This document shows, in pieces, positions 1-64,000 of a stretch of 64,000 bases of DNA. The stretch spans positions 1-64,000 of IMG/VR virus record IMGVR_UViG_3300037153_000324. One strand, given 5' to 3'. The position numbers were made by a program, and so were the translations under genes. The stretch is from a virus. Under the pieces are notes generated by a model. The model made no database searches and was not told where the DNA came from. It saw only the letters and a program-made list of their open reading frames with translations. Positions within the stretch are counted from its first letter, which is position 1. Every line of letters begins with the position of its first letter.

Positions 1-498
1 TCCGAGAACGTGACTTGGCAGCACAGTCCGAAGGGCAAGTGGTATCTCACCGAGGTTTTCAGGAATGAGCGCAGCGAGCTTGTCACTGACTACCGCGATT
101 TTCATTCGGAGTATTGCGATATCCCGGCCAAGCACGATATGGAGCAGGCTCGTCGTGATGCGCTGGTGCAGGAGGAGCAGCGTGAGCGCAAGACGGCTGC
201 TGCAAAGCGTGAGCGCATCGAGCGTGAGGAGCGTGAGCGTTATTTTCTCGCGCTGGTGGATATGACTCCCGAGGAACGGGGCAAGCGTATCGCTGAAATC
301 GAGCAGTGGTTGCGGAATTACAAAAATAATCCGCCGACGATGGATCACATGGTTGATTTCATGCGTGAGCAGCGCGAAGCTGAAGCTCGAAAGACCGAGT
401 TGGAATTCCTCAAGGCTCTGCCGCATCAACCAGAGATTCCGCAGGCCAAGAAGCCGGTTCGAAAGCGTCCTGTAAAGCGCACGACCAAGAAGGCTTGA
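1..498 (+). CDS. Charged coiled-coil protein, 5' end outside window
   Basis: The reading frame is open to the first base of the window. The in-frame GTG at 10 has no visible ribosome binding site, so the gene most likely starts upstream. The visible part is rich in Arg, Glu and Lys with a helical, coiled-coil-like middle (about residues 45-95) and a Lys/Arg-rich C-terminus. I recognise no domain. Its TGA stop sits inside a TTGACA box, so the next promoter-like element begins on its stop codon. Confidence 0.6.
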   Translation, partial: SENVTWQHSPKGKWYLTEVFRNERSELVTDYRDFHSEYCDIPAKHDMEQARRDALVQEEQRERKTAAAKRERIEREERERYFLALVDMTPEERGKRIAEIEQWLRNYKNNPPTMDHMVDFMREQREAEARKTELEFLKALPHQPEIPQAKKPVRKRPVKRTTKKA

Positions 499-513
499 CA
501 AGGCCGCTATAAT
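495..513 (+). promoter_or_regulatory. Compact promoter-like box (TTGACA-7-TATAAT)
   Basis: TTGACA at 495-500 and TATAAT at 508-513 are both perfect, but only 7 bases separate them instead of about 17. The same arrangement recurs at 1094-1113 and 1795-1814 and on the other strand at 2487-2506. It lies just upstream of the CCGACAGAGA leader and the gene at 548. Confidence 0.5.
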
Positions 514-530
514 TACATTAGTGGCATTTT

Positions 531-540
531 CCGACAGAGA
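531..540 (+). promoter_or_regulatory. CCGACAGAGA leader element
   Basis: CCGACAGAGA lies 7 bases before the ATG at 548 and overlaps its ribosome binding site. The 8-mer CCGACAGA also occurs in the leaders of leftward genes (plus-strand 2901-2908, 5558-5565, 6210-6217, 6433-6440), and at 1829-1836 and 2950-2957. Repetition in leaders suggests a shared initiation or regulatory element. Confidence 0.45.
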
Positions 541-547
541 GGCAAAT

Positions 548-769
548 ATGGTATACGACGACACAGCAATGATCCTTGACCGCTCAACGCCGGTCGCACG
601 CAAGACGCATTACTGCGACTGCTGCGAGGGAGTGATTCCGGCCGGTGAGAAGTACATGCGCGTGGTGAACAAGACTTTTGACGGTAAGCTCGTCATGGAG
701 AAATTTCACTACAGCAGCATGGAGTGCGCGATGGTGATGGAGCAGATGGTGATGGAGCAGGCGGAATGA
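548..769 (+). CDS. Small zinc-binding-like protein
   Basis: A 73-residue protein. The ATG at 548 is chosen because GAGAGG lies just upstream. Residues about 22-60 carry a CDCC pair followed by a His and Cys (KFHYSSMEC), a spacing compatible with one treble-clef or LIM-like zinc site. The C-terminus repeats a Met-Glu-Gln motif. It overlaps the next gene by 4 bases (ATGA type), so the two are probably co-translated. Function unknown. Confidence 0.7.
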   Translation: MVYDDTAMILDRSTPVARKTHYCDCCEGVIPAGEKYMRVVNKTFDGKLVMEKFHYSSMECAMVMEQMVMEQAE

Positions 770-1086
770 CAATCATGGCTCCGAAGTTCTCGCTTGGCAA
801 CATCGGAATTACGTCCGGCGCGATGCATGAGCTTTGTGAGGGGCGTGAGCAGGACGAGGTAATTCATGCCATGCGTCCGTTGCTTTGGAAGCACATGCAC
901 GGCGACTGGGGCAACGTCGATGCGCACGACAAGCGGGCAAACGAGGATGCGCTCAAGACGGGCGCTCGGATCGTGTCGAGCTACAAGCTTTTCAACGTCA
1001 AGCTCTGGATAATTACAGACGCGGCGTGGGGAGAGGACTCGCGCGTTCGGCAGGTAACGACCATTTTGCGGCCGTCTGATTATTGA
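766..1086 (+). CDS. Phage/plasmid accessory protein, DUF960-like appearance
   Basis: A 106-residue protein starting at an ATG that overlaps the previous stop. The pattern GDWG, then a D..D..AN segment, then LWIITDA and a C-terminal TTILRPSDY resembles a small family common on phages and plasmids whose role is unknown. That likeness is from memory of the motif only. It ends just before another compact promoter box. Confidence 0.65.
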   Translation: MTIMAPKFSLGNIGITSGAMHELCEGREQDEVIHAMRPLLWKHMHGDWGNVDAHDKRANEDALKTGARIVSSYKLFNVKLWIITDAAWGEDSRVRQVTTILRPSDY

Positions 1087-1093
1087 CGGCCGC

Positions 1094-1113
1094 TTGACAC
1101 TTCCTGCTACAAT
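1094..1113 (+). promoter_or_regulatory. Compact promoter-like box (TTGACA-8-TACAAT)
   Basis: TTGACA at 1094-1099 and TACAAT at 1108-1113 with an 8-base gap, followed 7 bases later by the ATG at 1121. A transcript starting here would be nearly leaderless. Second copy of the arrangement seen at 495. Confidence 0.45.
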
Positions 1114-1120
1114 TACATTC

Positions 1121-1387
1121 ATGGACACGCAGACCTTCACGCTCATACTGGACGGGAACAAGACTGCCGATGTGGTGGTCGAGGAATTTCATCCGGTCGA
1201 GCCAAGCGCATACGTTTGGGAGGCAGGCTGGACGTGCTACGACCTGAACACGGACACGGAGTATTTCGTGTCGCAGGCTGGCATCGTCTACAAGCAGCCC
1301 GAGAACAGGACGGTTGGAATCTGCCCCGTGGTCAAGGAGCAGGCCGACAAGCTCGAAGCTGAAATGGCAAAATGGGAGGAGAACTGA
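1121..1387 (+). CDS. Hypothetical protein
   Basis: An 88-residue acidic protein. ATG at 1121 is preferred because it directly follows the promoter-like box. N-terminal beta-rich sequence, then a C-terminal helix rich in Glu and Lys. No recognised domain. Followed after 1 base by the GTG of the next gene. Confidence 0.65.
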   Translation: MDTQTFTLILDGNKTADVVVEEFHPVEPSAYVWEAGWTCYDLNTDTEYFVSQAGIVYKQPENRTVGICPVVKEQADKLEAEMAKWEEN

Positions 1388-1388
1388 C

Positions 1389-1550
1389 GTGCCTCTGAAT
1401 TTCACGGCTCAGTACACCGTGGAAGTGATGGCCGACGGGAAGATTTGGGTCATCACCGTTACCGCGACGAGCAAAGCTCACGCGAGAGAGGTTGCGCTTG
1501 AAAAGTGCAATATCTCCGCGAGAGTGCTATCTCCTACCAAGGAAGGATGA
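1389..1550 (+). CDS. Hypothetical small protein
   Basis: A 53-residue protein starting with GTG at 1389 after GGAGGAG. It has alternating hydrophobic residues (beta-strand pattern) around a segment reading YTVEVMADGKIWVITV, followed by a short helix. No family recognised. Its stop overlaps the start region of the next gene. Confidence 0.6.
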   Translation: MPLNFTAQYTVEVMADGKIWVITVTATSKAHAREVALEKCNISARVLSPTKEG

Positions 1551-1552
1551 AA

Positions 1553-1798
1553 ATGTCCGAGACATTGACGCTCGACCAGTGCGAACAGGTCTACATGGAC
1601 GGTTGCGCCGATGAAATATCCGGCGATGTGGAAGCGCCTATGGGACACTTCTACCGTGTCGGTCGCTTCATCGTCACGACCGACTCGCAGGGATTTCACA
1701 GCCTGAGCGAGTATGCCGATGAGGAGACTGCCCACTACGAATTCGAGCAGGCCGCAGTCGCGTACGCCGAGTGGGATAGCTGGAATGACGACGCTTGA
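1553..1798 (+). CDS. Hypothetical protein
   Basis: An 81-residue acidic protein. Two close ATGs (1547 and 1553) follow GGAAGG; 1553 has the better spacing. The sequence contains two Cys in the first third and ends in a very acidic tail. Last gene of the leading rightward operon, with its TGA inside the promoter-like box at 1795. Confidence 0.65.
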   Translation: MSETLTLDQCEQVYMDGCADEISGDVEAPMGHFYRVGRFIVTTDSQGFHSLSEYADEETAHYEFEQAAVAYAEWDSWNDDA

Positions 1799-1814
1799 CA
1801 GCGTGCGCTATGAT
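1795..1814 (+). promoter_or_regulatory. Compact promoter-like box (TTGACA-8-TATGAT)
   Basis: TTGACA at 1795-1800 and TATGAT at 1809-1814, third plus-strand copy of the short-spaced arrangement. No gene follows. A terminator lies about 40 bases downstream, so any transcript would be a short RNA. Confidence 0.45.
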
Positions 1815-1853
1815 GGGTGCGTTCCTTCTCTGTCGGAGGGATGAGCACAAGAG

Positions 1854-1884
1854 GGGCCGGGATTCTTCCCGGCCCTTTCTTTTT
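1854..1884 (+). terminator. Rho-independent terminator
   Basis: Stem GGGCCGGGA (1854-1862) pairs with TCCCGGCCC (1867-1875), followed directly by a T-rich tract to 1884. It closes the leading rightward operon. Confidence 0.9.
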
Positions 1885-1973
1885 GCGCTCGCGCCGAAAT
1901 TCCACACCGGGGCCGAGTAGCTCGCGCCAGATCGCGCCAACCACGCCGCGCCGACCGCGCCGACGCCTGCTCT

Positions 1974-1997
1974 GAGGCCATAGGAGCCGTTCTCAGC
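1974..1997 (+). repeat. 24-base direct repeat, copy 1
   Basis: Matches 2106-2129 with two mismatches. The shared core is AGGAGCCGTTCT. Both copies sit in the gene-free hairpin region. Confidence 0.6.
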
Positions 1998-2105
1998 TTT
2001 AGGGGTACTCCGGACTGCATTTCGGCTAGCGTGGCCTTAGAAGCCTTCTAAGGCACGTTTCCGGCGATCCTGGCTACCAGGCTCAACGTCACCTAGCCCA
2101 CCTGA

Positions 2106-2129
2106 GAGGCCACAGGAGCCGTTCTAAGC
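2106..2129 (+). repeat. 24-base direct repeat, copy 2
   Basis: Second copy of the repeat at 1974-1997, 132 bases downstream. Confidence 0.6.
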
Positions 2130-2486
2130 CCTTCCGAGGGGTCGGGAAGGGTCTAGCCCTGTCTTGAGGCTACGCAAGTGCGAGCGAAGCTGCTACGACG
2201 TGAAACTGTACGGAATCTGAAGTTTGTGCTCAGCACCTAGCGCGAAACTGAAGATTTCGCGGCCCAAATTTTTTCAGGATGCCCATGTTCAGAGTGACCC
2301 TCCCGACTGGCGGGTGATAGTATCACTCTACAATTTCACTTTACATTCCGGTTGGCTTTCGAATTCCCATTCGGCAGAATTCGGCCCCGGCTTAGCAGAA
2401 TTTCATGGCGGTAGATTTCTCGGGGGATTCAACATTCCAGGAAATTACATCTGAAATGTATTCCGCCGTCGATCTGCTACTCACAC

Positions 2487-2506
2487 AGTATAGTCGAGCT
2501 TGTCAA
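2487..2506 (-). promoter_or_regulatory. Compact promoter-like box on minus strand
   Basis: Reading leftward, TTGACA (plus 2506-2501) is followed after 8 bases by TATACT (plus 2492-2487). This is the fourth copy of the short-spaced arrangement, here pointing into the gene-free hairpin region. Confidence 0.4.
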
Positions 2507-2575
2507 GCGCTAAAGATTCCCGTTGAAATTACGCTGTAATTCTAGAGTGTTGTCGTGGCTGACAACATGAATGCC

Positions 2576-2604
2576 AAAAAAAAGCCCCGGATTTCTCCGG
2601 GGCT
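2576..2604 (-). terminator. Rho-independent terminator of the leftward cluster
   Basis: On the minus strand AGCCCCGG (from 2604) pairs with CCGGGGCT (to 2583), then eight Ts (2583-2576). It lies 13 bases after the stop of the gene at 2617-2811. Confidence 0.9.
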
Positions 2605-2616
2605 TCAATGATCTAG

Positions 2617-2811
2617 CTAGGCATCCAAGATGTTGTAATCGAGATACAAATTACCCTCGATATCATCTCGAATCTCTTTCTGTGCATTCTCGATCAATTC
2701 GAGAACCGACCACGGCTGAAATTCATCCTGGTCTAATTCCCATTTACGTTCGAGAATTGCATCGGCGTAAGCGGCGCAAACATCCTCCGCCGCGATGCGA
2801 CGATTACGCAT
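2617..2811 (-). CDS. Hypothetical small acidic protein
   Basis: A 64-residue protein, mostly helical and acidic with an Arg-rich start. Its start overlaps the stop of the tiny membrane gene upstream by 8 bases (ATGCGTAA), pointing to translational coupling. It is the last gene before the leftward terminator. Function unknown. Confidence 0.6.
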   Translation of the reverse strand: MRNRRIAAEDVCAAYADAILERKWELDQDEFQPWSVLELIENAQKEIRDDIEGNLYLDYNILDA

Positions 2812-2884
2812 GGAAACGCACTGGAAATAGCAGGATAAGCTCGACTATCCCAAGCAGAATCCACGGCCGTCGAATCAGATACAT
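2804..2884 (-). CDS. Tiny single-span membrane protein (26 aa)
   Basis: An AGGAG box lies 7 bases before this ATG. After an Arg-Arg-Pro turn comes one hydrophobic stretch (WILLGIVELILLFPV), ending RFHA. Overlap with the downstream start and the leader element at 2901-2908 support it as real. Role unknown. Confidence 0.5.
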   Translation of the reverse strand: MYLIRRPWILLGIVELILLFPVRFHA

Positions 2885-2913
2885 TTCATTTCTCCTGTTC
2901 TCTGTCGGAATGT

Positions 2914-2943
2914 AATTGCACGGTTTCACAGAGAGGCGAAATT
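2914..2943 (+). repeat. Inverted repeat A, left arm
   Basis: 30 bases matching the reverse complement of 4035-4064 at 28 of 30 positions (core TTGCACGGTTTCACAGAG). The two arms enclose exactly one gene, 2971-4014. Confidence 0.8.
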
Positions 2944-2970
2944 CCACTCTCTGTCGGAGTTTTGTTTCCG

Positions 2971-4014
2971 TTATGCCTTGCCCATAAGCTCACGCAATGC
3001 GGCTCTGAGCATTTCGTTCATTTCTTCCTCAGGAAATGATGTTGCCATTCTCTCCACTGTAATTTCCAGCTTTGAGTTTTCGGCGTTGTAATTCACTCCC
3101 CAAGGAATCGAGTTATCTCCGCGTCCCATTCCCATCGTAATATCCCATTTTCGGCTTTCTCCGTGAAGGATATATGCCATCAATGCGAACGTCCGATATG
3201 ACGCAGGAGATAGCATCGGAGAAAACGAAGTGAAATCCACTACTTCGTTTTCCTTTTTCACTCGAATGTACGTGTTTTGCAGGCCGTTATCTTTTGTCTG
3301 CCTATACGTTCCGCGTAGTCGATAGTGAAATACAATTTCACTGTCAACGCCAGCGGATTCGAGAGAGTATGCGACCTTGCAAAGCCAGACATTGAATGCA
3401 TTGACAATTTCAGCGCTAGTTGTTGAAGCGAAACTAACGAGAATGTCCAATGAAATACCTGGAATTGCATCTCGCTTTGTGAATTCCGAATACGGTTTGT
3501 CATCGCCCGATAGCATCATATCGAAGTGAAATTCGTCGCCATCCTCATCGAAACGGAATTTCCGTTTTTCACGAATAGGCGGCACGAATTCCTCTAGTCC
3601 ATGAATTTCGGCCGATTGGAAACCGTTAGCTAGCCAATCCCGCAATTGCGCGAGTGTATAGCCATGCCAATGACTGTTCATATTTAGCAGGAATTGATTG
3701 ATTGCCCTAACGCTAGCTGCTCTGAAATTCGGAGCAACGTTATTTGCGAGGACAGTCGAAACAAACTCCTTTAGTTCCGACCAGTCAATTGAAAATTCCG
3801 GCTCTTTTGTTGCCGGAACGATCATGCCGAATTCACCCGCAACGGGTATGTAATTCGGCTTTGGCTCATTCGGAATTGCCGGGCTTTGGGAATCGAAACA
3901 ATGCTCGCAAAGAGCACCACGAATTCCTTTCTGCCATCCGACCTTGCTACCCGCCAGATATGGCGTTTGGCAAGATCGGCATTTTCCGGCATATCGCGAT
4001 GTAATTAGCTTCAC
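2971..4014 (-). CDS. Zinc-finger N-terminus, possible VWA-like partner of the AAA+ ATPase
   Basis: A 347-residue protein with a GTG start after GAAAGGAAG. Residues about 12-40 have CRSC and CEHC pairs typical of a zinc ribbon. The C-terminal half (ISLDILVSFAST through the LESAGVDSEIVF segment) resembles the divergent VWA-like proteins that phages often encode next to CobS/MoxR-type ATPases, and such an ATPase is the next gene upstream. The VWA assignment is inference: I see no complete MIDAS motif. It lies precisely between inverted repeat A arms. Confidence 0.55.
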   Translation of the reverse strand: MKLITSRYAGKCRSCQTPYLAGSKVGWQKGIRGALCEHCFDSQSPAIPNEPKPNYIPVAGEFGMIVPATKEPEFSIDWSELKEFVSTVLANNVAPNFRAASVRAINQFLLNMNSHWHGYTLAQLRDWLANGFQSAEIHGLEEFVPPIREKRKFRFDEDGDEFHFDMMLSGDDKPYSEFTKRDAIPGISLDILVSFASTTSAEIVNAFNVWLCKVAYSLESAGVDSEIVFHYRLRGTYRQTKDNGLQNTYIRVKKENEVVDFTSFSPMLSPASYRTFALMAYILHGESRKWDITMGMGRGDNSIPWGVNYNAENSKLEITVERMATSFPEEEMNEMLRAALRELMGKA

Positions 4015-4034
4015 AGTGGCTTCCTTTCTTTGTG

Positions 4035-4064
4035 AAATTTAGCCCCTCTGTGAAACCGTGCAAT
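4035..4064 (+). repeat. Inverted repeat A, right arm
   Basis: Partner of 2914-2943; in the 5' leader of the leftward gene 2971-4014. One of two mismatches would be a G-U pair in the gene-sense RNA. Confidence 0.8.
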
Positions 4065-4074
4065 TTCTTTTTTT

Positions 4075-4116
4075 CTGTAAAGCCACTCAATTGAATCCCG
4101 CCGTTTTCTGCCGGGA
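4075..4116 (+). repeat. Inverted repeat B, left arm
   Basis: 42 bases matching the reverse complement of 5800-5842 with four mismatches and one single-base gap. Starts 10 bases after the right arm of repeat A. Confidence 0.8.
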
Positions 4117-4128
4117 GGGAATTACCTT

Positions 4129-5532
4129 TTAGTTACCGTTGAGCGACCGCATATTCTCCTCGAAAACGCGAGTGAAATAATCACGCTCCAAGCGCGTATC
4201 CAACTCGATTCGAACACGACCCATATTCCAACGGTCGAGTGTTGCAGCGTCCAATTTCTCGCGGCCCGTATACTGACGATTTGCTCCGAGTCCGAGTGTA
4301 TTGGCGCAGGCAGTCGCAATGAAATTGCGACTCCGATTTACGAATGCGCCTTTCACCGAATTGTAGAGCTTATCGCCCGCAAGAGCGTTGTTTAGGACGA
4401 GCAACATTCCCGCGTCAGCGGAGTCCATTTCCTCGAAATTGAACACGCCGCCTTGCCCGTAGATAGTGTCGAATTCGGCAGGGATAAAACCGGACAAAGT
4501 GCCGGTTCTATATGCATCGACAATTTCATCCTTCCATTCTGTCAACTCGTCCGAGTCAGACGGAATGGAATTCAGAATTCCAGCGAGCAATTGCGACTGT
4601 GCCATACCCGAGCCAGTGTAACGGCCGAGCAAGTCACCTCTTGTAATTCCGGGTGACATTGCCGTTTCACCGTAGGGCATTTCGAGGTAATCGGCTAGCT
4701 GAGAAAGCAGGGTCGATTTACCCGTACCTTTTGGCCCGACAAGGAAGATCGGCTGACGCGCTTCTGCGAGCAAAAGCACGTAACCGAACATTGCATGAAA
4801 TTCCTTGCCGTTTTCCGGCTTCGTGATGTTGCGCTTTTTCATTACGTCCGATGAAAACGTCACAAAATCGAACTTTGAAATTCCGATTTCATTACGTGCC
4901 TCATCCGGCCAATGCATTGTCATTGCGTCGAGCAATGCATTGGCAGGAATTCCGCGCGGAATCAATTTCGATCCCGCTTCCAACGGGCGCATTCCAATCG
5001 AGTCAATCGACTGAGAAAGCCGATCCCGATTTTCACAGAGAGTACGGGCGCGAATTACACCCGAATAAAACATCTCCCATTCACTGCGCAATTTCACTTT
5101 GCCGCTTGCCTGAGGCGTGGCAGGCTCATCCTCCGGCTCATCCTCGTCCGTAAGCTCGTCCGAGGGTTCGTCCGTAGGCTCATCCTCATCCTCATCCTCG
5201 TCCGGCTCATCCTCGTCCGGCTCATCCGATGAAATTGGGGACGAAATAGGTTCCGAAATCGACCTATCCTGATCTTCGGAGTGTTGCGTCGAAATTGTCG
5301 GATCAAGAATACGAAAGACCCGATGAATTTCATGATGCAGCATTTCATACTGCTCACTCATTGGCTTTGGGATTCGACGGCCATTTACATTAGCCTTGAA
5401 TACCAAAGTCTGAGCAGTAACGAGCGGCTTTAGTGCATCGTAAACCTGCCGCCTTGTCATGCCGCGATTTGCAAGTTCCGCGATCATATGACGATTGGAA
5501 CCCTTACGCCACGTTTTTCTGTTTATAGCCAC
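4129..5532 (-). CDS. CobS/MoxR-type AAA+ ATPase
   Basis: A 467-residue protein. The GTG at 5532 is chosen because GAAAGG lies 9 bases upstream. The N-terminal about 70 residues are basic and helical (HTH-like, MTRRQVYDALKPL). A long Glu/Asp/Pro/Ser linker follows at about 105-150. The C-terminal ATPase domain carries Walker A GPKGTGKST, a Walker B-like FNFEEMDSADA and an arginine-finger region. CobS-like ATPases usually act with a VWA protein as a remodelling pair, and the adjacent gene may be that partner. In the phage the target is unknown. Confidence 0.85.
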   Translation of the reverse strand: MAINRKTWRKGSNRHMIAELANRGMTRRQVYDALKPLVTAQTLVFKANVNGRRIPKPMSEQYEMLHHEIHRVFRILDPTISTQHSEDQDRSISEPISSPISSDEPDEDEPDEDEDEDEPTDEPSDELTDEDEPEDEPATPQASGKVKLRSEWEMFYSGVIRARTLCENRDRLSQSIDSIGMRPLEAGSKLIPRGIPANALLDAMTMHWPDEARNEIGISKFDFVTFSSDVMKKRNITKPENGKEFHAMFGYVLLLAEARQPIFLVGPKGTGKSTLLSQLADYLEMPYGETAMSPGITRGDLLGRYTGSGMAQSQLLAGILNSIPSDSDELTEWKDEIVDAYRTGTLSGFIPAEFDTIYGQGGVFNFEEMDSADAGMLLVLNNALAGDKLYNSVKGAFVNRSRNFIATACANTLGLGANRQYTGREKLDAATLDRWNMGRVRIELDTRLERDYFTRVFEENMRSLNGN

Positions 5533-5568
5533 TTGAATTACCTTTCTGTTTTCGTTCTCTGTCGGATA

Positions 5569-5598
5569 GGACGGCCTCAATAAAGCGGTCGAATGAAA
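5569..5598 (+). repeat. Inverted repeat C, left arm
   Basis: 30 bases matching the reverse complement of 5761-5790 at 27 of 30 positions (core CCTCAATAAAGCGGTCG). All three mismatches would be G-U pairs in the gene-sense RNA. Nested inside repeat B. Confidence 0.8.
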
Positions 5599-5613
5599 TT
5601 CGAAGATTACTGC

Positions 5614-5742
5614 TTACTTAGCGGTCGGACGAACCTTACCCTTACTCGGAATTCCGAGCTTAGCAGACGTGCGATTTGCGTACAGCCTATTCGATGCGAC
5701 AGCCCTATAGCGCTGCCATTGCCTGTCGGATTTGATGAGCAT
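5614..5742 (-). CDS. Small basic protein (42 aa)
   Basis: The only open frame between the arms of inverted repeat C. The ATG at 5742 is preceded by a 16-base leader (plus 5745-5760) identical to the leader before the small gene at 6329-6418. The protein is rich in Lys and Arg with a C-terminal LGIPSKGKVRPTAK tail, suggesting nucleic-acid binding, but no family is recognised. Confidence 0.5.
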   Translation of the reverse strand: MLIKSDRQWQRYRAVASNRLYANRTSAKLGIPSKGKVRPTAK

Positions 5743-5760
5743 AATTTCATTCTCACTTTC

Positions 5761-5790
5761 TTCCATCCGACCGCTTTATTGAGGCCATCC
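5761..5790 (+). repeat. Inverted repeat C, right arm
   Basis: Partner of 5569-5598; begins just upstream of the leader of gene 5614-5742. Confidence 0.8.
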
Positions 5791-5799
5791 GTTTGTGAT

Positions 5800-5842
5800 T
5801 CCCGGCAGAAAAACAGTGGGATTCAAGTGAATGGCTTTACAG
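5800..5842 (+). repeat. Inverted repeat B, right arm
   Basis: Partner of 4075-4116. It encloses the AAA+ gene together with the nested repeat C cassette and directly abuts repeat D at 5843. Confidence 0.8.
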
Positions 5843-5877
5843 TCTCAGACTGCCCGTTCAAACACTCTAAAGCGGAT
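5843..5877 (+). repeat. Inverted repeat D, left arm
   Basis: 35 bases matching the reverse complement of 6223-6257 at 31 positions (core GTTCAAACACTCT with one variant). Encloses gene 5893-6198. Confidence 0.8.
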
Positions 5878-5892
5878 GAAATTGCTAGGTGT

Positions 5893-6198
5893 TTAGCAGT
5901 AGTACCTTCCGCAAATTACATCCTCACCGAATTCCCCAACATACTTGAAAAGTTTGCCGGAAAAGAAAGTCTCAGTGACGATCAAATCCCAACCTCGAAA
6001 TTCAAGATTCATTGGGATAGCTTCGGTGTCGTTCAGGTCGTAAATCTGACCCTTATAGCGGATGAAATCTCTGCCATCCTCACCGGCATCAATTTTCTGC
6101 CAGTCTAGATAGTCGAATTCCTCACGCTCTTTCGCCGTTAGTTCGTCCGCTCGAATTACATTCCGAGGGACATTGTTTGTGATAACGGTAATGCCCAT
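5893..6198 (-). CDS. Hypothetical acidic protein
   Basis: A 101-residue protein with an ATG at 6198 after GAGAGGAAACAAA, itself part of the CCGACAGAG leader element. Acidic, beta-rich, with a segment RYKGQIYDLND and a C-terminal CGRYYC. No domain recognised. The gene sits alone between the arms of inverted repeat D. Confidence 0.65.
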   Translation of the reverse strand: MGITVITNNVPRNVIRADELTAKEREEFDYLDWQKIDAGEDGRDFIRYKGQIYDLNDTEAIPMNLEFRGWDLIVTETFFSGKLFKYVGEFGEDVICGRYYC

Positions 6199-6222
6199 TT
6201 TGTTTCCTCTCTGTCGGATGAA

Positions 6223-6257
6223 ATCCGCTAAAGAGTGTTTGAATGGACAGTCTGAGA
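6223..6257 (+). repeat. Inverted repeat D, right arm
   Basis: Partner of 5843-5877; ends 3 bases before the left arm of repeat E. Confidence 0.8.
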
Positions 6258-6260
6258 AAC

Positions 6261-6287
6261 CCTGCAATTGCACTTGATTGAGCGGCT
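6261..6287 (+). repeat. Inverted repeat E, left arm
   Basis: 27 bases matching the reverse complement of 6454-6480 at 25 positions (core AATTGCACTTGAT). Confidence 0.8.
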
Positions 6288-6328
6288 AACAATTTCAGTT
6301 TATGCGAGCGAAAACCGAGTGAGGATTA

Positions 6329-6418
6329 CTAGGACATTATCCACCGATAGAAGCGGACGTAAGCGTAAACGGCTAGTGCAAGGTAAAGCGTTTCGACTGC
6401 TAGCCAATAAGCGGTCAT
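6329..6418 (-). CDS. Tiny membrane protein (29 aa)
   Basis: The ATG at 6418 follows the same 16-base leader as gene 5614-5742 plus a CCGACAG element. The product is mostly aromatic and aliphatic (WLAVETLYLALAVYAYV) and ends with RFYRWIMS, fitting one membrane span with a positive C-terminal side. It is the only open frame between the arms of repeat E. Confidence 0.45.
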   Translation of the reverse strand: MTAYWLAVETLYLALAVYAYVRFYRWIMS

Positions 6419-6453
6419 TTTCATTCTCACTTTCTGTCGGAGAGTGAAATTGC

Positions 6454-6480
6454 AGCCGCTCGATCAAGTGCAATTACAGG
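6454..6480 (+). repeat. Inverted repeat E, right arm
   Basis: Partner of 6261-6287; the last member of the chain of gene-flanking inverted repeats. Confidence 0.8.
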
Positions 6481-7202
6481 GACGCTACTTGCCCGTAATA
6501 GTATCCGAGGATTCTCGCGACTTATTTGGATTTTCATTGCGGCCCTGACTCGAATTTACCGGGGTAATGTCGGGTAAGCGTAACCGTTGCTTTCACGGTC
6601 AGAGTTTCCGACTAGCCGGGTAAATTACATTCCGGGAGTTATGCGCAGATTTTCCGCCGAATTTCAGGACTGAGGGAATCCGTAGACCCGTTTCCTAACT
6701 GAAATTACGCGAGAATAACCCTCGTGGACTTGCCACGGGATTAGCGTCAAATTTTCATCGGCCGACCACAGAAATCGCAGGTAAATCTATCGCTTTTCGG
6801 AACTACGTCCTACGTGCGTCATTTTGATCCGTTTATGCGTCAATTCGGTGAAATTGTAGGGAAGAGACTCGCTCGATTCCGGCCCGGTATAAACACGGGG
6901 AATTTCACTTTTTATCGGCTACTAGATCGCAATATCGCACGCATCCGAGCGCGTAATCAGATTGCGCCGCTTTAGCGTGAAAAACCGATGTAATTGTCAA
7001 AAATCAATGAGGCACGGCAAACCGTAAATTCCGCGCGGCTGGCATAGTCACAGCGGGGCAAAATCAAGAGGGAATGAGACGACGCTAATTCCAGCGTGAA
7101 AGCGGGAGAAAAATCCTCGCGCACACTCGCACGCCGAAACGCTTGTCCGTCACAAGAGCAGGCTTGCGCCTGTCTCGCCCGTGCCTCGATTTTCAAAGAG
7201 CG

Positions 7203-7225
7203 TAAAATCCGCTTCGCGGATTTTA
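7203..7225. terminator. Perfect hairpin, possible bidirectional terminator
   Basis: TAAAATCCGC (7203-7212) and GCGGATTTTA (7216-7225) form a perfect 10-base stem with a TTC loop; the A/T ends of the stem could act as a short U tract on either strand. Confidence 0.4.
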
Positions 7226-8350
7226 TGGGCAGTCGCAAGGGTTCACAAGGCTTGCCCGGACAGAAAACTCGCAATTTGCGGGAATTTCATTTCAGGGAAG
7301 GTCGATTTTCGGCGTTTTCGCAGAATTGGGCGATTTCTACGGAGCGTTACCGAAATCGGCAACGAAATTTGAGCGTTGTCGGCTTCGGCGACGCTTCGAT
7401 GAAATTGTGCTGTTTTGCAGGGATTTTGCCCCTCTGAAAAAACGAAATTTCACATTTCGACCCCACTAGGTCTAGTGCGGCAGGAATGACGCGACGAATT
7501 CGACCGAATCGACCTGACGCCGTTTCTCGACAATTTCATTGGAACCGGGCTTTTTCCGGTCGGAACGGTTCCAGAATCCCGCCAGGCCGTTTCTCCACAA
7601 TTTCATTCTCCGACCTTACGCGCCCGACCCTAATTCGCCCAAAACGGCGGATGAGGATTCTCGCGCAATTACATTGCAGGGACTCCTCATTGCCCTGTAG
7701 GCAAACACTGAAATTCGGGAACAATGACGCTCTGCCATTCCAACGCCGCTCACCCTAGGACAGTTCTCCGACCCCACGAATTTGCAGTGTTGCCCGTTCT
7801 GAGAATTACATTCGGCTATTCCAGAATCCCTCTCGCGAGAGGCAACAAAATTGCGGTTATTTGAAGCAGGGTGAATTCCCTGTAATCATGCGGTGTTGCC
7901 AAGAATTTCAACAGAATCATTTTCGGCGGTTTAGGAAAATTATACAGTAGACAACTACTCTCTACCTGCCTGCTTTACGATGCCAATTTCATAGAAACGT
8001 CCAAAAACTCCGCTCATACCCCGGCCCAGAGCATGAATTACAAAGCCATTTTTCCACCCATTTCTAGACCTCTTGAATAACGGTTCAATCGACCTAGGGA
8101 TCACCAATTACATCTCCATTTTCCAATTTCAAAAGAATAATCGAAAACCGCCCATTTGCAGGGGTTTTTCATTTGATACCGAACGTCTGTTTGATATCAA
8201 AAATCTATGTAATTCTACCGGATTCTGATGAAATTTGTATGGTTTACAACGGTGAAATTGGCGGGGCCAATATAAACACTAAAGCCCCTTTTTTTTACAT
8301 CTAAAATGTAAAAGAACAACCCCGTTTTTACCCTGTTTTTTTTACATTTT

Positions 8351-8377
8351 CCCATATTATACTTGCTATAACGAAAT
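8351..8377 (+). repeat. Inverted repeat F, left arm
   Basis: CCCATATTAT and CTATAA blocks match the reverse complement of 8471-8497 with about five mismatches. A 23-codon leftward open frame (8366-8437) lies between the arms but has no clear ribosome binding site. Confidence 0.6.
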
Positions 8378-8470
8378 TAGTTTTGACCATTTTTTTTGAA
8401 TAATTCCAATTTCACGATTTGAGCGATTCTCAGGCATTTTTCGGGCTATTTTTCGAACACCTTTTTCAGA

Positions 8471-8497
8471 ATTACTTTATAGCACAAATAATATGGG
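8471..8497 (+). repeat. Inverted repeat F, right arm
   Basis: Partner of 8351-8377. Both arms carry TATTAT/CTATAA sequence that could serve as divergent -10 boxes. Confidence 0.6.
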
Positions 8498-8739
8498 TAA
8501 AATGAAAATAAAAATGCCAGAAAAATAGCAAAAACGGCCCCAATAACCCACAAAATGTAAAACCTGAGAATGTAAAAAACGCAAAAACGACAAACGGACA
8601 AAAAATTTGCAAAAAACGGGATAATTGACAGAATCCACAGGAGCCTCTCTGCCAGAACCTCGTTTCGGGCAAGGGAGAACTACCCCCAAGCCTTTTCAAG
8701 CCCTTAGAAACGCTCTCAGAGGCCCGCTCACAGCCTCAC

Positions 8740-8768
8740 TTGACCTTCCAATCGGCCACAGATAGGCT
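8740..8768 (+). promoter_or_regulatory. Candidate promoter for the endolysin operon
   Basis: TTGACC (8740-8745), a 17-base spacer and TAGGCT (8763-8768), fitting the actinobacterial TANNNT -10 form. A pyrimidine-rich leader runs to the gene at 8955. Confidence 0.4.
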
Positions 8769-8954
8769 CTTGTCGAAGGCGGGTATCACCCTTCCCCCTT
8801 CAGTCGCATGTTCAGGGCCGTTTGTCTCCCAGTGGCAACCGCAGGCCACTCGTCTCAAACGGCCCTACTCCTTGCCCTCATCCTCTCTCCTCTCTTCTCT
8901 CAGAATTACACCGGCAGAAATTACACCGACGAACCGACAGGGAGGAAAAATTAC

Positions 8955-9725
8955 ATGGCAGAGTTCGACACGTCTCTGATCCTGACAACACCGCACTTGC
9001 GCGGTAAGCGGGTCAAGGATGCTCAGTGGCTTCTTGCCGGTCACAACAGATTTTCAACCCGCAAGGTACCTGAGCAAATACACCCTTACCACGGCCGACT
9101 CGATGGCGAGTACGGCCCTGTCTGTGCCGAGGCAACCAAGCGGGCAAAGTACTGGCTCGGCTACCCAACGAAATCTCTCAATTACAGTTTTGGTCAGACG
9201 ATCTACGATTACCTGACCAAGACCACCCTGCCCGAAGATTTCCAGCACAGACGCGCAGACCGGATCAAGGCTCTCAAGAACACCGTGCCGCTCAAGGCAT
9301 TCAAGCTGGCGGAATCACAGATCGGCACGAAGGAAAAGCCGTTCGGCTCCAACCGCACTAAATACGGCGAGTGGTACGGCTTCAACGGCGTTGCCTGGTG
9401 CGCGATTTTCGTTTCTTGGTGTCTCTCGCACTCGGGCTGGAACTGGAAATATTCATACGTTCCCGAGATTGCCCGCATGGCGACTCTTGGCCTTCATCAC
9501 ATGCACCTGACTTTCACTCCCAAACGTGGCGATCTTGTCACGTACATCACAGGTGAAGGCCCGGACATGCACATCGCTTTCTTCGACCGCTGGATTGGTG
9601 TAGGCCAACATCAATTTTACGACCTTGGTGGAAATACAGGCCCAACCAACATGTCAAACGGTGGCTGTGTAATGCGCCAGATCCGCTATCGAGGCATGGT
9701 CAACCATTTCATCACCTTGGTTTAG
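8955..9725 (+). CDS. Endolysin with CHAP-type amidase/peptidase domain
   Basis: A 256-residue protein. The ATG at 8955 is chosen for its GGAGG box 10 bases upstream. Residues about 15-90 resemble a peptidoglycan-binding repeat region. Residues about 115-250 are a CHAP-like domain with the nucleophile in AWCAIFVSW (Cys about 149) and a His in MHIAFF (about 206). Such enzymes cut stem or cross-link peptide bonds of the host wall at lysis. There is no signal peptide, so a holin is expected; a tiny membrane protein follows directly. Confidence 0.88.
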   Translation: MAEFDTSLILTTPHLRGKRVKDAQWLLAGHNRFSTRKVPEQIHPYHGRLDGEYGPVCAEATKRAKYWLGYPTKSLNYSFGQTIYDYLTKTTLPEDFQHRRADRIKALKNTVPLKAFKLAESQIGTKEKPFGSNRTKYGEWYGFNGVAWCAIFVSWCLSHSGWNWKYSYVPEIARMATLGLHHMHLTFTPKRGDLVTYITGEGPDMHIAFFDRWIGVGQHQFYDLGGNTGPTNMSNGGCVMRQIRYRGMVNHFITLV

Positions 9726-9731
9726 TTGAAA

Positions 9732-9806
9732 ATGTGGCAGATACTTCTCTTCGTCGCCATCATCGCCGTTGTCTCGTACTGGGTTACCTTTGCCTTCTTC
9801 AAGTAG
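9732..9806 (+). CDS. Tiny membrane protein, possible holin-like lysis partner
   Basis: 24 residues, almost entirely hydrophobic (ILLFVAIIAVVSYWVTFAFF), ending in Lys. It starts 7 bases after the endolysin stop with GTTGAAA ahead of the ATG. Position suggests a lysis role, but it is shorter than known holins and could be a regulator or have no lysis function. Confidence 0.45.
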   Translation: MWQILLFVAIIAVVSYWVTFAFFK

Positions 9807-9822
9807 GATAGACAAACCGTAC

Positions 9823-9957
9823 TTGACGAAATTTTGGTTCGGTAATTCATGGCACTATGTTCACACGAAGCACTGCTACCGGCTCAATCATCGTTTTTTC
9901 GGCAGATGGGTCGGCTGCGTTTCGTACCGACGTTTGAATTCCGAACTGATCGGGTAG
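9823..9957 (+). CDS. Possible small basic protein
   Basis: An open frame from a TTG at 9823, 44 residues, rich in aromatic residues, His and Arg. The ribosome binding site is weak, so translation is uncertain. No family recognised. Confidence 0.25.
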   Translation: MTKFWFGNSWHYVHTKHCYRLNHRFFGRWVGCVSYRRLNSELIG

Positions 9958-9975
9958 ACCTGCTAGGCTCGGTCG

Positions 9976-10139
9976 AGGGGGCGTGGGCTAAGCGGCCGTA
10001 ACGGTGCTCTGCGCCAAGCTGGTGTGATCCCGTGCGCCCCCTGAAATCTTGAAATTTGCCTGTCCATGACGAGTCCCCCTTTTCGTGGACACAGAGGCAA
10101 ACTGGGGAGGCACTTAGCGGCTAGGTTGGGTGTCTCCCC
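9976..10139 (+). ncRNA. Three consecutive stem-loops, possible structured leader or RNA
   Basis: Stem 1 pairs AGGGGGCG (9976-9983) with CGCCCCCT (10035-10042). Stem 2 pairs TTTGCC plus GTCCA (10055-10066) with TGGAC and GGCAAA (10086-10101). Stem 3 pairs GGGGAGGCAC (10104-10113) with GTGTCTCCCC (10130-10139). No reading frame explains them. They precede the small basic gene at 10175 by 35 bases. No tRNA features are present. Confidence 0.4.
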
Positions 10140-10174
10140 AATCCCTCTCTCCCTCTTCCTAAGGAGAAAATGAA

Positions 10175-10375
10175 ATGCCGAAGAAAGCCTATTCGAAAGG
10201 CTCCCGTAAGGCACTCTCCGCAATGAAAAAGCGTTACGGAGCCAAGAAGGGCACGTCGATCTTCTACGCGAAATCAAACAAGTACGGCAAGCGAGGAAAA
10301 TCGAATGCCACCAAGGCAAATTCCGTCTACTCGAAAGGCTCGCACCGGGTCAAGAGGAGTCGAAAGCGACGATGA
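10175..10375 (+). CDS. Small highly basic protein
   Basis: 66 residues, strongly Lys/Arg-rich, with AAGGAG 7 bases before the ATG. The central YGAKKGTSIFYAKSNKYGK segment is shared in pattern with the gene at 10506 (YGQGEGTRIFLAKAKEQGK), as is a later SVYxKG motif, so the two are probably paralogues. Charge and size suggest nucleic-acid binding; there is no direct evidence. Confidence 0.65.
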   Translation: MPKKAYSKGSRKALSAMKKRYGAKKGTSIFYAKSNKYGKRGKSNATKANSVYSKGSHRVKRSRKRR

Positions 10376-10533
10376 CCGCAAAGAAGGTCAAGAAATACAC
10401 TGATCCGTACGCTTGCGTTTTCTGCGGTCACAGTGTAGATATGCACATTCGCCGTCCAACTCCCTCCTGCCGTGTAATCAAACTGGGTACCGGAGAAAAA
10501 TGTAAATGTCAGGGGTTCAACAGAAAACCGTAA
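10372..10533 (+). CDS. Small zinc-ribbon-like protein
   Basis: 53 residues, with an ATG overlapping the previous stop (ATGA). It has CVFCGH, a later single Cys, and CKCQGF near the end, giving five Cys and two His in a small protein and fitting one zinc site. It overlaps the start of the next gene by 28 bases. Confidence 0.6.
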   Translation: MTAKKVKKYTDPYACVFCGHSVDMHIRRPTPSCRVIKLGTGEKCKCQGFNRKP

Positions 10534-10718
10534 AATTACCGTTCAAGCTCAGCGCTCAGGTGAAAGGAGTGCAAAAGGCATATGGGCGTTTTGTCCAACA
10601 GTACGGCCAAGGTGAAGGCACTCGTATCTTCTTGGCGAAAGCCAAAGAGCAGGGAAAAGGAAAAACCATCCGACAAAAAGTAATTAGCGTCTACAAGAAG
10701 GGTGCGAAATTGAACTAG
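10506..10718 (+). CDS. Small basic protein, paralogue of 10175-10375
   Basis: 70 residues. Shares the pattern YG..G(T)xIF.AKA...GKG followed by SVYKKG with the gene two positions upstream, but is less basic. GGAG precedes the ATG at a slightly long distance. Role unknown. Confidence 0.6.
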   Translation: MSGVQQKTVKLPFKLSAQVKGVQKAYGRFVQQYGQGEGTRIFLAKAKEQGKGKTIRQKVISVYKKGAKLN

Positions 10719-10719
10719 C

Positions 10720-11103
10720 GTGCCCAAGCACAACCCAACAGCCAAGGGCTTTCCTCCTGAAGCCGAAGTCGTCAGAGCGGATGAAATGAGAGCCGTCCTG
10801 CAACGAGCAGAGCAAGAGCATCTGTCCAACCATAATTACAGTCCCGACGGTCATCGTATCAACACTCTGCGCCCTGTTGGCCCGAAGGACTGGCTTGCTC
10901 AGGACACAGGACTGAATCGCCGCACTATTCAGCACATCATGAATGACGGCCAGAAATACATTGGCCTCTCGGTAGCCGACAAGATTTTGACTGGCCTTGA
11001 GCTAACCCATTTGCTCGGTCGTGAAATTACTGTGATCCCCAACCCAAGCTGGTCGCTAGAGCGCTGGCAGCGGTACATGGACGAGCGCGGATGCCGCCGT
11101 TGA
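10720..11103 (+). CDS. Helix-turn-helix protein upstream of terminase
   Basis: 127 residues, GTG start one base after the previous stop. Residues about 58-95 (WLAQDTGLNRRTIQHIMNDG) fit an XRE-like helix-turn-helix. C-terminal helix ends ERGCRR. Its place just before the terminase suggests a regulator or a DNA-recognition subunit for packaging; the family is not identified. Confidence 0.55.
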   Translation: MPKHNPTAKGFPPEAEVVRADEMRAVLQRAEQEHLSNHNYSPDGHRINTLRPVGPKDWLAQDTGLNRRTIQHIMNDGQKYIGLSVADKILTGLELTHLLGREITVIPNPSWSLERWQRYMDERGCRR

Positions 11104-11126
11104 CATAGGTCTATATGTGCTACAAA
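11100..11126 (+). promoter_or_regulatory. Candidate promoter before terminase
   Basis: TTGACA at 11100-11105 and TACAAA at 11121-11126, spacer 15. TTGACA overlaps the stop of the previous gene, as at 495 and 1795. A terminator follows about 40 bases later. Confidence 0.4.
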
Positions 11127-11166
11127 TCAGGTGTCTTGCCTCACTCTCGGGCGGACGTTTCGGGCC

Positions 11167-11195
11167 AGGGGGCGGAGAAATCCGCCCCCTCTTTT
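11167..11195 (+). terminator. Rho-independent terminator
   Basis: AGGGGGCGGA (11167-11176) pairs with TCCGCCCCCT (11181-11190) around a GAAA loop, followed by CTTTT. It excludes the far-upstream in-frame starts for the terminase. Confidence 0.85.
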
Positions 11196-11257
11196 GTTGC
11201 CGGAATGAAAAATCGTTATGCTGCGGATTTCCGCGTAAAGCCCACAGGAAGAAGGCG

Positions 11258-12943
11258 TTGGCCCGCAAAGCAGTAGCCGCAAATCCCAGGCCGAAGAGCA
11301 GAATTTCACCCATTCGCGCACTGTCCAGACCGGACGAGTGGGCGATTGGTATGGGCTTGAGAGTAGATGCACGTCCCTTCAGCCTTGAAGGGCGCGAATA
11401 CGTGCGCCAGGTGATCCGGGACTTCTCTCCCGAAATCGTGATCCCCAAGGCTGCACAGATGGCCTTCACAATTACATTCCTTACCCGCTCCCTTCACTCC
11501 GTGGTCGAGCGGAAGTGGAATGGAATGTATTTGCTCCCGCTCAAAACGGGGGCCGTTCCCTTTGTTCAAGCCAGAATCGACCCGATCATCGAGTCCAATG
11601 CCTACCTCGATGCGAAATTTGCGTCAGTGGACAACCGCCTGCACAAGCAGACCACTGACCGGGTGAACCTCTACATCAGAGGCACCAACATTTCGTCCGA
11701 GGTTCAGGAAGTTCCGGTCGATTTTGAAATTTGGGACGAGCGTGATCGGATGGTGGAAGAGAACCTAGAGGACGCACGTCACCGGATGGACGGATCGCAA
11801 GTCAAGAAGCTGGTGCAGCTTTCCACTCCGACTGTCGATGGTCATGGCGTCTATAGCGACGATGCTTGGCCTCTTTCCGATCAGCACAGATGGGAAATTG
11901 CCTGTCCCGCTTGTGGTCGTTACCAATGCCTGAATTTCGATGACAAGGAATTGGATTACACCAATCTCAAGCTCGGAGACACTGCCGACGAGTGCGTGCT
12001 CGAATGTGCGTACTGCAAATATGCATTTACCGACCTAGAGCGCAAGACCGCAAATGCGACGGGTCGATGGGTCGCTGCAAACCCAAACGGCCTGCTTCGG
12101 GGATATTTCATCAACCAGTTCAATTCCCCAACGCAGTCTTTGTGGGAAATCATGCGTGGCTATTATGCGGGGCAGACAGATCAAAGGAAATTGAAGGCTT
12201 TTTGGCAGCAGAATATGGGCAGGCCGTATTCAGCGCCGGGAGACAGGATCACCGTCGAGCTTCTAGACAAGTGCCGTCTGCGTGGTTATTCCCTCGGTGG
12301 AATTCCAACCTCCTCGATTCATCTCGGAATCGACGTAGGAAATGTAATTCACGTATGGGCGTACATGCAAGATCGTCAGAAGCGAAACTACGTCTGGCAG
12401 GTCAAGCTTTTTCGTGAGTGGAGCCAGTTGGACAAATTCCTTGGCTCGCTCATCTCCTTTGTTGGTGTCATCGACGCGCATCCGGAAAAGTCGAAAGCTC
12501 GCGAGCTTTGCATGAAATATCACGGCAAGCTCTTCATGGGATTCGAGCAAGACCGCGATCAGCAGGGTGAAATTGCGACGTGGGATAACGTGAAGCCACG
12601 TCAGGTGCCGGAAGTGAAGATCGACCGCACTCTCGCTTTCGACACTGTAATTTCACACATGATGAACGGTGCAACCGTCTTGCCTGCCAATGCCCGTGAG
12701 CTTGGCGAGGCTATGCCGATGAAGCCGTGGAATGGGCTGTATCACCATCTGATTCAGCAGGTGCGTGTCGAAGAGGAAAATACAAAAGGACAGTTGATTG
12801 CTCGTTGGAAGCGAAACAAGAACCCTGACCACTGGCATCACGCGATGATGTTCGCGACAGTGGCGCTTTTGAAAAATGCCCCGCTGCAAGTACCTGCGGG
12901 ATTTTCAAAAGCGGTTGGAGGGAGGAGTCTCGTTGGAGCGTAA
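11258..12943 (+). CDS. Terminase large subunit, GpA-like
   Basis: 561 residues from a TTG at 11258, chosen because the frame further upstream runs through a terminator and AGGAAGAAGG lies just before this codon. The N-terminal ATPase region has AAQMAFT where GpA proteins have a Q-G-K-T loop, a variant. Motifs EIWDERDRM (Walker B-like) and LVQLSTPTVDGHG (coupling) follow. A zinc-ribbon pair CPACG and CAYCK is characteristic of the GpA branch, and the C-terminal nuclease region includes IHLGIDVG. It pumps DNA into proheads. Confidence 0.85.
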   Translation: MARKAVAANPRPKSRISPIRALSRPDEWAIGMGLRVDARPFSLEGREYVRQVIRDFSPEIVIPKAAQMAFTITFLTRSLHSVVERKWNGMYLLPLKTGAVPFVQARIDPIIESNAYLDAKFASVDNRLHKQTTDRVNLYIRGTNISSEVQEVPVDFEIWDERDRMVEENLEDARHRMDGSQVKKLVQLSTPTVDGHGVYSDDAWPLSDQHRWEIACPACGRYQCLNFDDKELDYTNLKLGDTADECVLECAYCKYAFTDLERKTANATGRWVAANPNGLLRGYFINQFNSPTQSLWEIMRGYYAGQTDQRKLKAFWQQNMGRPYSAPGDRITVELLDKCRLRGYSLGGIPTSSIHLGIDVGNVIHVWAYMQDRQKRNYVWQVKLFREWSQLDKFLGSLISFVGVIDAHPEKSKARELCMKYHGKLFMGFEQDRDQQGEIATWDNVKPRQVPEVKIDRTLAFDTVISHMMNGATVLPANARELGEAMPMKPWNGLYHHLIQQVRVEEENTKGQLIARWKRNKNPDHWHHAMMFATVALLKNAPLQVPAGFSKAVGGRSLVGA

Positions 12944-13547
12944 GCGTTCAACACCGTCTGATCGCGCAGAGACACAGCGACAGCAGGTAAAGCGTGTTCG
13001 GCGTCGGTACAAAGTCAACCTCAGCACACGAAGAAAATTCCTGCCGGGTGAGCAAGATCACATTGCCGATATGGTGATTGTTCTCAAGCTCGCCGGTTAC
13101 TCGCGTGTTCAAATAGGAAGTGTCGTTGGAATTTCAAGAGGACAGGTCAGGGAAGTCCTTGAAGATCCGGCTGTACAGGAAAAGCTCGTCCTCTTGCGGA
13201 GTAAGTTGCCGCAAGCGGCCCTGGAATTGCTGCACGGTTACTCAATCGAGGCTGTGCAGTCGATTGTCGCCGTCATGCGTGAGTCAGGTGACGACTCGCT
13301 GGTGCTCAAGGCGGCGGGTGAAATTCTAGACCGCGCAGGTGTCGTCAAAGCTTCTCGTCAGGAGCGGCACAACGTGATCGAGGAAGTCACGACGTTTGCC
13401 GACGATGGAATTGTTGATCGACTGCGTGAAGCTCCGGTACATGTGCAGGAAGAGGCTGCCCAAATTATCGAGAAGCTGGAAGAGCTAATGGCTCAGAACG
13501 CTGACGGAAATTCAGCACCGGAGCCAGAGGAAACGACCGATGAGTAG
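12933..13547 (+). CDS. HTH protein, possible terminase small subunit
   Basis: 204 residues from TTG at 12933, with GGAGGGAGGAG immediately upstream. A basic N-terminus precedes a helix-turn-helix (YSRVQIGSVVGISRGQVREVL), then a helical region and an acidic tail. Domain order and location between large terminase and portal fit a DNA-recognition subunit. Overlaps the terminase by 11 bases and the portal by 8. Confidence 0.6.
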   Translation: MERKRSTPSDRAETQRQQVKRVRRRYKVNLSTRRKFLPGEQDHIADMVIVLKLAGYSRVQIGSVVGISRGQVREVLEDPAVQEKLVLLRSKLPQAALELLHGYSIEAVQSIVAVMRESGDDSLVLKAAGEILDRAGVVKASRQERHNVIEEVTTFADDGIVDRLREAPVHVQEEAAQIIEKLEELMAQNADGNSAPEPEETTDE

Positions 13548-15057
13548 ATGGCGGAAAGTTTGGGAGCAGGTAATTTCACCGTGGAGTTGGTTTCTTGATG
13601 GAGGAGTGCGCTCTACGGTAAGGGCTGTTGGCCTGAAATTCTGGCCTCCCAGGCATCCGCTCTACGAAGGCACCATTGTCAACTTCGAGCTTACTCGTCA
13701 GCTTTACCGAAATTCTGGTGACGCAGCACTTGGCACGGCATTTGCCAAACCGATTGTCGATCTTCAAGTGCAGTTCATGGGTTTACCGCTTGCATCGACT
13801 GGCGACGAGGCAATCGACACGTTCCTGAACGAATGTCTGCATACCTATTGGGTTGATGAAATTCAACAGGGTATGCGGGACTCTATTCGTGATTCACTTG
13901 TAATTATCCGGCTACAACAGCCGGATTTGTTTGACCCGCTCATGACAATCGAGGAGCAAGAGCATTGCACAGTCGAATGCATTGCACCCGAGCGCGTACA
14001 GATCGAGCGTGACGTTGCCAATAAGCGCATCATTCGGAAGGCAATCGTCAGTCACAGAATGCAATTTGTAACAGATCCCGGCAGTGTCACCGAGGGTCGT
14101 GAACCGATTGTCGAGGAGCATGAAGTCCTTGAAATCATCACACGGGACACGTACCGCTTCTTCGACCAGAACACGAACGAATACATCGACTCGCTAGGCG
14201 CTCCGAACCGCTGGAATTTCGTGCCACTTTTGGAAGCGTGGAACGAGTGGGATACGGCTCTGCAAGGCGGAATGTCTGACCTAGAGACTGTAATTCCATT
14301 CATGCAGGCTTTTCACGACGTACTAACGCAGGGGTTACAGGCGCATAAGTATCACTCGACCCCGAAGTTGAAATTGCGGCTCTCGGATGTTCTTGCATTT
14401 ATTCGGGCGAATTTCCCGGATATCATCGACCCCGAGACAGGCGACGTGATACCGAATGCGACGATCAACTGGAACGGTCGTGAAGTCCTGTTTTTCCAGG
14501 CAGAGGATGACGCAGGTTTCATCGAGGCCAAATCGGTACTCAACGACACCAAGACGTTGCTGGAATTTCTGATTGATTGTATTTGCATTGCTAGCCAGAC
14601 TCCTGAGTGGGCTTTCATGCGGGTTGATAGTGGCTCTGCAAACTCCGACCGCAACGCGCAGACCGTTCCGTTCGTGAAGAAAATCGACCGGAAGCGTAAC
14701 GGTCATGCGAAGTGGATTCAGGAGCTTTGCAAGATGGTGCTCGTCTCTCAGAACGAAATTCCACATCGACCGACGATTACTTGGCAGATGATTCGGGTTG
14801 ATGACGAGGTTCTTTTCATGCAGGCATTTCAGCAACTCGTCATGGGGTTGGAAGTCGCTGCGGCCAGGGGTGAAATCTCAGACGAGACATACCGGAAGAT
14901 GATAAAGCAGTTCCTTCCGGCGATGAAAAATACGACGCAGGAAGCCATCGACGCTCAGAGAGACTTCAGAGCGCAACAGGTGCAACAGGCGGCTCTCAAT
15001 CCGGCTCCTACGCAACCGCTACCCGTTCAGGGTGGCCCACAAGGCTCCAACGAATGA
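13540..15057 (+). CDS. Portal protein
   Basis: 505 residues. Size, location between terminase and prohead protease, a long acidic mid-region with FFQAEDDAGFIEAKSV, and a helical C-terminus rich in Gln and Ala fit a phage portal of the SPP1/HK97 type. It forms the dodecameric ring at the packaging vertex. Ribosome binding site GAGGAAACGACCG lies in the 3' end of the preceding gene. Confidence 0.8.
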   Translation: MSRWRKVWEQVISPWSWFLDGGVRSTVRAVGLKFWPPRHPLYEGTIVNFELTRQLYRNSGDAALGTAFAKPIVDLQVQFMGLPLASTGDEAIDTFLNECLHTYWVDEIQQGMRDSIRDSLVIIRLQQPDLFDPLMTIEEQEHCTVECIAPERVQIERDVANKRIIRKAIVSHRMQFVTDPGSVTEGREPIVEEHEVLEIITRDTYRFFDQNTNEYIDSLGAPNRWNFVPLLEAWNEWDTALQGGMSDLETVIPFMQAFHDVLTQGLQAHKYHSTPKLKLRLSDVLAFIRANFPDIIDPETGDVIPNATINWNGREVLFFQAEDDAGFIEAKSVLNDTKTLLEFLIDCICIASQTPEWAFMRVDSGSANSDRNAQTVPFVKKIDRKRNGHAKWIQELCKMVLVSQNEIPHRPTITWQMIRVDDEVLFMQAFQQLVMGLEVAAARGEISDETYRKMIKQFLPAMKNTTQEAIDAQRDFRAQQVQQAALNPAPTQPLPVQGGPQGSNE

Positions 15058-15200
15058 GAACCCGGCCAGCAGTACCGAGAATTGGGCGTAGAAGGAAATT
15101 GCGTGTGAAAAAGACCGCGAGACGGACGATTGCCGGAAAGCGTAATCCGAAGCAGCTTTCGGCCGCACTGGGACGGAAGAGAGTGAGGAGACGCAGATGA
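15054..15200 (+). CDS. Small arginine-rich protein
   Basis: 48 residues, over a third Arg or Lys. The ATG overlaps the portal stop (ATGA). One of a run of tiny basic proteins between portal and prohead protease. Possibly binds packaged DNA; no homologue recognised. Confidence 0.5.
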   Translation: MRTRPAVPRIGRRRKLRVKKTARRTIAGKRNPKQLSAALGRKRVRRRR

Positions 15201-15340
15201 GCAGGATCAACACAGTTCCGGGTGGCCGTGTAATTTCAGGTTACGGTGGCCCGATTCAATGGCTCAGAGAAACGAACGGCCGGAAGATTGCGAGAATTAC
15301 ACCAACTCTCGGATTTTTTGGGAGGTTGATCCGCAGGTAA
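15197..15340 (+). CDS. Small hypothetical protein
   Basis: 47 residues, with an ATG overlapping the previous stop by 4 bases and its own TAA overlapping the next ATG by one base. GAGGAG lies upstream. Gly-rich N-terminus, basic C-terminus. Tight overlaps on both sides are the main support. Confidence 0.45.
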   Translation: MSRINTVPGGRVISGYGGPIQWLRETNGRKIARITPTLGFFGRLIRR

Positions 15341-15534
15341 TGGCACGAAAGCGCAGTGGAATCAAGATCAAGAAATCTCACCAAGGCCGCTTGCGAAGAA
15401 AAGCGGGTACAAAGAAGGGAAAGAAAATCCCGGTTTCCAAGCTCCGCTCGATGAAGAAGAGTAAAAGCGCAGCAACTCGTCGTCAGGCGACATTCGCCCT
15501 GAACGCGAGACGCTGGAATCGCGGAAGGAGGTAA
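15340..15534 (+). CDS. Small basic phage protein of the KSHxGRLxRKxG type
   Basis: 64 residues. The sequence runs KIKKSHQGRLRRKAG, then KKIPVSKL, then ATFALNARRWNR, a pattern I recognise from many phage genomes near capsid genes. Function is not known. Start ATG at 15340 abuts the previous stop. Confidence 0.65.
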   Translation: MARKRSGIKIKKSHQGRLRRKAGTKKGKKIPVSKLRSMKKSKSAATRRQATFALNARRWNRGRR

Positions 15535-15539
15535 TTACA

Positions 15540-15644
15540 CTGAGAATTCTAAGGGTACCAACATACGGGCCAAAGGGGAAGGTAATTTTCAAGAATCCCA
15601 CGACCCGTATCGTTCACAGTCCTCCCGGCAAGGTTCACAAGTAG
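15540..15644 (+). CDS. Small protein with apparent CTG start
   Basis: The open frame has no ATG, GTG or TTG near its beginning, but a CTG at 15540 lies 8 bases after a strong AAGGAGG box. It encodes 34 residues (LRILRVPTYGPKGKV..., ending GKVHK). The gap between neighbouring genes is otherwise unused, so translation from CTG is the simplest reading. Confidence 0.4.
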   Translation: MRILRVPTYGPKGKVIFKNPTTRIVHSPPGKVHK

Positions 15645-15654
15645 GAGGAATTAC

Positions 15655-16038
15655 ATGACAAAGATCGTCAAAGCATCGAACACCAAGTCTCCCAAGACTC
15701 CTCGCGAGCTTTCCAGCGGTGGTGAAATTGCGGAGAGCAAGAATCAGATCGCACAGCGCGGAAAGCGTCGTACCACTTCCGATGCGAAAGTTCGCCGGGT
15801 CATGGCTCGCGACCCGCAAGATCCGCTGTCGAGAGGCGCTCCTGCCAAAGACGTGACGGAGCAAATTCGGGGTTACAGCAATCCCAACGTGGATTTCGAC
15901 CCGTCACAGGCTCCGGGTGCAGTCTCGGTCAAAAAGGCTCCGCTTCCGAAGCCGGGAAATACAAATGCGGGGCACCAGAAGGTCATCAAATACAACAACC
16001 AGCAGAGGACTGGCGGAAAAACGCTCAAAAGGCACTGA
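15655..16038 (+). CDS. Hypothetical basic protein of the head operon
   Basis: 127 residues, low complexity, rich in Lys, Arg, Ser and Pro, probably disordered. GGAGGAATTAC leads to the ATG. Located just before the prohead protease. No domain recognised. Confidence 0.6.
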   Translation: MTKIVKASNTKSPKTPRELSSGGEIAESKNQIAQRGKRRTTSDAKVRRVMARDPQDPLSRGAPAKDVTEQIRGYSNPNVDFDPSQAPGAVSVKKAPLPKPGNTNAGHQKVIKYNNQQRTGGKTLKRH

Positions 16039-16039
16039 G

Positions 16040-17200
16040 ATGGATTGGGCTGAAATTTTCGAACAGTTCGATTTTGTAGCAGCCGAGTATTCCTCGGATG
16101 CAGTTGCGGGATTGGTACCGCTTGATCCTGCAACTGTTGCTGCGGTTACGGAAGGCGATCCGGAACCGAAATTCGCAACGTTCGTGATCGAATCGGGTTG
16201 GTCGAAGTCCAAGCGCTTTTGGGGGCCAGAGCTATTTCAGAACGTGGCGGAGCAGATCAATTCTTCGGACGAGTCGATTGTGGGTTACATGGGCCACATT
16301 CGGCCCGAGGACGATCCGTACGTGTTTCCTGAAATTCAGCTTCATTGGCTCCGAGCAAAGGCAATTTCAGCGGGTGACAAAGCGAAGCTCGCTGTCAAAG
16401 CCTACGTTCTACCGGGAACGAAAGGCCGTGACTACCTCAAGCGCGGTCTTGTGAAATCCGTCTCCTGGCGAGGCAAAGTGCTACAGGTGCCGTTCGAGAA
16501 GGGGGTTCGCGTAAAGGAATATGTAATCGAGTCCATCGACCTGTCTCGGCCGCGTGCTGCCGGGATGAGTGCAAAACTCGTCGGCGGTCTGACGAGCGAA
16601 ATGGAGGAAGGGAGTGACGAAGTGAAGCCAGAGGAAATTTCCGCCTTGGCTGCAAACGAGCTTCGTGCGCACAATGCCAAGCTCGTCAGCGAAATCGAAG
16701 CGGACGCGAGAAAGCCGCTCGAAGTGAAAGTCTCCGAGATGGAAACGGAGAATGAGTCACTGAAGGCGGATGGCGACATTCTTGCCAAGGTTCGTGCTGC
16801 TCTGGAAATTTCTCCGGATGCGGATGTGCTCGATGTTCTCGGCAAGGTGCTCGATCAGGTGAAGGCTGCTGGTCGTACCGTACGCGAGTCCATCCTCGCA
16901 ACGGTGCTCGAAAAGAAATTCAAGGACAGGGGTACACAGAAGCTCGTTGCCGCTGCGCTTGCTTCTGAAATGTCCGGCCTCACGCTTTTTTGCGACGAGG
17001 CGCATCGTGACGACGATCAGAAGGCCGTCTCGGAGATGGTCAACAATTACATCAACCAGGACGACGATCTGAAAAAGTTGGTTTCGGAGATGGAGGAGAC
17101 TCCTCCTGCTGTCACCAACACGTCGCCCCCGAGAGACAACGATCCCGAGTACAAGCCGGGAATGGAAAATTCCCGCATTCGCGTTCGTTCAGCAGCGTAG
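16040..17200 (+). CDS. Prohead protease fused to scaffold-like region
   Basis: 386 residues from ATG at 16040. The first about 165 residues contain [10 protein letters not shown] (candidate catalytic His) and a later VSWRGK (candidate Ser), fitting the herpes/HK97-like prohead protease fold. The remainder is Glu/Lys/Ala-rich coiled coil typical of a scaffolding segment. It would cut itself and the capsid N-terminus during maturation. Family assignment rests on position and motif layout. Confidence 0.65.
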
Positions 17201-17214
17201 AGAGGAGGAAATTC

Positions 17215-17775
17215 GTGTCAGACGACGCTGCAATCGACAACAAGGAACACATCCCGTTCGATGCGCTCGAAGAGGAGTCGTACGGCTCGCCAGGGCATGT
17301 TCAGACGGGTGTTGCTCCTGTTCTCGGCCCGACACCATCCGCAAAAGGAAATCCCTACGTGAGCGAGGAAGAGCAGAACATGGAGATGGAGCCGAAGGTG
17401 ATGGGGCCGGGGCCATTCGGTTCTCCGATCCCGGAAACGTCTGCTGGTCGGTTGATGCCGATTCAGGATCACCCGCTCAACGCTGAAAATCTGCCGGAAG
17501 GGCATCCGGCAGCGCTTGCGAGCGATTTCGGTCAAGAGGCCGAAGGGAAGAAAATCGCTCCCGGTGAGGCAACGCCGCATTCGGGCATGCCGACGGGTGG
17601 CGAGAGCACGGCAACCGCCGAAGGCGACTACGAAGAGATGACGGTTGCACAGCTTCGTGATCTGGCGAAGGAGCGGGGAATTTCAAGTTACTCGTCCATG
17701 AACAAAGACGAGTTGATCGAGGCCCACGAAACCTACGACGAGAATGGCGGCGAGAAGGAATCCGACGAAGCATAG
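17215..17775 (+). CDS. Acidic head-operon protein with Rho-N/SAP-like end
   Basis: 186 residues, GTG start after GGAGGAAATTC. Most of the chain is acidic, Pro/Gly-rich and likely disordered. The last about 45 residues ([29 protein letters not shown]) fit a Rho-N or SAP-like helical motif, which in other proteins binds nucleic acid. Possibly a head decoration or scaffold helper. Confidence 0.55.
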
Positions 17776-17788
17776 GAAGGAGGAAACT

Positions 17789-18211
17789 GTGAAATTTGTG
17801 CTTTCCATGCTGTTCGGCTGGCTCCTTGTCGCAATGGGTCAGCTTCGGTCAGATGGCCGAGCAACTGTCGGCGGAATTACATGGCCTGCTGCTCAGGCCA
17901 TCGTGTTCGGTGATCTGTACCGCGTCAACGGTTGGAACGGAATTGCGCTCAACAATGTTGGCGCATCGGACACGGTTCGAGTCGGTGATATGGAAATTGC
18001 GCCGGATCGAATCTGGATCGTGAAATTGCCTGCGGCCGTCAACCCAGTCAAAGGTGATGTGCTGTACTGGGCAACTGCCGACAACAGCACATTTCAGCGG
18101 GGCGATACCAACCTCGCTGCGTCAGGCAGCAGTGCGCCCGCGTGCAAGGTGCTCAAGTCGAAGGACGCAAACGGCTACGCGGAAGTCCGCGTGCTCAACG
18201 TCGGACTGTAG
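17789..18211 (+). CDS. Capsid decoration-like protein (DUF2190 type)
   Basis: 140 residues from GTG at 17789 (AAGGAGG upstream). The order of motifs, with an early VGGITWPAAQAIVFGDLYRVNG, IALNNVGASDTVRVG, a GDVLYW element and a C-terminal GYAEVRVL, matches the small beta-rich proteins that precede the major capsid gene and are proposed to decorate it. Confidence 0.7.
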   Translation: MKFVLSMLFGWLLVAMGQLRSDGRATVGGITWPAAQAIVFGDLYRVNGWNGIALNNVGASDTVRVGDMEIAPDRIWIVKLPAAVNPVKGDVLYWATADNSTFQRGDTNLAASGSSAPACKVLKSKDANGYAEVRVLNVGL

Positions 18212-18223
18212 AAAGGAGTGAAA

Positions 18224-19402
18224 ATGGCGAAAAGATCAAGCAGCCTCGTTCCCGAAGCGCCCGTGATCGACGACATGGTGCGTGTAATTGGGAACGGCCA
18301 GTGGGCTGTGCGACACGACGGACGTTTTGCTCCGCTTTCACCGGGCGCGTTTGTCGGAACCCACGATGGTCGTCCGCTGCGTCATCGGGCTTGGACACCG
18401 AGCCGTGTTGTCGGTGAAATGTCCGCAGTCAGCATCATTTCTGCGTCCGAGATGGAGTCCAGGCTCGTTCCGGAATTTCGTCGGGACTGCATGGAAATCG
18501 AGCTTCTTCAGAGCGCGTCGGAAATGATTACGACGGCTCAGGGTGCGATGGACTTGCTCGAAAAGGTGCGGCTCGATATCGAAGTCGGGCTAGCCGACGT
18601 GCCAGTGCTCTACACGCCGCTGTACGAGCGCATCAACGGCCCGTTTCCTGGCGGCTCCGTCCAGATCGGCGGCGATGTGGTTTTCGACGCACACATCGTT
18701 TTCCAGCAGAAATTCGAGGCTGGCGAAGTCGTGTTCGGTACGCTCGCAAAGGCCGGAGCACCGTCGTTCGTGCCCATCGCGACGTACGCGGCAGGATTCG
18801 AGTGGACAGAGGACATTCTCGAATTCGACCGTTCGTATGAAATTGGCATGAATGCAAGGGCGTTCGGAAGGTCGTACAATTACCTTCTGAACCATTTGCA
18901 TTTCTCGCCAATCCTGACCTACACCTACACTGCTCCGAACCAGACGCCTGCGAATGCGACTGGTACGACGACGCAGGAAAAGACGCTCCGGACATTTCAG
19001 GATGCGTACAAGGAAGCTGCGATGGCGACCACGCAGCGGATTCCGAACACGGTGCTCGCGAACGAGGCAGATCGTTTTCAGGTCGAGGATGCTCTGCTTA
19101 CTCCCGTTCTCGACGACGCAGGAAATTTGCTGCGGCGTGTGCCGGTGGATACCATCATCTACTACAACGGGGCCACGGTCACGAACGGTACCGAGTCGGT
19201 CGTGTATCCGGGCGTCACACAGGGCAAGTGCTATTTCATCGCTCCTCGCACGCGAATGAAAGAGCTTGTCCATCACGATCTGCGTGTCGATATCGGCCCG
19301 CAGGACATTTCACGTCTGGTCGAGGGACAGCAGGTGGCTCGGACGAGGCGCGGTATGTATCTCGATATCGCCAACTCGGTTGAGGAAATTACACTACCCT
19401 GA
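18224..19402 (+). CDS. Major capsid protein
   Basis: 392 residues. ATG at 18224 is preferred over the in-frame GTG at 18218. Size, position after protease and decoration protein, and the segment FEWTEDILEFDRSYEIGMNARAF fit an HK97-fold or related capsid protein. It forms the icosahedral shell. The following gene starts on its stop codon. Confidence 0.75.
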   Translation: MAKRSSSLVPEAPVIDDMVRVIGNGQWAVRHDGRFAPLSPGAFVGTHDGRPLRHRAWTPSRVVGEMSAVSIISASEMESRLVPEFRRDCMEIELLQSASEMITTAQGAMDLLEKVRLDIEVGLADVPVLYTPLYERINGPFPGGSVQIGGDVVFDAHIVFQQKFEAGEVVFGTLAKAGAPSFVPIATYAAGFEWTEDILEFDRSYEIGMNARAFGRSYNYLLNHLHFSPILTYTYTAPNQTPANATGTTTQEKTLRTFQDAYKEAAMATTQRIPNTVLANEADRFQVEDALLTPVLDDAGNLLRRVPVDTIIYYNGATVTNGTESVVYPGVTQGKCYFIAPRTRMKELVHHDLRVDIGPQDISRLVEGQQVARTRRGMYLDIANSVEEITLP

Positions 19403-19785
19403 TGCCTAGGCCAAAGGAAGTGCTCACGGATTTTCATGGGCACCTACAGCGGATCGAAAACAAAGTCGATGCAATTCTCGTTCTCATGGGAGGTTTGATC
19501 CGAATGGCAGTAGATGAAGCTGCATTCGATGCAGCGCTGACGGAATTTCTCTCGGACGTGGAGGCCGGAATGCAGGCTGTTCAGGCGAAGCTCGATTCGC
19601 TTGGCACGCCGGTCGATCTGTCCGACGAGCTTCAGCAGATCCGGGACGCGAAAGACAAATTCAACGATCAGGTGCAGACGGCACTCGCCAGTGGTGGCGG
19701 CGCAACGGATCAGGGCGATCAGGGTACGGGGGAGCTAACTCCCGAAGAGCCGTCGTCCTCTGGCGAGGAACAGGTCGAGGAGTAA
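19402..19785 (+). CDS. Coiled-coil head protein
   Basis: 127 residues. Heptad-like helix through about residues 10-85, then a Gly/Ser/Glu-rich tail. The ATG overlaps the capsid stop by 1 base. Could be a minor head or scaffold-associated protein. No domain recognised. Confidence 0.55.
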   Translation: MPRPKEVLTDFHGHLQRIENKVDAILVLMGGLIRMAVDEAAFDAALTEFLSDVEAGMQAVQAKLDSLGTPVDLSDELQQIRDAKDKFNDQVQTALASGGGATDQGDQGTGELTPEEPSSSGEEQVEE

Positions 19786-19812
19786 CGCAATTTCAATTCA
19801 ACCTGAGATGAG

Positions 19813-19837
19813 GGGCACGGCGAGGGTGCCCTTTGTT
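19813..19837 (+). terminator. Rho-independent terminator after head genes
   Basis: GGGCAC (19813-19818) pairs with GTGCCC (19826-19831), followed by TTTGTTT. Confidence 0.75.
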
Positions 19838-19851
19838 TCGGGGGAGGGCAC

Positions 19852-20127
19852 ATGGAGTGCCAGGTGTGTTTTCAACCGGAATGCTCCGAGTCGATTGGAG
19901 CGATGCAGCGGCCTCGTCCTGGGGCCGTTCCGACGAAATTACAACCTGGGGAGAAGGAGTATCGCGGGTACGGAGAATGGGCAATTACACCTGATGAAGC
20001 ACAATTTGTTCTTCACCGTGGCTACGCGATTGTGAATGGAAAAAAACGCCATGTACATTTCATTCAAAATGAGGCGTACGTGGCACAAGTCTACGTTGAT
20101 GGTACCGGGGGCGGTGACAGGTACTAG
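19852..20127 (+). CDS. Hypothetical protein with N-terminal CxxC
   Basis: 91 residues with an ATG after GGGGGAGGGCAC. Begins MECQVCFQPEC, a Cys-rich start that could bind one metal. The remainder is beta-rich and ends in a Gly-rich tail. The stop overlaps the next start. Confidence 0.55.
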   Translation: MECQVCFQPECSESIGAMQRPRPGAVPTKLQPGEKEYRGYGEWAITPDEAQFVLHRGYAIVNGKKRHVHFIQNEAYVAQVYVDGTGGGDRY

Positions 20128-20924
20128 TGCTAGGTGTAAAGAAAGCCAAATTTCAGAAACAGTCTAGGGGTGAGTACCCGGAGTATCCTCCGGGTGAAAT
20201 CGTGATTCCTTGCAATGATCTTGCTAGGTATCACAATTTCACCTACGACTTCAGACTCTTGGACGTGCCAGATGGAACAGTCATTTCGATGACTCGTTCT
20301 GCTTCGGTGGTCGAGAATTTGAATTTAGCGATTCGTTCGCTGAACAACAATTCGGAATGGGTCTGGATCATGGGTGACGATCATGCTTTCGGGCGTGACA
20401 CTCTCATGAAATTGCTGAAGGTGCTGTATGAAAACGATTACAGCATCGTCGTGCCTCTCTGTTGTCGTCGTGGCCCGCCATTCGGGCTTGTTGTTTTTGA
20501 CGAGGAGCGAGATGAGGACTACCTTGGGCGAGGGCAATTTCACACGATGCAGTTTCCTGATTTGCCGAAGAGTGGTCAGTTCGAATGCATAGCCGCTGGC
20601 TCTGCTGGAATGCTCATCAACCGAGGCGTTTTTGATGAAATGGGTGAGCCGTGGTTCGAAAATTCGGACAATATTACAACGAACGAGGACGTTGTATTTT
20701 GCAAGAAGGCTCGCGCACTCGGACATAAAGTGATGGTAGACGTTGACACACGAATCGGACACATCGGAGTCGTTGGAGTCTGGCCTGACTATCGTGACGG
20801 GCAGTGGGGGATTACGCTCGATTTTCAGGGCGTTGGGCAGAACCACATCTTCCTCGCGGGCGGCATCCGGGAAGGAAATAACGGGGCACCCGAGCCTCGA
20901 ACTGGAACCCTCGATTGGGAGTGA
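20127..20924 (+). CDS. Glycosyltransferase-like protein (GT-A fold)
   Basis: 265 residues, GTG start. A segment VWIMGDDHAF at about 85-95 fits the DXD-type nucleotide-sugar and metal site. FECIAAGSAGMLINR, an NEDVVFCKKA acceptor-side acidic motif and a late GHIGVVGVWP with conserved His follow the order in GT2-like enzymes. It could modify DNA, capsid or host glycans; its place among structural genes favours virion or surface glycosylation. Confidence 0.6.
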   Translation: MLGVKKAKFQKQSRGEYPEYPPGEIVIPCNDLARYHNFTYDFRLLDVPDGTVISMTRSASVVENLNLAIRSLNNNSEWVWIMGDDHAFGRDTLMKLLKVLYENDYSIVVPLCCRRGPPFGLVVFDEERDEDYLGRGQFHTMQFPDLPKSGQFECIAAGSAGMLINRGVFDEMGEPWFENSDNITTNEDVVFCKKARALGHKVMVDVDTRIGHIGVVGVWPDYRDGQWGITLDFQGVGQNHIFLAGGIREGNNGAPEPRTGTLDWE

Positions 20925-21057
20925 TCCCATCGTAATTACAGTCTGTGCAAATTGTGGGCGTATGCGATCCGTGCTTTGGCTGACCAAGGATCGCTGGTAC
21001 TGCGGAACATGCAGAGCGGAAGGAAAAGCGCCGCCAGATATGTTCCCCATCGGATAG
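20902..21057 (+). CDS. Small zinc-ribbon protein, start uncertain
   Basis: The frame encodes CANCGRM followed by CGTC, a complete zinc-ribbon pair, ending PPDMFPIG. No ATG, GTG or TTG lies upstream of the first Cys pair in this frame; a CTG at 20902 is the nearest plausible start. It overlaps the 3' end of the glycosyltransferase-like gene. Confidence 0.4.
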   Translation: MEPSIGSDPIVITVCANCGRMRSVLWLTKDRWYCGTCRAEGKAPPDMFPIG

Positions 21058-21064
21058 GAGTGAA

Positions 21065-21541
21065 ATGATCGCTTTTCTTTGCGTAGCGCTGCTCCTTCCT
21101 TGGCTGATTGCCAAGATGGCTGAAATTTGGCCGGATGAGGGGCTGGATCTGGCGCTTGGTTTTTTTCCGCGTGCAGGAACACTTCCAGCAAATACATGGG
21201 TAGCACTTTTCACGTCGTATACACCTTCGACGGTTGGGACGAACAACAACGGCCTAGCGAGCTACACGGAGCCGTCAGGGAACGGCTATGGGCGGCAGAC
21301 AATTTCAAGTGCTTCATGGGGCGCTCAGGCGGCTGCTACGGCCGGTAGAAAGGTCACAGCAGGTCAGGTGACGTTTGCGACAGCAACAGGCGCGTGGGGA
21401 ACGATCAATGGTTTTGCACTTGCGAATGCGCTCTCTGTTGGCTCAGCGTATTTTGCCTGTAATTTCGATGACGCGACGGCTGTACCGATTCAGTCAAATG
21501 ATGTAATCAAGGTCACGCCAACCGCCCAATATAATCAATAG
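21065..21541 (+). CDS. Structural surface protein with hydrophobic start
   Basis: 158 residues with TAGGAGTG before the ATG. A hydrophobic N-terminus (about 1-18) is followed by beta-rich Gly/Ala/Thr sequence of the type seen in phage fibre or decoration proteins (YGRQTISSASWGAQ, VTAGQVTFATATGAWG). The last residues TPTAQYNQ are repeated at the end of the HNH gene just downstream. Confidence 0.55.
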   Translation: MIAFLCVALLLPWLIAKMAEIWPDEGLDLALGFFPRAGTLPANTWVALFTSYTPSTVGTNNNGLASYTEPSGNGYGRQTISSASWGAQAAATAGRKVTAGQVTFATATGAWGTINGFALANALSVGSAYFACNFDDATAVPIQSNDVIKVTPTAQYNQ

Positions 21542-21551
21542 ACAGTAATTT

Positions 21552-22055
21552 ATGTCTGTTAGCTATTACCAGGACAAGAAAAAGCAGTGGTGGGAAGTGA
21601 AGGCCCACGGAGCGCGTAGACGCTGTGCGATGCACACTTGTGAGCAGTGTGGAAAGGAATTTCCTCGTTATCGTGCAAACGGCAAGAGCACGAATCAATA
21701 CTGTTCACGGGTTTGTGCTAATCGCGCCGAAAAACCACGTAGGATAAGAAGAGGCCCAGATCATCCAAATTACAAGGGGGGTCATATCAGCAAGGAAGGT
21801 TATCGCCAAATTTATGTAGACCGCAAGCTTGTGTTTGAGCATCGTCATGTCATGGCTGAATTTCTTGGTCGTGAGCTTTATTCCGACGAGACGGTTCACC
21901 ACATCAATGGCGATAAGCTAGATAATCGGATTGAAAATCTCGAACTGTGGTCATTTAGGCATCCTCGGGGTCAGCGAGTTGTAGACCTAATTGACTTTGC
22001 GGAGGAAATTCTGATGGTTTACAAGTCAACGCCGACGACTCAGTACAACCAGTAG
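21552..22055 (+). CDS. HNH homing endonuclease carrying a copy of its neighbour's 3' end
   Basis: 167 residues. An N-terminal CEQCGKEF...CSRVCANR zinc site is followed by the HNH core DETVHHINGDKLDNRIENLELW (about 112-133). Such enzymes nick or cut target DNA and spread their own genes. The C-terminus KSTPTTQYNQ repeats the end of the upstream structural protein (TPTAQYNQ), and the bases around both stops are alike, as expected if the gene inserted there and displaced or duplicated that end. It contains few AATTWCA motifs. Confidence 0.85.
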   Translation: MSVSYYQDKKKQWWEVKAHGARRRCAMHTCEQCGKEFPRYRANGKSTNQYCSRVCANRAEKPRRIRRGPDHPNYKGGHISKEGYRQIYVDRKLVFEHRHVMAEFLGRELYSDETVHHINGDKLDNRIENLELWSFRHPRGQRVVDLIDFAEEILMVYKSTPTTQYNQ

Positions 22056-22063
22056 GTGAAATT

Positions 22064-22333
22064 ATGGAGGTAGGTCAGAAAGTCAGGATCAAGCATGACG
22101 GCCGGGTAGGAAGCATCTCGGATATCGACGGGGAAATGCTGACAGTGTTGCTTCCTGTGGAAAAGTTGCATGAAGTGAAAAATACAACTATTGCTGACCT
22201 AGAGGAGAAGAAAGTCAAGCAGGCAGGCGTCGAGGAAGAGTGGATCGAAGGGCCAGACGTTCACGGGCGCTTTTGGGATCAGGACGGAAATCAGGTAATT
22301 ACAGATCCGGATGGGAATAGGGTGGAACTGTAA
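22064..22333 (+). CDS. Hypothetical acidic protein
   Basis: 89 residues. The first 40 (VGQKVRIKHDGRVGSISDIDGEMLTVLL) resemble a small SH3/KOW-like barrel. An acidic helix and a GNQVITDPDGN turn follow. Ends on the next gene's ATG. Confidence 0.5.
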   Translation: MEVGQKVRIKHDGRVGSISDIDGEMLTVLLPVEKLHEVKNTTIADLEEKKVKQAGVEEEWIEGPDVHGRFWDQDGNQVITDPDGNRVEL

Positions 22334-22824
22334 TGCCACAGTATATTGCGATTCCAAGAGCAACGAGCAACCCATTTGAAGTCATCGAAGTTGCACTGAC
22401 AGCTTCTCTCAAGACTGTGTTGCAGGTAAAGCCGGTTACGAAAGACCTTGTAATTTGTGGGTGGGGAATTTCAACAGATGGGAATGCTTCGGGTACACCA
22501 TTTGTTGCTGATCTTTGCGCAACTGATGTAGCGGCTACTGTTACAGCGCTTACACCTGACCTGTGGGAGAACGAGGACGCTGTAGCAGCGCTTGCAGTGG
22601 GTGGAACATCGGCCACGGGCTACAACGCATCGGCTGAAGGAACAATTGCGGCGTTTCGTATGTTCGATGCGCAGGAAATTCGGCCAGATGGTGATAAATA
22701 CGTGATGTGGTTCCCATTGAAAGAACGGCCGAAGGTTGCGGCTGGTGGATTTGCTCGGGTCAGGGCGCACTATTCTGCAACAGGCGTCAATTGCCTTCCT
22801 TGGTTGGTGTTTGACGAAACGTAA
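22333..22824 (+). CDS. Hypothetical beta-rich structural protein
   Basis: 163 residues, no charged clusters, alternating small and hydrophobic residues, typical of phage virion surface proteins. Overlaps the stop of the previous gene and the start of the next, so part of one operon with 22064-26206. Confidence 0.5.
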   Translation: MPQYIAIPRATSNPFEVIEVALTASLKTVLQVKPVTKDLVICGWGISTDGNASGTPFVADLCATDVAATVTALTPDLWENEDAVAALAVGGTSATGYNASAEGTIAAFRMFDAQEIRPDGDKYVMWFPLKERPKVAAGGFARVRAHYSATGVNCLPWLVFDET

Positions 22825-23561
22825 TGGGTTCTCGTTCGATTACTCCTGAATTTCTCATGTTGCGAAATAGTGCTTCGCCAGTTGGCGGCACTTTACCTAC
22901 GGGTGCATTTGTAAATGGCGCAGATGCAACGGGGTTTGCGACAGGTGCTCGTACACCACGGGATTTGATTCCGTTCATGGGTGTAGCAACAAATATATTT
23001 CTCTCCTTTACGTCTAACCCTGACACGAATCCGCAAGCGTGGGGGTTGGGGCGTTGGGTTTCACGACCATTGCGTGCCCCATATTCAGTAAACGTAAATT
23101 CTCTAATACAATTTACTTTTGCACAAGGAAATTCTGCTCATCAAGCAAATTATTACGCTTGCGGATATATCTGGCGTCCGAGCACAGGTGTACAGATTGG
23201 CAGTGTGGTTGAAGGTACTGCTGGTGCAATAGGCTCTACATCACTACAGTGGTCAATTTCTGTTCCAGTAATTGCATCGGCAGATAGGGCACTGGTTCAA
23301 GATGGTGATGTATATGTTCTTGAGATAAGCGACAGGTTTACGCAGCAAAGCGCAGTAGCTTACACTTCTACAGTGTATTTTGATGGGCAAGATCCTCCTA
23401 CGTCGCCTATTACCAGTCCCGCTTCTTCAGTTAGGTTTTCTGCAATTGTAAATGGGATTCGCACAGGGATAGCAGTACAGACTGCTGAGAATATTTCTGT
23501 TGCTGAAATGTATTCTTACCCCAAAAGCATTGCTCGCAATAGAGTGGCGGTGTATAGCTAG
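22824..23561 (+). CDS. Hypothetical virion or fibre protein
   Basis: 245 residues, rich in Ser, Thr, Ala, Asn and aromatic residues, beta-sandwich-like with no recognisable catalytic motif. Immediately upstream of the repeat-rich fibre, suggesting a surface or adhesion role. Confidence 0.5.
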   Translation: MGSRSITPEFLMLRNSASPVGGTLPTGAFVNGADATGFATGARTPRDLIPFMGVATNIFLSFTSNPDTNPQAWGLGRWVSRPLRAPYSVNVNSLIQFTFAQGNSAHQANYYACGYIWRPSTGVQIGSVVEGTAGAIGSTSLQWSISVPVIASADRALVQDGDVYVLEISDRFTQQSAVAYTSTVYFDGQDPPTSPITSPASSVRFSAIVNGIRTGIAVQTAENISVAEMYSYPKSIARNRVAVYS

Positions 23562-26206
23562 TGCCCCGTCGCGGTAGATCCTGGCCTGCACGTCCATACG
23601 TTGAGTATTTCAGGCCGAAATTGCCCTGGATGCCTATTGGCTCGGGAATTTCGCAAAAGTCTAGCTCAGGTGTTTGCAATAGGAGTCTCAGTACGCTTGT
23701 TGACTCATTCGATGCAATGCTCGACAGCACGAAGTGGCCTGATTCGACCGCAGGGGTCGTTTGGGATGCCGCTGGCCGAGTAAAACTCCCTTGCACTTCT
23801 AGCTATGAGCGAATTGCTACTTCCATCTCGCTCGGAAATTTCTTTTTGACCGGCTCTGGTATTCAGGCGCAGATAACTCCTCCATCATTCGGGAATGGTG
23901 GCCGTGAAATTTGGCTTGAGGTATCGCGGGTTGGAGTTGTAAACCAAGACAAGCTCTCCATGTGTTATTCCGGTGGCTATCTGGTCGCTCGTCAGACGGT
24001 TGGTGGGTCAACACAGAGCCAGACCACTGCTTACTATGCCGCTGGCACTCATGCTTTTTGGCGAATTCGTGAGCAGGGTGGCACAGTGTATTTCGAGACT
24101 TCCCCGGATGGCTCTACATGGAATCCGTTTTGGTCAGTTGCGCCAGCATTTGCAATTACAAATGTGTGGGCGTCAGTTCGATGTGGGTATTTTGGTACCG
24201 AATCGGCGGATAACGGCTACGTCGATAACATCAATTTCATTGCTCCGTATACGACCGCTAAAATCGAAACACTTACAGATGCATTCGATACGACGGTTGA
24301 CTTTTCAAAATGGAATTGGTCATCGGGTTCTGTGGTTTGGGATTCTGGCGCAGGTGGTCGAGCAAAAATCCCATGTGCCACATCTTATTACTCTCTTGCT
24401 ACAGCAATGACAGGGCCGTGGTATGACCTGACTGGCTCAGCAGTATTTGCGAAAATGACACCGCCGCCGAATGGCGCGGGTTCGCGTGAATTTTACATCG
24501 AAGCTCTCCGTGCAACTGTAAACACTGACAAAGTATCGTTCTTTTGGGCGTCAGGAAATCTTTACTGGCGCTTGACACGCGGGGGAGTGCAGATAAGCCA
24601 ATCGAGCATCCCCTACGATGCAGTAAATCATGCCTGGCTGCGAATTCGCGAATCTGGTGGAACAGTGTATTTTGACACTTCACCTGATGGTGCTGTATGG
24701 ACAAATAGAGCTTCGCTTGTACCAGGGTTCGATGTGTCGAAAATTTGGGTCAATTTCAGTGCTGGTTACTGGTCAACCGAATCGGCCTCGGATGCTTATG
24801 TCGATAGTGTAAATATTGCGCCGTATACTGGCGTTACTTACACAAAAGCTGGTTCGGGAATTTTAGAAAGCAATGCGAGCGGCACAAGAGTAAAAGTTTG
24901 GAGTAAGACTGGCTCTGGAATTTCAGCGCATGCAGCAAATGGATCAGATGCTTCTACTTTTGTAGATTCAGGCGTAGGGGTTTCCGAAAACACTGGTTCT
25001 GGTTTCGAGGCGAAGTCGCATGCTGTTGTGCTAGCGGGGTCAGGAATCAAAACTCATGCTGCTAGTGGACTAGATGCAATTACTTTTGGTAAAACCGGCT
25101 CCGGTGTCAAAGATTCGTTTGCGAACGGAGTACGTGCCCGAGAATATGCCAAAACCGGAAATGGAGTCTCAAGTCGCGTTGGTAGCGGCCAGGATGCCTT
25201 CCTGCCTATGGAGACAGGGCTAACTGTCAGGGTCGAGACTGCAAATGGCTCAAAGGCAATTACGTTTGCAAAGGCAGGTGCAGGAATTTCTGCGCGAGTC
25301 AGTAGTGGGGCCGATATTTACATATTCGGCAAGACTGGCGCAGGAATTTCAGGACGAATTGGTGGCGGAATGTATGTGCGTGCGGGTGGAGCACAGAAGC
25401 TCGGCTCGGGAATCCGAGAAAATTCAGCATCCGGCTTTGACGCGACGATCTACTCCAAATCTGGCTCTGGAATTCGTGCAAGCGCCGCAGGCGGTATCAG
25501 GAATTACGCGCTTGGCAAGACAGGTGTCGGAATTTCCATTCTGGCCGCGTCTGGAAGTAAAGCGCCTGTCTTTGCCAAGACTGGGGTCGGAATTAGTGCT
25601 CGAATTTCCTCTGGCAACAAAAACTATGTCGCTGGTAAAACAGGTGCAGGTATCAGCGAGCGTGCTGCTAGTGGGTCAAAACTACTGATGTTTGGGAAAA
25701 CAGGCACGGGAATTTCAAGCCGTGTTGGTAGTGGAGCCACTGTCAAGTCGGTCATCTGGTTCAAGGCAGGTGCAGGGATTCGTGTCCAGTCTGCATCCGG
25801 TGTTTGGGACAAGGACGTTCTCAAGGCCGGTGGAGCAGAAAGAGTCCAGAGCGCATCTGGAACGCGAATTCGTGAAATTCAGAAGGCCGGAATTGTTGTT
25901 ATGTTGCATTCGGCTGGTGGCTTCACGGTTACTCAGTTCGGTAAGAGCGGAACCGGGATTCGTGACTCAGCAAGCGGCGGCGAATCGAAGTTTGTGGCTG
26001 GAATTACCTTCACTGATGAGATATGGCTTCTGCGAGCCGGGGAATCGGATGCGATTCTGGAAGCAATTACAACTGGCTCGAAGCCGGAGCTTGAATCCGT
26101 GTACGAAGTGCTGACGGATGATGAAATGATCGAGGCTGTGCGAACTGCGCCTGCTGAATTGGTCGAAGTTGGACAAGGTAAAGCTGAACTAGAGAGGGTG
26201 GGCTAA
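23561..26206 (+). CDS. Long fibre: two LamG-like modules plus GxGI repeats
   Basis: 881 residues, GTG start. Two related modules of about 195 residues (each opening TLxDxFDxxxDxxKW and containing W.RIRE..GTVYF.TSPDG..W) resemble concanavalin/LamG-like carbohydrate-binding domains. From about 425 to 800 come around twenty degenerate units of about 19 residues with the pattern K(T/A)G(S/A/V)G(I/V)S...ASG. A C-terminal helical domain of about 70 residues closes it. Probably a receptor-binding or surface fibre. Confidence 0.65.
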   Translation: MPRRGRSWPARPYVEYFRPKLPWMPIGSGISQKSSSGVCNRSLSTLVDSFDAMLDSTKWPDSTAGVVWDAAGRVKLPCTSSYERIATSISLGNFFLTGSGIQAQITPPSFGNGGREIWLEVSRVGVVNQDKLSMCYSGGYLVARQTVGGSTQSQTTAYYAAGTHAFWRIREQGGTVYFETSPDGSTWNPFWSVAPAFAITNVWASVRCGYFGTESADNGYVDNINFIAPYTTAKIETLTDAFDTTVDFSKWNWSSGSVVWDSGAGGRAKIPCATSYYSLATAMTGPWYDLTGSAVFAKMTPPPNGAGSREFYIEALRATVNTDKVSFFWASGNLYWRLTRGGVQISQSSIPYDAVNHAWLRIRESGGTVYFDTSPDGAVWTNRASLVPGFDVSKIWVNFSAGYWSTESASDAYVDSVNIAPYTGVTYTKAGSGILESNASGTRVKVWSKTGSGISAHAANGSDASTFVDSGVGVSENTGSGFEAKSHAVVLAGSGIKTHAASGLDAITFGKTGSGVKDSFANGVRAREYAKTGNGVSSRVGSGQDAFLPMETGLTVRVETANGSKAITFAKAGAGISARVSSGADIYIFGKTGAGISGRIGGGMYVRAGGAQKLGSGIRENSASGFDATIYSKSGSGIRASAAGGIRNYALGKTGVGISILAASGSKAPVFAKTGVGISARISSGNKNYVAGKTGAGISERAASGSKLLMFGKTGTGISSRVGSGATVKSVIWFKAGAGIRVQSASGVWDKDVLKAGGAERVQSASGTRIREIQKAGIVVMLHSAGGFTVTQFGKSGTGIRDSASGGESKFVAGITFTDEIWLLRAGESDAILEAITTGSKPELESVYEVLTDDEMIEAVRTAPAELVEVGQGKAELERVG

Positions 26207-26922
26207 TGGCAACAGTCACACTTGATTTCAGACCACCCACCGATCCGGATATTTCGGTGCTGCATGTTTACGAAGCGCCAACATCGGACGGGCCGTGGGA
26301 TGAAATTGACACGGTTACTCCTGTTGGCACGTATCCGACATACATCACTCGGTATACGACCCAAAATGCATCCGATCCGAAAAACTGGTTCGCAATCGAG
26401 TGGGAAAGCACGCTCGGGGCCAAATCTGGCCTCTCTGAGCCGCTTCAGGGAGGGTTTGATCCGCTTTTGAGTGAAATTGTCAACCGGGTTTTGCTTCGTG
26501 ACTCGTCCCTGGATGAGAATATCGTCGCTCAGGAAGCTGAAGCGGTTGTCGAGGGCTTTTTCCCGCTGGAAGAGCTTTCAAGTATCCCTGCGAACGAGGC
26601 AACTGCCCGTCAGCTTTCCGGTTTTACTCTTCTGACGATGGCAAGGGCCTATTTGAGTGAAATTCTCAAGCAATCGGCAGGCGTCAGCGGAAACGTGCAG
26701 AGCTTCACGGCTGGACTGGTTCAAATTTCAAGCGGAACGACCGCTGGAAGCGGGAAAACGACAAGTATTGACATGATCGAGAAGATCATCGAGAATGCCA
26801 ACTCCCTCCTTGGTCGGAGCTACAGCTACATCGTACTGCTAGAAGAAATCGCGGTGGCTGGTGGTTACAAGCAACTCGACTTCTCAATGGACGAGTCCCG
26901 GCTGATCTTTGAAATTGGCTGA
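26206..26922 (+). CDS. Head-tail adaptor-like protein
   Basis: 238 residues. An N-terminal beta domain like FN3 (VLHVYEAPTSDGPWDEIDTVTP) is followed by a helical region (LLSEIVNRVLLRDSSLDENIVAQEAEAVVEGFF). The helical half and the position before head-closure and tail genes fit a connector. The two-domain arrangement is unusual. Overlaps its neighbours by 1 base. Confidence 0.5.
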   Translation: MATVTLDFRPPTDPDISVLHVYEAPTSDGPWDEIDTVTPVGTYPTYITRYTTQNASDPKNWFAIEWESTLGAKSGLSEPLQGGFDPLLSEIVNRVLLRDSSLDENIVAQEAEAVVEGFFPLEELSSIPANEATARQLSGFTLLTMARAYLSEILKQSAGVSGNVQSFTAGLVQISSGTTAGSGKTTSIDMIEKIIENANSLLGRSYSYIVLLEEIAVAGGYKQLDFSMDESRLIFEIG

Positions 26923-27428
26923 TGAGCACGATTCCCGCATTCATTGCTCTTCTCAACCAGCACGGCTCTGACGTGCATTTTCATCGGTCGGATTCGATGA
27001 TTCCTTGCCCCTGCCGGACACCGGAAGGCTATCGGGATATGTCCTGGCACATTATGAACCCTGAAGCTCCGATGTGCGATGAAAATGGAATGCTGTCTGA
27101 TCCGAATGCGCTATCGGATCTGATCGTCAAGGCTTTTTGCCAGCCAATTCAGTCTACGCGAGCTACAAGGCTGAATTCCGAGGTAATTGCAGCCATGTTT
27201 GGAGATATTCAGGCTGACGACCATCTCGGGATCTTCCCGGTCGAGTGGCAAGGCACGACGTTGAATTTCAGACAGTGGGGCATGTCTGGCGAGGATTACG
27301 TCGAGTACGCGAATCAGCGTTTTACAATAGTAAATTCCAATTTGATTCCTGACCCTGACGACGGCAACCCATGGCATCATTGGGAAACCGGCCTAAGGTT
27401 GATTGGAGACGCTACGTGGTTAGGTTGA
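26922..27428 (+). CDS. Head-closure-like protein with altered C-terminus
   Basis: 168 residues. Located between adaptor and neck genes, with a CPCRTPEGYRDMSWH segment. Its last codons read GLRLIGDATWLG. After the LAGLIDADG gene the sequence reads GMRLIGSEGE then stop, which is probably the ancestral end displaced by the insertion. Confidence 0.5.
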   Translation: MSTIPAFIALLNQHGSDVHFHRSDSMIPCPCRTPEGYRDMSWHIMNPEAPMCDENGMLSDPNALSDLIVKAFCQPIQSTRATRLNSEVIAAMFGDIQADDHLGIFPVEWQGTTLNFRQWGMSGEDYVEYANQRFTIVNSNLIPDPDDGNPWHHWETGLRLIGDATWLG

Positions 27429-27859
27429 CACAAAACGACTGGCGCTATTTGGCAGGACTTTTCGACGGTGAAGGCTGTGTGACTATTTGTGTTGCGACAC
27501 GAAAAACAGCTACATCAAGTTGCCAAGCAGGGACAAGAGCGCTAAATACATCTTTGAGGATTGCCAATAATGATCCTCGCGTTCTACTTTGGCTTGAAAA
27601 GAATTTTGGTGGCAAGGTTCGACAACATAGTGCTAAACGTCTATCGTGGGTCTGGATTGTACAAGGAGATAAGTCAGTAGAGGCAGCAAGTCAATTACTG
27701 AAATACTCGCGCATGAAAAAAGATCAGTTAGAGGCGTTTATTGCTCTTCAGGCATTACGTGTGCGTTCTGGCATGCGCGTTTCTGAGCGTGATTGGCGAC
27801 AACGTGAAAAACTAGTCAATGTAATTCGTATGTCCGAGTACAGAAGGAAAGCATCGTGA
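27416..27859 (+). CDS. LAGLIDADG homing endonuclease
   Basis: 147 residues from GTG at 27416, overlapping the 3' end of the upstream gene; a TTG at 27425 is an alternative. The motif YLAGLFDGEGCVTI at about residues 11-24 is the single LAGLIDADG helix; the rest (NNDPRVLLWLEKNFGGKV, DQLEAFIALQALR) fits a single-motif dimeric enzyme. It would make a double-strand break in phages lacking the insertion. It contains only about one AATT motif. Confidence 0.85.
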   Translation: MVRLTQNDWRYLAGLFDGEGCVTICVATRKTATSSCQAGTRALNTSLRIANNDPRVLLWLEKNFGGKVRQHSAKRLSWVWIVQGDKSVEAASQLLKYSRMKKDQLEAFIALQALRVRSGMRVSERDWRQREKLVNVIRMSEYRRKAS

Positions 27860-27893
27860 TCGGAATGCGCTTGATTGGTAGTGAGGGCGAGTA
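27860..27893 (+). other. Displaced 3' end of the head-closure gene
   Basis: In the frame GGAATGCGCTTGATTGG the codons read GMRLIGSEGE and stop. This aligns with GLRLIG near the end of gene 26922-27428, so it looks like the original 3' end left after insertion of the endonuclease gene. Confidence 0.55.
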
Positions 27894-28487
27894 ATGGCAA
27901 GGCTTCCGCTCTACCAATCTCGAAATGGCCTCACTGTTGACAAGCAGACGATCAATGCTATCGAAGAGGAAATTCGCTGGTGTCAAGTAGAAGTGCCGCA
28001 ATTGCTAGCGAAAAATCTCGACACCTTAGTTCGAATTACTGCGCTCAAAGGTCAGATGGAATGTAGACGCATGGCCGCTGGTGTTTACGATCCTACTCAG
28101 TCTCGGCCGGACATGGCTTGGAAGATCCCAGTGCGTAGAATTACAGAGCGCTACTTCTATGGCTGGAAAGTCCGTAGACGAGGGATTGCCGTGTGGGAAG
28201 TCTACAACGATTCTCGCGAGGCATATTACATCGAATACGGTATCTCGCTTAGCGGACGGCGAGTGAGAAGGCCAATTTTGAAATTGGCAGTTCGCAGAAC
28301 GCTCGATTACATGCGAGCTACTCAAGCTGCGCATCGGTTTTTTTCCTCGGTGGTTGGTGATCCTCAGCACCGGCATCGAAGCGGAAAAGGATTTGTAATT
28401 TACGCGCAGTCGCCTCCAATGCGCTTGGTTGGCGTTACGGGGCCAAATCTTCCTGCTGATCCGCCTAGCGGAGTGACGTTGATATGA
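27894..28487 (+). CDS. Neck protein, HK97 gp10-like
   Basis: 197 residues, basic. Pattern RVRRPILKLAVRRTLDYMRATQAAHRF near the end and position just before the tail-terminator gene fit the gp10-type neck family. GAGGGCGAG precedes the ATG. Assignment by location and size. Confidence 0.5.
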   Translation: MARLPLYQSRNGLTVDKQTINAIEEEIRWCQVEVPQLLAKNLDTLVRITALKGQMECRRMAAGVYDPTQSRPDMAWKIPVRRITERYFYGWKVRRRGIAVWEVYNDSREAYYIEYGISLSGRRVRRPILKLAVRRTLDYMRATQAAHRFFSSVVGDPQHRHRSGKGFVIYAQSPPMRLVGVTGPNLPADPPSGVTLI

Positions 28488-29125
28488 CGCAGACGAACGT
28501 TTACAACCCCGAGCTTCCTATCGAGACGGCTGTGCGTGCCCTGAAGGAGTACGCAGAGACGCAACTCGACAAATCGGTGATGTACAACGGCACACCGCAG
28601 GGTCATCAGATTTATCAGGTGGTCATGGAATTTCCGGCATCGCAAGTGCCTCCTGCTAAAGTACCGCTGTCCAAAAACGTCGTCCATTTTGAAATTGATG
28701 AGGTAACACCGCGCATTCTCGGTCTTGGTGACAACATCTTCGCCGACAATTTCAATGATGGCGATTATTCGATGCAACCGCAGGAAGGCTCAGTAATCGA
28801 GATGAACTGGGACGTGGGCGTGTGGACGAGTGACAAGACTGGTGGGACGACTGCTCGAATGCGGGCCTATCAGACGTTACAGTTCATGTTCAACGGAGCG
28901 CTTGCAATTACTCGACTACGGCTTGCCACGGATTCCGGTGATGGTGGTCTTGAAATTCTCAAATTCGAGGGAGGGAGATTTATCACAGAGCGCGTAAACG
29001 ACATTGATCTGTTTCGGATCACCGATTCGACTCTGACGATCCGAATTTTCACACGAACCCCGAAGGACGTGGTTATGGCTGCAATCGAAGATATTTCCCA
29101 AGATCCGCACTTCGACGTGGAATAG
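28484..29125 (+). CDS. Tail-terminator/completion-like protein
   Basis: 213 residues, with an ATG overlapping the previous stop (ATGA). Lies directly before the tail sheath, where tail completion genes are normally found. Alpha/beta character with an acidic middle. No signature motif. Confidence 0.5.
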   Translation: MTQTNVYNPELPIETAVRALKEYAETQLDKSVMYNGTPQGHQIYQVVMEFPASQVPPAKVPLSKNVVHFEIDEVTPRILGLGDNIFADNFNDGDYSMQPQEGSVIEMNWDVGVWTSDKTGGTTARMRAYQTLQFMFNGALAITRLRLATDSGDGGLEILKFEGGRFITERVNDIDLFRITDSTLTIRIFTRTPKDVVMAAIEDISQDPHFDVE

Positions 29126-29140
29126 GGAGGAGGAATTACA

Positions 29141-30289
29141 TTGTCAAGCGTGCAACTTTTTCCAGAAGTTATCGACGCGAGTCAGCTTCAGCCACGCGCG
29201 GCTGCAACTGTTTACTTGCCCGTTGGCGTCGAAGGAATGTCTGCTGAGGCAGGTGAGGCAGAAGAAAAACAGCCGTATGTAATTTCACGGCTGGACGAAG
29301 CTCAGACGCTCTTCGGAAGCACATCGTCGCTCTACACGATCATCAAGTGTGTGCTCGACCGGGGTGCTGGCCCTGTGTTGGCAATTGCATCGGCTGTAAG
29401 CGACGACACTCTGCCTGATTTGACCGACAGGCAGGCGGCGTGGGAATTCCTGGAAAGCGATCAGACGGTACGCATCCGCTTGACCGATTCAATCGTGCAG
29501 GCTGATTTGGTCGCACTTGCCGTTTCGGCCAAGAATGCGAACACGATCTACAACAAGCAAATTGCATTGTGCGGAATGGACGCGGCCACCACCAAGGCCA
29601 ATCTCCTTTCTGCTGCAACTGCAATTGGCGCAGATGTGGAGGGGGCAAAGCGAATCGCTCTCATTGCTCCGGGCGTATTCGATGAAACCGGAGTGCTTCG
29701 GGACGGCTCCTACGCAGCGGCTTGTGTCGCTGCTGAAATTGCAAAGAATAGTGATCCTGGAAATGACCTGGATCTGCTACCTCTGCCCTTCTTGACCGGA
29801 ATCGCGACAGATGTAAATGGCCTGCCTGTGTTCCGCAAGAAGGTGTCCTCCGGAGTTGCCGTCAACGATTTCGAGGATCTGCTTCAGGGCGGCGTTTCTC
29901 CGCTCATGGCTTCGAAGTCTGGCGCAGGTGTAGAAATTACACATCTTCGCACGGCTTACACGGCCGATGGAACGTTCGACAGTCTCTACACTCGCATCAT
30001 CATCGACCAAGTTTTCCTCGACGTGAAAACGTACATCGAGGACAACAATTTTCTTCGGGCCGGAAACACGGATGCAACACGGGCACGGATCGGTTCTGGT
30101 GTCGAAGCTGTGCTCAACGAGCGACGAGAGTGGATTTCACCCGTCACGCAGCCGGACGGCACGACTGGTTACAAGGTCAGCGTCACTTCTGACCAGACGC
30201 AGCGCCAGGTCACGGTCGGATACGAAGGTGTCATCGTACGCGGAATCTCGACTGTCCGCGTGGCCCCGTCGTTCACGATCAGCGTGTAG
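29141..30289 (+). CDS. Tail sheath protein
   Basis: 382 residues from TTG at 29141 (GGGAGGAGG upstream). The chain holds the conserved sheath layout: an N-terminal VEGMSAEAGEAEEKQPYVISRLDEAQTLFG segment, a middle domain with RIALIAPGVFDETGVLRDGSYAAACVAAEIA, and a C-terminal KTYIEDNNFLRAGNTDATRARIGSGVEAVLNE hook region. It forms the contractile outer tail and identifies the phage as a myovirus. Confidence 0.85.
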   Translation: MSSVQLFPEVIDASQLQPRAAATVYLPVGVEGMSAEAGEAEEKQPYVISRLDEAQTLFGSTSSLYTIIKCVLDRGAGPVLAIASAVSDDTLPDLTDRQAAWEFLESDQTVRIRLTDSIVQADLVALAVSAKNANTIYNKQIALCGMDAATTKANLLSAATAIGADVEGAKRIALIAPGVFDETGVLRDGSYAAACVAAEIAKNSDPGNDLDLLPLPFLTGIATDVNGLPVFRKKVSSGVAVNDFEDLLQGGVSPLMASKSGAGVEITHLRTAYTADGTFDSLYTRIIIDQVFLDVKTYIEDNNFLRAGNTDATRARIGSGVEAVLNERREWISPVTQPDGTTGYKVSVTSDQTQRQVTVGYEGVIVRGISTVRVAPSFTISV

Positions 30290-30301
30290 CGAAGGGAGGT
30301 A

Positions 30302-30709
30302 ATGAAATTGGCGTGGCTTATGGGCATGACTGCGGTGGATCTTGGAATTACGTTCGAAAGTGGGCGAGATTTCGCTGCAACACAGGATATGACGGAAGAG
30401 GTACGGCAGGAAGTCACGTATCAGGGTGCCTTTGGGACGGATGGGCCGGTTTTGAGGCGCGTACGGGCCGCTGACGAAGGCACAGTGAGCTTCACGGCGG
30501 TACTCCTCAAGCAAGGTGTGGCAAATCGGATGAATGATGAATCCCTGCTACAGCAAATGCGTGATTTCGACGTGCAGGTGAAGCGTGGGAATCGCGTTAT
30601 CACATACCGAGGCTGCAACTGGAACCGAATTTCAATTCGGTCAACGCTGGATCAGGTGACGCTCGATTCGGACATATCTGTGCCGGGCTATGCAGCCCCA
30701 GTGAACTAA
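30302..30709 (+). CDS. Tail tube protein
   Basis: 135 residues, directly after the sheath as usual. Beta-rich, with DQVTLDSDISVPGYAAP at the end. Forms the inner tail tube that pierces the cell envelope. GGGAGGTA precedes the ATG. Confidence 0.7.
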   Translation: MKLAWLMGMTAVDLGITFESGRDFAATQDMTEEVRQEVTYQGAFGTDGPVLRRVRAADEGTVSFTAVLLKQGVANRMNDESLLQQMRDFDVQVKRGNRVITYRGCNWNRISIRSTLDQVTLDSDISVPGYAAPVN

Positions 30710-30730
30710 GCAATTTCAAAGGGCGGAAAA

Positions 30731-31042
30731 ATGGACAGGCGTCTAGAAGAGCTACTAGAGCGTGGGGTCACTGCGCTCGAAAGCATCGCGGCTGACCCCA
30801 TTCTGCATCCGGAAACTGGCCCACCATTTTGCCCGCACTGCGGCACGACGAATCCTGTAATTCGGGTTCAGGATCGTGCCGCAAGTGGGCCGTTGGGTGA
30901 GTTTGTGATTGAGGCGCACTGTACGACGTGCGACAACGTATTCTACGGAATGCCGTCTGCGTACTTGTGCGTGAAATCTGTCGATGAAATCCGCGAAGAG
31001 TTGTCCAAGAGGGCGGGAGTTGAAAATGGCACGTATCGCTGA
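30731..31042 (+). CDS. Zinc-ribbon protein between tube and chaperone
   Basis: 103 residues with two Cys pairs, CPHCGTTN at about 34 and CTTCDN at about 65, forming a classic zinc ribbon. The C-terminal helix overlaps the next gene by 17 bases. Such a gene is not standard between tube and assembly chaperone; role unknown. Confidence 0.6.
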   Translation: MDRRLEELLERGVTALESIAADPILHPETGPPFCPHCGTTNPVIRVQDRAASGPLGEFVIEAHCTTCDNVFYGMPSAYLCVKSVDEIREELSKRAGVENGTYR

Positions 31043-31586
31043 GACAATCTCAGAGCGTAGACTAGAGCGAATGCGGCTTGGTCAGGCGACGTGCAGCTTT
31101 GTCACCCTGACAAGCGATCCTGAAATTCGGATTCCGATTGTACCGTTGTCCGAAGCGGAATACTCACAGGTGCTTGCCAAGGTGGCCTCAATTGACGCAC
31201 CGCTGGACGTTGCCGGTGCTGCGGTCAGGGATCGTGCTCAAGCTCAAGAAATTTTGGTGCGTGCGTTTCGTGAAGAGGAGGATCTGACCAAGCGAGCGTT
31301 CGTGTCTGTCGATGAAATGATGAAATCGCTGGAAGTCAGTGATATCGACACGGCATTTGACGAGTATAGCGAAATGGTTGCAAATTCATCGCCACGGCTA
31401 GAGGCAATTCCTCAGACAGAGTTGGACAACCTAAAAAAAGCCTTGCAGGAAATGAATTGGAACGAGTTGTCTGGCAGATCATGGTACGCACTAAAACGCT
31501 TCCTTTCAACGATCATGCCTTCGCCACTCCTGGACAACTGGTTTGGGTCTATCTCAATGAGCGACTCGACTACGAAGAGCGATTGA
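31026..31586 (+). CDS. Tail assembly chaperone, short form (gpG-like)
   Basis: 186 residues. Position before the tape measure, helical acidic C-terminus and a slippery run of seven A within frame at 31433-31439 identify it. The normal product stops at 31586. A share of ribosomes shifting back by one base would produce a longer protein ending at 31810. Confidence 0.75.
   Translation: MARIAETISERRLERMRLGQATCSFVTLTSDPEIRIPIVPLSEAEYSQVLAKVASIDAPLDVAGAAVRDRAQAQEILVRAFREEEDLTKRAFVSVDEMMKSLEVSDIDTAFDEYSEMVANSSPRLEAIPQTELDNLKKALQEMNWNELSGRSWYALKRFLSTIMPSPLLDNWFGSISMSDSTTKSD
31433..31439 (+). promoter_or_regulatory. Programmed -1 frameshift site (A AAA AAA)
   Basis: In frame the codons are CTA AAA AAA GCC. 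Slipping back one base gives AGC next, and the -1 frame is open from there through 31810. Seven A before G is a classic slippery site. Confidence 0.75.
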
Positions 31587-31810
31587 GCAAAATTCATGTT
31601 CACTGTTTGCCAAAGTTTTTTCAAGACAACTGCGAGGTTTGTCACGAACCGATTATCGACACCAAACGACTGCCTCCTGAAATTCAGGAAAAGGTCTATC
31701 GGCCAGGCAATGACGAGGAGTACAACGTGGAAGTCGATCTGACTCCTCCGGTGAGCTTCAGTGGTGGGGCAAGCCATGAAATTGAAGTAAGCGTACCGGC
31801 TGACGAATGA
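31457..31810 (+). CDS. Tail assembly chaperone, -1 frameshift extension (gpGT-like)
   Basis: The downstream frame (from the slippery site at 31433; an internal TTG at 31457 has no ribosome binding site) adds about 124 residues, including CEVCHEPIIDTKRLP with a CxxC pair. It overlaps the short form by about 130 bases and ends at the tape-measure start. Read as the long chaperone form rather than a separate gene. Confidence 0.7.
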   Translation: MERVVWQIMVRTKTLPFNDHAFATPGQLVWVYLNERLDYEERLSKIHVHCLPKFFQDNCEVCHEPIIDTKRLPPEIQEKVYRPGNDEEYNVEVDLTPPVSFSGGASHEIEVSVPADE

Positions 31811-34116
31811 GCACTGTTCAAAATACACTGATCTGGCGTCTCACTGCCCGAGGCACGGGCGAAGTAATTTCGTCGTTCAACCAGATCGGCAGTGGTTTTC
31901 AACGTCTAGGCTCGCAGATCAATCAGCAGTCGCGGATGAGCGAGCGACTGAATGCCCAGTGGCGTGCAATGGGTACGACGATCCGCTATGCAATTGCTGG
32001 CGGAACGATTTTCGGGCTTACTCGCATGGCAAGCGAGCTAAAGGATATTCAGACGCAGCTTGGTCTAATTTCAGCAATCGCTTCACAGCCTGGCCCTGCC
32101 GGTGGCCTTGTTGGTGTGCCGTTTTCGGATCAACAGATCACGCAGCTTGGAAATAGGCTCAGACAAGTCTCTACGGATACGCTCACGCCTTTGCAAGACA
32201 TTCAATCCGCTGCACTCAACCTGCTTTCGACCGTGCAGGGGGTTCCACAAGATCAAATTTCACCAATGCTGGAAACCATCACCAAAGGAGCCAAACTCGC
32301 GCAGACTCCGACTGAGGATCTGACCAAGGCAATTACAACGATGAACATTGCCTTCGGCCAGGCAAACAATGTCAGGAATGTGCAGCAAGGGGTGCAACGC
32401 TGGTTCTCACTGATTCAGCTTGCCCCTGGCGGTGTTTCTGCTGGCCCTGAAATTGTGCAGCAACTTTCACCTGTTGCTGCGGTAGCTCGGTTGCAGCCTG
32501 GCATAAATACAACCGGCCGTGAAGCGCAGGCGCAAATGATGGCTCTCATGCTCGGTGCAGTGCGCACAGGTGCCACACCGTCCACGGCTGGACGAGGATT
32601 GGCATTCCTGATTCAGAGCATCTTGCAACCAAAAACAGCCGCATCGAAGCAGGCACTTGCTTCAATGGGAATTACACCTGAGTTTACCCACCGAGAAGGT
32701 TTCTGGCCTTCGTTGATGAAGCTGTTTCAGCACATCAATTTCAAGGGTGATCCCAAGGCACTTGCAGCAATTCCAGACGATCAGCTAGAGGATATGGGTA
32801 CCTCAGCGCTCAAAGGGCTAGACCCTCAGCAAGCAGAGCTATTGAATCGTGCAATTCCGCGAATTCATGGAGTGCGTACGGCTGTAATTCTGGCATCTCA
32901 ACTTCAGAAGCATGGGCAGGTGCAGTCGCTTGCACAGGATTACCAGATCATGCTCGGGCATTTCAATCAGCATGACAAGGATGTACTGCTTCTCAACCGC
33001 GCATGGGATCGTTTTCGGAATCGGTCAAGATTGCAAGAAGCGGTAACTGCAATTCACAACATGCAGCTTCAGGTTGCTCAGACATTTCTTCCTGTTTTGA
33101 ATTACGCTGCCAGAGGAGCATCATACGTCTCAAGGCAGGCCCAAGCACATCCGACAATTACAAGAGATGTTACGCTTGCGATGACTGCTGCTATCGGTGG
33201 TGCTGGAATTCTTAGGTTCCTTGGCGGTGGCGGTGGAATTCGCGGATTGCTGCGCAGGGGAGCAGGTGGCGGCGGTGAAGCAATTGTCAGGTCACAGGCT
33301 GTTGCTGCACTTGCAAATACAGGCGTGCTCGGAGGAAGTCCGCTCAATCCGATGTACGTCGTTGTGGTCGATCAGCTTTTCGGATCGAGTGCGCGTAGCC
33401 CAACTGGTGATCCGCTATCTCCGACCGGCCCCAACCCGTATAGGAAGGGTGGAAGTCGCATTGCTGGTTGGGCAAAGAAAATTGGAGGGCCGCTTGGTGG
33501 TTTGTTTGCTGAAGGTGCGGCTGAAATTGGTGCTGGTACAGTAGCTACGGGTGCGGCTCTCTTTGCTGCAATTCCACTTTTGCTAAGCGGCGGTGGTGCA
33601 AAAACTGCCGCAGGGAGACGAGCACAAGCTGCAACTCGCGGAGGAGCCAATCCACTGCTGGCGAAGGTTCTCCAAAACCATGGTCTACATTACGATCCGC
33701 AAAACTACCCGAAATTTCACCATTTGTTGACTGGTTTCACAAAGGGTAGCGTGACGGCAGACCAGTTCGAGAATTACCTTCAAAAGCACAGAGATGTTCT
33801 ACAAGCGCTAGGCGTAATTTCACGACCGCAAACGCCTAGGCAGAACATGCGACAAGAGCCATACTACGCTGCTCAAGCGATGCTCAAGACTTATGAAATT
33901 GCCAGAGCACAACAGGTGCTTCACAGTCCTTACGTGACGGACGTTTCAGGGCTACAGGTTCACAACATCAAGGGCAGGGCTGTAGTGGATTTCACAGTGA
34001 AGATCGAGCAGCCTGGAAAGAAAACGAAAATCGTACGCGAGCATGTCCCAATGGATTTGTGGACACACAAAGCTCCTGCATCCCGAGGCAAGACTGGAAA
34101 GACAGCGAGGAATTAG
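31807..34116 (+). CDS. Tape measure protein
   Basis: 769 residues. Long helical N-terminal half (LIWRLTARGTGEVISSFNQIGSGFQRLGSQI), hydrophobic patches typical of tape measures (YAIAGGTIFGLTRMA; TAAIGGAGILRFLGGGGG; ATGAALFAAIPLLLSGGG) and location after the frameshifted chaperone. It sets tail length and is ejected with the DNA. At this length the tail would be fairly short. Confidence 0.85.
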   Translation: MSTVQNTLIWRLTARGTGEVISSFNQIGSGFQRLGSQINQQSRMSERLNAQWRAMGTTIRYAIAGGTIFGLTRMASELKDIQTQLGLISAIASQPGPAGGLVGVPFSDQQITQLGNRLRQVSTDTLTPLQDIQSAALNLLSTVQGVPQDQISPMLETITKGAKLAQTPTEDLTKAITTMNIAFGQANNVRNVQQGVQRWFSLIQLAPGGVSAGPEIVQQLSPVAAVARLQPGINTTGREAQAQMMALMLGAVRTGATPSTAGRGLAFLIQSILQPKTAASKQALASMGITPEFTHREGFWPSLMKLFQHINFKGDPKALAAIPDDQLEDMGTSALKGLDPQQAELLNRAIPRIHGVRTAVILASQLQKHGQVQSLAQDYQIMLGHFNQHDKDVLLLNRAWDRFRNRSRLQEAVTAIHNMQLQVAQTFLPVLNYAARGASYVSRQAQAHPTITRDVTLAMTAAIGGAGILRFLGGGGGIRGLLRRGAGGGGEAIVRSQAVAALANTGVLGGSPLNPMYVVVVDQLFGSSARSPTGDPLSPTGPNPYRKGGSRIAGWAKKIGGPLGGLFAEGAAEIGAGTVATGAALFAAIPLLLSGGGAKTAAGRRAQAATRGGANPLLAKVLQNHGLHYDPQNYPKFHHLLTGFTKGSVTADQFENYLQKHRDVLQALGVISRPQTPRQNMRQEPYYAAQAMLKTYEIARAQQVLHSPYVTDVSGLQVHNIKGRAVVDFTVKIEQPGKKTKIVREHVPMDLWTHKAPASRGKTGKTARN

Positions 34117-34899
34117 ATGGCCGTCCCTGACATTATTTCAGGCGAGCTTTGGGTTCCGGGTACTGGGCAAGATCCGGCGAAATACCTTCTTCGCCCTGGC
34201 CGGGTAACTGCCCCTGGCGTACATACGGCAGGGCAATTGCGGCATGCACGGCCATACATGGCGCTAGATGACAAAGCTGGTTCGAGGATGTTTGTATTTC
34301 CGGTCGGCGTCGAAGGGTTCCGTCGTTCTGGCGAGACGAAGCTCGACACGCATTTTTACATTGGCGATAATTCAGCCGATGGTGTTGTTGTTCATCACGA
34401 AGAGGCACACATCGAGCTAAGCGGCGTGCTGCCTGGCTTGACTGCACAGGACAACATGGTTGACTGTATTTCACTTCTTAGGTCATGCCCGATGGACGGA
34501 ATGTTTCTTTACGTGCCCGGAATTTTCGAGAAGGTGCAATACGTCTTGCCGCAGACGTGGGACTTCAGTCACGAAGGCGACGATCGTACGCATTCGATTT
34601 CGTTCACAATTTCATATTTGCGGATTGGTGAAGGTGGAAAGACACGCGATCCGCTTGGTACTGCTCCTCCGACGAATATTCCCGGCTCGAAGAGTGACCC
34701 CAAAGGTTCGGCCGCAAAGACGTTCACTGTCAAAGCTGGTGCGCGAACGCTTAGGCAAATTGCAAGTATCGTCTATGGCGATCCTGAGAAGTGGATTACA
34801 CTTTATCAGTTGAACAGCTTTGGTTCTGGCGGCAGTGATACGCCGATGTTCACGTATGCGACGGCAGTCCTACCAATTGGGACGGTGCTTCGTGTATGA
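34117..34899 (+). CDS. LysM baseplate protein (gp53-like)
   Basis: 260 residues. The C-terminal about 55 residues (FTVKAGARTLRQIASIVYGDPEKWITLYQLN) are a LysM domain; the remainder is the beta-rich part typical of hub-proximal proteins between tape measure and hub. It probably joins tail tube and baseplate. Confidence 0.75.
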   Translation: MAVPDIISGELWVPGTGQDPAKYLLRPGRVTAPGVHTAGQLRHARPYMALDDKAGSRMFVFPVGVEGFRRSGETKLDTHFYIGDNSADGVVVHHEEAHIELSGVLPGLTAQDNMVDCISLLRSCPMDGMFLYVPGIFEKVQYVLPQTWDFSHEGDDRTHSISFTISYLRIGEGGKTRDPLGTAPPTNIPGSKSDPKGSAAKTFTVKAGARTLRQIASIVYGDPEKWITLYQLNSFGSGGSDTPMFTYATAVLPIGTVLRV

Positions 34900-35069
34900 C
34901 TCCTGTAATTGAAAAGAAGGTGGCAGTTCGGAAACGGCATGAAAAAGCGATCAAGCTATATCGGATCTGGCTCAAGACAAACTCAAAGGCATCCCGTGAA
35001 CGCAAAATTCAAACATTCGATTTGTTCATTGACTCGGCGTATTTGGACAGTGTAATTTCAGATGGCTAA
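34896..35069 (+). CDS. Small basic protein
   Basis: 57 residues. The ATG overlaps the LysM gene's stop (ATGA) and the stop overlaps the hub start by 8 bases. Lys/Arg-rich helix (KKVAVRKRHEKAIKLYRIWLK). Coupled translation supports expression; role unknown. Confidence 0.5.
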   Translation: MTPVIEKKVAVRKRHEKAIKLYRIWLKTNSKASRERKIQTFDLFIDSAYLDSVISDG

Positions 35070-37305
35070 TCTGGCTGTTGTTGCGAAGGCACTCGTCACT
35101 ACGAAGTGGCAGGGCAAGGCATACCGTCAAATTCCGATTGCAACAATCGAGAGCTACTACGTCGATTCCTCTCTCGACAATGACAGCGATGCATGGAATA
35201 TGGAAATTGGCGATCCGCACGGTGACTTGATGGACGTGTTCGTAAAAGACAACGAAATTCGTGTTACACTGCTTGCTTTTGGGCATCCCGAGGCAACTCC
35301 GATTATGACTGGGATTGCTGACGATGCGGACTACAAAGACGGCGTAATTACATTGACTGGCAGGGATTTGTCCAGTCTAGCGACAGATTCAACGGCAGAA
35401 CCGACGATGTGGCAGAATGCTCGCTCTTCCAGCATTGTTGCGCAGCAAGCCAAGGCACTTGGAATTACAAATGTCTCTGGTCTGGCTCCGACGAAGCCGG
35501 TAAAGAAGCGGCACTACACAGACGGTTCGGAGAGCTACTGGGAATTCTGGTACCGCATGTACCGCAAGGAAGGCATGTGGATTTGGACGGAGCCGGACGG
35601 CGCGTTGATGGGGTCAACGCTGAATTACAACCAGAATCCCAGTTACTTCTTTGGTAATCCCGATCCGAATGACAATGCTTCCGTGAAACAAGCGTACATG
35701 CCTGTCATGGAATTTCAGGGGCACAAGACGGGTCAGAGCCGCTTGCATGAAGTGTGGGTGTATTACCACAACGGTAAGGGTGGTCACAGGGTTGAGCTAA
35801 CCGATCCTACGATTGCTGACTGGTTGAAAAAGCCGCGCAAGATTCTGCTCGATACAGACGCGACCACTGACGCGGGCGCGAAGAAGCTCGGGCTTGAGGA
35901 AATTTTCGAAAGTCAAGTTGGCTCTGTCGAGCACAAGATCCTTGTTTCTGATCCCGGCTACATCATCCGGCAGAACAAAATGTGCCATCTCAGAATTCCC
36001 GAAGAGGGAATCGAAGGTGACTTTTTCATTATCGGCGTGCGCATTCAAGCCGGTACGGATGGCATGGTCTGCGAAGTCAGGTTGCGTGAAAAGAAATATG
36101 CACTGACGAGACGTGTTCCATCTGATCCTGACACGTCAAAAGATCCGTGGGGGCAGAAGGATACGCCTGACGATGCCGCTTCGACACTCGGAGTGAAATG
36201 GGGCGACTTTTTCATCAAAGCTGCTCGTCAATGGCGCGGCCCTTGGGATTTTACTGTATTTCTGGCAACGCTGCTTTCCATTTGTGCGCATGAGACAGGC
36301 TTCAGAAACGAGCGTGTAAATGGTGGCCCTAAGACAGATACAAGCAATCCCGAGTGGTATCCACGGCCAACGCAGGAAGATTTGGGTGTAAAAGCTCAAG
36401 TACCGGGTGGCCCAGTGGTTTCAGATCCTTCGACACTTTCACAACGAGTCGAGCTTTGGAAAACTCGATTTGCCAACATGCACACCAATCCTCGATTGGC
36501 CGGATATTTCGGTGGTGACGATGCAGCAGTGGGGCCAATGCAATTGCTTAGTGTCGGATTGAAATTGGAAGCTGATGCAATGCAAAGTCCGAAAGGCGAA
36601 GTCGAATACGAGGGCGGTCGCTGGAATCCTGAGTACAACATTTGGGTTGGAGCGCATCGCTTGCGTACGGGCCTGAAAGCAACCGTAGGCGACACTGGTA
36701 ATGATGCTGATATTTGGGCTGGTGTCGGAAGCTATTTTGGTGGTAGCGCTTCTGCCACGGCTGCTTACGTTGCAGCAGTAAAGAAATTGTATAGAGAGAC
36801 ATATCTACCGATGGTGCAGGGTTGGTTGAAAACTGAGCAGTCAAGACCGCAGAACGCAGGAAGCGTCACGGATGACACCAACAGGACACCGCAGGGTGGC
36901 TTTGAAAATTCCAAGGCCGATCTTGCCAAACTGACCCACATTCACAAAGCCAGTTCGAGCGTCGATATCGAGCATGTGAATTACGTTTTGCTCAGTCGCG
37001 CAGATGCAGTAGCCAAGTACGTTGGCAAGGAAATTGTCGTAACTTCCGGCTACCGATCACGCGAGGAGCAGATCAAGATTTGGGAGAGTGGCGTTCGGCC
37101 TGCTGCCAACCCATACACAAGCACGTCGAACCATACACTCGGTGAAGCAATCGACTGCACAGTTGACGGAGTAAAAATTGGACTGGCAAAAGGGTTTTCA
37201 ACCGCTACACTCAGAGCATTCAAGCTCCATGTGCTCACACCTGAAACAGAGCCAGGTAGACCCTACGATCCGGTTCACTTGACGAGAATCGAGGTAGACG
37301 GCTAA
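35062..37305 (+). CDS. Baseplate hub fused to lytic transglycosylase and M15 peptidase
   Basis: 747 residues. Residues 1-350 look like a gpD/gp27-type hub. Around 405-500, CAHETGF (catalytic Glu about 409) and GPMQLLS form a lysozyme/SLT-like site. Around 650-740, TSGYRSREEQ, SNHTLGEAID and VHLTR give the His/Asp/His zinc pattern of VanY/M15 D,D-peptidases. One tail-tip protein would thus cut both glycan and peptide parts of the wall during entry. Confidence 0.75.
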   Translation: MANLAVVAKALVTTKWQGKAYRQIPIATIESYYVDSSLDNDSDAWNMEIGDPHGDLMDVFVKDNEIRVTLLAFGHPEATPIMTGIADDADYKDGVITLTGRDLSSLATDSTAEPTMWQNARSSSIVAQQAKALGITNVSGLAPTKPVKKRHYTDGSESYWEFWYRMYRKEGMWIWTEPDGALMGSTLNYNQNPSYFFGNPDPNDNASVKQAYMPVMEFQGHKTGQSRLHEVWVYYHNGKGGHRVELTDPTIADWLKKPRKILLDTDATTDAGAKKLGLEEIFESQVGSVEHKILVSDPGYIIRQNKMCHLRIPEEGIEGDFFIIGVRIQAGTDGMVCEVRLREKKYALTRRVPSDPDTSKDPWGQKDTPDDAASTLGVKWGDFFIKAARQWRGPWDFTVFLATLLSICAHETGFRNERVNGGPKTDTSNPEWYPRPTQEDLGVKAQVPGGPVVSDPSTLSQRVELWKTRFANMHTNPRLAGYFGGDDAAVGPMQLLSVGLKLEADAMQSPKGEVEYEGGRWNPEYNIWVGAHRLRTGLKATVGDTGNDADIWAGVGSYFGGSASATAAYVAAVKKLYRETYLPMVQGWLKTEQSRPQNAGSVTDDTNRTPQGGFENSKADLAKLTHIHKASSSVDIEHVNYVLLSRADAVAKYVGKEIVVTSGYRSREEQIKIWESGVRPAANPYTSTSNHTLGEAIDCTVDGVKIGLAKGFSTATLRAFKLHVLTPETEPGRPYDPVHLTRIEVDG

Positions 37306-37710
37306 ATGCCAATTACAGATGCGGAATGGGGCGGCATTGCGGATCTAGCAGAACGTGTTGCAGTTCAGACGGCTGGAACGAAACTCAGTTATTTTGTTAC
37401 CGGCACTGTTGTTCGAAGTGACCAAGACACAATGTGTGTGTGGCTAAAGGAATTTGGCGAACAGCCAATTCCAATTGTTGGTTTCAAGGTTGAAGTGACG
37501 TATTACGACGAGACTCCTGCCGGAACGAAAGCCCCCTCAGTCGGGTCAGACTCGCCGTACAAGCTCACCAAGAAAAAGGCGAAAGTGAAAACACTCGTTC
37601 CTGATCCCGGTCAGCTTGTCTTGGTGGTGCGTGAGATGGGTGAAACGAGAATTCCTCGTTGCCTAGGTGTAATTCTAGGTACGGACTGGATTATTCCGGA
37701 GGACGAGTAA
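37306..37710 (+). CDS. Baseplate spike/OB-like protein
   Basis: 134 residues directly following the hub. Beta-rich, with VTGTVVRSDQDTMCVWL and LVLVVREMGETRIPRCLGVILG, compatible with an OB-fold spike base. Assignment comes from position between hub and gp25-like gene. Confidence 0.5.
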   Translation: MPITDAEWGGIADLAERVAVQTAGTKLSYFVTGTVVRSDQDTMCVWLKEFGEQPIPIVGFKVEVTYYDETPAGTKAPSVGSDSPYKLTKKKAKVKTLVPDPGQLVLVVREMGETRIPRCLGVILGTDWIIPEDE

Positions 37711-38106
37711 ATGTACGATCTGGCTGTATCGAACCACGGCGACTTGCTATTTTCAGCCGCCCGCGATCTTCAAGGTAAGAGTGGAATTCCCTTGTTCGAT
37801 CAGCAGATTGTCTCTCGCCTGCGCATTCGACGTGGAACATGGATTTACGACTTGACCAAAACGCTAGGAAGCCGCATTCCTGAAATTCTGAACAGGCCGC
37901 GTGAAGAAGCGGCGTCGATGATTCCCGCGTTTGTTCAAGAAGCACTCAGAGAGATGGACGATGACATTACGATCATCGAGATTGTTACATCCTCAGATTT
38001 CAACACTGTGAACGTTCAAATTCATTACACGGCCATTGTGCCCGGTGTTCAAGAGCCGCAACTTGTAAATGTCGTAACCGTTCCCTTCGTAATCGGGAGT
38101 GAGTAA
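37711..38106 (+). CDS. Baseplate wedge protein, gp25/W-like
   Basis: 131 residues. DLLFSAARDLQGKSGIPLFDQQIVSRLRIRRGTWIYDL followed by a helix and a C-terminal strand pair fits the gp25-like (DUF2634-type) wedge component, which seeds sheath assembly. GGAGGACGAG precedes the ATG. Confidence 0.7.
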   Translation: MYDLAVSNHGDLLFSAARDLQGKSGIPLFDQQIVSRLRIRRGTWIYDLTKTLGSRIPEILNRPREEAASMIPAFVQEALREMDDDITIIEIVTSSDFNTVNVQIHYTAIVPGVQEPQLVNVVTVPFVIGSE

Positions 38107-39527
38107 TGACCCTGACTGACTTCTCGCTGTACCGCACCCGAAATCAAATTGTGGGCGAGATGCTGGCCGAGCTTCAGGCTGCAATTCCTGATATTTACAT
38201 GGGCGATGACGGAATTATCCGTATCATCTATGAAATTGAATCGGGTCAGTTGGAGAATGTCTTTCTCGCCAATCAGCTTCTTGCCGAGGATATGTGGGTG
38301 CAGAGTGCGTCCTTGCAGGCGCTTGGAAAGTTTGGTGAGCAATACGGAATTTCACAGCGGGAAGGATCGCGTTCCACAGGACAGTTGATTTTTACAGCGG
38401 CCGGTGGAGAGACAATTCCGGCAGGTACGCAAGCTGCGCATGATCCTGGCTTTGGCCTCGATCCTGTCTACTTCGAGAGCACGGATACGGCCGTGGTGCC
38501 TGACACGGGTACTCCTGTTGCTCCGGTTGTTGCTGTAAATGCAACGGCAGGAAATTTGAACGGTTTGTACGAATACGTCGTTACGTATCTGTCTGCTGCG
38601 GGTGAAACACTCCCCTCAGTGGAATCGGCTGCTGTCAATCCGGTTTCGCAACAAGTGAATCTCACCAACATTCCGCTTGGTGGGCCTGGAACGATTGGAC
38701 GGAGAATTTACAGGGACAAGAATGGTGCTGGTATCTATCGTCGGGTAACTGAAATTGCAGATAACACGACGACGATGTTTACCGACAATGTGACGGATAC
38801 CACTGTCGCGTCTAGCTCGTTGGCTCCTTCGGTCGATACTGCACATGCAATTCAGGTAGCAGCGCGAGCCGTTGATCCCGGAACCGAAGGCAACGTCATC
38901 ATTGGGTCAATCACTGAAATTGTATCAGGGCCAGGGTCGATCAGCGCAGTCAACAACCCCGTTGCTTTTGCTGGCGGGAGTGACAGTGAGGACTCAGACG
39001 ATTTCAGAGCACGAATTTTGGACTTCCTGCAAAACCCGCAGACAGGATCAGTTGGCGACTTGAAAGCATGGGCCGAGGAAGTGGAGGGTGTCGGGACAGC
39101 AACCGTCATCGCAAACGACAACTTGGGTACGCCGACAAACGGCCATGTTACCGTTCGCATTGCAGGCCCAAATGGTGAAATTCCTGACGCAGATGTACAA
39201 GCGGACGTTTTGGAAGCACTGCAAGAGCAGGATATTGCCAACATCACAATTCATGTTGGCACGTTTACTCCCGTTGTGCAGAATGTGACGGTTGACGTGA
39301 CGACTTCAGGGACGTATGTTCTCGCTGACGTGACTCCTTCTGTGCAGCAGGCCATTGCAGATTACATTACTACTTTGCAGGTAGGAGACACTCTCAGAAT
39401 TTCAGGTATTGTCGATGCAGTATTCGGATTGGTTGGCATTCTCGATGTAACAGTTACGTCACCGACGAGCAATCAGACGGTTGCTGCAATGAGTAAGTTA
39501 GTTCCTGGGACAATTACAGTAACGTAG
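38106..39527 (+). CDS. Baseplate J-like protein with inserted FN3/Ig domain
   Basis: 473 residues. The frame shows the gpJ order: N-terminal helix with VGEMLAELQ, QYGISQREGSRSTGQLIFTAAGGETIPAGTQ, later GGSDSEDSDDFRARILDFLQNPQTGSVGDLKAWA, then VTVRIAGPNGEIPDADV. Between about 135 and 240 an extra domain (NGLYEYVVTYLSAAGETLPS... IYRDKNGAGIYRRVTEI) looks like FN3/Ig. It forms the baseplate wedge core. Confidence 0.85.
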   Translation: MTLTDFSLYRTRNQIVGEMLAELQAAIPDIYMGDDGIIRIIYEIESGQLENVFLANQLLAEDMWVQSASLQALGKFGEQYGISQREGSRSTGQLIFTAAGGETIPAGTQAAHDPGFGLDPVYFESTDTAVVPDTGTPVAPVVAVNATAGNLNGLYEYVVTYLSAAGETLPSVESAAVNPVSQQVNLTNIPLGGPGTIGRRIYRDKNGAGIYRRVTEIADNTTTMFTDNVTDTTVASSSLAPSVDTAHAIQVAARAVDPGTEGNVIIGSITEIVSGPGSISAVNNPVAFAGGSDSEDSDDFRARILDFLQNPQTGSVGDLKAWAEEVEGVGTATVIANDNLGTPTNGHVTVRIAGPNGEIPDADVQADVLEALQEQDIANITIHVGTFTPVVQNVTVDVTTSGTYVLADVTPSVQQAIADYITTLQVGDTLRISGIVDAVFGLVGILDVTVTSPTSNQTVAAMSKLVPGTITVT

Positions 39528-39537
39528 GAGACAAAAC

Positions 39538-41073
39538 GTGGCAACAAGTGGTGAACCACCTTCAGTAATAGTTCCGCCGAGTATCGACGGCGATCCTCTA
39601 GCTGGTACAACGCTCTACGGCAATGTTGGTGATTGGGCTGGAACCCCAACTCCTGTTTTTGACTATCAGTGGAAGCGGAACGATCAGCCAATTTCAGGTG
39701 CGACGTTACACACATATGTACCAGGAACTCTTGATGTAAACACAACGCTTACGCTTGAAATTCGAGCAACAAATGACTACGGAGTTGCTTTTGCTTCATC
39801 GACTGGACTTTACATTACCAATCCGGCACCTGTGATTCAGAATAATCCTGTTATCAGTGGATCGCAGTTCATTGGAAATACACTGACGACGACAAGCGGC
39901 GATTGGTACAACATTCCTCACGGGTATGCATACCAGTGGAAGCGTGACGGGGCAGATATTCTCGGAGCAACAAGTACGCAGTACGTGCTTGTCTCGGCTG
40001 ATTCAGGTCATACAATTACATGCCAAGTGACCGCTACGAACATGGGTGGATCTGGCGTTGCAGTTTCCAATGGTATTTCAGCAATTACACCCAGTTCTGC
40101 ACCCGTGAATGTTGGCTTGCCTGATATCACTGGCAACCCGAATGTAGGCGCACTTCTTATGGCGCACAATGGGTCATGGGCAAATGGCCCATATGCATTC
40201 ACGCACCAATGGAAACGCGACGGAGTAGTAATTCCTGGCGCGACGGGTAGCAATTATCTTGTTACTGCTGCTGACTTTGGTGGAAGAATCACATTGACTG
40301 TAACTGCGATCAATGTCATTGGTTCAACAATCGCAACATCACAGCCAACTAGCGAAGTAATTATCGAACAGCCGGTATCTCCCGGATTTCAGCCGCAGTT
40401 ACCGCTTGAGCTTCCACCTTCCGATGCTGAATTCGCGTTCATGCAGGAAGAGCCGCCTGGTTTCTTCCCCGAAAACCAAGATTCCAACTTTGGTTTTGTA
40501 ATTCGAAAGATGTGGAGCGATCAGCTTCAGCAAAGCATCGACCAGCAACAACTTCTTTACGGCGAACGCTTTATCGACACGTCAACTGAATTTCTGGACG
40601 AGTGGGAAAAAGACGTTGGTTTGCCACCCGGACGAAACTTGACAGTTACTCAACGGCGTGCGCTCGTCAAATCTCGACTTCGAAAGACCGCGTTCACACG
40701 GACGATGCGGCGGCAAATCGTGGAGGATTTTCTTACCACGATTTACATGCAACCAATTCAGCTATTGCCGCCGGGTGTGCCACTCGTTGCGGACGGTGTG
40801 CCAATCGGTGCTGAGCCTGGTGCGGTGTCTGATTTGTATTCGATCACCGAAATTGTGGAGCAGTTTCACTATGTTGTTGGACTTGCTCCGACAGTCTCCA
40901 TTGACGAGGTTTTGTTGACGCGAGAATTGAATCGAGTTACGCCTGCTGGAATTTCTTTCGACTTCGCGCATTTTGAAATTTTCTCGATCTACCAGGAGTA
41001 TGCCACGTATCAGGAGCTTTACGATGCGTGGGCAACCTACGATGAAATTTTCTCGAACATCTACTCCTACTAG
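39538..41073 (+). CDS. gpI/YmfQ-like baseplate protein with three Ig-like domains
   Basis: 511 residues, GTG start. Three repeats of about 90 residues at the N-terminus each contain YQWKRDG.xI.GAT..xY (positions about 45, 135 and 230), typical of bacterial Ig-like modules. The C-terminal 200 residues (QQQLLYGERFIDTSTEFLDEWEKDVGLPP, VKSRLRKTAFTR) match the tail protein I/YmfQ type that follows gpJ. The Ig repeats probably bind the cell surface. Confidence 0.75.
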   Translation: MATSGEPPSVIVPPSIDGDPLAGTTLYGNVGDWAGTPTPVFDYQWKRNDQPISGATLHTYVPGTLDVNTTLTLEIRATNDYGVAFASSTGLYITNPAPVIQNNPVISGSQFIGNTLTTTSGDWYNIPHGYAYQWKRDGADILGATSTQYVLVSADSGHTITCQVTATNMGGSGVAVSNGISAITPSSAPVNVGLPDITGNPNVGALLMAHNGSWANGPYAFTHQWKRDGVVIPGATGSNYLVTAADFGGRITLTVTAINVIGSTIATSQPTSEVIIEQPVSPGFQPQLPLELPPSDAEFAFMQEEPPGFFPENQDSNFGFVIRKMWSDQLQQSIDQQQLLYGERFIDTSTEFLDEWEKDVGLPPGRNLTVTQRRALVKSRLRKTAFTRTMRRQIVEDFLTTIYMQPIQLLPPGVPLVADGVPIGAEPGAVSDLYSITEIVEQFHYVVGLAPTVSIDEVLLTRELNRVTPAGISFDFAHFEIFSIYQEYATYQELYDAWATYDEIFSNIYSY

Positions 41074-41085
41074 CGAGGAAGTCGA

Positions 41086-41883
41086 ATGCTGACAAGTCCA
41101 CGTCGAGTAATTCCCTATCCGAATCCGGATCGTACAGACCATCCGGATATTCCAACGCACATTCTCAATCTTGTAAATGCACTGGAATTGGATCTGGTCT
41201 ATGCTCAGGGAACGCACGCTTCTCGTCCCGCTAACCCTGGTATTGCCGGTGGCTACTTGTACTGGGAAACAGACACGAACCAATTGTTTTACTGGGATGG
41301 TGTAGCATATACTCTTGTTTCAGGAATTTCACCTACACTAATCGACGCACCGGGCGATTTGATTGTTGGAACTGCCGATAATACTCCTGCGAGACTAGCT
41401 GTAGGATCACTTGGGCAGGTGCTAACACGAATTTCATCTGCTCCGTATGTCGGCTGGCAGGCGCTCCCGGCTGCGCCCGTTGCGCCGGGGACAGAACTTG
41501 ACTACAAGCAGATCACGGCCACAACCGCGCAGATCAATGCGACGACCGAAGCGACTGCCGTTGCGGTCATTACCGGGAACTCGGTGACATACGACGGCAC
41601 GAAGGTCAGGGTCGAGTTCTTCGCCCCGATGGGTATCAGCCAAGCACAGATGACCGTGACGTTCGTTCTCTTGCGGGATGCAACCGTCGTCGGGCAGGCC
41701 AAGAAACAGGTGCCTGCGGCCGGAGATACCGGGATGTATTTCGTGATGCTCGATACACCGTCAGCGGGTGCCCACGTCTACAAGGTTTCGCTGTTCGTCA
41801 GCGTCTCGGCCCATCAAGTCTCAGCCGGTGTGGGCGGCTCAGGGAATCTCGCGCCCGCCTTTCTGCGAGTGACGAAGGTATGA
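41086..41883 (+). CDS. Tail fibre protein 1 with foreign-looking C-terminus
   Basis: 265 residues. The first about 80 residues (MLTSPRR, IPYPNPDRTDHPDIPTH, YWETDTNQLFYWDG) are shared with the next gene. From about 41,461 the coding sequence becomes clearly GC-rich and contains no AATT at all over about 420 bases, unlike the rest of the window. A recently acquired C-terminal receptor-binding domain on a conserved attachment domain is the likely reading. Confidence 0.7.
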   Translation: MLTSPRRVIPYPNPDRTDHPDIPTHILNLVNALELDLVYAQGTHASRPANPGIAGGYLYWETDTNQLFYWDGVAYTLVSGISPTLIDAPGDLIVGTADNTPARLAVGSLGQVLTRISSAPYVGWQALPAAPVAPGTELDYKQITATTAQINATTEATAVAVITGNSVTYDGTKVRVEFFAPMGISQAQMTVTFVLLRDATVVGQAKKQVPAAGDTGMYFVMLDTPSAGAHVYKVSLFVSVSAHQVSAGVGGSGNLAPAFLRVTKV

Positions 41884-41896
41884 GGAAGGAAAATCA

Positions 41897-42910
41897 ATGC
41901 TGACAAGCGCAAGACGCGGAATTTCGTATCCGAATCCCAATCGGCTTGATACGCCGGATATTCCGACACATATTCAAAATCTTGTAAACGCGCTTGAGCT
42001 TGACGTTGTTTTCGCGCAAGGCACTCATGTTGCTCGTCCTGCCAATCCCGGAATTTCAAATGGCGGCTATATCTATTGGGAGACGGACACCAAGACGCTG
42101 TTTTACTGGGATGGGACGGCGTATCAGAACATGAGCTTTTCAGGAATTGCAAGTCCCTTAGCCGGTGATGCCATCGTGTACGACGGATCGAATTTCGTAA
42201 AATCAAGCGCATACAAGATGAACCCCTCTGGCCTTGCAATTTCAGGAACAGTCGATGGCAGCAAGTTCATGCATGACGATTTTTCATGGCGACCGCTTGC
42301 ACTACCAGTTGCCTCGGGAGTCTCGGGACTTCCTGCAACTCCGCTAGAAGGAACAATTGCATTGCTGAGAACTGCGCACAACGAGGTAGAGCTTTACTAC
42401 AACGTCAGCGATACACGTTGGTATTCGCGAATTGTATCGGCCTATTGGGCTGAGCCTACTGGCTCGTTACCCGGTGGCTCGTTTGCTGTGCTCGGTACGA
42501 GTAACAGACTGCTCCGCTATTTCAAAGAGTTTTACGATGTAGGCTTACGACCGCAAGTGCGATTTCTAACCAGTATTTACGCAAATACGTCTGCACACTC
42601 GACAACATTTTCATTTCGACTTGCGTACTGGTGTTGGGTGGCAGCGGCAACGTCGGGAGTACGAATTGGCGAGAGTGCAACTGCTGTTTCACCTGTCGCA
42701 GTCGGTCAGCAACCTCCGCAATATTTCAGTACCGATTGGCTTGACTTGAATGTAACTGGAACAGCACCGGCTTCTCCTGATGCTTCAATGGTGATCGAAG
42801 CTATGGTATCCGATGCAGGAGCGGGGGGAACAGTTGGGCGAGCAATGACGCAGGGTGCAAATACAGCGGGATTTGGAATTACAACTGAACATCGCTGGCG
42901 GTCGAACTAA
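41897..42910 (+). CDS. Tail fibre protein 2, paralogue of fibre 1
   Basis: 337 residues. N-terminal about 80 residues nearly match fibre 1 (TPDIPTHIQNLVNALELD, YWETDTKTLFYWDG), then diverge completely; the C-terminal part is beta-rich. It carries the normal density of AATTWCA motifs, so this copy is the longer-resident one. Confidence 0.7.
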   Translation: MLTSARRGISYPNPNRLDTPDIPTHIQNLVNALELDVVFAQGTHVARPANPGISNGGYIYWETDTKTLFYWDGTAYQNMSFSGIASPLAGDAIVYDGSNFVKSSAYKMNPSGLAISGTVDGSKFMHDDFSWRPLALPVASGVSGLPATPLEGTIALLRTAHNEVELYYNVSDTRWYSRIVSAYWAEPTGSLPGGSFAVLGTSNRLLRYFKEFYDVGLRPQVRFLTSIYANTSAHSTTFSFRLAYWCWVAAATSGVRIGESATAVSPVAVGQQPPQYFSTDWLDLNVTGTAPASPDASMVIEAMVSDAGAGGTVGRAMTQGANTAGFGITTEHRWRSN

Positions 42911-42925
42911 AAGGAGAGCAGCCTA

Positions 42926-43885
42926 GTGGGCACACGAATCAAGAATTTCGTTTCAACCGGGTTGGCTCCCGACGGTAGATTGTATGCTGGCGACCTGAAT
43001 CGAATTCAGGATCAGTACGCTGATCTGTCAAATTTTGGACAAGCGTTTGCTGCTGGCTCAATTTCACTTGGAGAAGCTGCACTGATCTTGCTGCGTTACG
43101 GAGCAGGAGAAGCGCGTCTCTCAGGTGCGCTGCGGACGGATGGAATTATTCGCGCCTTGGGTGGTGTTTATGCTGGCGCATTTTCCACTGTTCAGCGTGA
43201 TGCAATTCCAGTTGGCTTGCGTCCATTTGGACTCATCATTCTCAACACGACAACGAATCAGCTTGAAATCAACAAGGGCACAGACGATACCCCAAACTGG
43301 CAAACAGTTGGAGCAACATCACAGCAGGTAGCTGGCGGAATTTTACAGAATGGGTTGCTTGCCAATCGGCCAAGCCCATCTGCAATTGGTATCGGAATGT
43401 ATTTTGCAGTAGACCAGAACGTAATTTACTATTCGGATGGCACTGTCTGGCAGAGAATCGGGCCAAGGCCGGGAGACTTGACGCAGACGATGAATGACTC
43501 TGCACAGCCGGGACGAATTCTTTGTCAGGGTCAATTGATCCCTCGCACCGGAGTTTACGCGGATCTGTTCGCTGTATGGGGAACGAAATTTGGTGCTGGC
43601 GATGGTGTTTCAACGTTTGGTGCTCCCGATCTACAGGGTCGTGTGCTTGTTACTGTTGCTCCTGGCGGCAAAGCCGAGGTAAATACAGTTAGTAAAAACG
43701 ATGGCCGTGCAGCTAACCAGCGAAATATCAGCCACACCCACTTGACCTATCGCCTGGAAGGACGTGTGTCTGGCCCTGCTGCGAGCGCAACTGTTATCAC
43801 GGCCTACGATGCGCCGGTTTCAGGCGATGTGAACAACGTAAATTACCCTGCGTACTTTATTGTCAACACGGAGGCGAAGCTCTAA
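42926..43885 (+). CDS. Tail fibre with phage tail-collar domain
   Basis: 319 residues, GTG start after AAAGGAGAG. N-terminus shares the MGTRIKNF.STGLAPDGRLYAGDLN attachment style. The C-terminal part has PGDLTQTM, ILCQGQLIPRTGVYADLFAVWGTKFGAGDG and APDLQGRV, the classic tail-collar order found in short fibres. Confidence 0.75.
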   Translation: MGTRIKNFVSTGLAPDGRLYAGDLNRIQDQYADLSNFGQAFAAGSISLGEAALILLRYGAGEARLSGALRTDGIIRALGGVYAGAFSTVQRDAIPVGLRPFGLIILNTTTNQLEINKGTDDTPNWQTVGATSQQVAGGILQNGLLANRPSPSAIGIGMYFAVDQNVIYYSDGTVWQRIGPRPGDLTQTMNDSAQPGRILCQGQLIPRTGVYADLFAVWGTKFGAGDGVSTFGAPDLQGRVLVTVAPGGKAEVNTVSKNDGRAANQRNISHTHLTYRLEGRVSGPAASATVITAYDAPVSGDVNNVNYPAYFIVNTEAKL

Positions 43886-44037
43886 TGCCAAATCCCGAAC
43901 GTGATCCGCTTGACACATATTTCACTCGTCTGGCGGAAGTACCGCAAGGTAAGGAAGATCCCAACCCGCAAGATTACACCGATGCAATGGCGAATCTCGA
44001 AAAGCGAATTCAAAAGCTAGAGGAAAAGAGTGATTGA
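43885..44037 (+). CDS. Small helical protein
   Basis: 50 residues, ATG sharing one base with the previous stop (TAATG), and overlapping the oxygenase-like gene by 8 bases. Ends in a coiled-coil-like EKRIQKLEEKSD. Perhaps a fibre chaperone; no direct evidence. Confidence 0.5.
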   Translation: MPNPERDPLDTYFTRLAEVPQGKEDPNPQDYTDAMANLEKRIQKLEEKSD

Positions 44038-44503
44038 CTCGTACAACATCGAACTTCCTGATTATGAAATTGGTGACTTCGGCTTGAAGCCCGGAGAAGT
44101 CAAGTTCACGTATGACGACGAGATGAAGTCGATCATGCCGGAAGCCGAGAAAGCTTTTGCGCTTATTTTCGAGCAGACTCAGCATGAGCTAGGAATTTCA
44201 CTGAGTATGAAAACAGATGTTGAAATGTCGATTGTTCCGCTTTGGCTAATGGCTGTCTATGGCCCCGGTGATGGTATTGGGCTGCACCGTGAGGGAAGTG
44301 AAAATACCCACACGCTTCTGTGCGCTATGAACGATCTACCGGAAGATGCTGGCGGCGATCTTCAGATCGAAAATCATGATAAGAAGTATGCGCATCGCCG
44401 TGGCCGAGTTGTAATTTTCCCCAGTGATGCGCTGCATGGAAATCAAATGATTACCAAGTCTGTAGTCCGAATAGGACTGGCGGGATTGGTGAGCGTCTTG
44501 TGA
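44030..44503 (+). CDS. 2OG-Fe(II) oxygenase-like protein (prolyl hydroxylase type)
   Basis: 157 residues, GTG start. GIGLHREGS (His about 84 and Glu two residues later), later DALHGNQ (His about 135) and VVRIGL (Arg about 144) give the H-x-D/E...H...R pattern that holds iron and 2-oxoglutarate in this family. The strand and loop layout (LLCAMND...GGDLQIEN...RVVIFP) fits prolyl-hydroxylase-like enzymes. It lies two genes before the collagen-like protein. Confidence 0.7.
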   Translation: MIDSYNIELPDYEIGDFGLKPGEVKFTYDDEMKSIMPEAEKAFALIFEQTQHELGISLSMKTDVEMSIVPLWLMAVYGPGDGIGLHREGSENTHTLLCAMNDLPEDAGGDLQIENHDKKYAHRRGRVVIFPSDALHGNQMITKSVVRIGLAGLVSVL

Positions 44504-44512
44504 GAAAAACCC

Positions 44513-44749
44513 ATGTACATAATCGCAGCAGTCGGTGACGGATGGCTCGCGGTTGCTGCTGTTATAACGGCAATCGGGGGGATAATTTCAAGTATTGCTG
44601 CCGCAAAAAGAGCTAAGAAAGAAGGGATCGAAGAATCGAATGCAAAATGCCATGAGCGATTGGTCAAGATGCAAGAAGAATCCGAGAGATTGGCTGCTGA
44701 ATTACATCGCATGAAGATGATACATTACGACGAAACCGAGTACGAATGA
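44513..44749 (+). CDS. Membrane protein with cytoplasmic coiled coil
   Basis: 78 residues. A hydrophobic segment (LAVAAVITAIGGIISSIAAA) at about 11-30 is followed by a basic turn and an amphipathic helix to the end. Size and topology fit holin-like or minor membrane proteins. Overlaps the collagen-like gene start. Confidence 0.55.
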   Translation: MYIIAAVGDGWLAVAAVITAIGGIISSIAAAKRAKKEGIEESNAKCHERLVKMQEESERLAAELHRMKMIHYDETEYE

Positions 44750-45387
44750 AAATATTGCTCTTTTTCTCGGCAGTTTGTTGGATTGCGACGGCAGGACTGG
44801 TCGCTGCAATGAGCCTGAGCGCGGCCCCAGTCGAGACGGTTACGACCACGATTCAAGGCCCGCCAGGAGCCACAGGAGCCACAGGGACGGCCGGAAAGCC
44901 CGGAAAGGCTGGTCAGAAGGGGTCAACCGGAAACGCTGGCTCAGAAGGCCCACAGGGGCCGCAGGGAGTCCAAGGCCCACAGGGCATTCAAGGGCCAATA
45001 GGGCCGACAGGCTCACAGGGAGTTTCAGGTAGCCGTGGAGCACAAGGCTTACAGGGCCTAGCGGGGAAAGCTGGCTCATCTGGCCCACAGGGTGCTCAAG
45101 GTGCTCAGGGAATTTCAGGGCCGAAAGGTGATAAAGGCGACACCGGAGCAACCGGCCCGCAAGGCCCGAAGGGCGACACTGGTTCACAGGGATCGACAGG
45201 CCCACAAGGAGCACAAGGGCCAGTAGGAGCAACTGGGTCAACTGGTGCGACCGGCGCAGCAGGGCCACCGGGAATTCAAGGGCCACCTGGCCCGGTATGT
45301 CCTACGGGTTTTACGCTTCAGACAATTTCAGTACACGAACGCGATCCTGAAGGCACTGCCATAATTTCCGTCTGCGTCCAAGGGTGA
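44746..45387 (+). CDS. Secreted or anchored collagen-like protein
   Basis: 213 residues. Residues 1-25 are a signal-like hydrophobic segment. From about 36 to 184 the chain is an uninterrupted series of Gly-X-Y triplets, mostly GPQ, GAT, GPK and GXQ, with a few Pro in the Y position (GPP, GKP). The last about 30 residues carry two Cys. Phage collagen-like proteins usually form trimeric fibres; a signal-like start would be unusual for a plain fibre. Neighbouring oxygenase-like gene may modify it. Confidence 0.8.
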
Positions 45388-45389
45388 AC

Positions 45390-46160
45390 ATGGAACTGAA
45401 GCTTGGAAAAAAGAAATACGAACACGACGAGCGCACATTGATGATGACGAAGTACATTACCGATTTGTGGGCACCGTCGCGATGGGACTTCGATGCCGGT
45501 CGCAACAAATTCATTTCGCGCATGTGGGCAAATGACGACTGGGGCGACTGTGTAATTGCTGGCAGAGCCAATCAGCAAGTGCGGTTGGAAAGAATGGAAC
45601 AACGACGGACAATCATTATCACTGACCAGGACGTAATTTCAAGTTATCAGAACTTGAGTGGAGCCGTCGAGCCGGGAGATAAGAACGATATCGGTATCGA
45701 AGTGATCGACGGAATGCGTGATTGGCGAAACAACGGTTGGAATCTCGGACGACACAATTACAAAATCACGGCCTATGGTGAGCTTGATCCCGGAAATTTT
45801 CAATCGCTTTGCGCAGCTACGTATCATCTCTGCGGAGTCCATTTGGGTTTTTGGCTTCCCAAGTCAGCAGAACAAATGCTCGATGAAGGTGTGTGGGACT
45901 ACGCAGGGCAAAACGGCCCCAATTGGAAGCCTGGTTCCTGGGGTGGGCATCTGACCTATTGCAAGAAATACGATGGGAGTAATTTGTATGTGCTCACTTG
46001 GGGAATGCAAATTCGTGTTACACAGCGTTTTCTCGACCGCTATTGCGATGAAGCATGGGCCGTAGTGGATTCAGCAGACTCATGGCGTTCCAAGAATTCC
46101 ATTGACGTTGACAAGTTGATGAATGATCTTCAGGCAATTTCAACAAAGATCAACAGGTAG
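45390..46160 (+). CDS. Papain-like cysteine protease
   Basis: 256 residues. ATG at 45390 preferred over GTG at 45384. NDDWGDCVIAG (Cys about 53) and GGHLTYCKKYD (His about 187) with a following YVLTWGMQIRVTQRFLDRYCDEAWAVV match the C1-type fold, including the Trp-rich end. Could process virion proteins or act on host-wall peptides. No propeptide or signal sequence seen. Confidence 0.65.
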   Translation: MELKLGKKKYEHDERTLMMTKYITDLWAPSRWDFDAGRNKFISRMWANDDWGDCVIAGRANQQVRLERMEQRRTIIITDQDVISSYQNLSGAVEPGDKNDIGIEVIDGMRDWRNNGWNLGRHNYKITAYGELDPGNFQSLCAATYHLCGVHLGFWLPKSAEQMLDEGVWDYAGQNGPNWKPGSWGGHLTYCKKYDGSNLYVLTWGMQIRVTQRFLDRYCDEAWAVVDSADSWRSKNSIDVDKLMNDLQAISTKINR

Positions 46161-46168
46161 GAGTGAAA

Positions 46169-46264
46169 ATGCGCGGTCTTGTAATTCAACCGCATTTCTG
46201 GTGGTTCGTGATTGCTGTCTGCTTTATCCTGTTCTTGCTATTTGGGAATAACTGGGTAACATAA
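46169..46264 (+). CDS. Tiny single-span membrane protein (31 aa)
   Basis: TAGGAGTG precedes the ATG. Central hydrophobic run FWWFVIAVCFILFLLFG, ending NNWVT. It is one of several tiny membrane proteins in this genome (9732, 2804, 6329). Confidence 0.5.
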   Translation: MRGLVIQPHFWWFVIAVCFILFLLFGNNWVT

Positions 46265-46378
46265 GAAGTCCGAGGACAGGGGTTTAGGGGCACTCGCGGA
46301 CTGGTAGCTCTGCCTGCAAGAAGCGTAGCTCTCTTTCTACGCAGGGCCGCGAAATACAAAATGAAAGGTGGTGTACAA
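46265..46378 (+). other. Short intergenic region with two stem-loops
   Basis: AGTCCG (46267-46272) pairs with CGGACT (46297-46302), and GCGTAG (46323-46328) with CTACGC (46337-46342). No T tract follows either. Possibly a structured leader for the next gene. Does not fit a tRNA. Confidence 0.35.
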
Positions 46379-46618
46379 GTGGTAGAAATTGGCGATACGG
46401 TTACTTACGTTGATCCGGTCGGACAGGAGCACAACGCACTGGTGACAACTGTATTTTCAAGTGGTCATGCCGGTGACGATGGGCCAAAGCCGTCAGTCAA
46501 TCTCGTTTACGTGTCGGACGATGGCACGAAGGCGGATCAGTACGGGCGGCAGATCGAACGATCAACGTCAGTAGTGAACGAGGCAAATCAGGCCGCGCAC
46601 GGGAACTACTGGAAGTAG
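46379..46618 (+). CDS. Hypothetical protein
   Basis: 79 residues from GTG at 46379, preferred over the ATG at 46361 because GAAAGGTGG then lies at normal distance. Begins VEIGDTVTYVDPVGQEHNALVTTVF, a small beta barrel-like (hypothetical KOW/SH3) pattern. Role unknown. Confidence 0.55.
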   Translation: MVEIGDTVTYVDPVGQEHNALVTTVFSSGHAGDDGPKPSVNLVYVSDDGTKADQYGRQIERSTSVVNEANQAAHGNYWK

Positions 46619-46758
46619 CCGTGAAAATGCCTATCAGTGGTGCCGAGCAGGTGCCTTTCGATAGGCACAAATTACAGAAAGGCGGTGATAAAGGTCAACA
46701 ACTAGCTCCACGGGCGCACATACTCGCCTGTGTCTAGTCCCCGAGCAAAGGATATGTT

Positions 46759-47361
46759 TTGAAAATTCTCGCCGTACTAAGCTGCGCTGCCTTCGTCGCC
46801 GGAGGCGGCGTAGTGGCATCAGCGAGTGCTAGCGCCAGCCAGGCGCAGGTAAAAGCACAAATGACCAAACTGAAAATCAAGATCAACTATGCCACTCGGT
46901 TCGTCAAGCACGACCGCTCTGTAATTCGGGCAGGCGTAGAGTGGATTCCATTAGGTGCGAGCGTGCAGATGCTCGATCCCCACCCCAACATGGAATTACA
47001 CCGGAAACACATGCGCACGATGTACAGAATCGTCCGACAGAGCAGGGTAAAGCTGGCAGAATTGCAGAAAGTCTACAGGAGGCTGTATATCAGCCTAACT
47101 CGACCGGCTCATTACACTCAGTGGCTTTGCATTCACCACTTCGAAGGAGCGTGGAATGCGAACACTGGGAATGGGTATTACGGCGGTTTGCAAATGGATT
47201 ACGGCTTTATGTCCACGTACGGTTGGAGTCTGCTGAAATTGAAGGGTACGGCGGACAGGTGGACACCCTTGGAGCAGATGCAGGTCGCTGAGAGAGCCTA
47301 TGCTTCTGGCAGGGGCTTCAACCCCTGGCCGAACACAGCGAGGTACTGCGGGTTACTGTGA
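46759..47361 (+). CDS. Secreted Rpf-like transglycosylase
   Basis: 200 residues, TTG start. Residues 1-26 form a signal peptide ending in ASASA. A coiled region follows. The C-terminal about 80 residues (LCIHHFEGAWNANTGNGYYGGLQMDYGFMSTYG) are an Rpf/lysozyme-like domain with candidate catalytic Glu in FEGAW. Resuscitation-promoting factors are an actinobacterial family that cut peptidoglycan glycan strands, which is the main clue to the host. May aid lysis or virion release. Confidence 0.8.
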   Translation: MKILAVLSCAAFVAGGGVVASASASASQAQVKAQMTKLKIKINYATRFVKHDRSVIRAGVEWIPLGASVQMLDPHPNMELHRKHMRTMYRIVRQSRVKLAELQKVYRRLYISLTRPAHYTQWLCIHHFEGAWNANTGNGYYGGLQMDYGFMSTYGWSLLKLKGTADRWTPLEQMQVAERAYASGRGFNPWPNTARYCGLL

Positions 47362-47382
47362 GAAAGGAAATTTGATAAGCTT

Positions 47383-47429
47383 GAGCGGGGTAGAGTTGAG
47401 TTGCCCGCCCTTCTCGCTCTGCCCCGCTC
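47383..47429 (+). other. Stem-loop after the Rpf-like gene
   Basis: GAGCGGGG (47383-47390) pairs perfectly with CCCCGCTC (47422-47429). No T run follows, so it may be a processing or stability element rather than a simple terminator. Confidence 0.4.
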
Positions 47430-47510
47430 AGGGCCGATCCTACCTCAGAGGCGTTCCATGCCGGTTCGTGGCGTCCTGAGCCGTCCTGTGCGGCCTCAGA
47501 GGGGGGTGGT

Positions 47511-47539
47511 TTGACAAACTCACAGTGGACGACTTAGAT
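47511..47539 (+). promoter_or_regulatory. Promoter for the replication module
   Basis: TTGACA (47511-47516), 17-base spacer, TTAGAT (47534-47539). Best standard sigma-70-type match in the window, upstream of the gene at 47630. Confidence 0.65.
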
Positions 47540-47629
47540 TCCCTCCGGGGCCGGACGACCATGTGATACCGGAATCCGGCCCTTATCCCTTTCCTGGCCC
47601 GAAATTTCACCGAGAGGAATGAAGAAATT

Positions 47630-47941
47630 GTGGCTCACGATGCTCCGCACGGACGACAGAAGTCATCGAAATTAGTCAAGAAGCCGCATGTAACCGAGCA
47701 GACGAAATTTGACCTTTGGTTGTCCCAATGCATGAATGACGGGACGCCTGTAATTGTCACTTTTTCGCTCGATCTACAACCGATTTTGGGCGTTAGGACA
47801 ACTCCTTGTTGGGTGCTCGTTGTTGACCGCTATTTTGTCCAATTGGAGCTTATCGATCTGTTCGAAAAATTCGGTGCCGGTGGTAATATCTTCTGGTTTC
47901 CGAAAGACGTTCTCAGGGCGGTTTCTCTTGCAATTTCATAG
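47630..47941 (+). CDS. Hypothetical protein
   Basis: 103 residues, GTG start. A basic N-terminus leads to a strand-rich core (PVIVTFSLDLQPILGVRTTPCWVLVVDRYFVQLELIDLF) that could be a small Sm/Hfq-like or OB barrel. This resemblance is weak. First gene after the promoter at 47511. Confidence 0.5.
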   Translation: MAHDAPHGRQKSSKLVKKPHVTEQTKFDLWLSQCMNDGTPVIVTFSLDLQPILGVRTTPCWVLVVDRYFVQLELIDLFEKFGAGGNIFWFPKDVLRAVSLAIS

Positions 47942-48010
47942 TGTTTATTGGTTGCAAGAGCTATGCGCAAAATAGCTTCTCTCGCGCGTGCGCGTACGTG
48001 CGCGATCCTT

Positions 48011-48140
48011 ATAGACTCCTACGGAGTCTATGAATGTACTCTTACTGTTCACTGCTCCGCAGTGAACAAACAAAAACAGAAACAGACAAAAGTAAAAAGT
48101 AAAAAAATGAAAAAGTAAAAAATAAAAGGAAATAGAAAGG
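48011..48140. other. Two perfect hairpins beside an A-rich tract, candidate origin or control site
   Basis: ATAGACTCC/GGAGTCTAT (48011-48031) and GTTCACTGC/GCAGTGAAC (48047-48067), each with a 3-base loop, are followed by a purine, A-rich tract from 48066 to about 48140. A GCGCGTGCGCG-rich alternating purine/pyrimidine stretch precedes them (47983-48004). The region separates late genes from the replication genes. Confidence 0.4.
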
Positions 48141-48193
48141 CTGAAATTTTTGTTCCGTTTGTCACAAACCCTCACAAACTCCCGGAGGAGCCA

Positions 48194-48436
48194 TTGGCTG
48201 AAAAAACCAAAAAATCGCAGCCTTCTGCGGAAAAACCAATTTCAATCACTTTCGAAAACAAATTTCACAAGGAGCTTGAAAAAACCCTTCGCCAGTGGTT
48301 CGAAAAAAACGGGCAATTTTCAAAAAACGGCCTGCAAATAGAGTACGACTTTCGCGGACGGAAAAATTCCGTTTCGCTTCGCGTAATTGGACGACCCGGA
48401 CAAATTCTCGTTCGCAAATGGAAACAAGGAACCTAA
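48194..48436 (+). CDS. Hypothetical basic protein
   Basis: 80 residues from TTG at 48194 after GGAGGAG. Lys-rich N-terminus, helical middle (KFHKELEKTLRQWFEKNG), then strands. Just upstream of the helicase gene; a replication accessory role is possible but unsupported. Confidence 0.5.
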   Translation: MAEKTKKSQPSAEKPISITFENKFHKELEKTLRQWFEKNGQFSKNGLQIEYDFRGRKNSVSLRVIGRPGQILVRKWKQGT

Positions 48437-48500
48437 TTCGCTGTTTTCAAATTTGGCAACTAGACAGAGCAGGGAACAAAGCGATAAGCAAGGAGATGCC

Positions 48501-49838
48501 GTGAGCGTCGAGAGCTACGTTATTTCAGCGTTGGTCGAGGAGGGATCGCCCAAAAAGGCTTTTTCCGAAGGCGTGAACGAAAGCGACTTCGAAATCTACG
48601 ATGAGGAATTTCGTTGGATCGTAGATCGAGCCGAGAAGCGTAAGCCAGTCACCCCTCGAACATTCAAGGATGCGTTTCCGGATTTTGATTTCATCATCCC
48701 GAGGGAGACGCTTCCGGATCTGCTGGACGAATTGAAACAGGAACGAGCCTTTGTCTCGATTTCAAGTGCCATCGAGGAAGTCATTGTTGACCTGACCGCT
48801 GAGAATTCGCTTCGGAAGGCCGAGGAGCTACGTGAAATTCTCGGGGACGTTCTCCGTACGCATGCCGCGCATAGCGACGTGCTCATCAAAGCCGGTTGGC
48901 GCGATCATCTGAAACGAGTTAGGGATCTTCAGATACTTCGGGAGAATGGTGAAATTGCTGGAATCCCAACTGGCATCCTTCATTTCGATCAATACTGGGG
49001 CGGGCTGCAAGGGGAAGCCAGCTACCTGATTCTCGGACGGCCGGGTGATGCTAAGAGCTTTACCCTGGCGAAATTCACGACAGAGGCAGCCTGGCAGGGA
49101 TACCGTGTCGGTTTCTTTTCGCCCGAGATGACAGAGCATCAGCATCAGTGTAGGTTCCACACGCTTCTCTCTGCCAAATCTGAAATTCAGCAGGAGTGCA
49201 ATCTCAAGGGTGCATTTCCCAACCGAGCGCTCAAGGATGGGTTCGGCTTCAACCTCAAGACGTACAAGCGCTTCCTGGAATATCTCGACAATTCGATGAA
49301 AGGTGAAATTTGTCTGTTTACGCGCAAATATCGGCGTGAGCGAATGACGACGAGCTACATCGAGTCGCGGGTGGAAGAGCTAGGGCTGGATCTTGTAATT
49401 GTCGATCCGCTCTATAAGCTGAAAGCGCCACGGCACAGGGGTACGAAGTGGGAGGAGCTTTCCGAGCTTACGGACAATCTCACGAATATTGCGCATGCAT
49501 TCAACATTCCGGTCATAATGTCCAATCAGGCGACGAGAGCGCTCGTCGGATCGAGGGGCGACCCGCCTGGTCGAGACACAAGCTTCGGATCGGATGCACC
49601 TGTGCAGGAGGCAGACGTTGTATTTGGCGTTCGCCATCACTCTGACGAGCGGATAATGAAAGTTGCCTGCTCAAAGAATCGGCATGGTGAGCCATTCAAG
49701 TTCACCATGAAATTCTTGCCCAACAAAGGTGTGATGGAAGATGTGACTCCTTTGTATGGCGAGTACAAGAACGGGTACGATCCTGAGATAGCTGAAGAGC
49801 TACGTGTAGCTATGCGAGAGGAAAATGAAAATGACTGA
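48501..49838 (+). CDS. DnaB-like replicative helicase
   Basis: 445 residues from GTG at 48501 (AAGGAG 9 bases upstream). N-terminal helical domain about 1-130, then RecA-fold ATPase with Walker A GRPGDAKSFT (about 178), Walker B LVIVDPLYKL, and a late KNRHGEPFKF (arginine-finger side). Family length is normal. It unwinds DNA ahead of the polymerase encoded at 54638. Confidence 0.85.
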   Translation: MSVESYVISALVEEGSPKKAFSEGVNESDFEIYDEEFRWIVDRAEKRKPVTPRTFKDAFPDFDFIIPRETLPDLLDELKQERAFVSISSAIEEVIVDLTAENSLRKAEELREILGDVLRTHAAHSDVLIKAGWRDHLKRVRDLQILRENGEIAGIPTGILHFDQYWGGLQGEASYLILGRPGDAKSFTLAKFTTEAAWQGYRVGFFSPEMTEHQHQCRFHTLLSAKSEIQQECNLKGAFPNRALKDGFGFNLKTYKRFLEYLDNSMKGEICLFTRKYRRERMTTSYIESRVEELGLDLVIVDPLYKLKAPRHRGTKWEELSELTDNLTNIAHAFNIPVIMSNQATRALVGSRGDPPGRDTSFGSDAPVQEADVVFGVRHHSDERIMKVACSKNRHGEPFKFTMKFLPNKGVMEDVTPLYGEYKNGYDPEIAEELRVAMREENEND

Positions 49839-50034
49839 CGAGCGCTATGTGGACAGGGTTGTTGTCGTCAAGAAAGGCGATCATGCTTTTGTCAGACTCG
49901 TTTCGAACAACGGTGAAATTTTGCTGGTGTCCGAAAACTTCCAGAATATGTCATGGGCTGCGGCAGTAGGTATCAAACTGGCCGAGCAATTGGGTGTTTC
50001 CTATGAAGTGCTAGACGTGGAGGTAGCAAAATGA
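49831..50034 (+). CDS. Hypothetical small protein
   Basis: 67 residues. ATG overlaps the helicase stop. Alternating hydrophobic segments (VVVVKKGDHAFVRLVSNNGEILLVSENF), resembling the common phage DUF1508/YegP-like beta-alpha unit. Role unknown. Confidence 0.5.
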   Translation: MTDERYVDRVVVVKKGDHAFVRLVSNNGEILLVSENFQNMSWAAAVGIKLAEQLGVSYEVLDVEVAK

Positions 50035-50363
50035 AGCCTGGTGAAATTGTCAAGGTCAAGCAGCGGACGGGTGAGCGTGGTCGTCCGAAGGAAGTGACAG
50101 TTCTTGGCAGCAAAGACAAAGATGAAATCAAGATCCTCTCGCAGAACAAGGCAGCGCCGGAAGTCGAGATTTACGACCGTGAGCGCTCTGCTGAGCCAGA
50201 AAGGACGGTTGAGTTAGGGCATGTGCCCACCCGAGTAACCGAAGCTGATAAGATTCGCTACAAGCCACGCAAACCGGAGGAGCCTGAAATTCGGCTGAAC
50301 GAGGCCGATCACAAGAAGTGGGAGAAAATCAAGACGTTGGACGAGGACGATGATGTGAAATGA
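50031..50363 (+). CDS. Hypothetical charged protein
   Basis: 110 residues, 4-base overlap with the gene before. Highly charged; an early segment VKVKQRTGERGRPKEVTVLGS contains an RGRP core similar to an AT-hook. Middle and end are acidic and probably disordered. Confidence 0.5.
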   Translation: MKPGEIVKVKQRTGERGRPKEVTVLGSKDKDEIKILSQNKAAPEVEIYDRERSAEPERTVELGHVPTRVTEADKIRYKPRKPEEPEIRLNEADHKKWEKIKTLDEDDDVK

Positions 50364-50530
50364 TGGAGAACGAAAAAGAGAGGCAGGTTGCACAAGCTCA
50401 GCGTCGTAGCGCCGATCATGCCCTGAAGTCGATGCAAATTTACATTCGCAGGGCTGTCAAAGCAGGTGCGACTGACGAGGAAATTTTCAATGCCGCCAAA
50501 GACGCAATCAAGGAGGAAATGCGTGCCTAG
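50360..50530 (+). CDS. Small helical protein
   Basis: 56 residues, with an ATG overlapping the previous stop by 3 bases. Mostly charged helix (AQRRSADHALKSMQIYIRRAVKAG). Stop overlaps the next GTG. Tight operon position is the main support. Confidence 0.5.
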   Translation: MMENEKERQVAQAQRRSADHALKSMQIYIRRAVKAGATDEEIFNAAKDAIKEEMRA

Positions 50531-50789
50531 GGATTTGCGTGATCCTCAAGCGATAGGTCACTGGTTTGCCGAGCTTCGGGAAGCGCATCCCAACATGAAG
50601 GCGCATCAAATTGCTGACTACATTGACAGCGAAGTAGATGTGCTGAATTACACCGAATTGGAACAGACGATAGGCCAAGAAACTGTAATTCGATATCGCA
50701 GTGAGCTTTTCGAGCGTGCTGAGCAAGGGGATAGGTACGCGAAGTCGAGGCTCGATGGGCTTGCGTTCGAGGAGCCTAGCGACGGATGA
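50523..50789 (+). CDS. Hypothetical protein
   Basis: 88 residues from GTG at 50523, preceded by AAGGAGG. Predicted helices with MKAHQIADYIDSEVDVLN. 4-base overlap with the primase start. A small primase or helicase partner is possible; no evidence beyond position. Confidence 0.55.
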   Translation: MPRDLRDPQAIGHWFAELREAHPNMKAHQIADYIDSEVDVLNYTELEQTIGQETVIRYRSELFERAEQGDRYAKSRLDGLAFEEPSDG

Positions 50790-51886
50790 ATTACAAAGGT
50801 AGGAATATTGACCCGTTGAGCGTGTGGGATCGCTATGTCGAATTTCCGCCAGGGATCGACGCCGATAAGTCGATGTTTCTTCCACTAGTTCTGTGCCCAA
50901 ATCCTGAACATGACAATTCTCGCTCACCTGCATTTCAGATCAATACGACTGCGCCGCTTGTACATTGTTTCGCTCACTGTGGAATTTCAGGCACGTACGA
51001 TCATGCCGTGGCGATGATCGAGGGTTACTACGATGACCTAAAGGTGGATCTAGGTGAAATTGACAGAATCCGGCAGAAGTCGGTAAAGGAGCGCTCGCGT
51101 GCGGAGCACGATAAAGTGGCTCGCTATTTCAGAGCGCAGCGAAAAGCAAGCAAGCTCATTCTTCGAGGCTCCACTCGCTCCAAATTTTCTCGAAAAACCA
51201 GTGCCAGGAAAACGCAGGAAAAGAAATCCCAAATCAAGATCGACCTGAACTTCGACACTTTCATTCCGCAGATCGGCTTGGAATATCTCGAAGGCCGAGG
51301 AATTACAGCAGAGTCGATTGCGCGGTGGGGGTTGGGCTGGCACCCTGACGAGAAGCGGCTCGTTATTCCAGCGCACGATGACAGGGGTACGCTCAGGTTT
51401 CTGATTCGGCGGGCGGTGAAGGATTCCCAGTGGCCCAAGTACCTGTACAGTGAGGGCTACCCCAAGACTTCCCTGCTCTTTGGGGGGTTGCAAACTGACC
51501 TAGGGATGGTACAATCCCGTGGACTGATCCTCGTAGAAGGGAGTTTCGATACGATCAAGCTTCACCAATACGGATTGACGTGCGCAGCGGCCATTCTTGG
51601 CACAGGAATTTCACCCGAGCAGATGCGCATAGTGATGAAATTGAGGCCCAAGCGAATTTTCCTCATGTTCGACCGCGATACGGCCGGTGTCACTAATATC
51701 TCGCTCGCAGCGAAATTGCTTGCCAGGAAATATCCGCTGTTCGTGTGCCGATATCCCAGGGGAAAATTCGATCCGGCCGAGCTAGTGAAGAAGGAGGCGT
51801 GGAATTCATTGATGAGAGCAGTGCCCTATTCGTTATGGAATAGGAAATCGAGACGGCCCGAATCGTCTCTAACCGAAAGGAAATAA
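50786..51886 (+). CDS. DnaG-like primase
   Basis: 366 residues. N-terminal zinc site CPNPEHDNSRS...HCFAHCGISG (about 37-70), a basic linker, then a TOPRIM domain with LILVEGSFDTIKLHQYG (Glu about 250) and IFLMFDRDTAGV (DxD about 293). Synthesises RNA primers for the DnaE-like polymerase. Shorter than bacterial DnaG: it lacks a clear helicase-binding C-terminal domain. Confidence 0.85.
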   Translation: MNYKGRNIDPLSVWDRYVEFPPGIDADKSMFLPLVLCPNPEHDNSRSPAFQINTTAPLVHCFAHCGISGTYDHAVAMIEGYYDDLKVDLGEIDRIRQKSVKERSRAEHDKVARYFRAQRKASKLILRGSTRSKFSRKTSARKTQEKKSQIKIDLNFDTFIPQIGLEYLEGRGITAESIARWGLGWHPDEKRLVIPAHDDRGTLRFLIRRAVKDSQWPKYLYSEGYPKTSLLFGGLQTDLGMVQSRGLILVEGSFDTIKLHQYGLTCAAAILGTGISPEQMRIVMKLRPKRIFLMFDRDTAGVTNISLAAKLLARKYPLFVCRYPRGKFDPAELVKKEAWNSLMRAVPYSLWNRKSRRPESSLTERK

Positions 51887-51887
51887 G

Positions 51888-53027
51888 TTGGCGAGGACAA
51901 GAGAGAAGTTTCAGATTCGCCGCGTCAAGTCGAAAGAGGATCGCAAGCGGCCGTCTGTTTTCATGCGATTGAAAACGGATGAGGCGTTCAAGGGTGTGGC
52001 GTTGTTCGAGCCAGATCCCGAGTTGGACGACAACCCCGGCTATTTCGAGTATTACGACCACTGGGATCAGCAGGGGCAACAGTACGTCCCTTGTGCGGGT
52101 GAAATGTGCCCCTTCTGCAAGGCGAACGACAATCCTTCGACTCGGGCAATGACCGTCTGGTATTTCCCTGAGGCGGCAGACGTGAAAGACCAGATCAAGG
52201 TTTTCACGATGAATTTCAGCACGATCAACGACATTACCGACGAGGCCGAGGAAGAGGACGGCTTGATCGGTAAGAAGGTGCGCATCAAGCGTCTGTCCGA
52301 CAAGGGCGATTACAAGGTGCGCGTGCTCACCGAGAAGGGCCTGACCGAAACGCAGTTGAAAAAGGTCATGGCTCGTCTCGATGAAGTGTTCCCTGACGGT
52401 CTGGAAGGCATTACGCTCGCACAGTTGAAGCGTCAGATGGAGCGCTTGCGTGCTCTGGACGAGTTGGAGGACGACGACGAGGACGACGAGCAGGACGAGC
52501 AGCCCAAGGCTCGCCGTGGTCGGGCAATTTCAAAGGACGAGGAAGAGGACGAAGAGGAAGAGGACGACGAAGAGGAAGAGGACGAAGAGGAAGAGGACGA
52601 CGAAGAGGACGAAGAGCCGACCGACGAAGAGGACGAAGAGGAGGAAGAGGAGGAGGACGACGAAGAGGACGACGACGAGGAAGAGGACGAGGAAGAGCAG
52701 GAGCAGGCTGAAATTACAGCGGCCGAGTACGAAGTTCTCAAGTCGAGCGAGCGTGACGACACGTTCGAGTTGCAGAACGACGAGGGCAAGGTGAAGATGT
52801 GGCTCGGAGAGAACGTCGAGGTTGACTACGACGAATTCCCGAAGGGCACGCCTGTCACCGTCTCCGCGCTTCAGGACGACGAGGGCGATTGGATCATCAC
52901 TGAAATCAAGGTGAAAAAGCGTCGTGGTCGTCCGCCTGCGTCCAAGGCCAAGACGCGGACAAGCCGCGCAGCCTCGTCTCGTTCCAGCGGTTCGACTCGC
53001 GGCCGGGGTAGGCCGCGTAAGCGGTAA
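51888..53027 (+). CDS. Single-strand-binding-like protein with acidic tract and AT-hooks
   Basis: 379 residues, TTG start. N-terminal about 150 residues contain CAGEMCPFCKAND (zinc site) in an OB-like setting, as in actinophage ssDNA-binding proteins. Residues about 185-278 are nearly all Glu and Asp. C-terminal end carries RRGRPPAS (about 343) and RGRGRPRKR (last residues), both AT-hook cores that bind the minor groove of short AT runs such as AATT. A possible reader of the genome's AATT motif. Confidence 0.7.
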   Translation: MARTREKFQIRRVKSKEDRKRPSVFMRLKTDEAFKGVALFEPDPELDDNPGYFEYYDHWDQQGQQYVPCAGEMCPFCKANDNPSTRAMTVWYFPEAADVKDQIKVFTMNFSTINDITDEAEEEDGLIGKKVRIKRLSDKGDYKVRVLTEKGLTETQLKKVMARLDEVFPDGLEGITLAQLKRQMERLRALDELEDDDEDDEQDEQPKARRGRAISKDEEEDEEEEDDEEEEDEEEEDDEEDEEPTDEEDEEEEEEEDDEEDDDEEEDEEEQEQAEITAAEYEVLKSSERDDTFELQNDEGKVKMWLGENVEVDYDEFPKGTPVTVSALQDDEGDWIITEIKVKKRRGRPPASKAKTRTSRAASSRSSGSTRGRGRPRKR

Positions 53028-53042
53028 GGAAATTTCCACTTC

Positions 53043-53240
53043 GTGAACGATCAGGTTGTAACGGGCAAGCGTGGTAGTGAGCGGACTGTCGGTAAGGGCT
53101 TGGCGGTTTGCTCGCGTGCTACCACAAGGAACACCGTTTCGGCGGTGCCTGCTTCTACGGCAGTTGCGTTTGGGCACTGTGCAACCCTGCCCCTAAGTGA
53201 ACCCGTGCGGAGTGGAAAATACATTCGGGCGGTGCGCTAA
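53043..53240 (+). CDS. Possible small basic protein
   Basis: 65-residue open frame from GTG after AAGGAAATTTCC. Ser/Thr/Val-rich with two Cys; no family. An overlapping frame from 53197 with CAKC is an alternative. Either or neither may be used. Confidence 0.25.
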   Translation: MNDQVVTGKRGSERTVGKGLAVCSRATTRNTVSAVPASTAVAFGHCATLPLSEPVRSGKYIRAVR

Positions 53241-53311
53241 ATGCGCGGCGTTATCGCCCGGATTCCAGGGAGTGTGCGCGTTCTTAGCGGTCACGCAGCC
53301 GCCCTGGAAAG

Positions 53312-53380
53312 CCGGGTGGGGAAGGGAATTTCCCTCTAGGGTTTCAACCCCTCTAGTGCGGAAGTCTCCGCCCCACCCGG
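53312..53380. other. Long-arm hairpin upstream of the HU gene
   Basis: CCGGGTGGGG (53312-53321) pairs perfectly with CCCCACCCGG (53371-53380). Inside, a GGGAATTTCCC near-palindrome and AGGGTTT/AACCCCT pairing add further structure. Possibly a regulatory RNA leader or a recombination site. Confidence 0.4.
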
Positions 53381-53422
53381 TAATTGATTTGGCCCGAAAC
53401 AACAGAAAGGAAATAAACGCGA

Positions 53423-53755
53423 ATGACATTGCCACTTCTAACGTCCGCTCAGCTTGTCGAGGAAATTGCCGAGGATACGGGCTATTCCAAGTCCGATGTG
53501 CGGCATTTCATGGACTCGCTGGCGCGGGCGATCACGGATCATGTTTCCGATTGTGAGAGAGTCAGGATTGGGAACCTCGTCCAGATCGAGCCGAAGTTGA
53601 AAAAAGCACAGAAAAAGCGGATGGGTCGGAATCCGGCTACAGGTGAGGACATTGAAATTGCTGCCAAGCCAGCGAGTGTGCGCGTAGGTGTTCGGCCACT
53701 CGCTGGCTTGAAGGACGCGATGCCGTCCGTGCAGAAGCTTAGGAAGCGAGTCTGA
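53423..53755 (+). CDS. HU-family nucleoid protein
   Basis: 110 residues with AAAGGAAATAAACGCG before the ATG. Helices SAQLVEEIAEDTGYSKSDVRHFMDSLARAI followed by the DNA-binding arm RMGRNPATGEDIEIAAKPASVRVGVRPLAGLKDA, the classic HU pattern. Bends and coats DNA, and may assist replication or packaging. Confidence 0.88.
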   Translation: MTLPLLTSAQLVEEIAEDTGYSKSDVRHFMDSLARAITDHVSDCERVRIGNLVQIEPKLKKAQKKRMGRNPATGEDIEIAAKPASVRVGVRPLAGLKDAMPSVQKLRKRV

Positions 53756-53756
53756 A

Positions 53757-54029
53757 ATGTCCAAGCTGACCAAGTACACCAAGGACAAGCAAGCGCTGTC
53801 GTCCGTTTATGAATTTCCAGGTCTGATTAGCGGTTGGAATGTGCGCATTCAGGCGAACCACGGTTCAGTTTCAGTTCGCAAAAACGGGACGACTGTTCTA
53901 ACCATGACACATCAGGAAGCTGAAATTCTTGGTGAGGTACTGGTAGATGCAGCAGAGGACGGTCGGCGTCGAATCAGGAAGATCGAGAAGAAGAGAAAAA
54001 AGAATGCTGTCAAAACGCAAGTAGCTTGA
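53757..54029 (+). CDS. Hypothetical basic protein
   Basis: 90 residues, ATG one base after the HU stop. Alternating strands in the middle (WNVRIQANHGSVSVRKNG), then a helix and Lys-rich tail (IRKIEKKRKKNAVK), suggesting nucleic-acid binding. No family known to me. Confidence 0.55.
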   Translation: MSKLTKYTKDKQALSSVYEFPGLISGWNVRIQANHGSVSVRKNGTTVLTMTHQEAEILGEVLVDAAEDGRRRIRKIEKKRKKNAVKTQVA

Positions 54030-54441
54030 AATTTGGCACTCCGAGGCAGGAGACGCACTGACGGAACGGCATGGCCTAGCTTGACTGGGCCTACGGCTAC
54101 ACGGAACGGTAGTCCCAGTGCGATTCGAGAGGGGAAGGCGTGGTACGAACCAGCGACGTGCGCACGGTAACTGGTGAGTGGTAGGAGTGCCAATGAAATT
54201 GCCTCGGCCGGGGGTATCTTGGCGGCAGGATGCCGGGGCAAGTTTGGGGTCAGGTTCCGACGATTCCCTCCGTTCCCTCACGTTTCGGTGGGATGGACGT
54301 AAGTGAAAAAGACGGCCCATAGCCATGACGCCCGTCTAATCAGCCTGGCTCCAAGAGTCTGCTCTGGCCTTGCGGCGCTAGAGCAGCATGGGGGCGCTCC
54401 TAACGAGGGTGGGGGCGCTCCCTTTTTTCAAGGAGATGCGC
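54030..54441 (+). other. 412-base gap with hairpins and a repeated 12-mer
   Basis: No convincing gene. ACTGGG/CCCAGT flank a CTAC/GTAG pair near 54083-54119. The 12-mer TGGGGGCGCTCC occurs twice at 54389-54400 and 54410-54421, the second followed by six Ts, which may mark a weak terminator before the membrane-protein gene. Only one AATT motif is present. Confidence 0.4.
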
Positions 54442-54645
54442 ATGAAGAAATTAGCTGAATTGACAAATGCCACAAAAGCGCAGCTAGTAGCGTTCATCAA
54501 CACGGCTCTCGTTCTGATTGTTTCGTTTGGGATTACGTTGAGTGATGCACAGACCGCTGCAATAATTTCGTTTGTGAACGCCGGTCTTTCTCTTTGGATT
54601 GCCATGACGTATCGTGATAGCCCAAAGCGAATTTCAGATGAGTAA
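54442..54645 (+). CDS. Two-span membrane protein, holin-like
   Basis: 67 residues, with AAGGAG 6 bases before the ATG at 54442. Two hydrophobic helices (AFINTALVLIVSFGI; AAIISFVNAGLSLWIAMTY) separated by TLSDAQT, with a basic end SPKRI. Many actinophages have a similar protein near lysis or replication genes. Overlaps the polymerase start by 8 bases. Confidence 0.6.
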   Translation: MKKLAELTNATKAQLVAFINTALVLIVSFGITLSDAQTAAIISFVNAGLSLWIAMTYRDSPKRISDE

Positions 54646-57600
54646 CTATATAGAATTACATAATCACTCCACCTTCAGTATTTCGGACGGCTTTGGTTCA
54701 CCGCAAGCTATTGTTGATCGTGCGAAGGAACTAGGGTGGAATGCCGTTGCATTGACGGAGCACGGGCACATGATAAGCGCTCCGACTTTTTACAAGGCCG
54801 CTAGAACCGCTGGAATCAAGCCGATCATCGGTTGCGAGCTTTACGTTACAGGCGACTGGTCGTTTGGTATGCGGGAGAAGGTTGCGCTTACTGAGCAATT
54901 TCATCTTACGGTGCTAGCACTCTCGAAGGAGGGCTACCAGAATCTTGTTGCCTGGACGAGCGAGGCGATGAAGCGTGAAAATTTCTACCGCAAGCCGCGC
55001 ATCTCTGTTGTGCGCATGGCAGAGATTGCACCGTGGCCGTTGCACCACAACGTTGTGCTTTCCGGGTGCCTGGCTTCGGAGCTTTGTCGTTCGCTTGAGA
55101 ATGGAAATGGCTTGGGGATTGGAATGGAGTATGCGTTACAAATGAAATCTTTGTTCCCGAATTTCTATATCGAGATTCAGGATCACAAGATTTCAAAGTT
55201 TGACGATGACCGCTACCCGGCCTATCAAGAGCTTCTGGCAAAAGAAGTCATAGTTCAAGGGAAGCTCCTAGAAATTTCAACACTGACTGCTGTGCCTGCA
55301 ATTTTGACGAATGACTCACATCTTCAGAGGCCGCAGGATAGAAAAGCGCATGTAGCGATGAAGGCATCCGCATGGCGATCAAGGGATGACCTTCATTATG
55401 GCCGCTCGCAGGAACAGGTAATTACCTCATACCTGGCGGACTATGCTTATTTTGGTAATTACATGCGAGATATGGAGCAAGTCTGTGATAATGCTGATTT
55501 ACCAAGGGCGTGTCTGGCTTCTGTTTCTGAAATTGTCGAAGCCGCAGATATCGTTCTCGACCCACTCGACAACACGGTATATTCGATTCCCTTTTCAGGC
55601 GAATCCGACCCCCTACACGCTCTCCGTCGAGCGAGTAAGTCTCGTCTGGCAAATGGGGTTTGGAAGCACGGTCGGATTGCCCGTGAGAGATTTGAGCATG
55701 AACTAGAGTCGATGGGGGATTTTGCTCATTATCTCGTCCTCATGGCGAAATTCATCAAGGAAGCGCATCGGCAGGGAATTCTGACGTGGACGCGGGGATC
55801 GGCTGCTAACTCATACCTGGCCTACTGCCTCGGGATTCATGAAATTGATTCCATCGAGTACGGTCTGACGTTCTCGCGTTTCTTCAATCCGGCTCGAAAG
55901 AAATTGCCGGATATCGACGTGGACATAGATCCGGAGCGGTATGACGATTTCATGCGCATTGTGCAGGAGCACATGGAGCCGTTGATCGGGGCTGGTCAGG
56001 TAGTGCGCATGTGCGATTTCGGGTTGGCGCAGAATCGAGCCGCATTCAGAATGGCCGCATCTGCTCTTGGAATTCCCAAGGAGGAGCAAGACGAAATTTC
56101 AAAGCTCCTTCCACAGATGATCGACTCTGGAATGGTGGACGAGGATACCGATGTGTTCATTGCGCTGCGTGAGGATTATCCCGAGCTATATGAAATTACG
56201 TCAGCGATCTTTGATTCGGTCAAGTCAGTGGGCCAGCACGCGAGCGCATGGGTATTCGGTACTGCTGATCGCAAGGTGGAGGACTGGATTCCTCTTTATC
56301 TAATTGCATCGAGTAATGCGCTGGTGACTCAATACGACTTCCACCAGATCGAAGATTTCGGTTTGGTGAAAATGGACTTTCTTCGGCTCAAGACTCTGAG
56401 TATCGCGAAAAAGGTCATGCAGATGGTCGGGAAGTCGCCAATGGAATTCTACGACGTGCCGCTCGATGACTCCAAGACTTTCGAGATGATGCGTGCGGGT
56501 GACGTAGAAGGCGTCCACACTCTGCAAGGGAAGGAAACGCGGCGTGGTATCGTAGAGATGCAAGTTGAAAATGTCCACGACGTAATCGTGGCGGCGGCGT
56601 TGTATCGTCCTGCGCATACCCGTGAAGGTCGAGATAAACTCTACCTACAGCGGAGGCGTGGTGATGAAATTCCCTCTTACCCGCACTCAATTGTTGAGCG
56701 AATTGTTGGTGGAACGTTCGGAATTCCGGTATTTCAAGAGCAGGCGATGGAGATTGGTTATGCCGTCGGGATGGATGATGCAGGTGTCGATGACATTTAC
56801 CAAGCCATCAAGAAGGCAAAAGGGGTTGGCAAGGGTGCAAAGGAAGCATTCTCTAAGATCGAGCCGAAATTCCTAAAGGCCGCAAAACGAAAAATGAAAC
56901 CGCATGAGGCGAAAGGAAGTTGGCTGTATGTTCAAGGTTTCCAGGGTTACGGTTTCAACAAAGGTCACGCAAGCTCGTATGGTGTGCTTGCGACGAGGAT
57001 GGCGTATCTGAAATGTCACTATCCGGTCGAATTTTTCGCAGCGATCCTCGATACGTTTCCCGAGAAGGCGTCGTACATTGCTGCGGCGAGAAACGCAGGG
57101 TTGAAATTCTTGCCACCGGACGTGAATCATTCTGGCAAGGGGTTCGGTATCGACCGTCAGTTAGGCGGAATTCGAGTTGGGCTAGGAAAGATTCACGGCT
57201 TGGGGCCGGTGGCGGTTGATGAAATTGTTAGGGGCCAGCCTTTTCAGACCTACGACGACTTTCTTGGACGTACGACGCGCAGGGCAGTCAACGTCAAGCG
57301 CCTTGAAAATCTCCGCACGGTGGGTGCGTTCTCCTCGCTCGGCCTTCATCACAGAACGCGAGACGAGGAGGAATTTCAACTACTTGGATTCACGCTCGGC
57401 CGTCCTATCGCTCTCCGGGGCTGCAAGCCTCGGCACGTTGGTGCTCGCACATCGGATAGCGGCTGGAAGCACTTGGGACGTGAGAAGGGGGTGGAGCTTA
57501 CTGCGGGCCGTGCAAGTGTGAGTAAGCTGTTCTGGATTCCGCCTGATGTGAAATTGGAACTGAAGGCTTCTCCATGGGCACAGGTGAAAACATGGCTGAT

Positions 57601-57892
57601 GCTGGCAGTGGACGAAAATGGAATTCCGGTTCACTGGATGGTCAACGAGGACAAGAAGCACGTTGTCATGCTACTGAAATACCTGCATCGGAAGTGTCAA
57701 GGCTCGGTAATTTGCGCGGATGGAATGATCCGACTTCCGTTCGTGCAGAACGGCCCACCTGGCTTCCGTTTCTTCGGGGTTTCGGGAACGTATGATGGTG
57801 AGCCGCAGTGTTGGCATGTGCAAGAGATTCAAGTAAAAGCGATTTTGGAAATTGAACGGCAAAAGCGCATAGAGCGATACAGAGGAGGATGA
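54638..57892 (+). CDS. DNA polymerase III alpha subunit (DnaE-like)
   Basis: 1,084 residues from ATG at 54638. N-terminal PHP domain with ELHNHSTFSISDG and TEHGHM (metal-binding His residues). Catalytic palm includes PDIDVDIDPERYDDF (about 424), with NKGHASSYGVLATRMAYLKCHYPVEFFAA in the fingers/thumb region, and an HhH-like DEIVRGQPFQTYDDF later. The last 150 residues, where OB domains usually lie, are short and divergent. Replicates the phage genome. Confidence 0.88.
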   Translation: MSNYIELHNHSTFSISDGFGSPQAIVDRAKELGWNAVALTEHGHMISAPTFYKAARTAGIKPIIGCELYVTGDWSFGMREKVALTEQFHLTVLALSKEGYQNLVAWTSEAMKRENFYRKPRISVVRMAEIAPWPLHHNVVLSGCLASELCRSLENGNGLGIGMEYALQMKSLFPNFYIEIQDHKISKFDDDRYPAYQELLAKEVIVQGKLLEISTLTAVPAILTNDSHLQRPQDRKAHVAMKASAWRSRDDLHYGRSQEQVITSYLADYAYFGNYMRDMEQVCDNADLPRACLASVSEIVEAADIVLDPLDNTVYSIPFSGESDPLHALRRASKSRLANGVWKHGRIARERFEHELESMGDFAHYLVLMAKFIKEAHRQGILTWTRGSAANSYLAYCLGIHEIDSIEYGLTFSRFFNPARKKLPDIDVDIDPERYDDFMRIVQEHMEPLIGAGQVVRMCDFGLAQNRAAFRMAASALGIPKEEQDEISKLLPQMIDSGMVDEDTDVFIALREDYPELYEITSAIFDSVKSVGQHASAWVFGTADRKVEDWIPLYLIASSNALVTQYDFHQIEDFGLVKMDFLRLKTLSIAKKVMQMVGKSPMEFYDVPLDDSKTFEMMRAGDVEGVHTLQGKETRRGIVEMQVENVHDVIVAAALYRPAHTREGRDKLYLQRRRGDEIPSYPHSIVERIVGGTFGIPVFQEQAMEIGYAVGMDDAGVDDIYQAIKKAKGVGKGAKEAFSKIEPKFLKAAKRKMKPHEAKGSWLYVQGFQGYGFNKGHASSYGVLATRMAYLKCHYPVEFFAAILDTFPEKASYIAAARNAGLKFLPPDVNHSGKGFGIDRQLGGIRVGLGKIHGLGPVAVDEIVRGQPFQTYDDFLGRTTRRAVNVKRLENLRTVGAFSSLGLHHRTRDEEEFQLLGFTLGRPIALRGCKPRHVGARTSDSGWKHLGREKGVELTAGRASVSKLFWIPPDVKLELKASPWAQVKTWLMLAVDENGIPVHWMVNEDKKHVVMLLKYLHRKCQGSVICADGMIRLPFVQNGPPGFRFFGVSGTYDGEPQCWHVQEIQVKAILEIERQKRIERYRGG

Positions 57893-57894
57893 AA

Positions 57895-58467
57895 ATGGCG
57901 ATGGTTCGCCCAAGACTCGATCACTTTGTTGGTCGCAGAGCCATGACAGTGATGCAAGACGAGGAAAACCTGTGGGACTGGACGATTATTCTCGAAGGCA
58001 AAGTTGAAATTCACAATGAGGATCAACAGCGTGTCGAGTCGCCCGATGTGGTACTGGGAATGTTGTTGACGACTGTGATTCAAAGCGAGGCCGAGACGCG
58101 GCTAGTGTTTACTCGGCCCGATGCGTCTGGACAACCTGATCTGACTCGTCAGATTCAGTTGGAAATTACACCGACACTGCACACGATTAGCGCACCGGGT
58201 TACGAACAGCAGGGTATTCACCCGCAGTGGCCGGAAGAGCTAGAGGAAATCTTGCCGCCAGATCCGTCACCGGATCGTGTGGCCGCAGGGCCGATGCCGT
58301 TCGAGGAAACCGGCCCAATTACAAAACCAACTGTCGTCAAGGTGACGGAGCCGAAAGACGAGCCATTGCCGCCACCCCAAGTTATGCCGCCGAAAGCTAC
58401 GAAAAAGGCCACTAGGAAGGCACGTAAGCCTCGGAGAGACGACGAAAAGCCGAACGGGGGAAAGTAA
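57895..58467 (+). CDS. Hypothetical protein with Pro/Lys-rich tail
   Basis: 190 residues from ATG at 57895 (GAGGATG ahead). First 130 residues are globular; the remainder is Pro-, Lys- and Glu-rich and ends KARKPRRDDEKPNGGK. The KARKPRR cluster could contact DNA. No domain recognised. Confidence 0.5.
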   Translation: MAMVRPRLDHFVGRRAMTVMQDEENLWDWTIILEGKVEIHNEDQQRVESPDVVLGMLLTTVIQSEAETRLVFTRPDASGQPDLTRQIQLEITPTLHTISAPGYEQQGIHPQWPEELEEILPPDPSPDRVAAGPMPFEETGPITKPTVVKVTEPKDEPLPPPQVMPPKATKKATRKARKPRRDDEKPNGGK

Positions 58468-58469
58468 GG

Positions 58470-58853
58470 GTGGTCGAACGGTCAGAGCCGCCTATGTGGC
58501 GGCAGAGGCTTCTCAGCGTGGTTGGTGCGTCTCGCGGTGCCGAGAATCTTCGCTTGCTCACTGCCTGGCACCGGGCCGAAGGAAAAGCTGCGCAGTGGAA
58601 TCCGCTCAATACGACGTACAAGCTCAATAATTCGTCCTCGTTCAACAAAGTTGGAGTCCAGAATTACAGTCGTCCGACAGAAGGGGTTTGTGCTACCGCA
58701 CTTACACTGGTCAATGGTTTCTACAATGGAATCCTGGGAGACTTACAAGGGGGGAAATTGACCGCTGAGCAGATCGTCCGTCAGAACTGGTCTGAATTTC
58801 AGAAGTGGGGAACGAATCCGACCGTAATTCTCGCCGTATTGAAGGAAGTTTGA
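58470..58853 (+). CDS. Hypothetical protein, lysozyme-like helical appearance
   Basis: 127 residues, GTG start. Sequence LRLLTAWHRAEGKAAQWNPLNTT, NYSRPTEGVCATALTLVNG and an acidic-Gly pattern recall glycoside/transglycosylase-like proteins that begin with AWH.AEG, but a clear catalytic set is not visible. Overlaps the next start by 1 base. Confidence 0.45.
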   Translation: MVERSEPPMWRQRLLSVVGASRGAENLRLLTAWHRAEGKAAQWNPLNTTYKLNNSSSFNKVGVQNYSRPTEGVCATALTLVNGFYNGILGDLQGGKLTAEQIVRQNWSEFQKWGTNPTVILAVLKEV

Positions 58854-59095
58854 TGGGCTTGTTCGACAAAAAGAAGCTCGTCCCAGTTGAAATTGATCCG
58901 TCGTACTCACATATGGTAGGGAGGTTGGTTGGGGCAACTGAAATGTTGGTGCGCTATATGATCCTTCAAGGGGATGAACCGGCGAGGGGTATGGCAGCAC
59001 GGGTAGAGGAAGTGATTGCATGGTTCACAGAGGGGGAATTCAAGCCGTTCACTGAAAAGGAATTTCTAGCCGAAGGGGTAAAAACAAGTGAATGA
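58853..59095 (+). CDS. Hypothetical small protein
   Basis: 80 residues. The sequence opens MGLFDKKKLVPVEIDPSYSHMVGRLVGATEMLVRYMI, probably soluble and helical. Coupled to both neighbours through short overlaps. Role unknown. Confidence 0.5.
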   Translation: MGLFDKKKLVPVEIDPSYSHMVGRLVGATEMLVRYMILQGDEPARGMAARVEEVIAWFTEGEFKPFTEKEFLAEGVKTSE

Positions 59096-59453
59096 TTTTG
59101 CTGTAGCACAGGGGCCATTGACGCTTCGGTTGCGTAATGAGGCGGACGAATGGGAGACGGGAGATATCATCAATGTTCTGCTTCTGGAAGCTGCAAATGA
59201 AATCGAGGCGGCACTTGTTCTGGTCGAGGGAAGAAAAATGCTTATTGAGCGCTTGCGTCAGGAGCGTGACAATGCTGAATTTCGTAGGGTCGCAGTCCAG
59301 GAGCATTACGACGACTTGAGAAACTGGGCAAAACTTTTGGAGGAGGACAACAAGAAATTGGCTGAAGTCGAAGAAGCTGTTAGGGACTACCTCGCCTATC
59401 CCTTACTGGCGGGGAAGCGGCAACGGCTCGATGCTGCACTTGAAAATACTTAG
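59088..59453 (+). CDS. Coiled-coil protein
   Basis: 121 residues, GTG start. Long helix from about 40 to 110 with heptad-like spacing (LIERLRQERDNAEFRRVAVQEHYDDLRNWAKLLEEDNKKLAEVEEA is one continuous helix in broken form). Located three genes before the RecA-like protein. Confidence 0.5.
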   Translation: MNDFAVAQGPLTLRLRNEADEWETGDIINVLLLEAANEIEAALVLVEGRKMLIERLRQERDNAEFRRVAVQEHYDDLRNWAKLLEEDNKKLAEVEEAVRDYLAYPLLAGKRQRLDAALENT

Positions 59454-59458
59454 CCGTC

Positions 59459-59695
59459 ATGATGACAGCGGAAGAAGCTGCGAACCGGCTTATCAACGCA
59501 ATTCTGGTGGAGTTTGCGGATAGTGATGACGAGTGTCTTGTGCCGATGCGAAATTTGTTTTCTGAAATTGCGGAAAGATGTAGTGTCTGTGATTGGGATA
59601 GCTCAGGTATCCCTGAATGGGAGACGGTGGGTTGGTTGCGAAAACGCTCTCGCGATGGTCTTGCTCGTCTTGCTCACGGTGAATTTATTCCATAG
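59459..59695 (+). CDS. Hypothetical acidic protein
   Basis: 78 residues. Acidic helices with CLVPMRNLFSEIAERCSVC containing three Cys. Two adjacent ATGs (59459, 59462). The next gene begins one base after the stop. Confidence 0.5.
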   Translation: MMTAEEAANRLINAILVEFADSDDECLVPMRNLFSEIAERCSVCDWDSSGIPEWETVGWLRKRSRDGLARLAHGEFIP

Positions 59696-60754
59696 GTGGC
59701 GAACATGAAGAAGAAAAAGTCTAAAGCCCAAGCATTAGCGCATGAAATTTCGACCGCTCTCAAACTCGAAGAGCCGATTCGTCTTGGCTCTGATCCGTAT
59801 TTCAAGATCGAGCGCATTACAACCGGCTCGTTGGTGATTGACCGAATTACAGGAGGGGGGTTTGCGCTTGGCAGGCATTACGAACTTTACGGCGATGAAA
59901 GTTCAGCAAAAAGTTTCATTGCCTATTCCACAATGGCCCATTCGCAACAACGCAGTAATTTGTGTGCACTCATTGATCCTGAACACTCTTTTGACTCAGA
60001 CTGGTTCGAGCACCTTGGCGGCAATCCCAGTGAGCTTCTTCTCTACCATCCCCAAAATGCTGAGGATGCAATCGCCGTGATGATGATGCTCGCCAAGAAA
60101 GCAGATGAAAATTTCATTGAAGTAACGACGATAGATTCTGTGGCGAGTCTTGTTACATCTGAGGAAATGGCGAAAGATCCTCGCGAAGAAGATCGAATTG
60201 CATCGCAGGCGCGAATGATGAGTCGTGCTCTGCGACGGCTTACGACGATCAATCGCAAGATGCTTTTTCTCTGGACGAATCAAGAGCGCACGAACGTTGG
60301 AATTCGGTTCGGGAATCCGCGTACGACTTCGGGCGGTCGAGCGTTGAGGTTCTACGCAACTGGCCGGATCGAAATGCGTAGGGGTACGAAGGTCACTGCT
60401 AGGCGTCCACAGCCACGCACAGGGAAATTGGTGGAGACAGAGGTACAGATCGGCCGTTGGATTCAGGTGCGAGCCGAGAAGGATAAATCAACGCGGCCGT
60501 ATGGGGAAGGTGCATTCGTCTTTTCCGCCGAGAATAATGAAATTGATATCGCGTCCGAAATCATCATGCTTGGGATGGAGGACGGTCTAATTACACGAAG
60601 TGGGAACGGCCGCTACAGCTACGTTGACCTTGACGATCATGAATGGGTTGGTACGGAAAAACAATTCTCGAAAATGCTAGCTGAGAATGGAGCATTGCAA
60701 GATGAACTGATTACAGCCATCGAGGCGACAACGTTAGAGGATGTGGAGGCATAA
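59696..60754 (+). CDS. RecA-like recombinase
   Basis: 352 residues, GTG start. ATPase core with Walker A GDESSAKS (about 67-74; standard RecA has GPESSGKT), Walker B LCALIDPEHS, the SVASLVTSEEM segment matching the RecA ATP-sensing region, and NQERTNVGIRFGNP matching DNA-binding loop 2. Strand exchange for phage recombination and replication restart. Changed P-loop residues are notable but keep Lys. Confidence 0.85.
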   Translation: MANMKKKKSKAQALAHEISTALKLEEPIRLGSDPYFKIERITTGSLVIDRITGGGFALGRHYELYGDESSAKSFIAYSTMAHSQQRSNLCALIDPEHSFDSDWFEHLGGNPSELLLYHPQNAEDAIAVMMMLAKKADENFIEVTTIDSVASLVTSEEMAKDPREEDRIASQARMMSRALRRLTTINRKMLFLWTNQERTNVGIRFGNPRTTSGGRALRFYATGRIEMRRGTKVTARRPQPRTGKLVETEVQIGRWIQVRAEKDKSTRPYGEGAFVFSAENNEIDIASEIIMLGMEDGLITRSGNGRYSYVDLDDHEWVGTEKQFSKMLAENGALQDELITAIEATTLEDVEA

Positions 60755-60982
60755 GTGGCGCGTGAAGTGAAATGCGATATCTGCCGGAAGCCGACAGAGA
60801 AGATTGTGGGCAAGTTGTTTTTTGCGCCTATAGTTCAAGGTGCAAGAACATTTCATTCGAAGTATTCGCATCACGCGGATGTGGGAATCTGCTGCAAGGA
60901 TCGCCTTCTGCGTGGGTTTGATTTTCGTGAGAGAACAAGCGCGGAGGAATATCACGAACGGAGACGGGTAAGGGCGGTATGA
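60755..60982 (+). CDS. Small zinc protein
   Basis: 75 residues, GTG start directly after the RecA stop. CDICRKP near the N-terminus and GICCKD near 48 plus two His give a possible zinc site. C-terminal Arg-rich helix. Role unknown. Confidence 0.5.
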   Translation: MAREVKCDICRKPTEKIVGKLFFAPIVQGARTFHSKYSHHADVGICCKDRLLRGFDFRERTSAEEYHERRRVRAV

Positions 60983-61101
60983 GTAAGGAGGCAATGCTCA
61001 AGAGATGCACAAAATGTAATCGGAAACAAGTGGTTCATGCCAACCGCACCAAGTGTCTCGATTGTGGTGGCCTATTGGTACAAATTCATTGGCGGCAGTG
61101 A
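60979..61101 (+). CDS. Small zinc-ribbon protein (40 aa)
   Basis: ATG overlaps the previous stop by 4 bases; TGA overlaps the next ATG. CTKCNRK and CLDCGG form a complete zinc ribbon. A second in-frame Met follows a stronger GTAAGGAGG box, so a 35-residue form is possible. Confidence 0.55.
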   Translation: MSKEAMLKRCTKCNRKQVVHANRTKCLDCGGLLVQIHWRQ

Positions 61102-61472
61102 TGGAAACGCCGTGGGAACGAGCGCGTAAAACGAAGTCTGAGCGCCAGGAAGAGCGTCTAGGTAATTTGCCGGGTGGAAACCGGCAGATAAATTCGGGTC
61201 GTTTCTGGCGCTCCAAGCGTGACGCAACACTGTTTGAATTTCTGATTGAGGCGCGGACAACTGAGAAAGGTTCCTACACGATTTCATATGATGAATTTCG
61301 CGCTATTGAGAAAAATGCGCTACAGACGCCTCCCGGTTGCTTGCCGGGAATGCAAATCGACTTGCGCAGCTTGCGGCTGATTGTCGTGAGGTTCGATGAT
61401 TGGTACGATGAAAGAGTTGAGTTATTGCGACTGAAGGATGCGGGTGAGAACCAACACCGAGAGACTGATTAG
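61101..61472 (+). CDS. Possible degenerate PD-(D/E)xK nuclease
   Basis: 123 residues. SGRFWRSKRDATLFEFLIEARTTEKGSYTISYDEFRAI in pieces resembles the core of Holliday-junction or RecB-like phage nucleases, with R-D-A and E-A-R where active enzymes have G-D and E-x-K. If homologous, the missing Lys may mean altered or lost activity. Overlaps the Cas4-like gene by 35 bases. Confidence 0.4.
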   Translation: METPWERARKTKSERQEERLGNLPGGNRQINSGRFWRSKRDATLFEFLIEARTTEKGSYTISYDEFRAIEKNALQTPPGCLPGMQIDLRSLRLIVVRFDDWYDERVELLRLKDAGENQHRETD

Positions 61473-62394
61473 ACACGCTCAACGGCGCAAAGGGCTGCTC
61501 GTTCCGCTGCTTGAGGATCTGCTACAGCGACCGCTAGAGATTGAATCTCCGGAAGATGTGAAATTCCTGAGCAATCTTGCCTTGAAGCAAGTCATGCGTG
61601 AGCAAGCACGGGGTACGGAGAGTGTTATTTCACCTTCGTCTCTGGCTTCGTGTTTGCGGCAGGTGTTCTTGCTCAAGAATCATCGCGAGCTTGACGTGCG
61701 ACCGTTGAGGAGTCCACGTATCGAGCCAAACTTCTACTTTCTCAATGGGAATTTCCTTCACCTGAAGTGGCAATTTGCGCTTTACCGGCTGGCCCAAAAA
61801 TTCCCCGAAAGCTCCGTGTTCAGGTTGATGGACTGCGAAGCTCGGATAATGAGCAAGCGAAACGATCATGGCGGAACTGTAGACGCAATTGTTGAAATTG
61901 ATGGTGAGCCTTTGATCGTGGATTTCAAGGGCATCAATGTTCGTGCATTCGCCAATATTGTTGCTGGCAACGTACCCATTTCGTACTCGGTTCAGCTTGC
62001 TGATTACATGGCGCTTCATAATTCCGCTCGGAATGTGACGAGAAGAGTCGAACGAGCACTACTAATTTCAGAGAACAAGGGAGGGCCAGACTCGAAGCAT
62101 CCGATAGCGTTGCATGAGACGCAGATTTCATTGGCTGACTTCAGGCCCGAAGTCCAACGCCGACTAGGAGAGTTGAGGAAACATGGCGAAGGAAATTCCA
62201 TACCGCCCCCGGAGTGCGAGTCAACGAAAAGCCTTCAGTTCCAGGCGTGCCCGTTCCGGAAATTCTGTCGGGACGAAGTCAGGGAAATCGAGCGCCGACT
62301 CGCTGCGAGTGAGGACGCCAAGGGACTCCAAATTTCAGTTCCTAAGAGACGCCGGAATAATCGCTCCCGAGGTTATTCCATCAGACGACGATAA
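61438..62394 (+). CDS. Cas4/RecB-like exonuclease
   Basis: 318 residues. SPSSLASCLRQVF gives the first Cys (about 71), GGTVDAIVEIDGEPLIVDFKGI the nuclease core (D...D-x-K, about 145-166), and CPFRKFC the last Cys group (about 272-278), together fitting a Cas4-type nuclease with an Fe-S cluster. Such phage enzymes trim DNA ends for recombination. Its last 212 bases also encode the start of the next gene in another frame. Confidence 0.75.
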   Translation: MRVRTNTERLIRHAQRRKGLLVPLLEDLLQRPLEIESPEDVKFLSNLALKQVMREQARGTESVISPSSLASCLRQVFLLKNHRELDVRPLRSPRIEPNFYFLNGNFLHLKWQFALYRLAQKFPESSVFRLMDCEARIMSKRNDHGGTVDAIVEIDGEPLIVDFKGINVRAFANIVAGNVPISYSVQLADYMALHNSARNVTRRVERALLISENKGGPDSKHPIALHETQISLADFRPEVQRRLGELRKHGEGNSIPPPECESTKSLQFQACPFRKFCRDEVREIERRLAASEDAKGLQISVPKRRRNNRSRGYSIRRR

Positions 62395-62758
62395 TATTCC
62401 GCTAGATTTCACTCGTCTTTCCAACCGGGGAATTGGCGCACTGCACTCCCGCTATGCAGTGCGTCACGCGCATGCCATTTTCAATTGTTCGATCTTGAGC
62501 GCAGACCTGTCTCAGCTTCGCCGGGATCTGAAGATCGAGAAATCGAAATTTCGGATCAGGAACAAGGGCGAGAAGCTGAATATCGTCAATGCCATGATGG
62601 AGGACGATGACGGCATTGTTGAAATTGAGGATAAGATCCTAGAGCTAGAAGCCAAGGTCGGTGTGCTGTCGGCTATTGCGGCGGGCTATGAATCCCTGCG
62701 TAATGCGGCATCGAGGGAGATTTCACGGCGGCTTTCGGAGCGGGCTGCGGTGGACTGA
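62183..62758 (+). CDS. Hypothetical protein overlapping the nuclease gene by 212 bases
   Basis: 191 residues. GGAGAGTTGAGGAAAC precedes the ATG, supporting a true start inside the nuclease gene. The overlapped N-terminal 70 residues are basic, Ser/Arg-rich and likely disordered; the remaining part is helical with an acidic middle (KILELEAKVGVLSAIAAGYESLR). Confidence 0.6.
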   Translation: MAKEIPYRPRSASQRKAFSSRRARSGNSVGTKSGKSSADSLRVRTPRDSKFQFLRDAGIIAPEVIPSDDDNIPLDFTRLSNRGIGALHSRYAVRHAHAIFNCSILSADLSQLRRDLKIEKSKFRIRNKGEKLNIVNAMMEDDDGIVEIEDKILELEAKVGVLSAIAAGYESLRNAASREISRRLSERAAVD

Positions 62759-62765
62759 CCAGGGC

Positions 62766-62793
62766 TTGCATTATCATCCCTAGGTGGTATAAT
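62766..62793 (+). promoter_or_regulatory. Sigma-70-type promoter
   Basis: TTGCAT (62766-62771), 16-base spacer, TATAAT (62788-62793), then GGGCCTGGCCCG, a short inverted repeat at the likely start site. Drives the operon from 62827. Confidence 0.65.
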
Positions 62794-62826
62794 GGGCCTG
62801 GCCCGTTCGACCGCTAGCTAGAGAGG

Positions 62827-63126
62827 ATGGTAATGCCGCGCACGAAGAAGCCCAAGGTAGAAATTTCATTCAGAAAGGCAGGAAGGAGTCCGTCTGAGCG
62901 TAAGACTGCTTTGCCACAGCCGACGAAAGAGCCTGGTGGCTTGTCTCCTCTTGCGCAGTACATCGAGGACAACGCAGGCTCGAAATTGACTAGGGCTGAG
63001 TTGGTCGAGCAATTTCAAGAGTATGACTGCGATCACAAGAATCGACTGCGGACTGTCAGTGCTTCTACCTTCGATCTGTATACGTGCCCGAATTGTGGCC
63101 TGATCGACAGAGTGGAGAAGTCATGA
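62827..63126 (+). CDS. Hypothetical protein with C-terminal zinc-finger-like motif
   Basis: 99 residues, GAGAGG before the ATG (a second ATG at 62833 is possible). Basic N-terminal half. C-terminal CDHKN...CPNCG gives a Cys/His/Cys/Cys set. First gene after the promoter at 62766. Confidence 0.55.
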   Translation: MVMPRTKKPKVEISFRKAGRSPSERKTALPQPTKEPGGLSPLAQYIEDNAGSKLTRAELVEQFQEYDCDHKNRLRTVSASTFDLYTCPNCGLIDRVEKS

Positions 63127-63368
63127 CTGATTTTATTCTGAAAAAGTCGCTTGGCCCGCTCAGTTCGGGTACACGACTGAAATTGCGTGGTTACATCGAG
63201 GGAACGAGCTACGCGCATGTACAGCTTTTTTCACGTCCTGAGTCCGGTTCAGATTTCGAGAAACTGTGCAAGAAGTACGGAGCGAGCGGTATCTTTGAAA
63301 TTGAATCCGATTTGCTCGTCAGACTCAGAGAGACGCGCAATGGAAAAACGCGAGAGGAATTGTCATGA
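63123..63368 (+). CDS. Hypothetical small protein
   Basis: 81 residues from ATG at 63123, overlapping the previous stop by 4 bases. Strand-rich start (LKKSLGPLSSGTRLKLRGYI), single Cys, then a charged helical end. No family recognised. Confidence 0.5.
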   Translation: MTDFILKKSLGPLSSGTRLKLRGYIEGTSYAHVQLFSRPESGSDFEKLCKKYGASGIFEIESDLLVRLRETRNGKTREELS

Positions 63369-63616
63369 AAATGGTGCCCGAGTTGGTCAAAGGTCAGATG
63401 TATCACGTCGTCTACAATCACGAAGCTGCGAATGGTCGCATTGTGCAAAAGGAATTTGTCGGCCAGTATCTCGGCCCGAGTGTCTACGGTCGAGAAGATT
63501 TCAGCTTGCGCCCTATCGCTGGCACATCCTCGATTGATCTGTCGCAGATTGTGGCGGCTGAGGAGGTATCCGCTTCGACCAAGCCCACCATGCCTATGCC
63601 GATGCCAAAAGTGTAG
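63365..63616 (+). CDS. Hypothetical small protein
   Basis: 83 residues. LVKGQMYHVVYNHEAANGRIVQKEFVGQYLG looks like a small SH3-type barrel; a Pro/Met-rich end (TMPMPMPKV) follows. 4-base overlap with the previous gene. Confidence 0.5.
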   Translation: MKMVPELVKGQMYHVVYNHEAANGRIVQKEFVGQYLGPSVYGREDFSLRPIAGTSSIDLSQIVAAEEVSASTKPTMPMPMPKV

Positions 63617-63642
63617 GGCAAAATACAGAAAGGAATCCGACG

Positions 63643-63960
63643 ATGCTACAGGTAATTTCAAAGAACGTCAACGCAGTCCTTCCGGAAGCCAACCATCATG
63701 AGGTTGAAATTGGCCCGTTCAGGGATGCTCTCATCAAGGGCTTGCTTGCGAGCAAGCTTGCCAAGGATGACCTAGTGCATCGCGTCAGGCAGGGTCGTAG
63801 CGGCCCGAATTCCTGGTCGCTCCGTATTTCAACCGGAGCCGTGTACAGATTTCGCATGTACGGCCCGTACACGGCACTGGAAGTGAAGAATCAGAACAAA
63901 AATTTCTTTTTCTTGACGCCTGCGCAGGCGTACAAGTGGGCGGCGGCACTCTCGGCGTGA
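63643..63960 (+). CDS. Hypothetical protein
   Basis: 105 residues with GAAAGG before the ATG. Central strands (SWSLRISTGAVYRFRMYGPYTALEVKN) and helical ends. No domain recognised. Its stop overlaps the next GTG. Confidence 0.5.
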   Translation: MLQVISKNVNAVLPEANHHEVEIGPFRDALIKGLLASKLAKDDLVHRVRQGRSGPNSWSLRISTGAVYRFRMYGPYTALEVKNQNKNFFFLTPAQAYKWAAALSA

Positions 63961-64000
63961 AAAAGAAATTGACACTGGTCGGAATTGCCCTTTGCCTGTC
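63957..64000 (+). CDS. Start of a probably secreted protein, cut by window end
   Basis: GTG overlapping the previous stop opens KKKLTLVGIALCL, a basic start followed by hydrophobic residues as in a signal peptide or membrane anchor. Only 14 codons lie in the window. Confidence 0.4.
   Translation, partial: MKKKLTLVGIALCL

Follow-up and report, generated by a model that had tools for sequence, protein, structure and literature searches.

The window, the whole 64,000-nt stretch of DNA analysed here, is part of a 74,373-base virus record (G000) of a contractile-tailed phage, and the short word AATTWCA is spread through all of it. The evidence fits best with AATTWCA being a real, selected, genome-wide element. 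We give about an even chance to the reading that it is the form, or dialect, in which this phage carries a recognition element of double-stranded DNA specific to its lineage; the copies would be candidate nucleation sites of a phage nucleoid-like protein. The gene set of the phage includes the large terminase, portal, sheath, baseplate, DnaB, primase, a DnaE-type polymerase and UvsX/RecA.

We counted 280 AATTWCA sites in the window (150 on the plus strand and 130 on the minus strand) against 19.8 expected from dinucleotides, a 14-fold excess. AATTTCA contributed 185 sites (88 plus, 97 minus) and AATTACA 95 (62 plus, 33 minus), and these were the top two when all 7-mers of the window were ranked by over-representation. 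The whole 74,373-bp contig held 206 and 116 of them, respectively.

1–64,000, both strands: AATTWCA sites, 280, coding and non-coding (counts)
5,594–8,414, no strand assigned: densest run of AATTWCA/TGWAATT, 31 sites, mostly non-coding (exact count and positions)

The preliminary description had reported genome-wide hyperabundance, with 31 heptamers in 5,594–8,414, 14 in 38,101–41,100, and a G or C before 25 of the 31 non-coding sites. Our recount gave identical numbers and the hyperabundance is real. Its excess of 20- to 45-fold presupposed equal base use, where dinucleotides give 14-fold and codon shuffles 6-fold. Its density of one site per 91 bases holds for 5,594–8,414 as a local peak and not as a general value: the densest 2-kb stretch of the contig (6,251–8,250) has 24 sites against a mean of 8.7. 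Across the window the count per 2 kb ranged from 4 to 20, with no region lacking sites, and mean density was similar in coding (4.1/kb) and intergenic (5.4/kb) DNA. The motif-dense region also contains three successive segments of about 220–415 bp (window 5,569–5,790, 5,843–6,257 and 6,260–6,481), each bounded by 28–35-nt inverted repeats that are 89–93% complementary.

The AATT-rich, TTAA-poor composition could inflate such counts, and the preliminary description had named a codon-keeping shuffle that reproduced the count as what would undo its claim. In 200 codon-preserving shuffles of the called genes the mean was 41.5 (sd 5.6) and the maximum 63, against 249 observed, a 6-fold excess measured from a baseline that is raised because the shuffles already contain motif-driven codons. 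Together with the dinucleotide expectation (19.8 against 280), these shuffles refute the idea that composition, codon use or dinucleotide bias produced the excess, and we regard its probability as negligible. The codon-shuffle z in six family genomes was 35–53.

The phage family and its tree were defined by the terminase large subunit, and terminase searches found 19 and then 80 viral contigs.

11,117–12,943, plus strand: terminase large subunit (phrog_675, E = 8.4e-76)

The members are uncharacterised soil-type bacterial viruses that carry the word every 110–230 bases throughout their genomes. An AATTWCA excess of at least five-fold was present in 71 of the 79 loci with clearly related terminases. 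Three of the eight loci below that level (L062, L065 and L082) use another word, L035 and L071 have little or no AATTWCA excess, and three more distant relatives (37% identity) are without it. L035, with a terminase 60% identical, has a contig GC of 36% and no motif excess, possibly after moving to another host and losing the word.

The word drifts along the phylogeny into lineage dialects (ATTTCA/ATTACA, TTTTCA and TTGTCA). Among full contigs, G000, G003, G006 and G007 use ATTTCA/ATTACA, G002 uses TTTTCA plus ATTTCA, and G004 uses TTTTCA plus TTGTCA. TTGTCA plus TTTTCA is the dialect of G005 and of a 70.8-kb contig that lies in the bin of an Acidobacteria genome (G001), and in a quick terminase tree the TTGTCA users group together. 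The core shared by the family is an A/T tetramer with no TpA step (AATT, ATTT, TTTT) or TTGT, and in most cases a CA/TG step comes after it. A minus-strand gene pair of the window (2,971–5,580) encodes an ATPase of the AAA_5 (MoxR/CobS-like) type and a protein with weak similarity to DUF7192. The pair was present in the ATTTCA/TTTTCA phages G000, G002, G003 and G006, and no counterpart was detected in G004, G005 or the G001 contig.

Single sites are conserved more than matched control words. At equal flank identity, dialect words were conserved in 70% of cases against 50% for composition-matched permuted words, and they exceeded the control in all 16 pairs of contigs, which are about 79–90% identical; some pairs share a contig, and the signal may include amino-acid constraint. 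For words foreign to the dialect (TTGTCA in AATTWCA phages, for example), conservation was at the control level. The site is 6–8 bp long. No second half-site was found in the flanks, as expected for a monomeric reader, and the lack of information in the flanks speaks against an IHF-like bipartite site or inverted half-sites.

The sites also exclude one another. The pair correlation pooled over seven phages was 0.21 at 0–20 bp, 0.44 at 20–40 bp, 0.69 at 40–60 bp and about 1 beyond, so that close pairs are depleted five-fold within 20 bp and two-fold at 20–40 bp, and are at expectation above 60 bp. Intervals were correspondingly even, with a CV of 0.62–0.82 in six genomes compared with 1.03–1.07 for control word sets (300 random sets per genome), and showed no helical phasing (Rayleigh z below 1 at 10, 10.5 and 11 bp). 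When self-repelling words were sought by a motif-blind scan, most complete genomes gave back their own dialect: G003 yielded AATT (101 close pairs against 274.5 expected), G004 TGAAA and G005 TGACAA. The same scan of the outgroup, two unrelated phages and host contigs returned nothing comparable. With 620 sites, a mean gap of 113 and a CV of 0.53, AATT itself was the repelling unit of G003; exclusion was weak or absent in the partial contigs G008, G009 and G010. The pair-exclusion statistic offers a general route to functional genome-wide words that needs no prior motif.

The repulsion is dialect-specific and not an effect of AT content. Near AATTWCA, AATT fell to 0.54, while AAAA (0.99) and ATAT (1.07) did not, nor was TATA excluded, which rules out local AT-content compensation as the cause. 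Near TTGTCA it was AAAA that fell (0.55), with AATT at 1.01.

Exclusion was alike for same-strand, convergent and divergent pairs in the seven phages, and this favours a local effect on double-stranded DNA over Chi, primase or RNA signals. A strand-specific element, namely a Chi-like recombination signal, a primase start site or a transcription signal, would find its partners in the primase, RecA/UvsX and PD-(D/E)XK nuclease that the phages encode. We consider it very unlikely, given that exclusion is equally strong whether two sites share a strand or not and that both orientations are abundant. For Chi, whose mark is orientation-specific action, both exclusion and density were independent of orientation, an indirect test; the density of known Chi sites is also far below that of the phage word. 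Among the roles that the preliminary description had proposed, an architectural protein fits best, and the strand-specific recombination tag loses ground for the reason just given; packaging or self-recognition by a nuclease may also be the role.

Molecular drive would dispense with function altogether: biased repair, gene conversion or replication error would repeatedly make the word. The literature on HIP1 and on uptake sequences has considered such drive (PMC4390886, PMC1939737), and biased conversion can also produce apparent conservation. However, drive acting site by site predicts no exclusion over 60 bp, where close pairs are depleted five-fold, and more accumulation under weak constraint, where coding and intergenic loads are similar. 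We regard it as unlikely.

The word could also be a modification or self-mark, recognised by a host or phage methyltransferase or by a nuclease that spares marked DNA. Restriction pressure on the phages is evidently heavy, because many palindromes are nearly lost, and a mark needed in each stretch could yield even spacing. Against this, a crude motif scan of eleven contigs found no conserved family with a [DNS]PP[YFW] or PCQ/ENV methyltransferase signature, and the tolerated variation (AATT in G003, many right flanks) is looser than at typical methyltransferase sites; a mark of this kind appears quite improbable. As for the avoidance itself, TTAA occurred 0 times against about 176–199 expected, with restriction-type words extremely avoided (window; contigs G002–G010). 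GGACC/GGTCC occurred 0 times in the full contig against 125 expected from dinucleotides, and about 23 palindromic hexamers were absent although the expected count of each exceeded 8. Palindromes are lost to a comparable extent in Xylophilus phage Lumi. The candidate host genome does not show this pattern of avoidance and shuns the restriction-type words of the phage to a lesser degree.

With the host of the phage only a candidate, the strongest rival is that the word belongs to the host (HIP1-like or DNA-uptake-like) and entered the phages in the course of long co-evolution, in the way that uptake sequences enter Pasteurellaceae phages. Accumulation of host words in phages is documented (PMC6776037), and uptake sequences too have dialects and reported even spacing, the latter from Karlin et al. 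as cited in PMC1939737. The host of the window phage rests on a candidate, as a family member was found in one bin only by a GTDB contig scan, and the same bin was the sole match among 396 Acidobacteriota genomes. Over 400 kb of that bin, observed/expected ratios were 0.3–1.6 for TTGTCA/TTTTCA, 0.8–1.1 for ATTTCA and 0.7–2.0 for ATTACA, i.e. no enrichment. The densest SAATTWCA among 297 Acidobacteriota was about 0.6/kb compared with 3.0/kb in the phage, and uptake words in Pasteurellaceae phages, at their quoted saturation, are about six times sparser than the word is here. A HIP-like host motif was thus not found in Acidobacteriota (candidate host contigs, ratio about 1; 297 genomes), and we consider a host origin of the word not very likely. 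The Acidobacteria bin has a repeated word of its own, ATTTTGGA, with 78 copies against 1.6 expected in 140 kb (L120–L126, G001 contig C31), and the overlapping frames of the copies suggest repeat arrays.

If, as we prefer, the word is read by a phage nucleoid-like protein, three DNA-binding proteins core to the family are the obvious candidates.

Contig 70,203–70,574, just beyond the window, plus strand: MerR/BldC/RacA-like winged helix with a GRP tail, candidate binder (orthologs)
Contig 70,638–71,546, just beyond the window, plus strand: SAP/Rho_N-type protein, charge +64, candidate binder (orthologs)
53,423–53,755, plus strand: HU/IHF-family histone-like protein, third-choice candidate binder (PF00216, E = 8.9e-18)

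We favour the winged helix, with its conserved C-terminal GRP (AT-hook-like) tail, as the candidate binder. In BldC, each protomer recognises AATT by way of a minor groove that is narrowed, together with a C-G pair downstream, and RacA makes contact with a YpG step (PMC5859096). The BldC mode resembles an A/T tetramer plus CA, and it is this resemblance, rather than a test, that puts the winged helix first. Its AlphaFold core has a pLDDT of about 90, and its best Foldseek matches include the RacA-DNA and BldC-DNA complexes, with probabilities of 0.9–0.99 and weak E values near 0.1. Pfam matches were weak as well (HTH_17 at best E = 1.5e-4 and MerR at 8e-4, in 2–3 of 6 members), and the protein of the window phage matched only HTH_19 (E = 0.017). 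The adjacent basic protein has 302 residues; its N-terminus is SAP/Rho_N-like, its core is confidently modelled as helical and its tails are basic. It gave no match in PDB profile and fold searches. The HU homologue scores 64.8 bits against the Bac_DNA_binding profile PF00216 (cutoff 22), and its PDB relatives are SPO1 TF1, HU and A104R. The basic protein and the HU homologue possibly share in binding.

The winged-helix and basic proteins were present in all nine contigs that reach the region, where the winged helix always ends in GRP, and neither had a detectable homologue in the motif-free outgroup, whose contig may be incomplete. Since the change of dialect coincides with phylogeny, this covariation amounts to essentially one event and singles out no binder. 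In G009, which has both candidate genes, enrichment is nevertheless weak and exclusion not significant. AATT exclusion is strongest in G003, although its basic protein is without RGRP hooks, which does not support the AT-hooks of that protein as the sole determinant of AATT. A polymerase scan of the viral contigs returned nothing. A ResIII/XPB-type helicase gene (contig 67,629–69,839; L083:3629-5839) is split by an intein with an HNH endonuclease; its orthologs in relatives, at 444–511 aa, have no room for an intein. A 66-aa protein of charge +24 (window 10,175–10,375), with relatives in three other family members, is a possible virion DNA-condensing peptide.

In the nucleation model, selection would keep at least one site in nearly every 100–200 bp, genic or not. 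Each site would nucleate the phage-encoded protein, which would cover or bend about 60 bp on either side. Within that reach a further site would be dispensable or disfavoured, adding nothing and decaying, while long gaps would be refilled by selection. The whole genome would thereby be tiled, for compaction, protection from nuclease or silencing. Density, exclusion range, similar coding and intergenic load and freedom of orientation would all follow from such nucleation. The broader claim, that this is virus-encoded, sequence-specific chromatin in which the genome is rewritten, synonymous sites included, and the landing word co-evolves with the nucleoid protein into dialects, we put a little short of even. 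To our knowledge, decades of work on HIP1 and other hyperabundant words have not settled what they do. The present case concerns a 70-kb replicon of about 90 genes, with three obvious candidate binders, natural dialects and a measurable 60-bp exclusion range, and what reads a genome-wide word and why it is evenly spread can be tested directly with a handful of purified proteins.

Several known systems resemble parts of this picture. Phage HU-like proteins such as SPO1 TF1 have their counterpart in the HU homologue of the family, with TF1 among its best PDB matches, but we know of no genome-wide hyperabundant word for TF1. In BldC/RacA-type MerR-like winged helices a monomer reads an AT-rich minor groove (AATT) plus C-G/YpG and forms nucleoprotein, whereas BldC binds tandem 9-bp repeats at promoters and the phage sites avoid closeness (PMC5859096). 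The phage winged helix is placed with them by weak profile and fold matches, and its reading of DNA sites is putative.

HIP1 (GCGATCGC) and the alternate HIPs of cyanobacteria are likewise short hyperabundant words whose lineage variants replace each other, but they are palindromic, bacterial, present at 300–2,700 per Mb and tied to methyltransferases (PMC4390886). The phage word is phage-borne, at about 3,000 (SAATTWCA) to 9,000 (TTKTCA) per Mb, and mostly non-palindromic: AATTWCA and TTKTCA are not palindromes, although AATT, the core in G003, is. Hyperabundance in a cellular genome was not seen in the candidate host contigs or the 297 Acidobacteriota, nor a methyltransferase signature in the crude scan.

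Uptake sequences (USS/DUS) share hyperabundance, non-palindromic form, both orientations, dialects and reported even spacing (PMC6776037, PMC1939737). Pasteurellaceae phages accumulate those of their hosts, saturating near 750 per Mb (PMC6776037), so the preliminary description was too broad in knowing of no phage with such an element; those sequences, though, are about six times sparser than the phage word and are the host's word. Haemophilus uptake sequences are an example of a hyperabundant host word carried by phages. Against the ceiling of about 750 per Mb for USS/DUS in phages, the phage word is at least fourfold denser; it also has a 60-bp exclusion and is not enriched in the candidate host.

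Stoperators of Cluster A mycobacteriophages are alike in that a phage protein reads many asymmetric sites in its own genome, with specificities that vary from phage to phage (PMC9283540). Stoperators are 13 bp long, number about two dozen per genome, and are mainly intergenic and oriented with transcription (PMC9283540), in contrast to the hundreds of orientation-free sites, inside genes too, of the phage word. Its sites divide 150/130 by strand though nearly all genes lie on one strand, and coding density is about that of intergenic DNA. Literature searches found no equivalent phage element, and a phage-lineage word at such density and spacing appears to be new.
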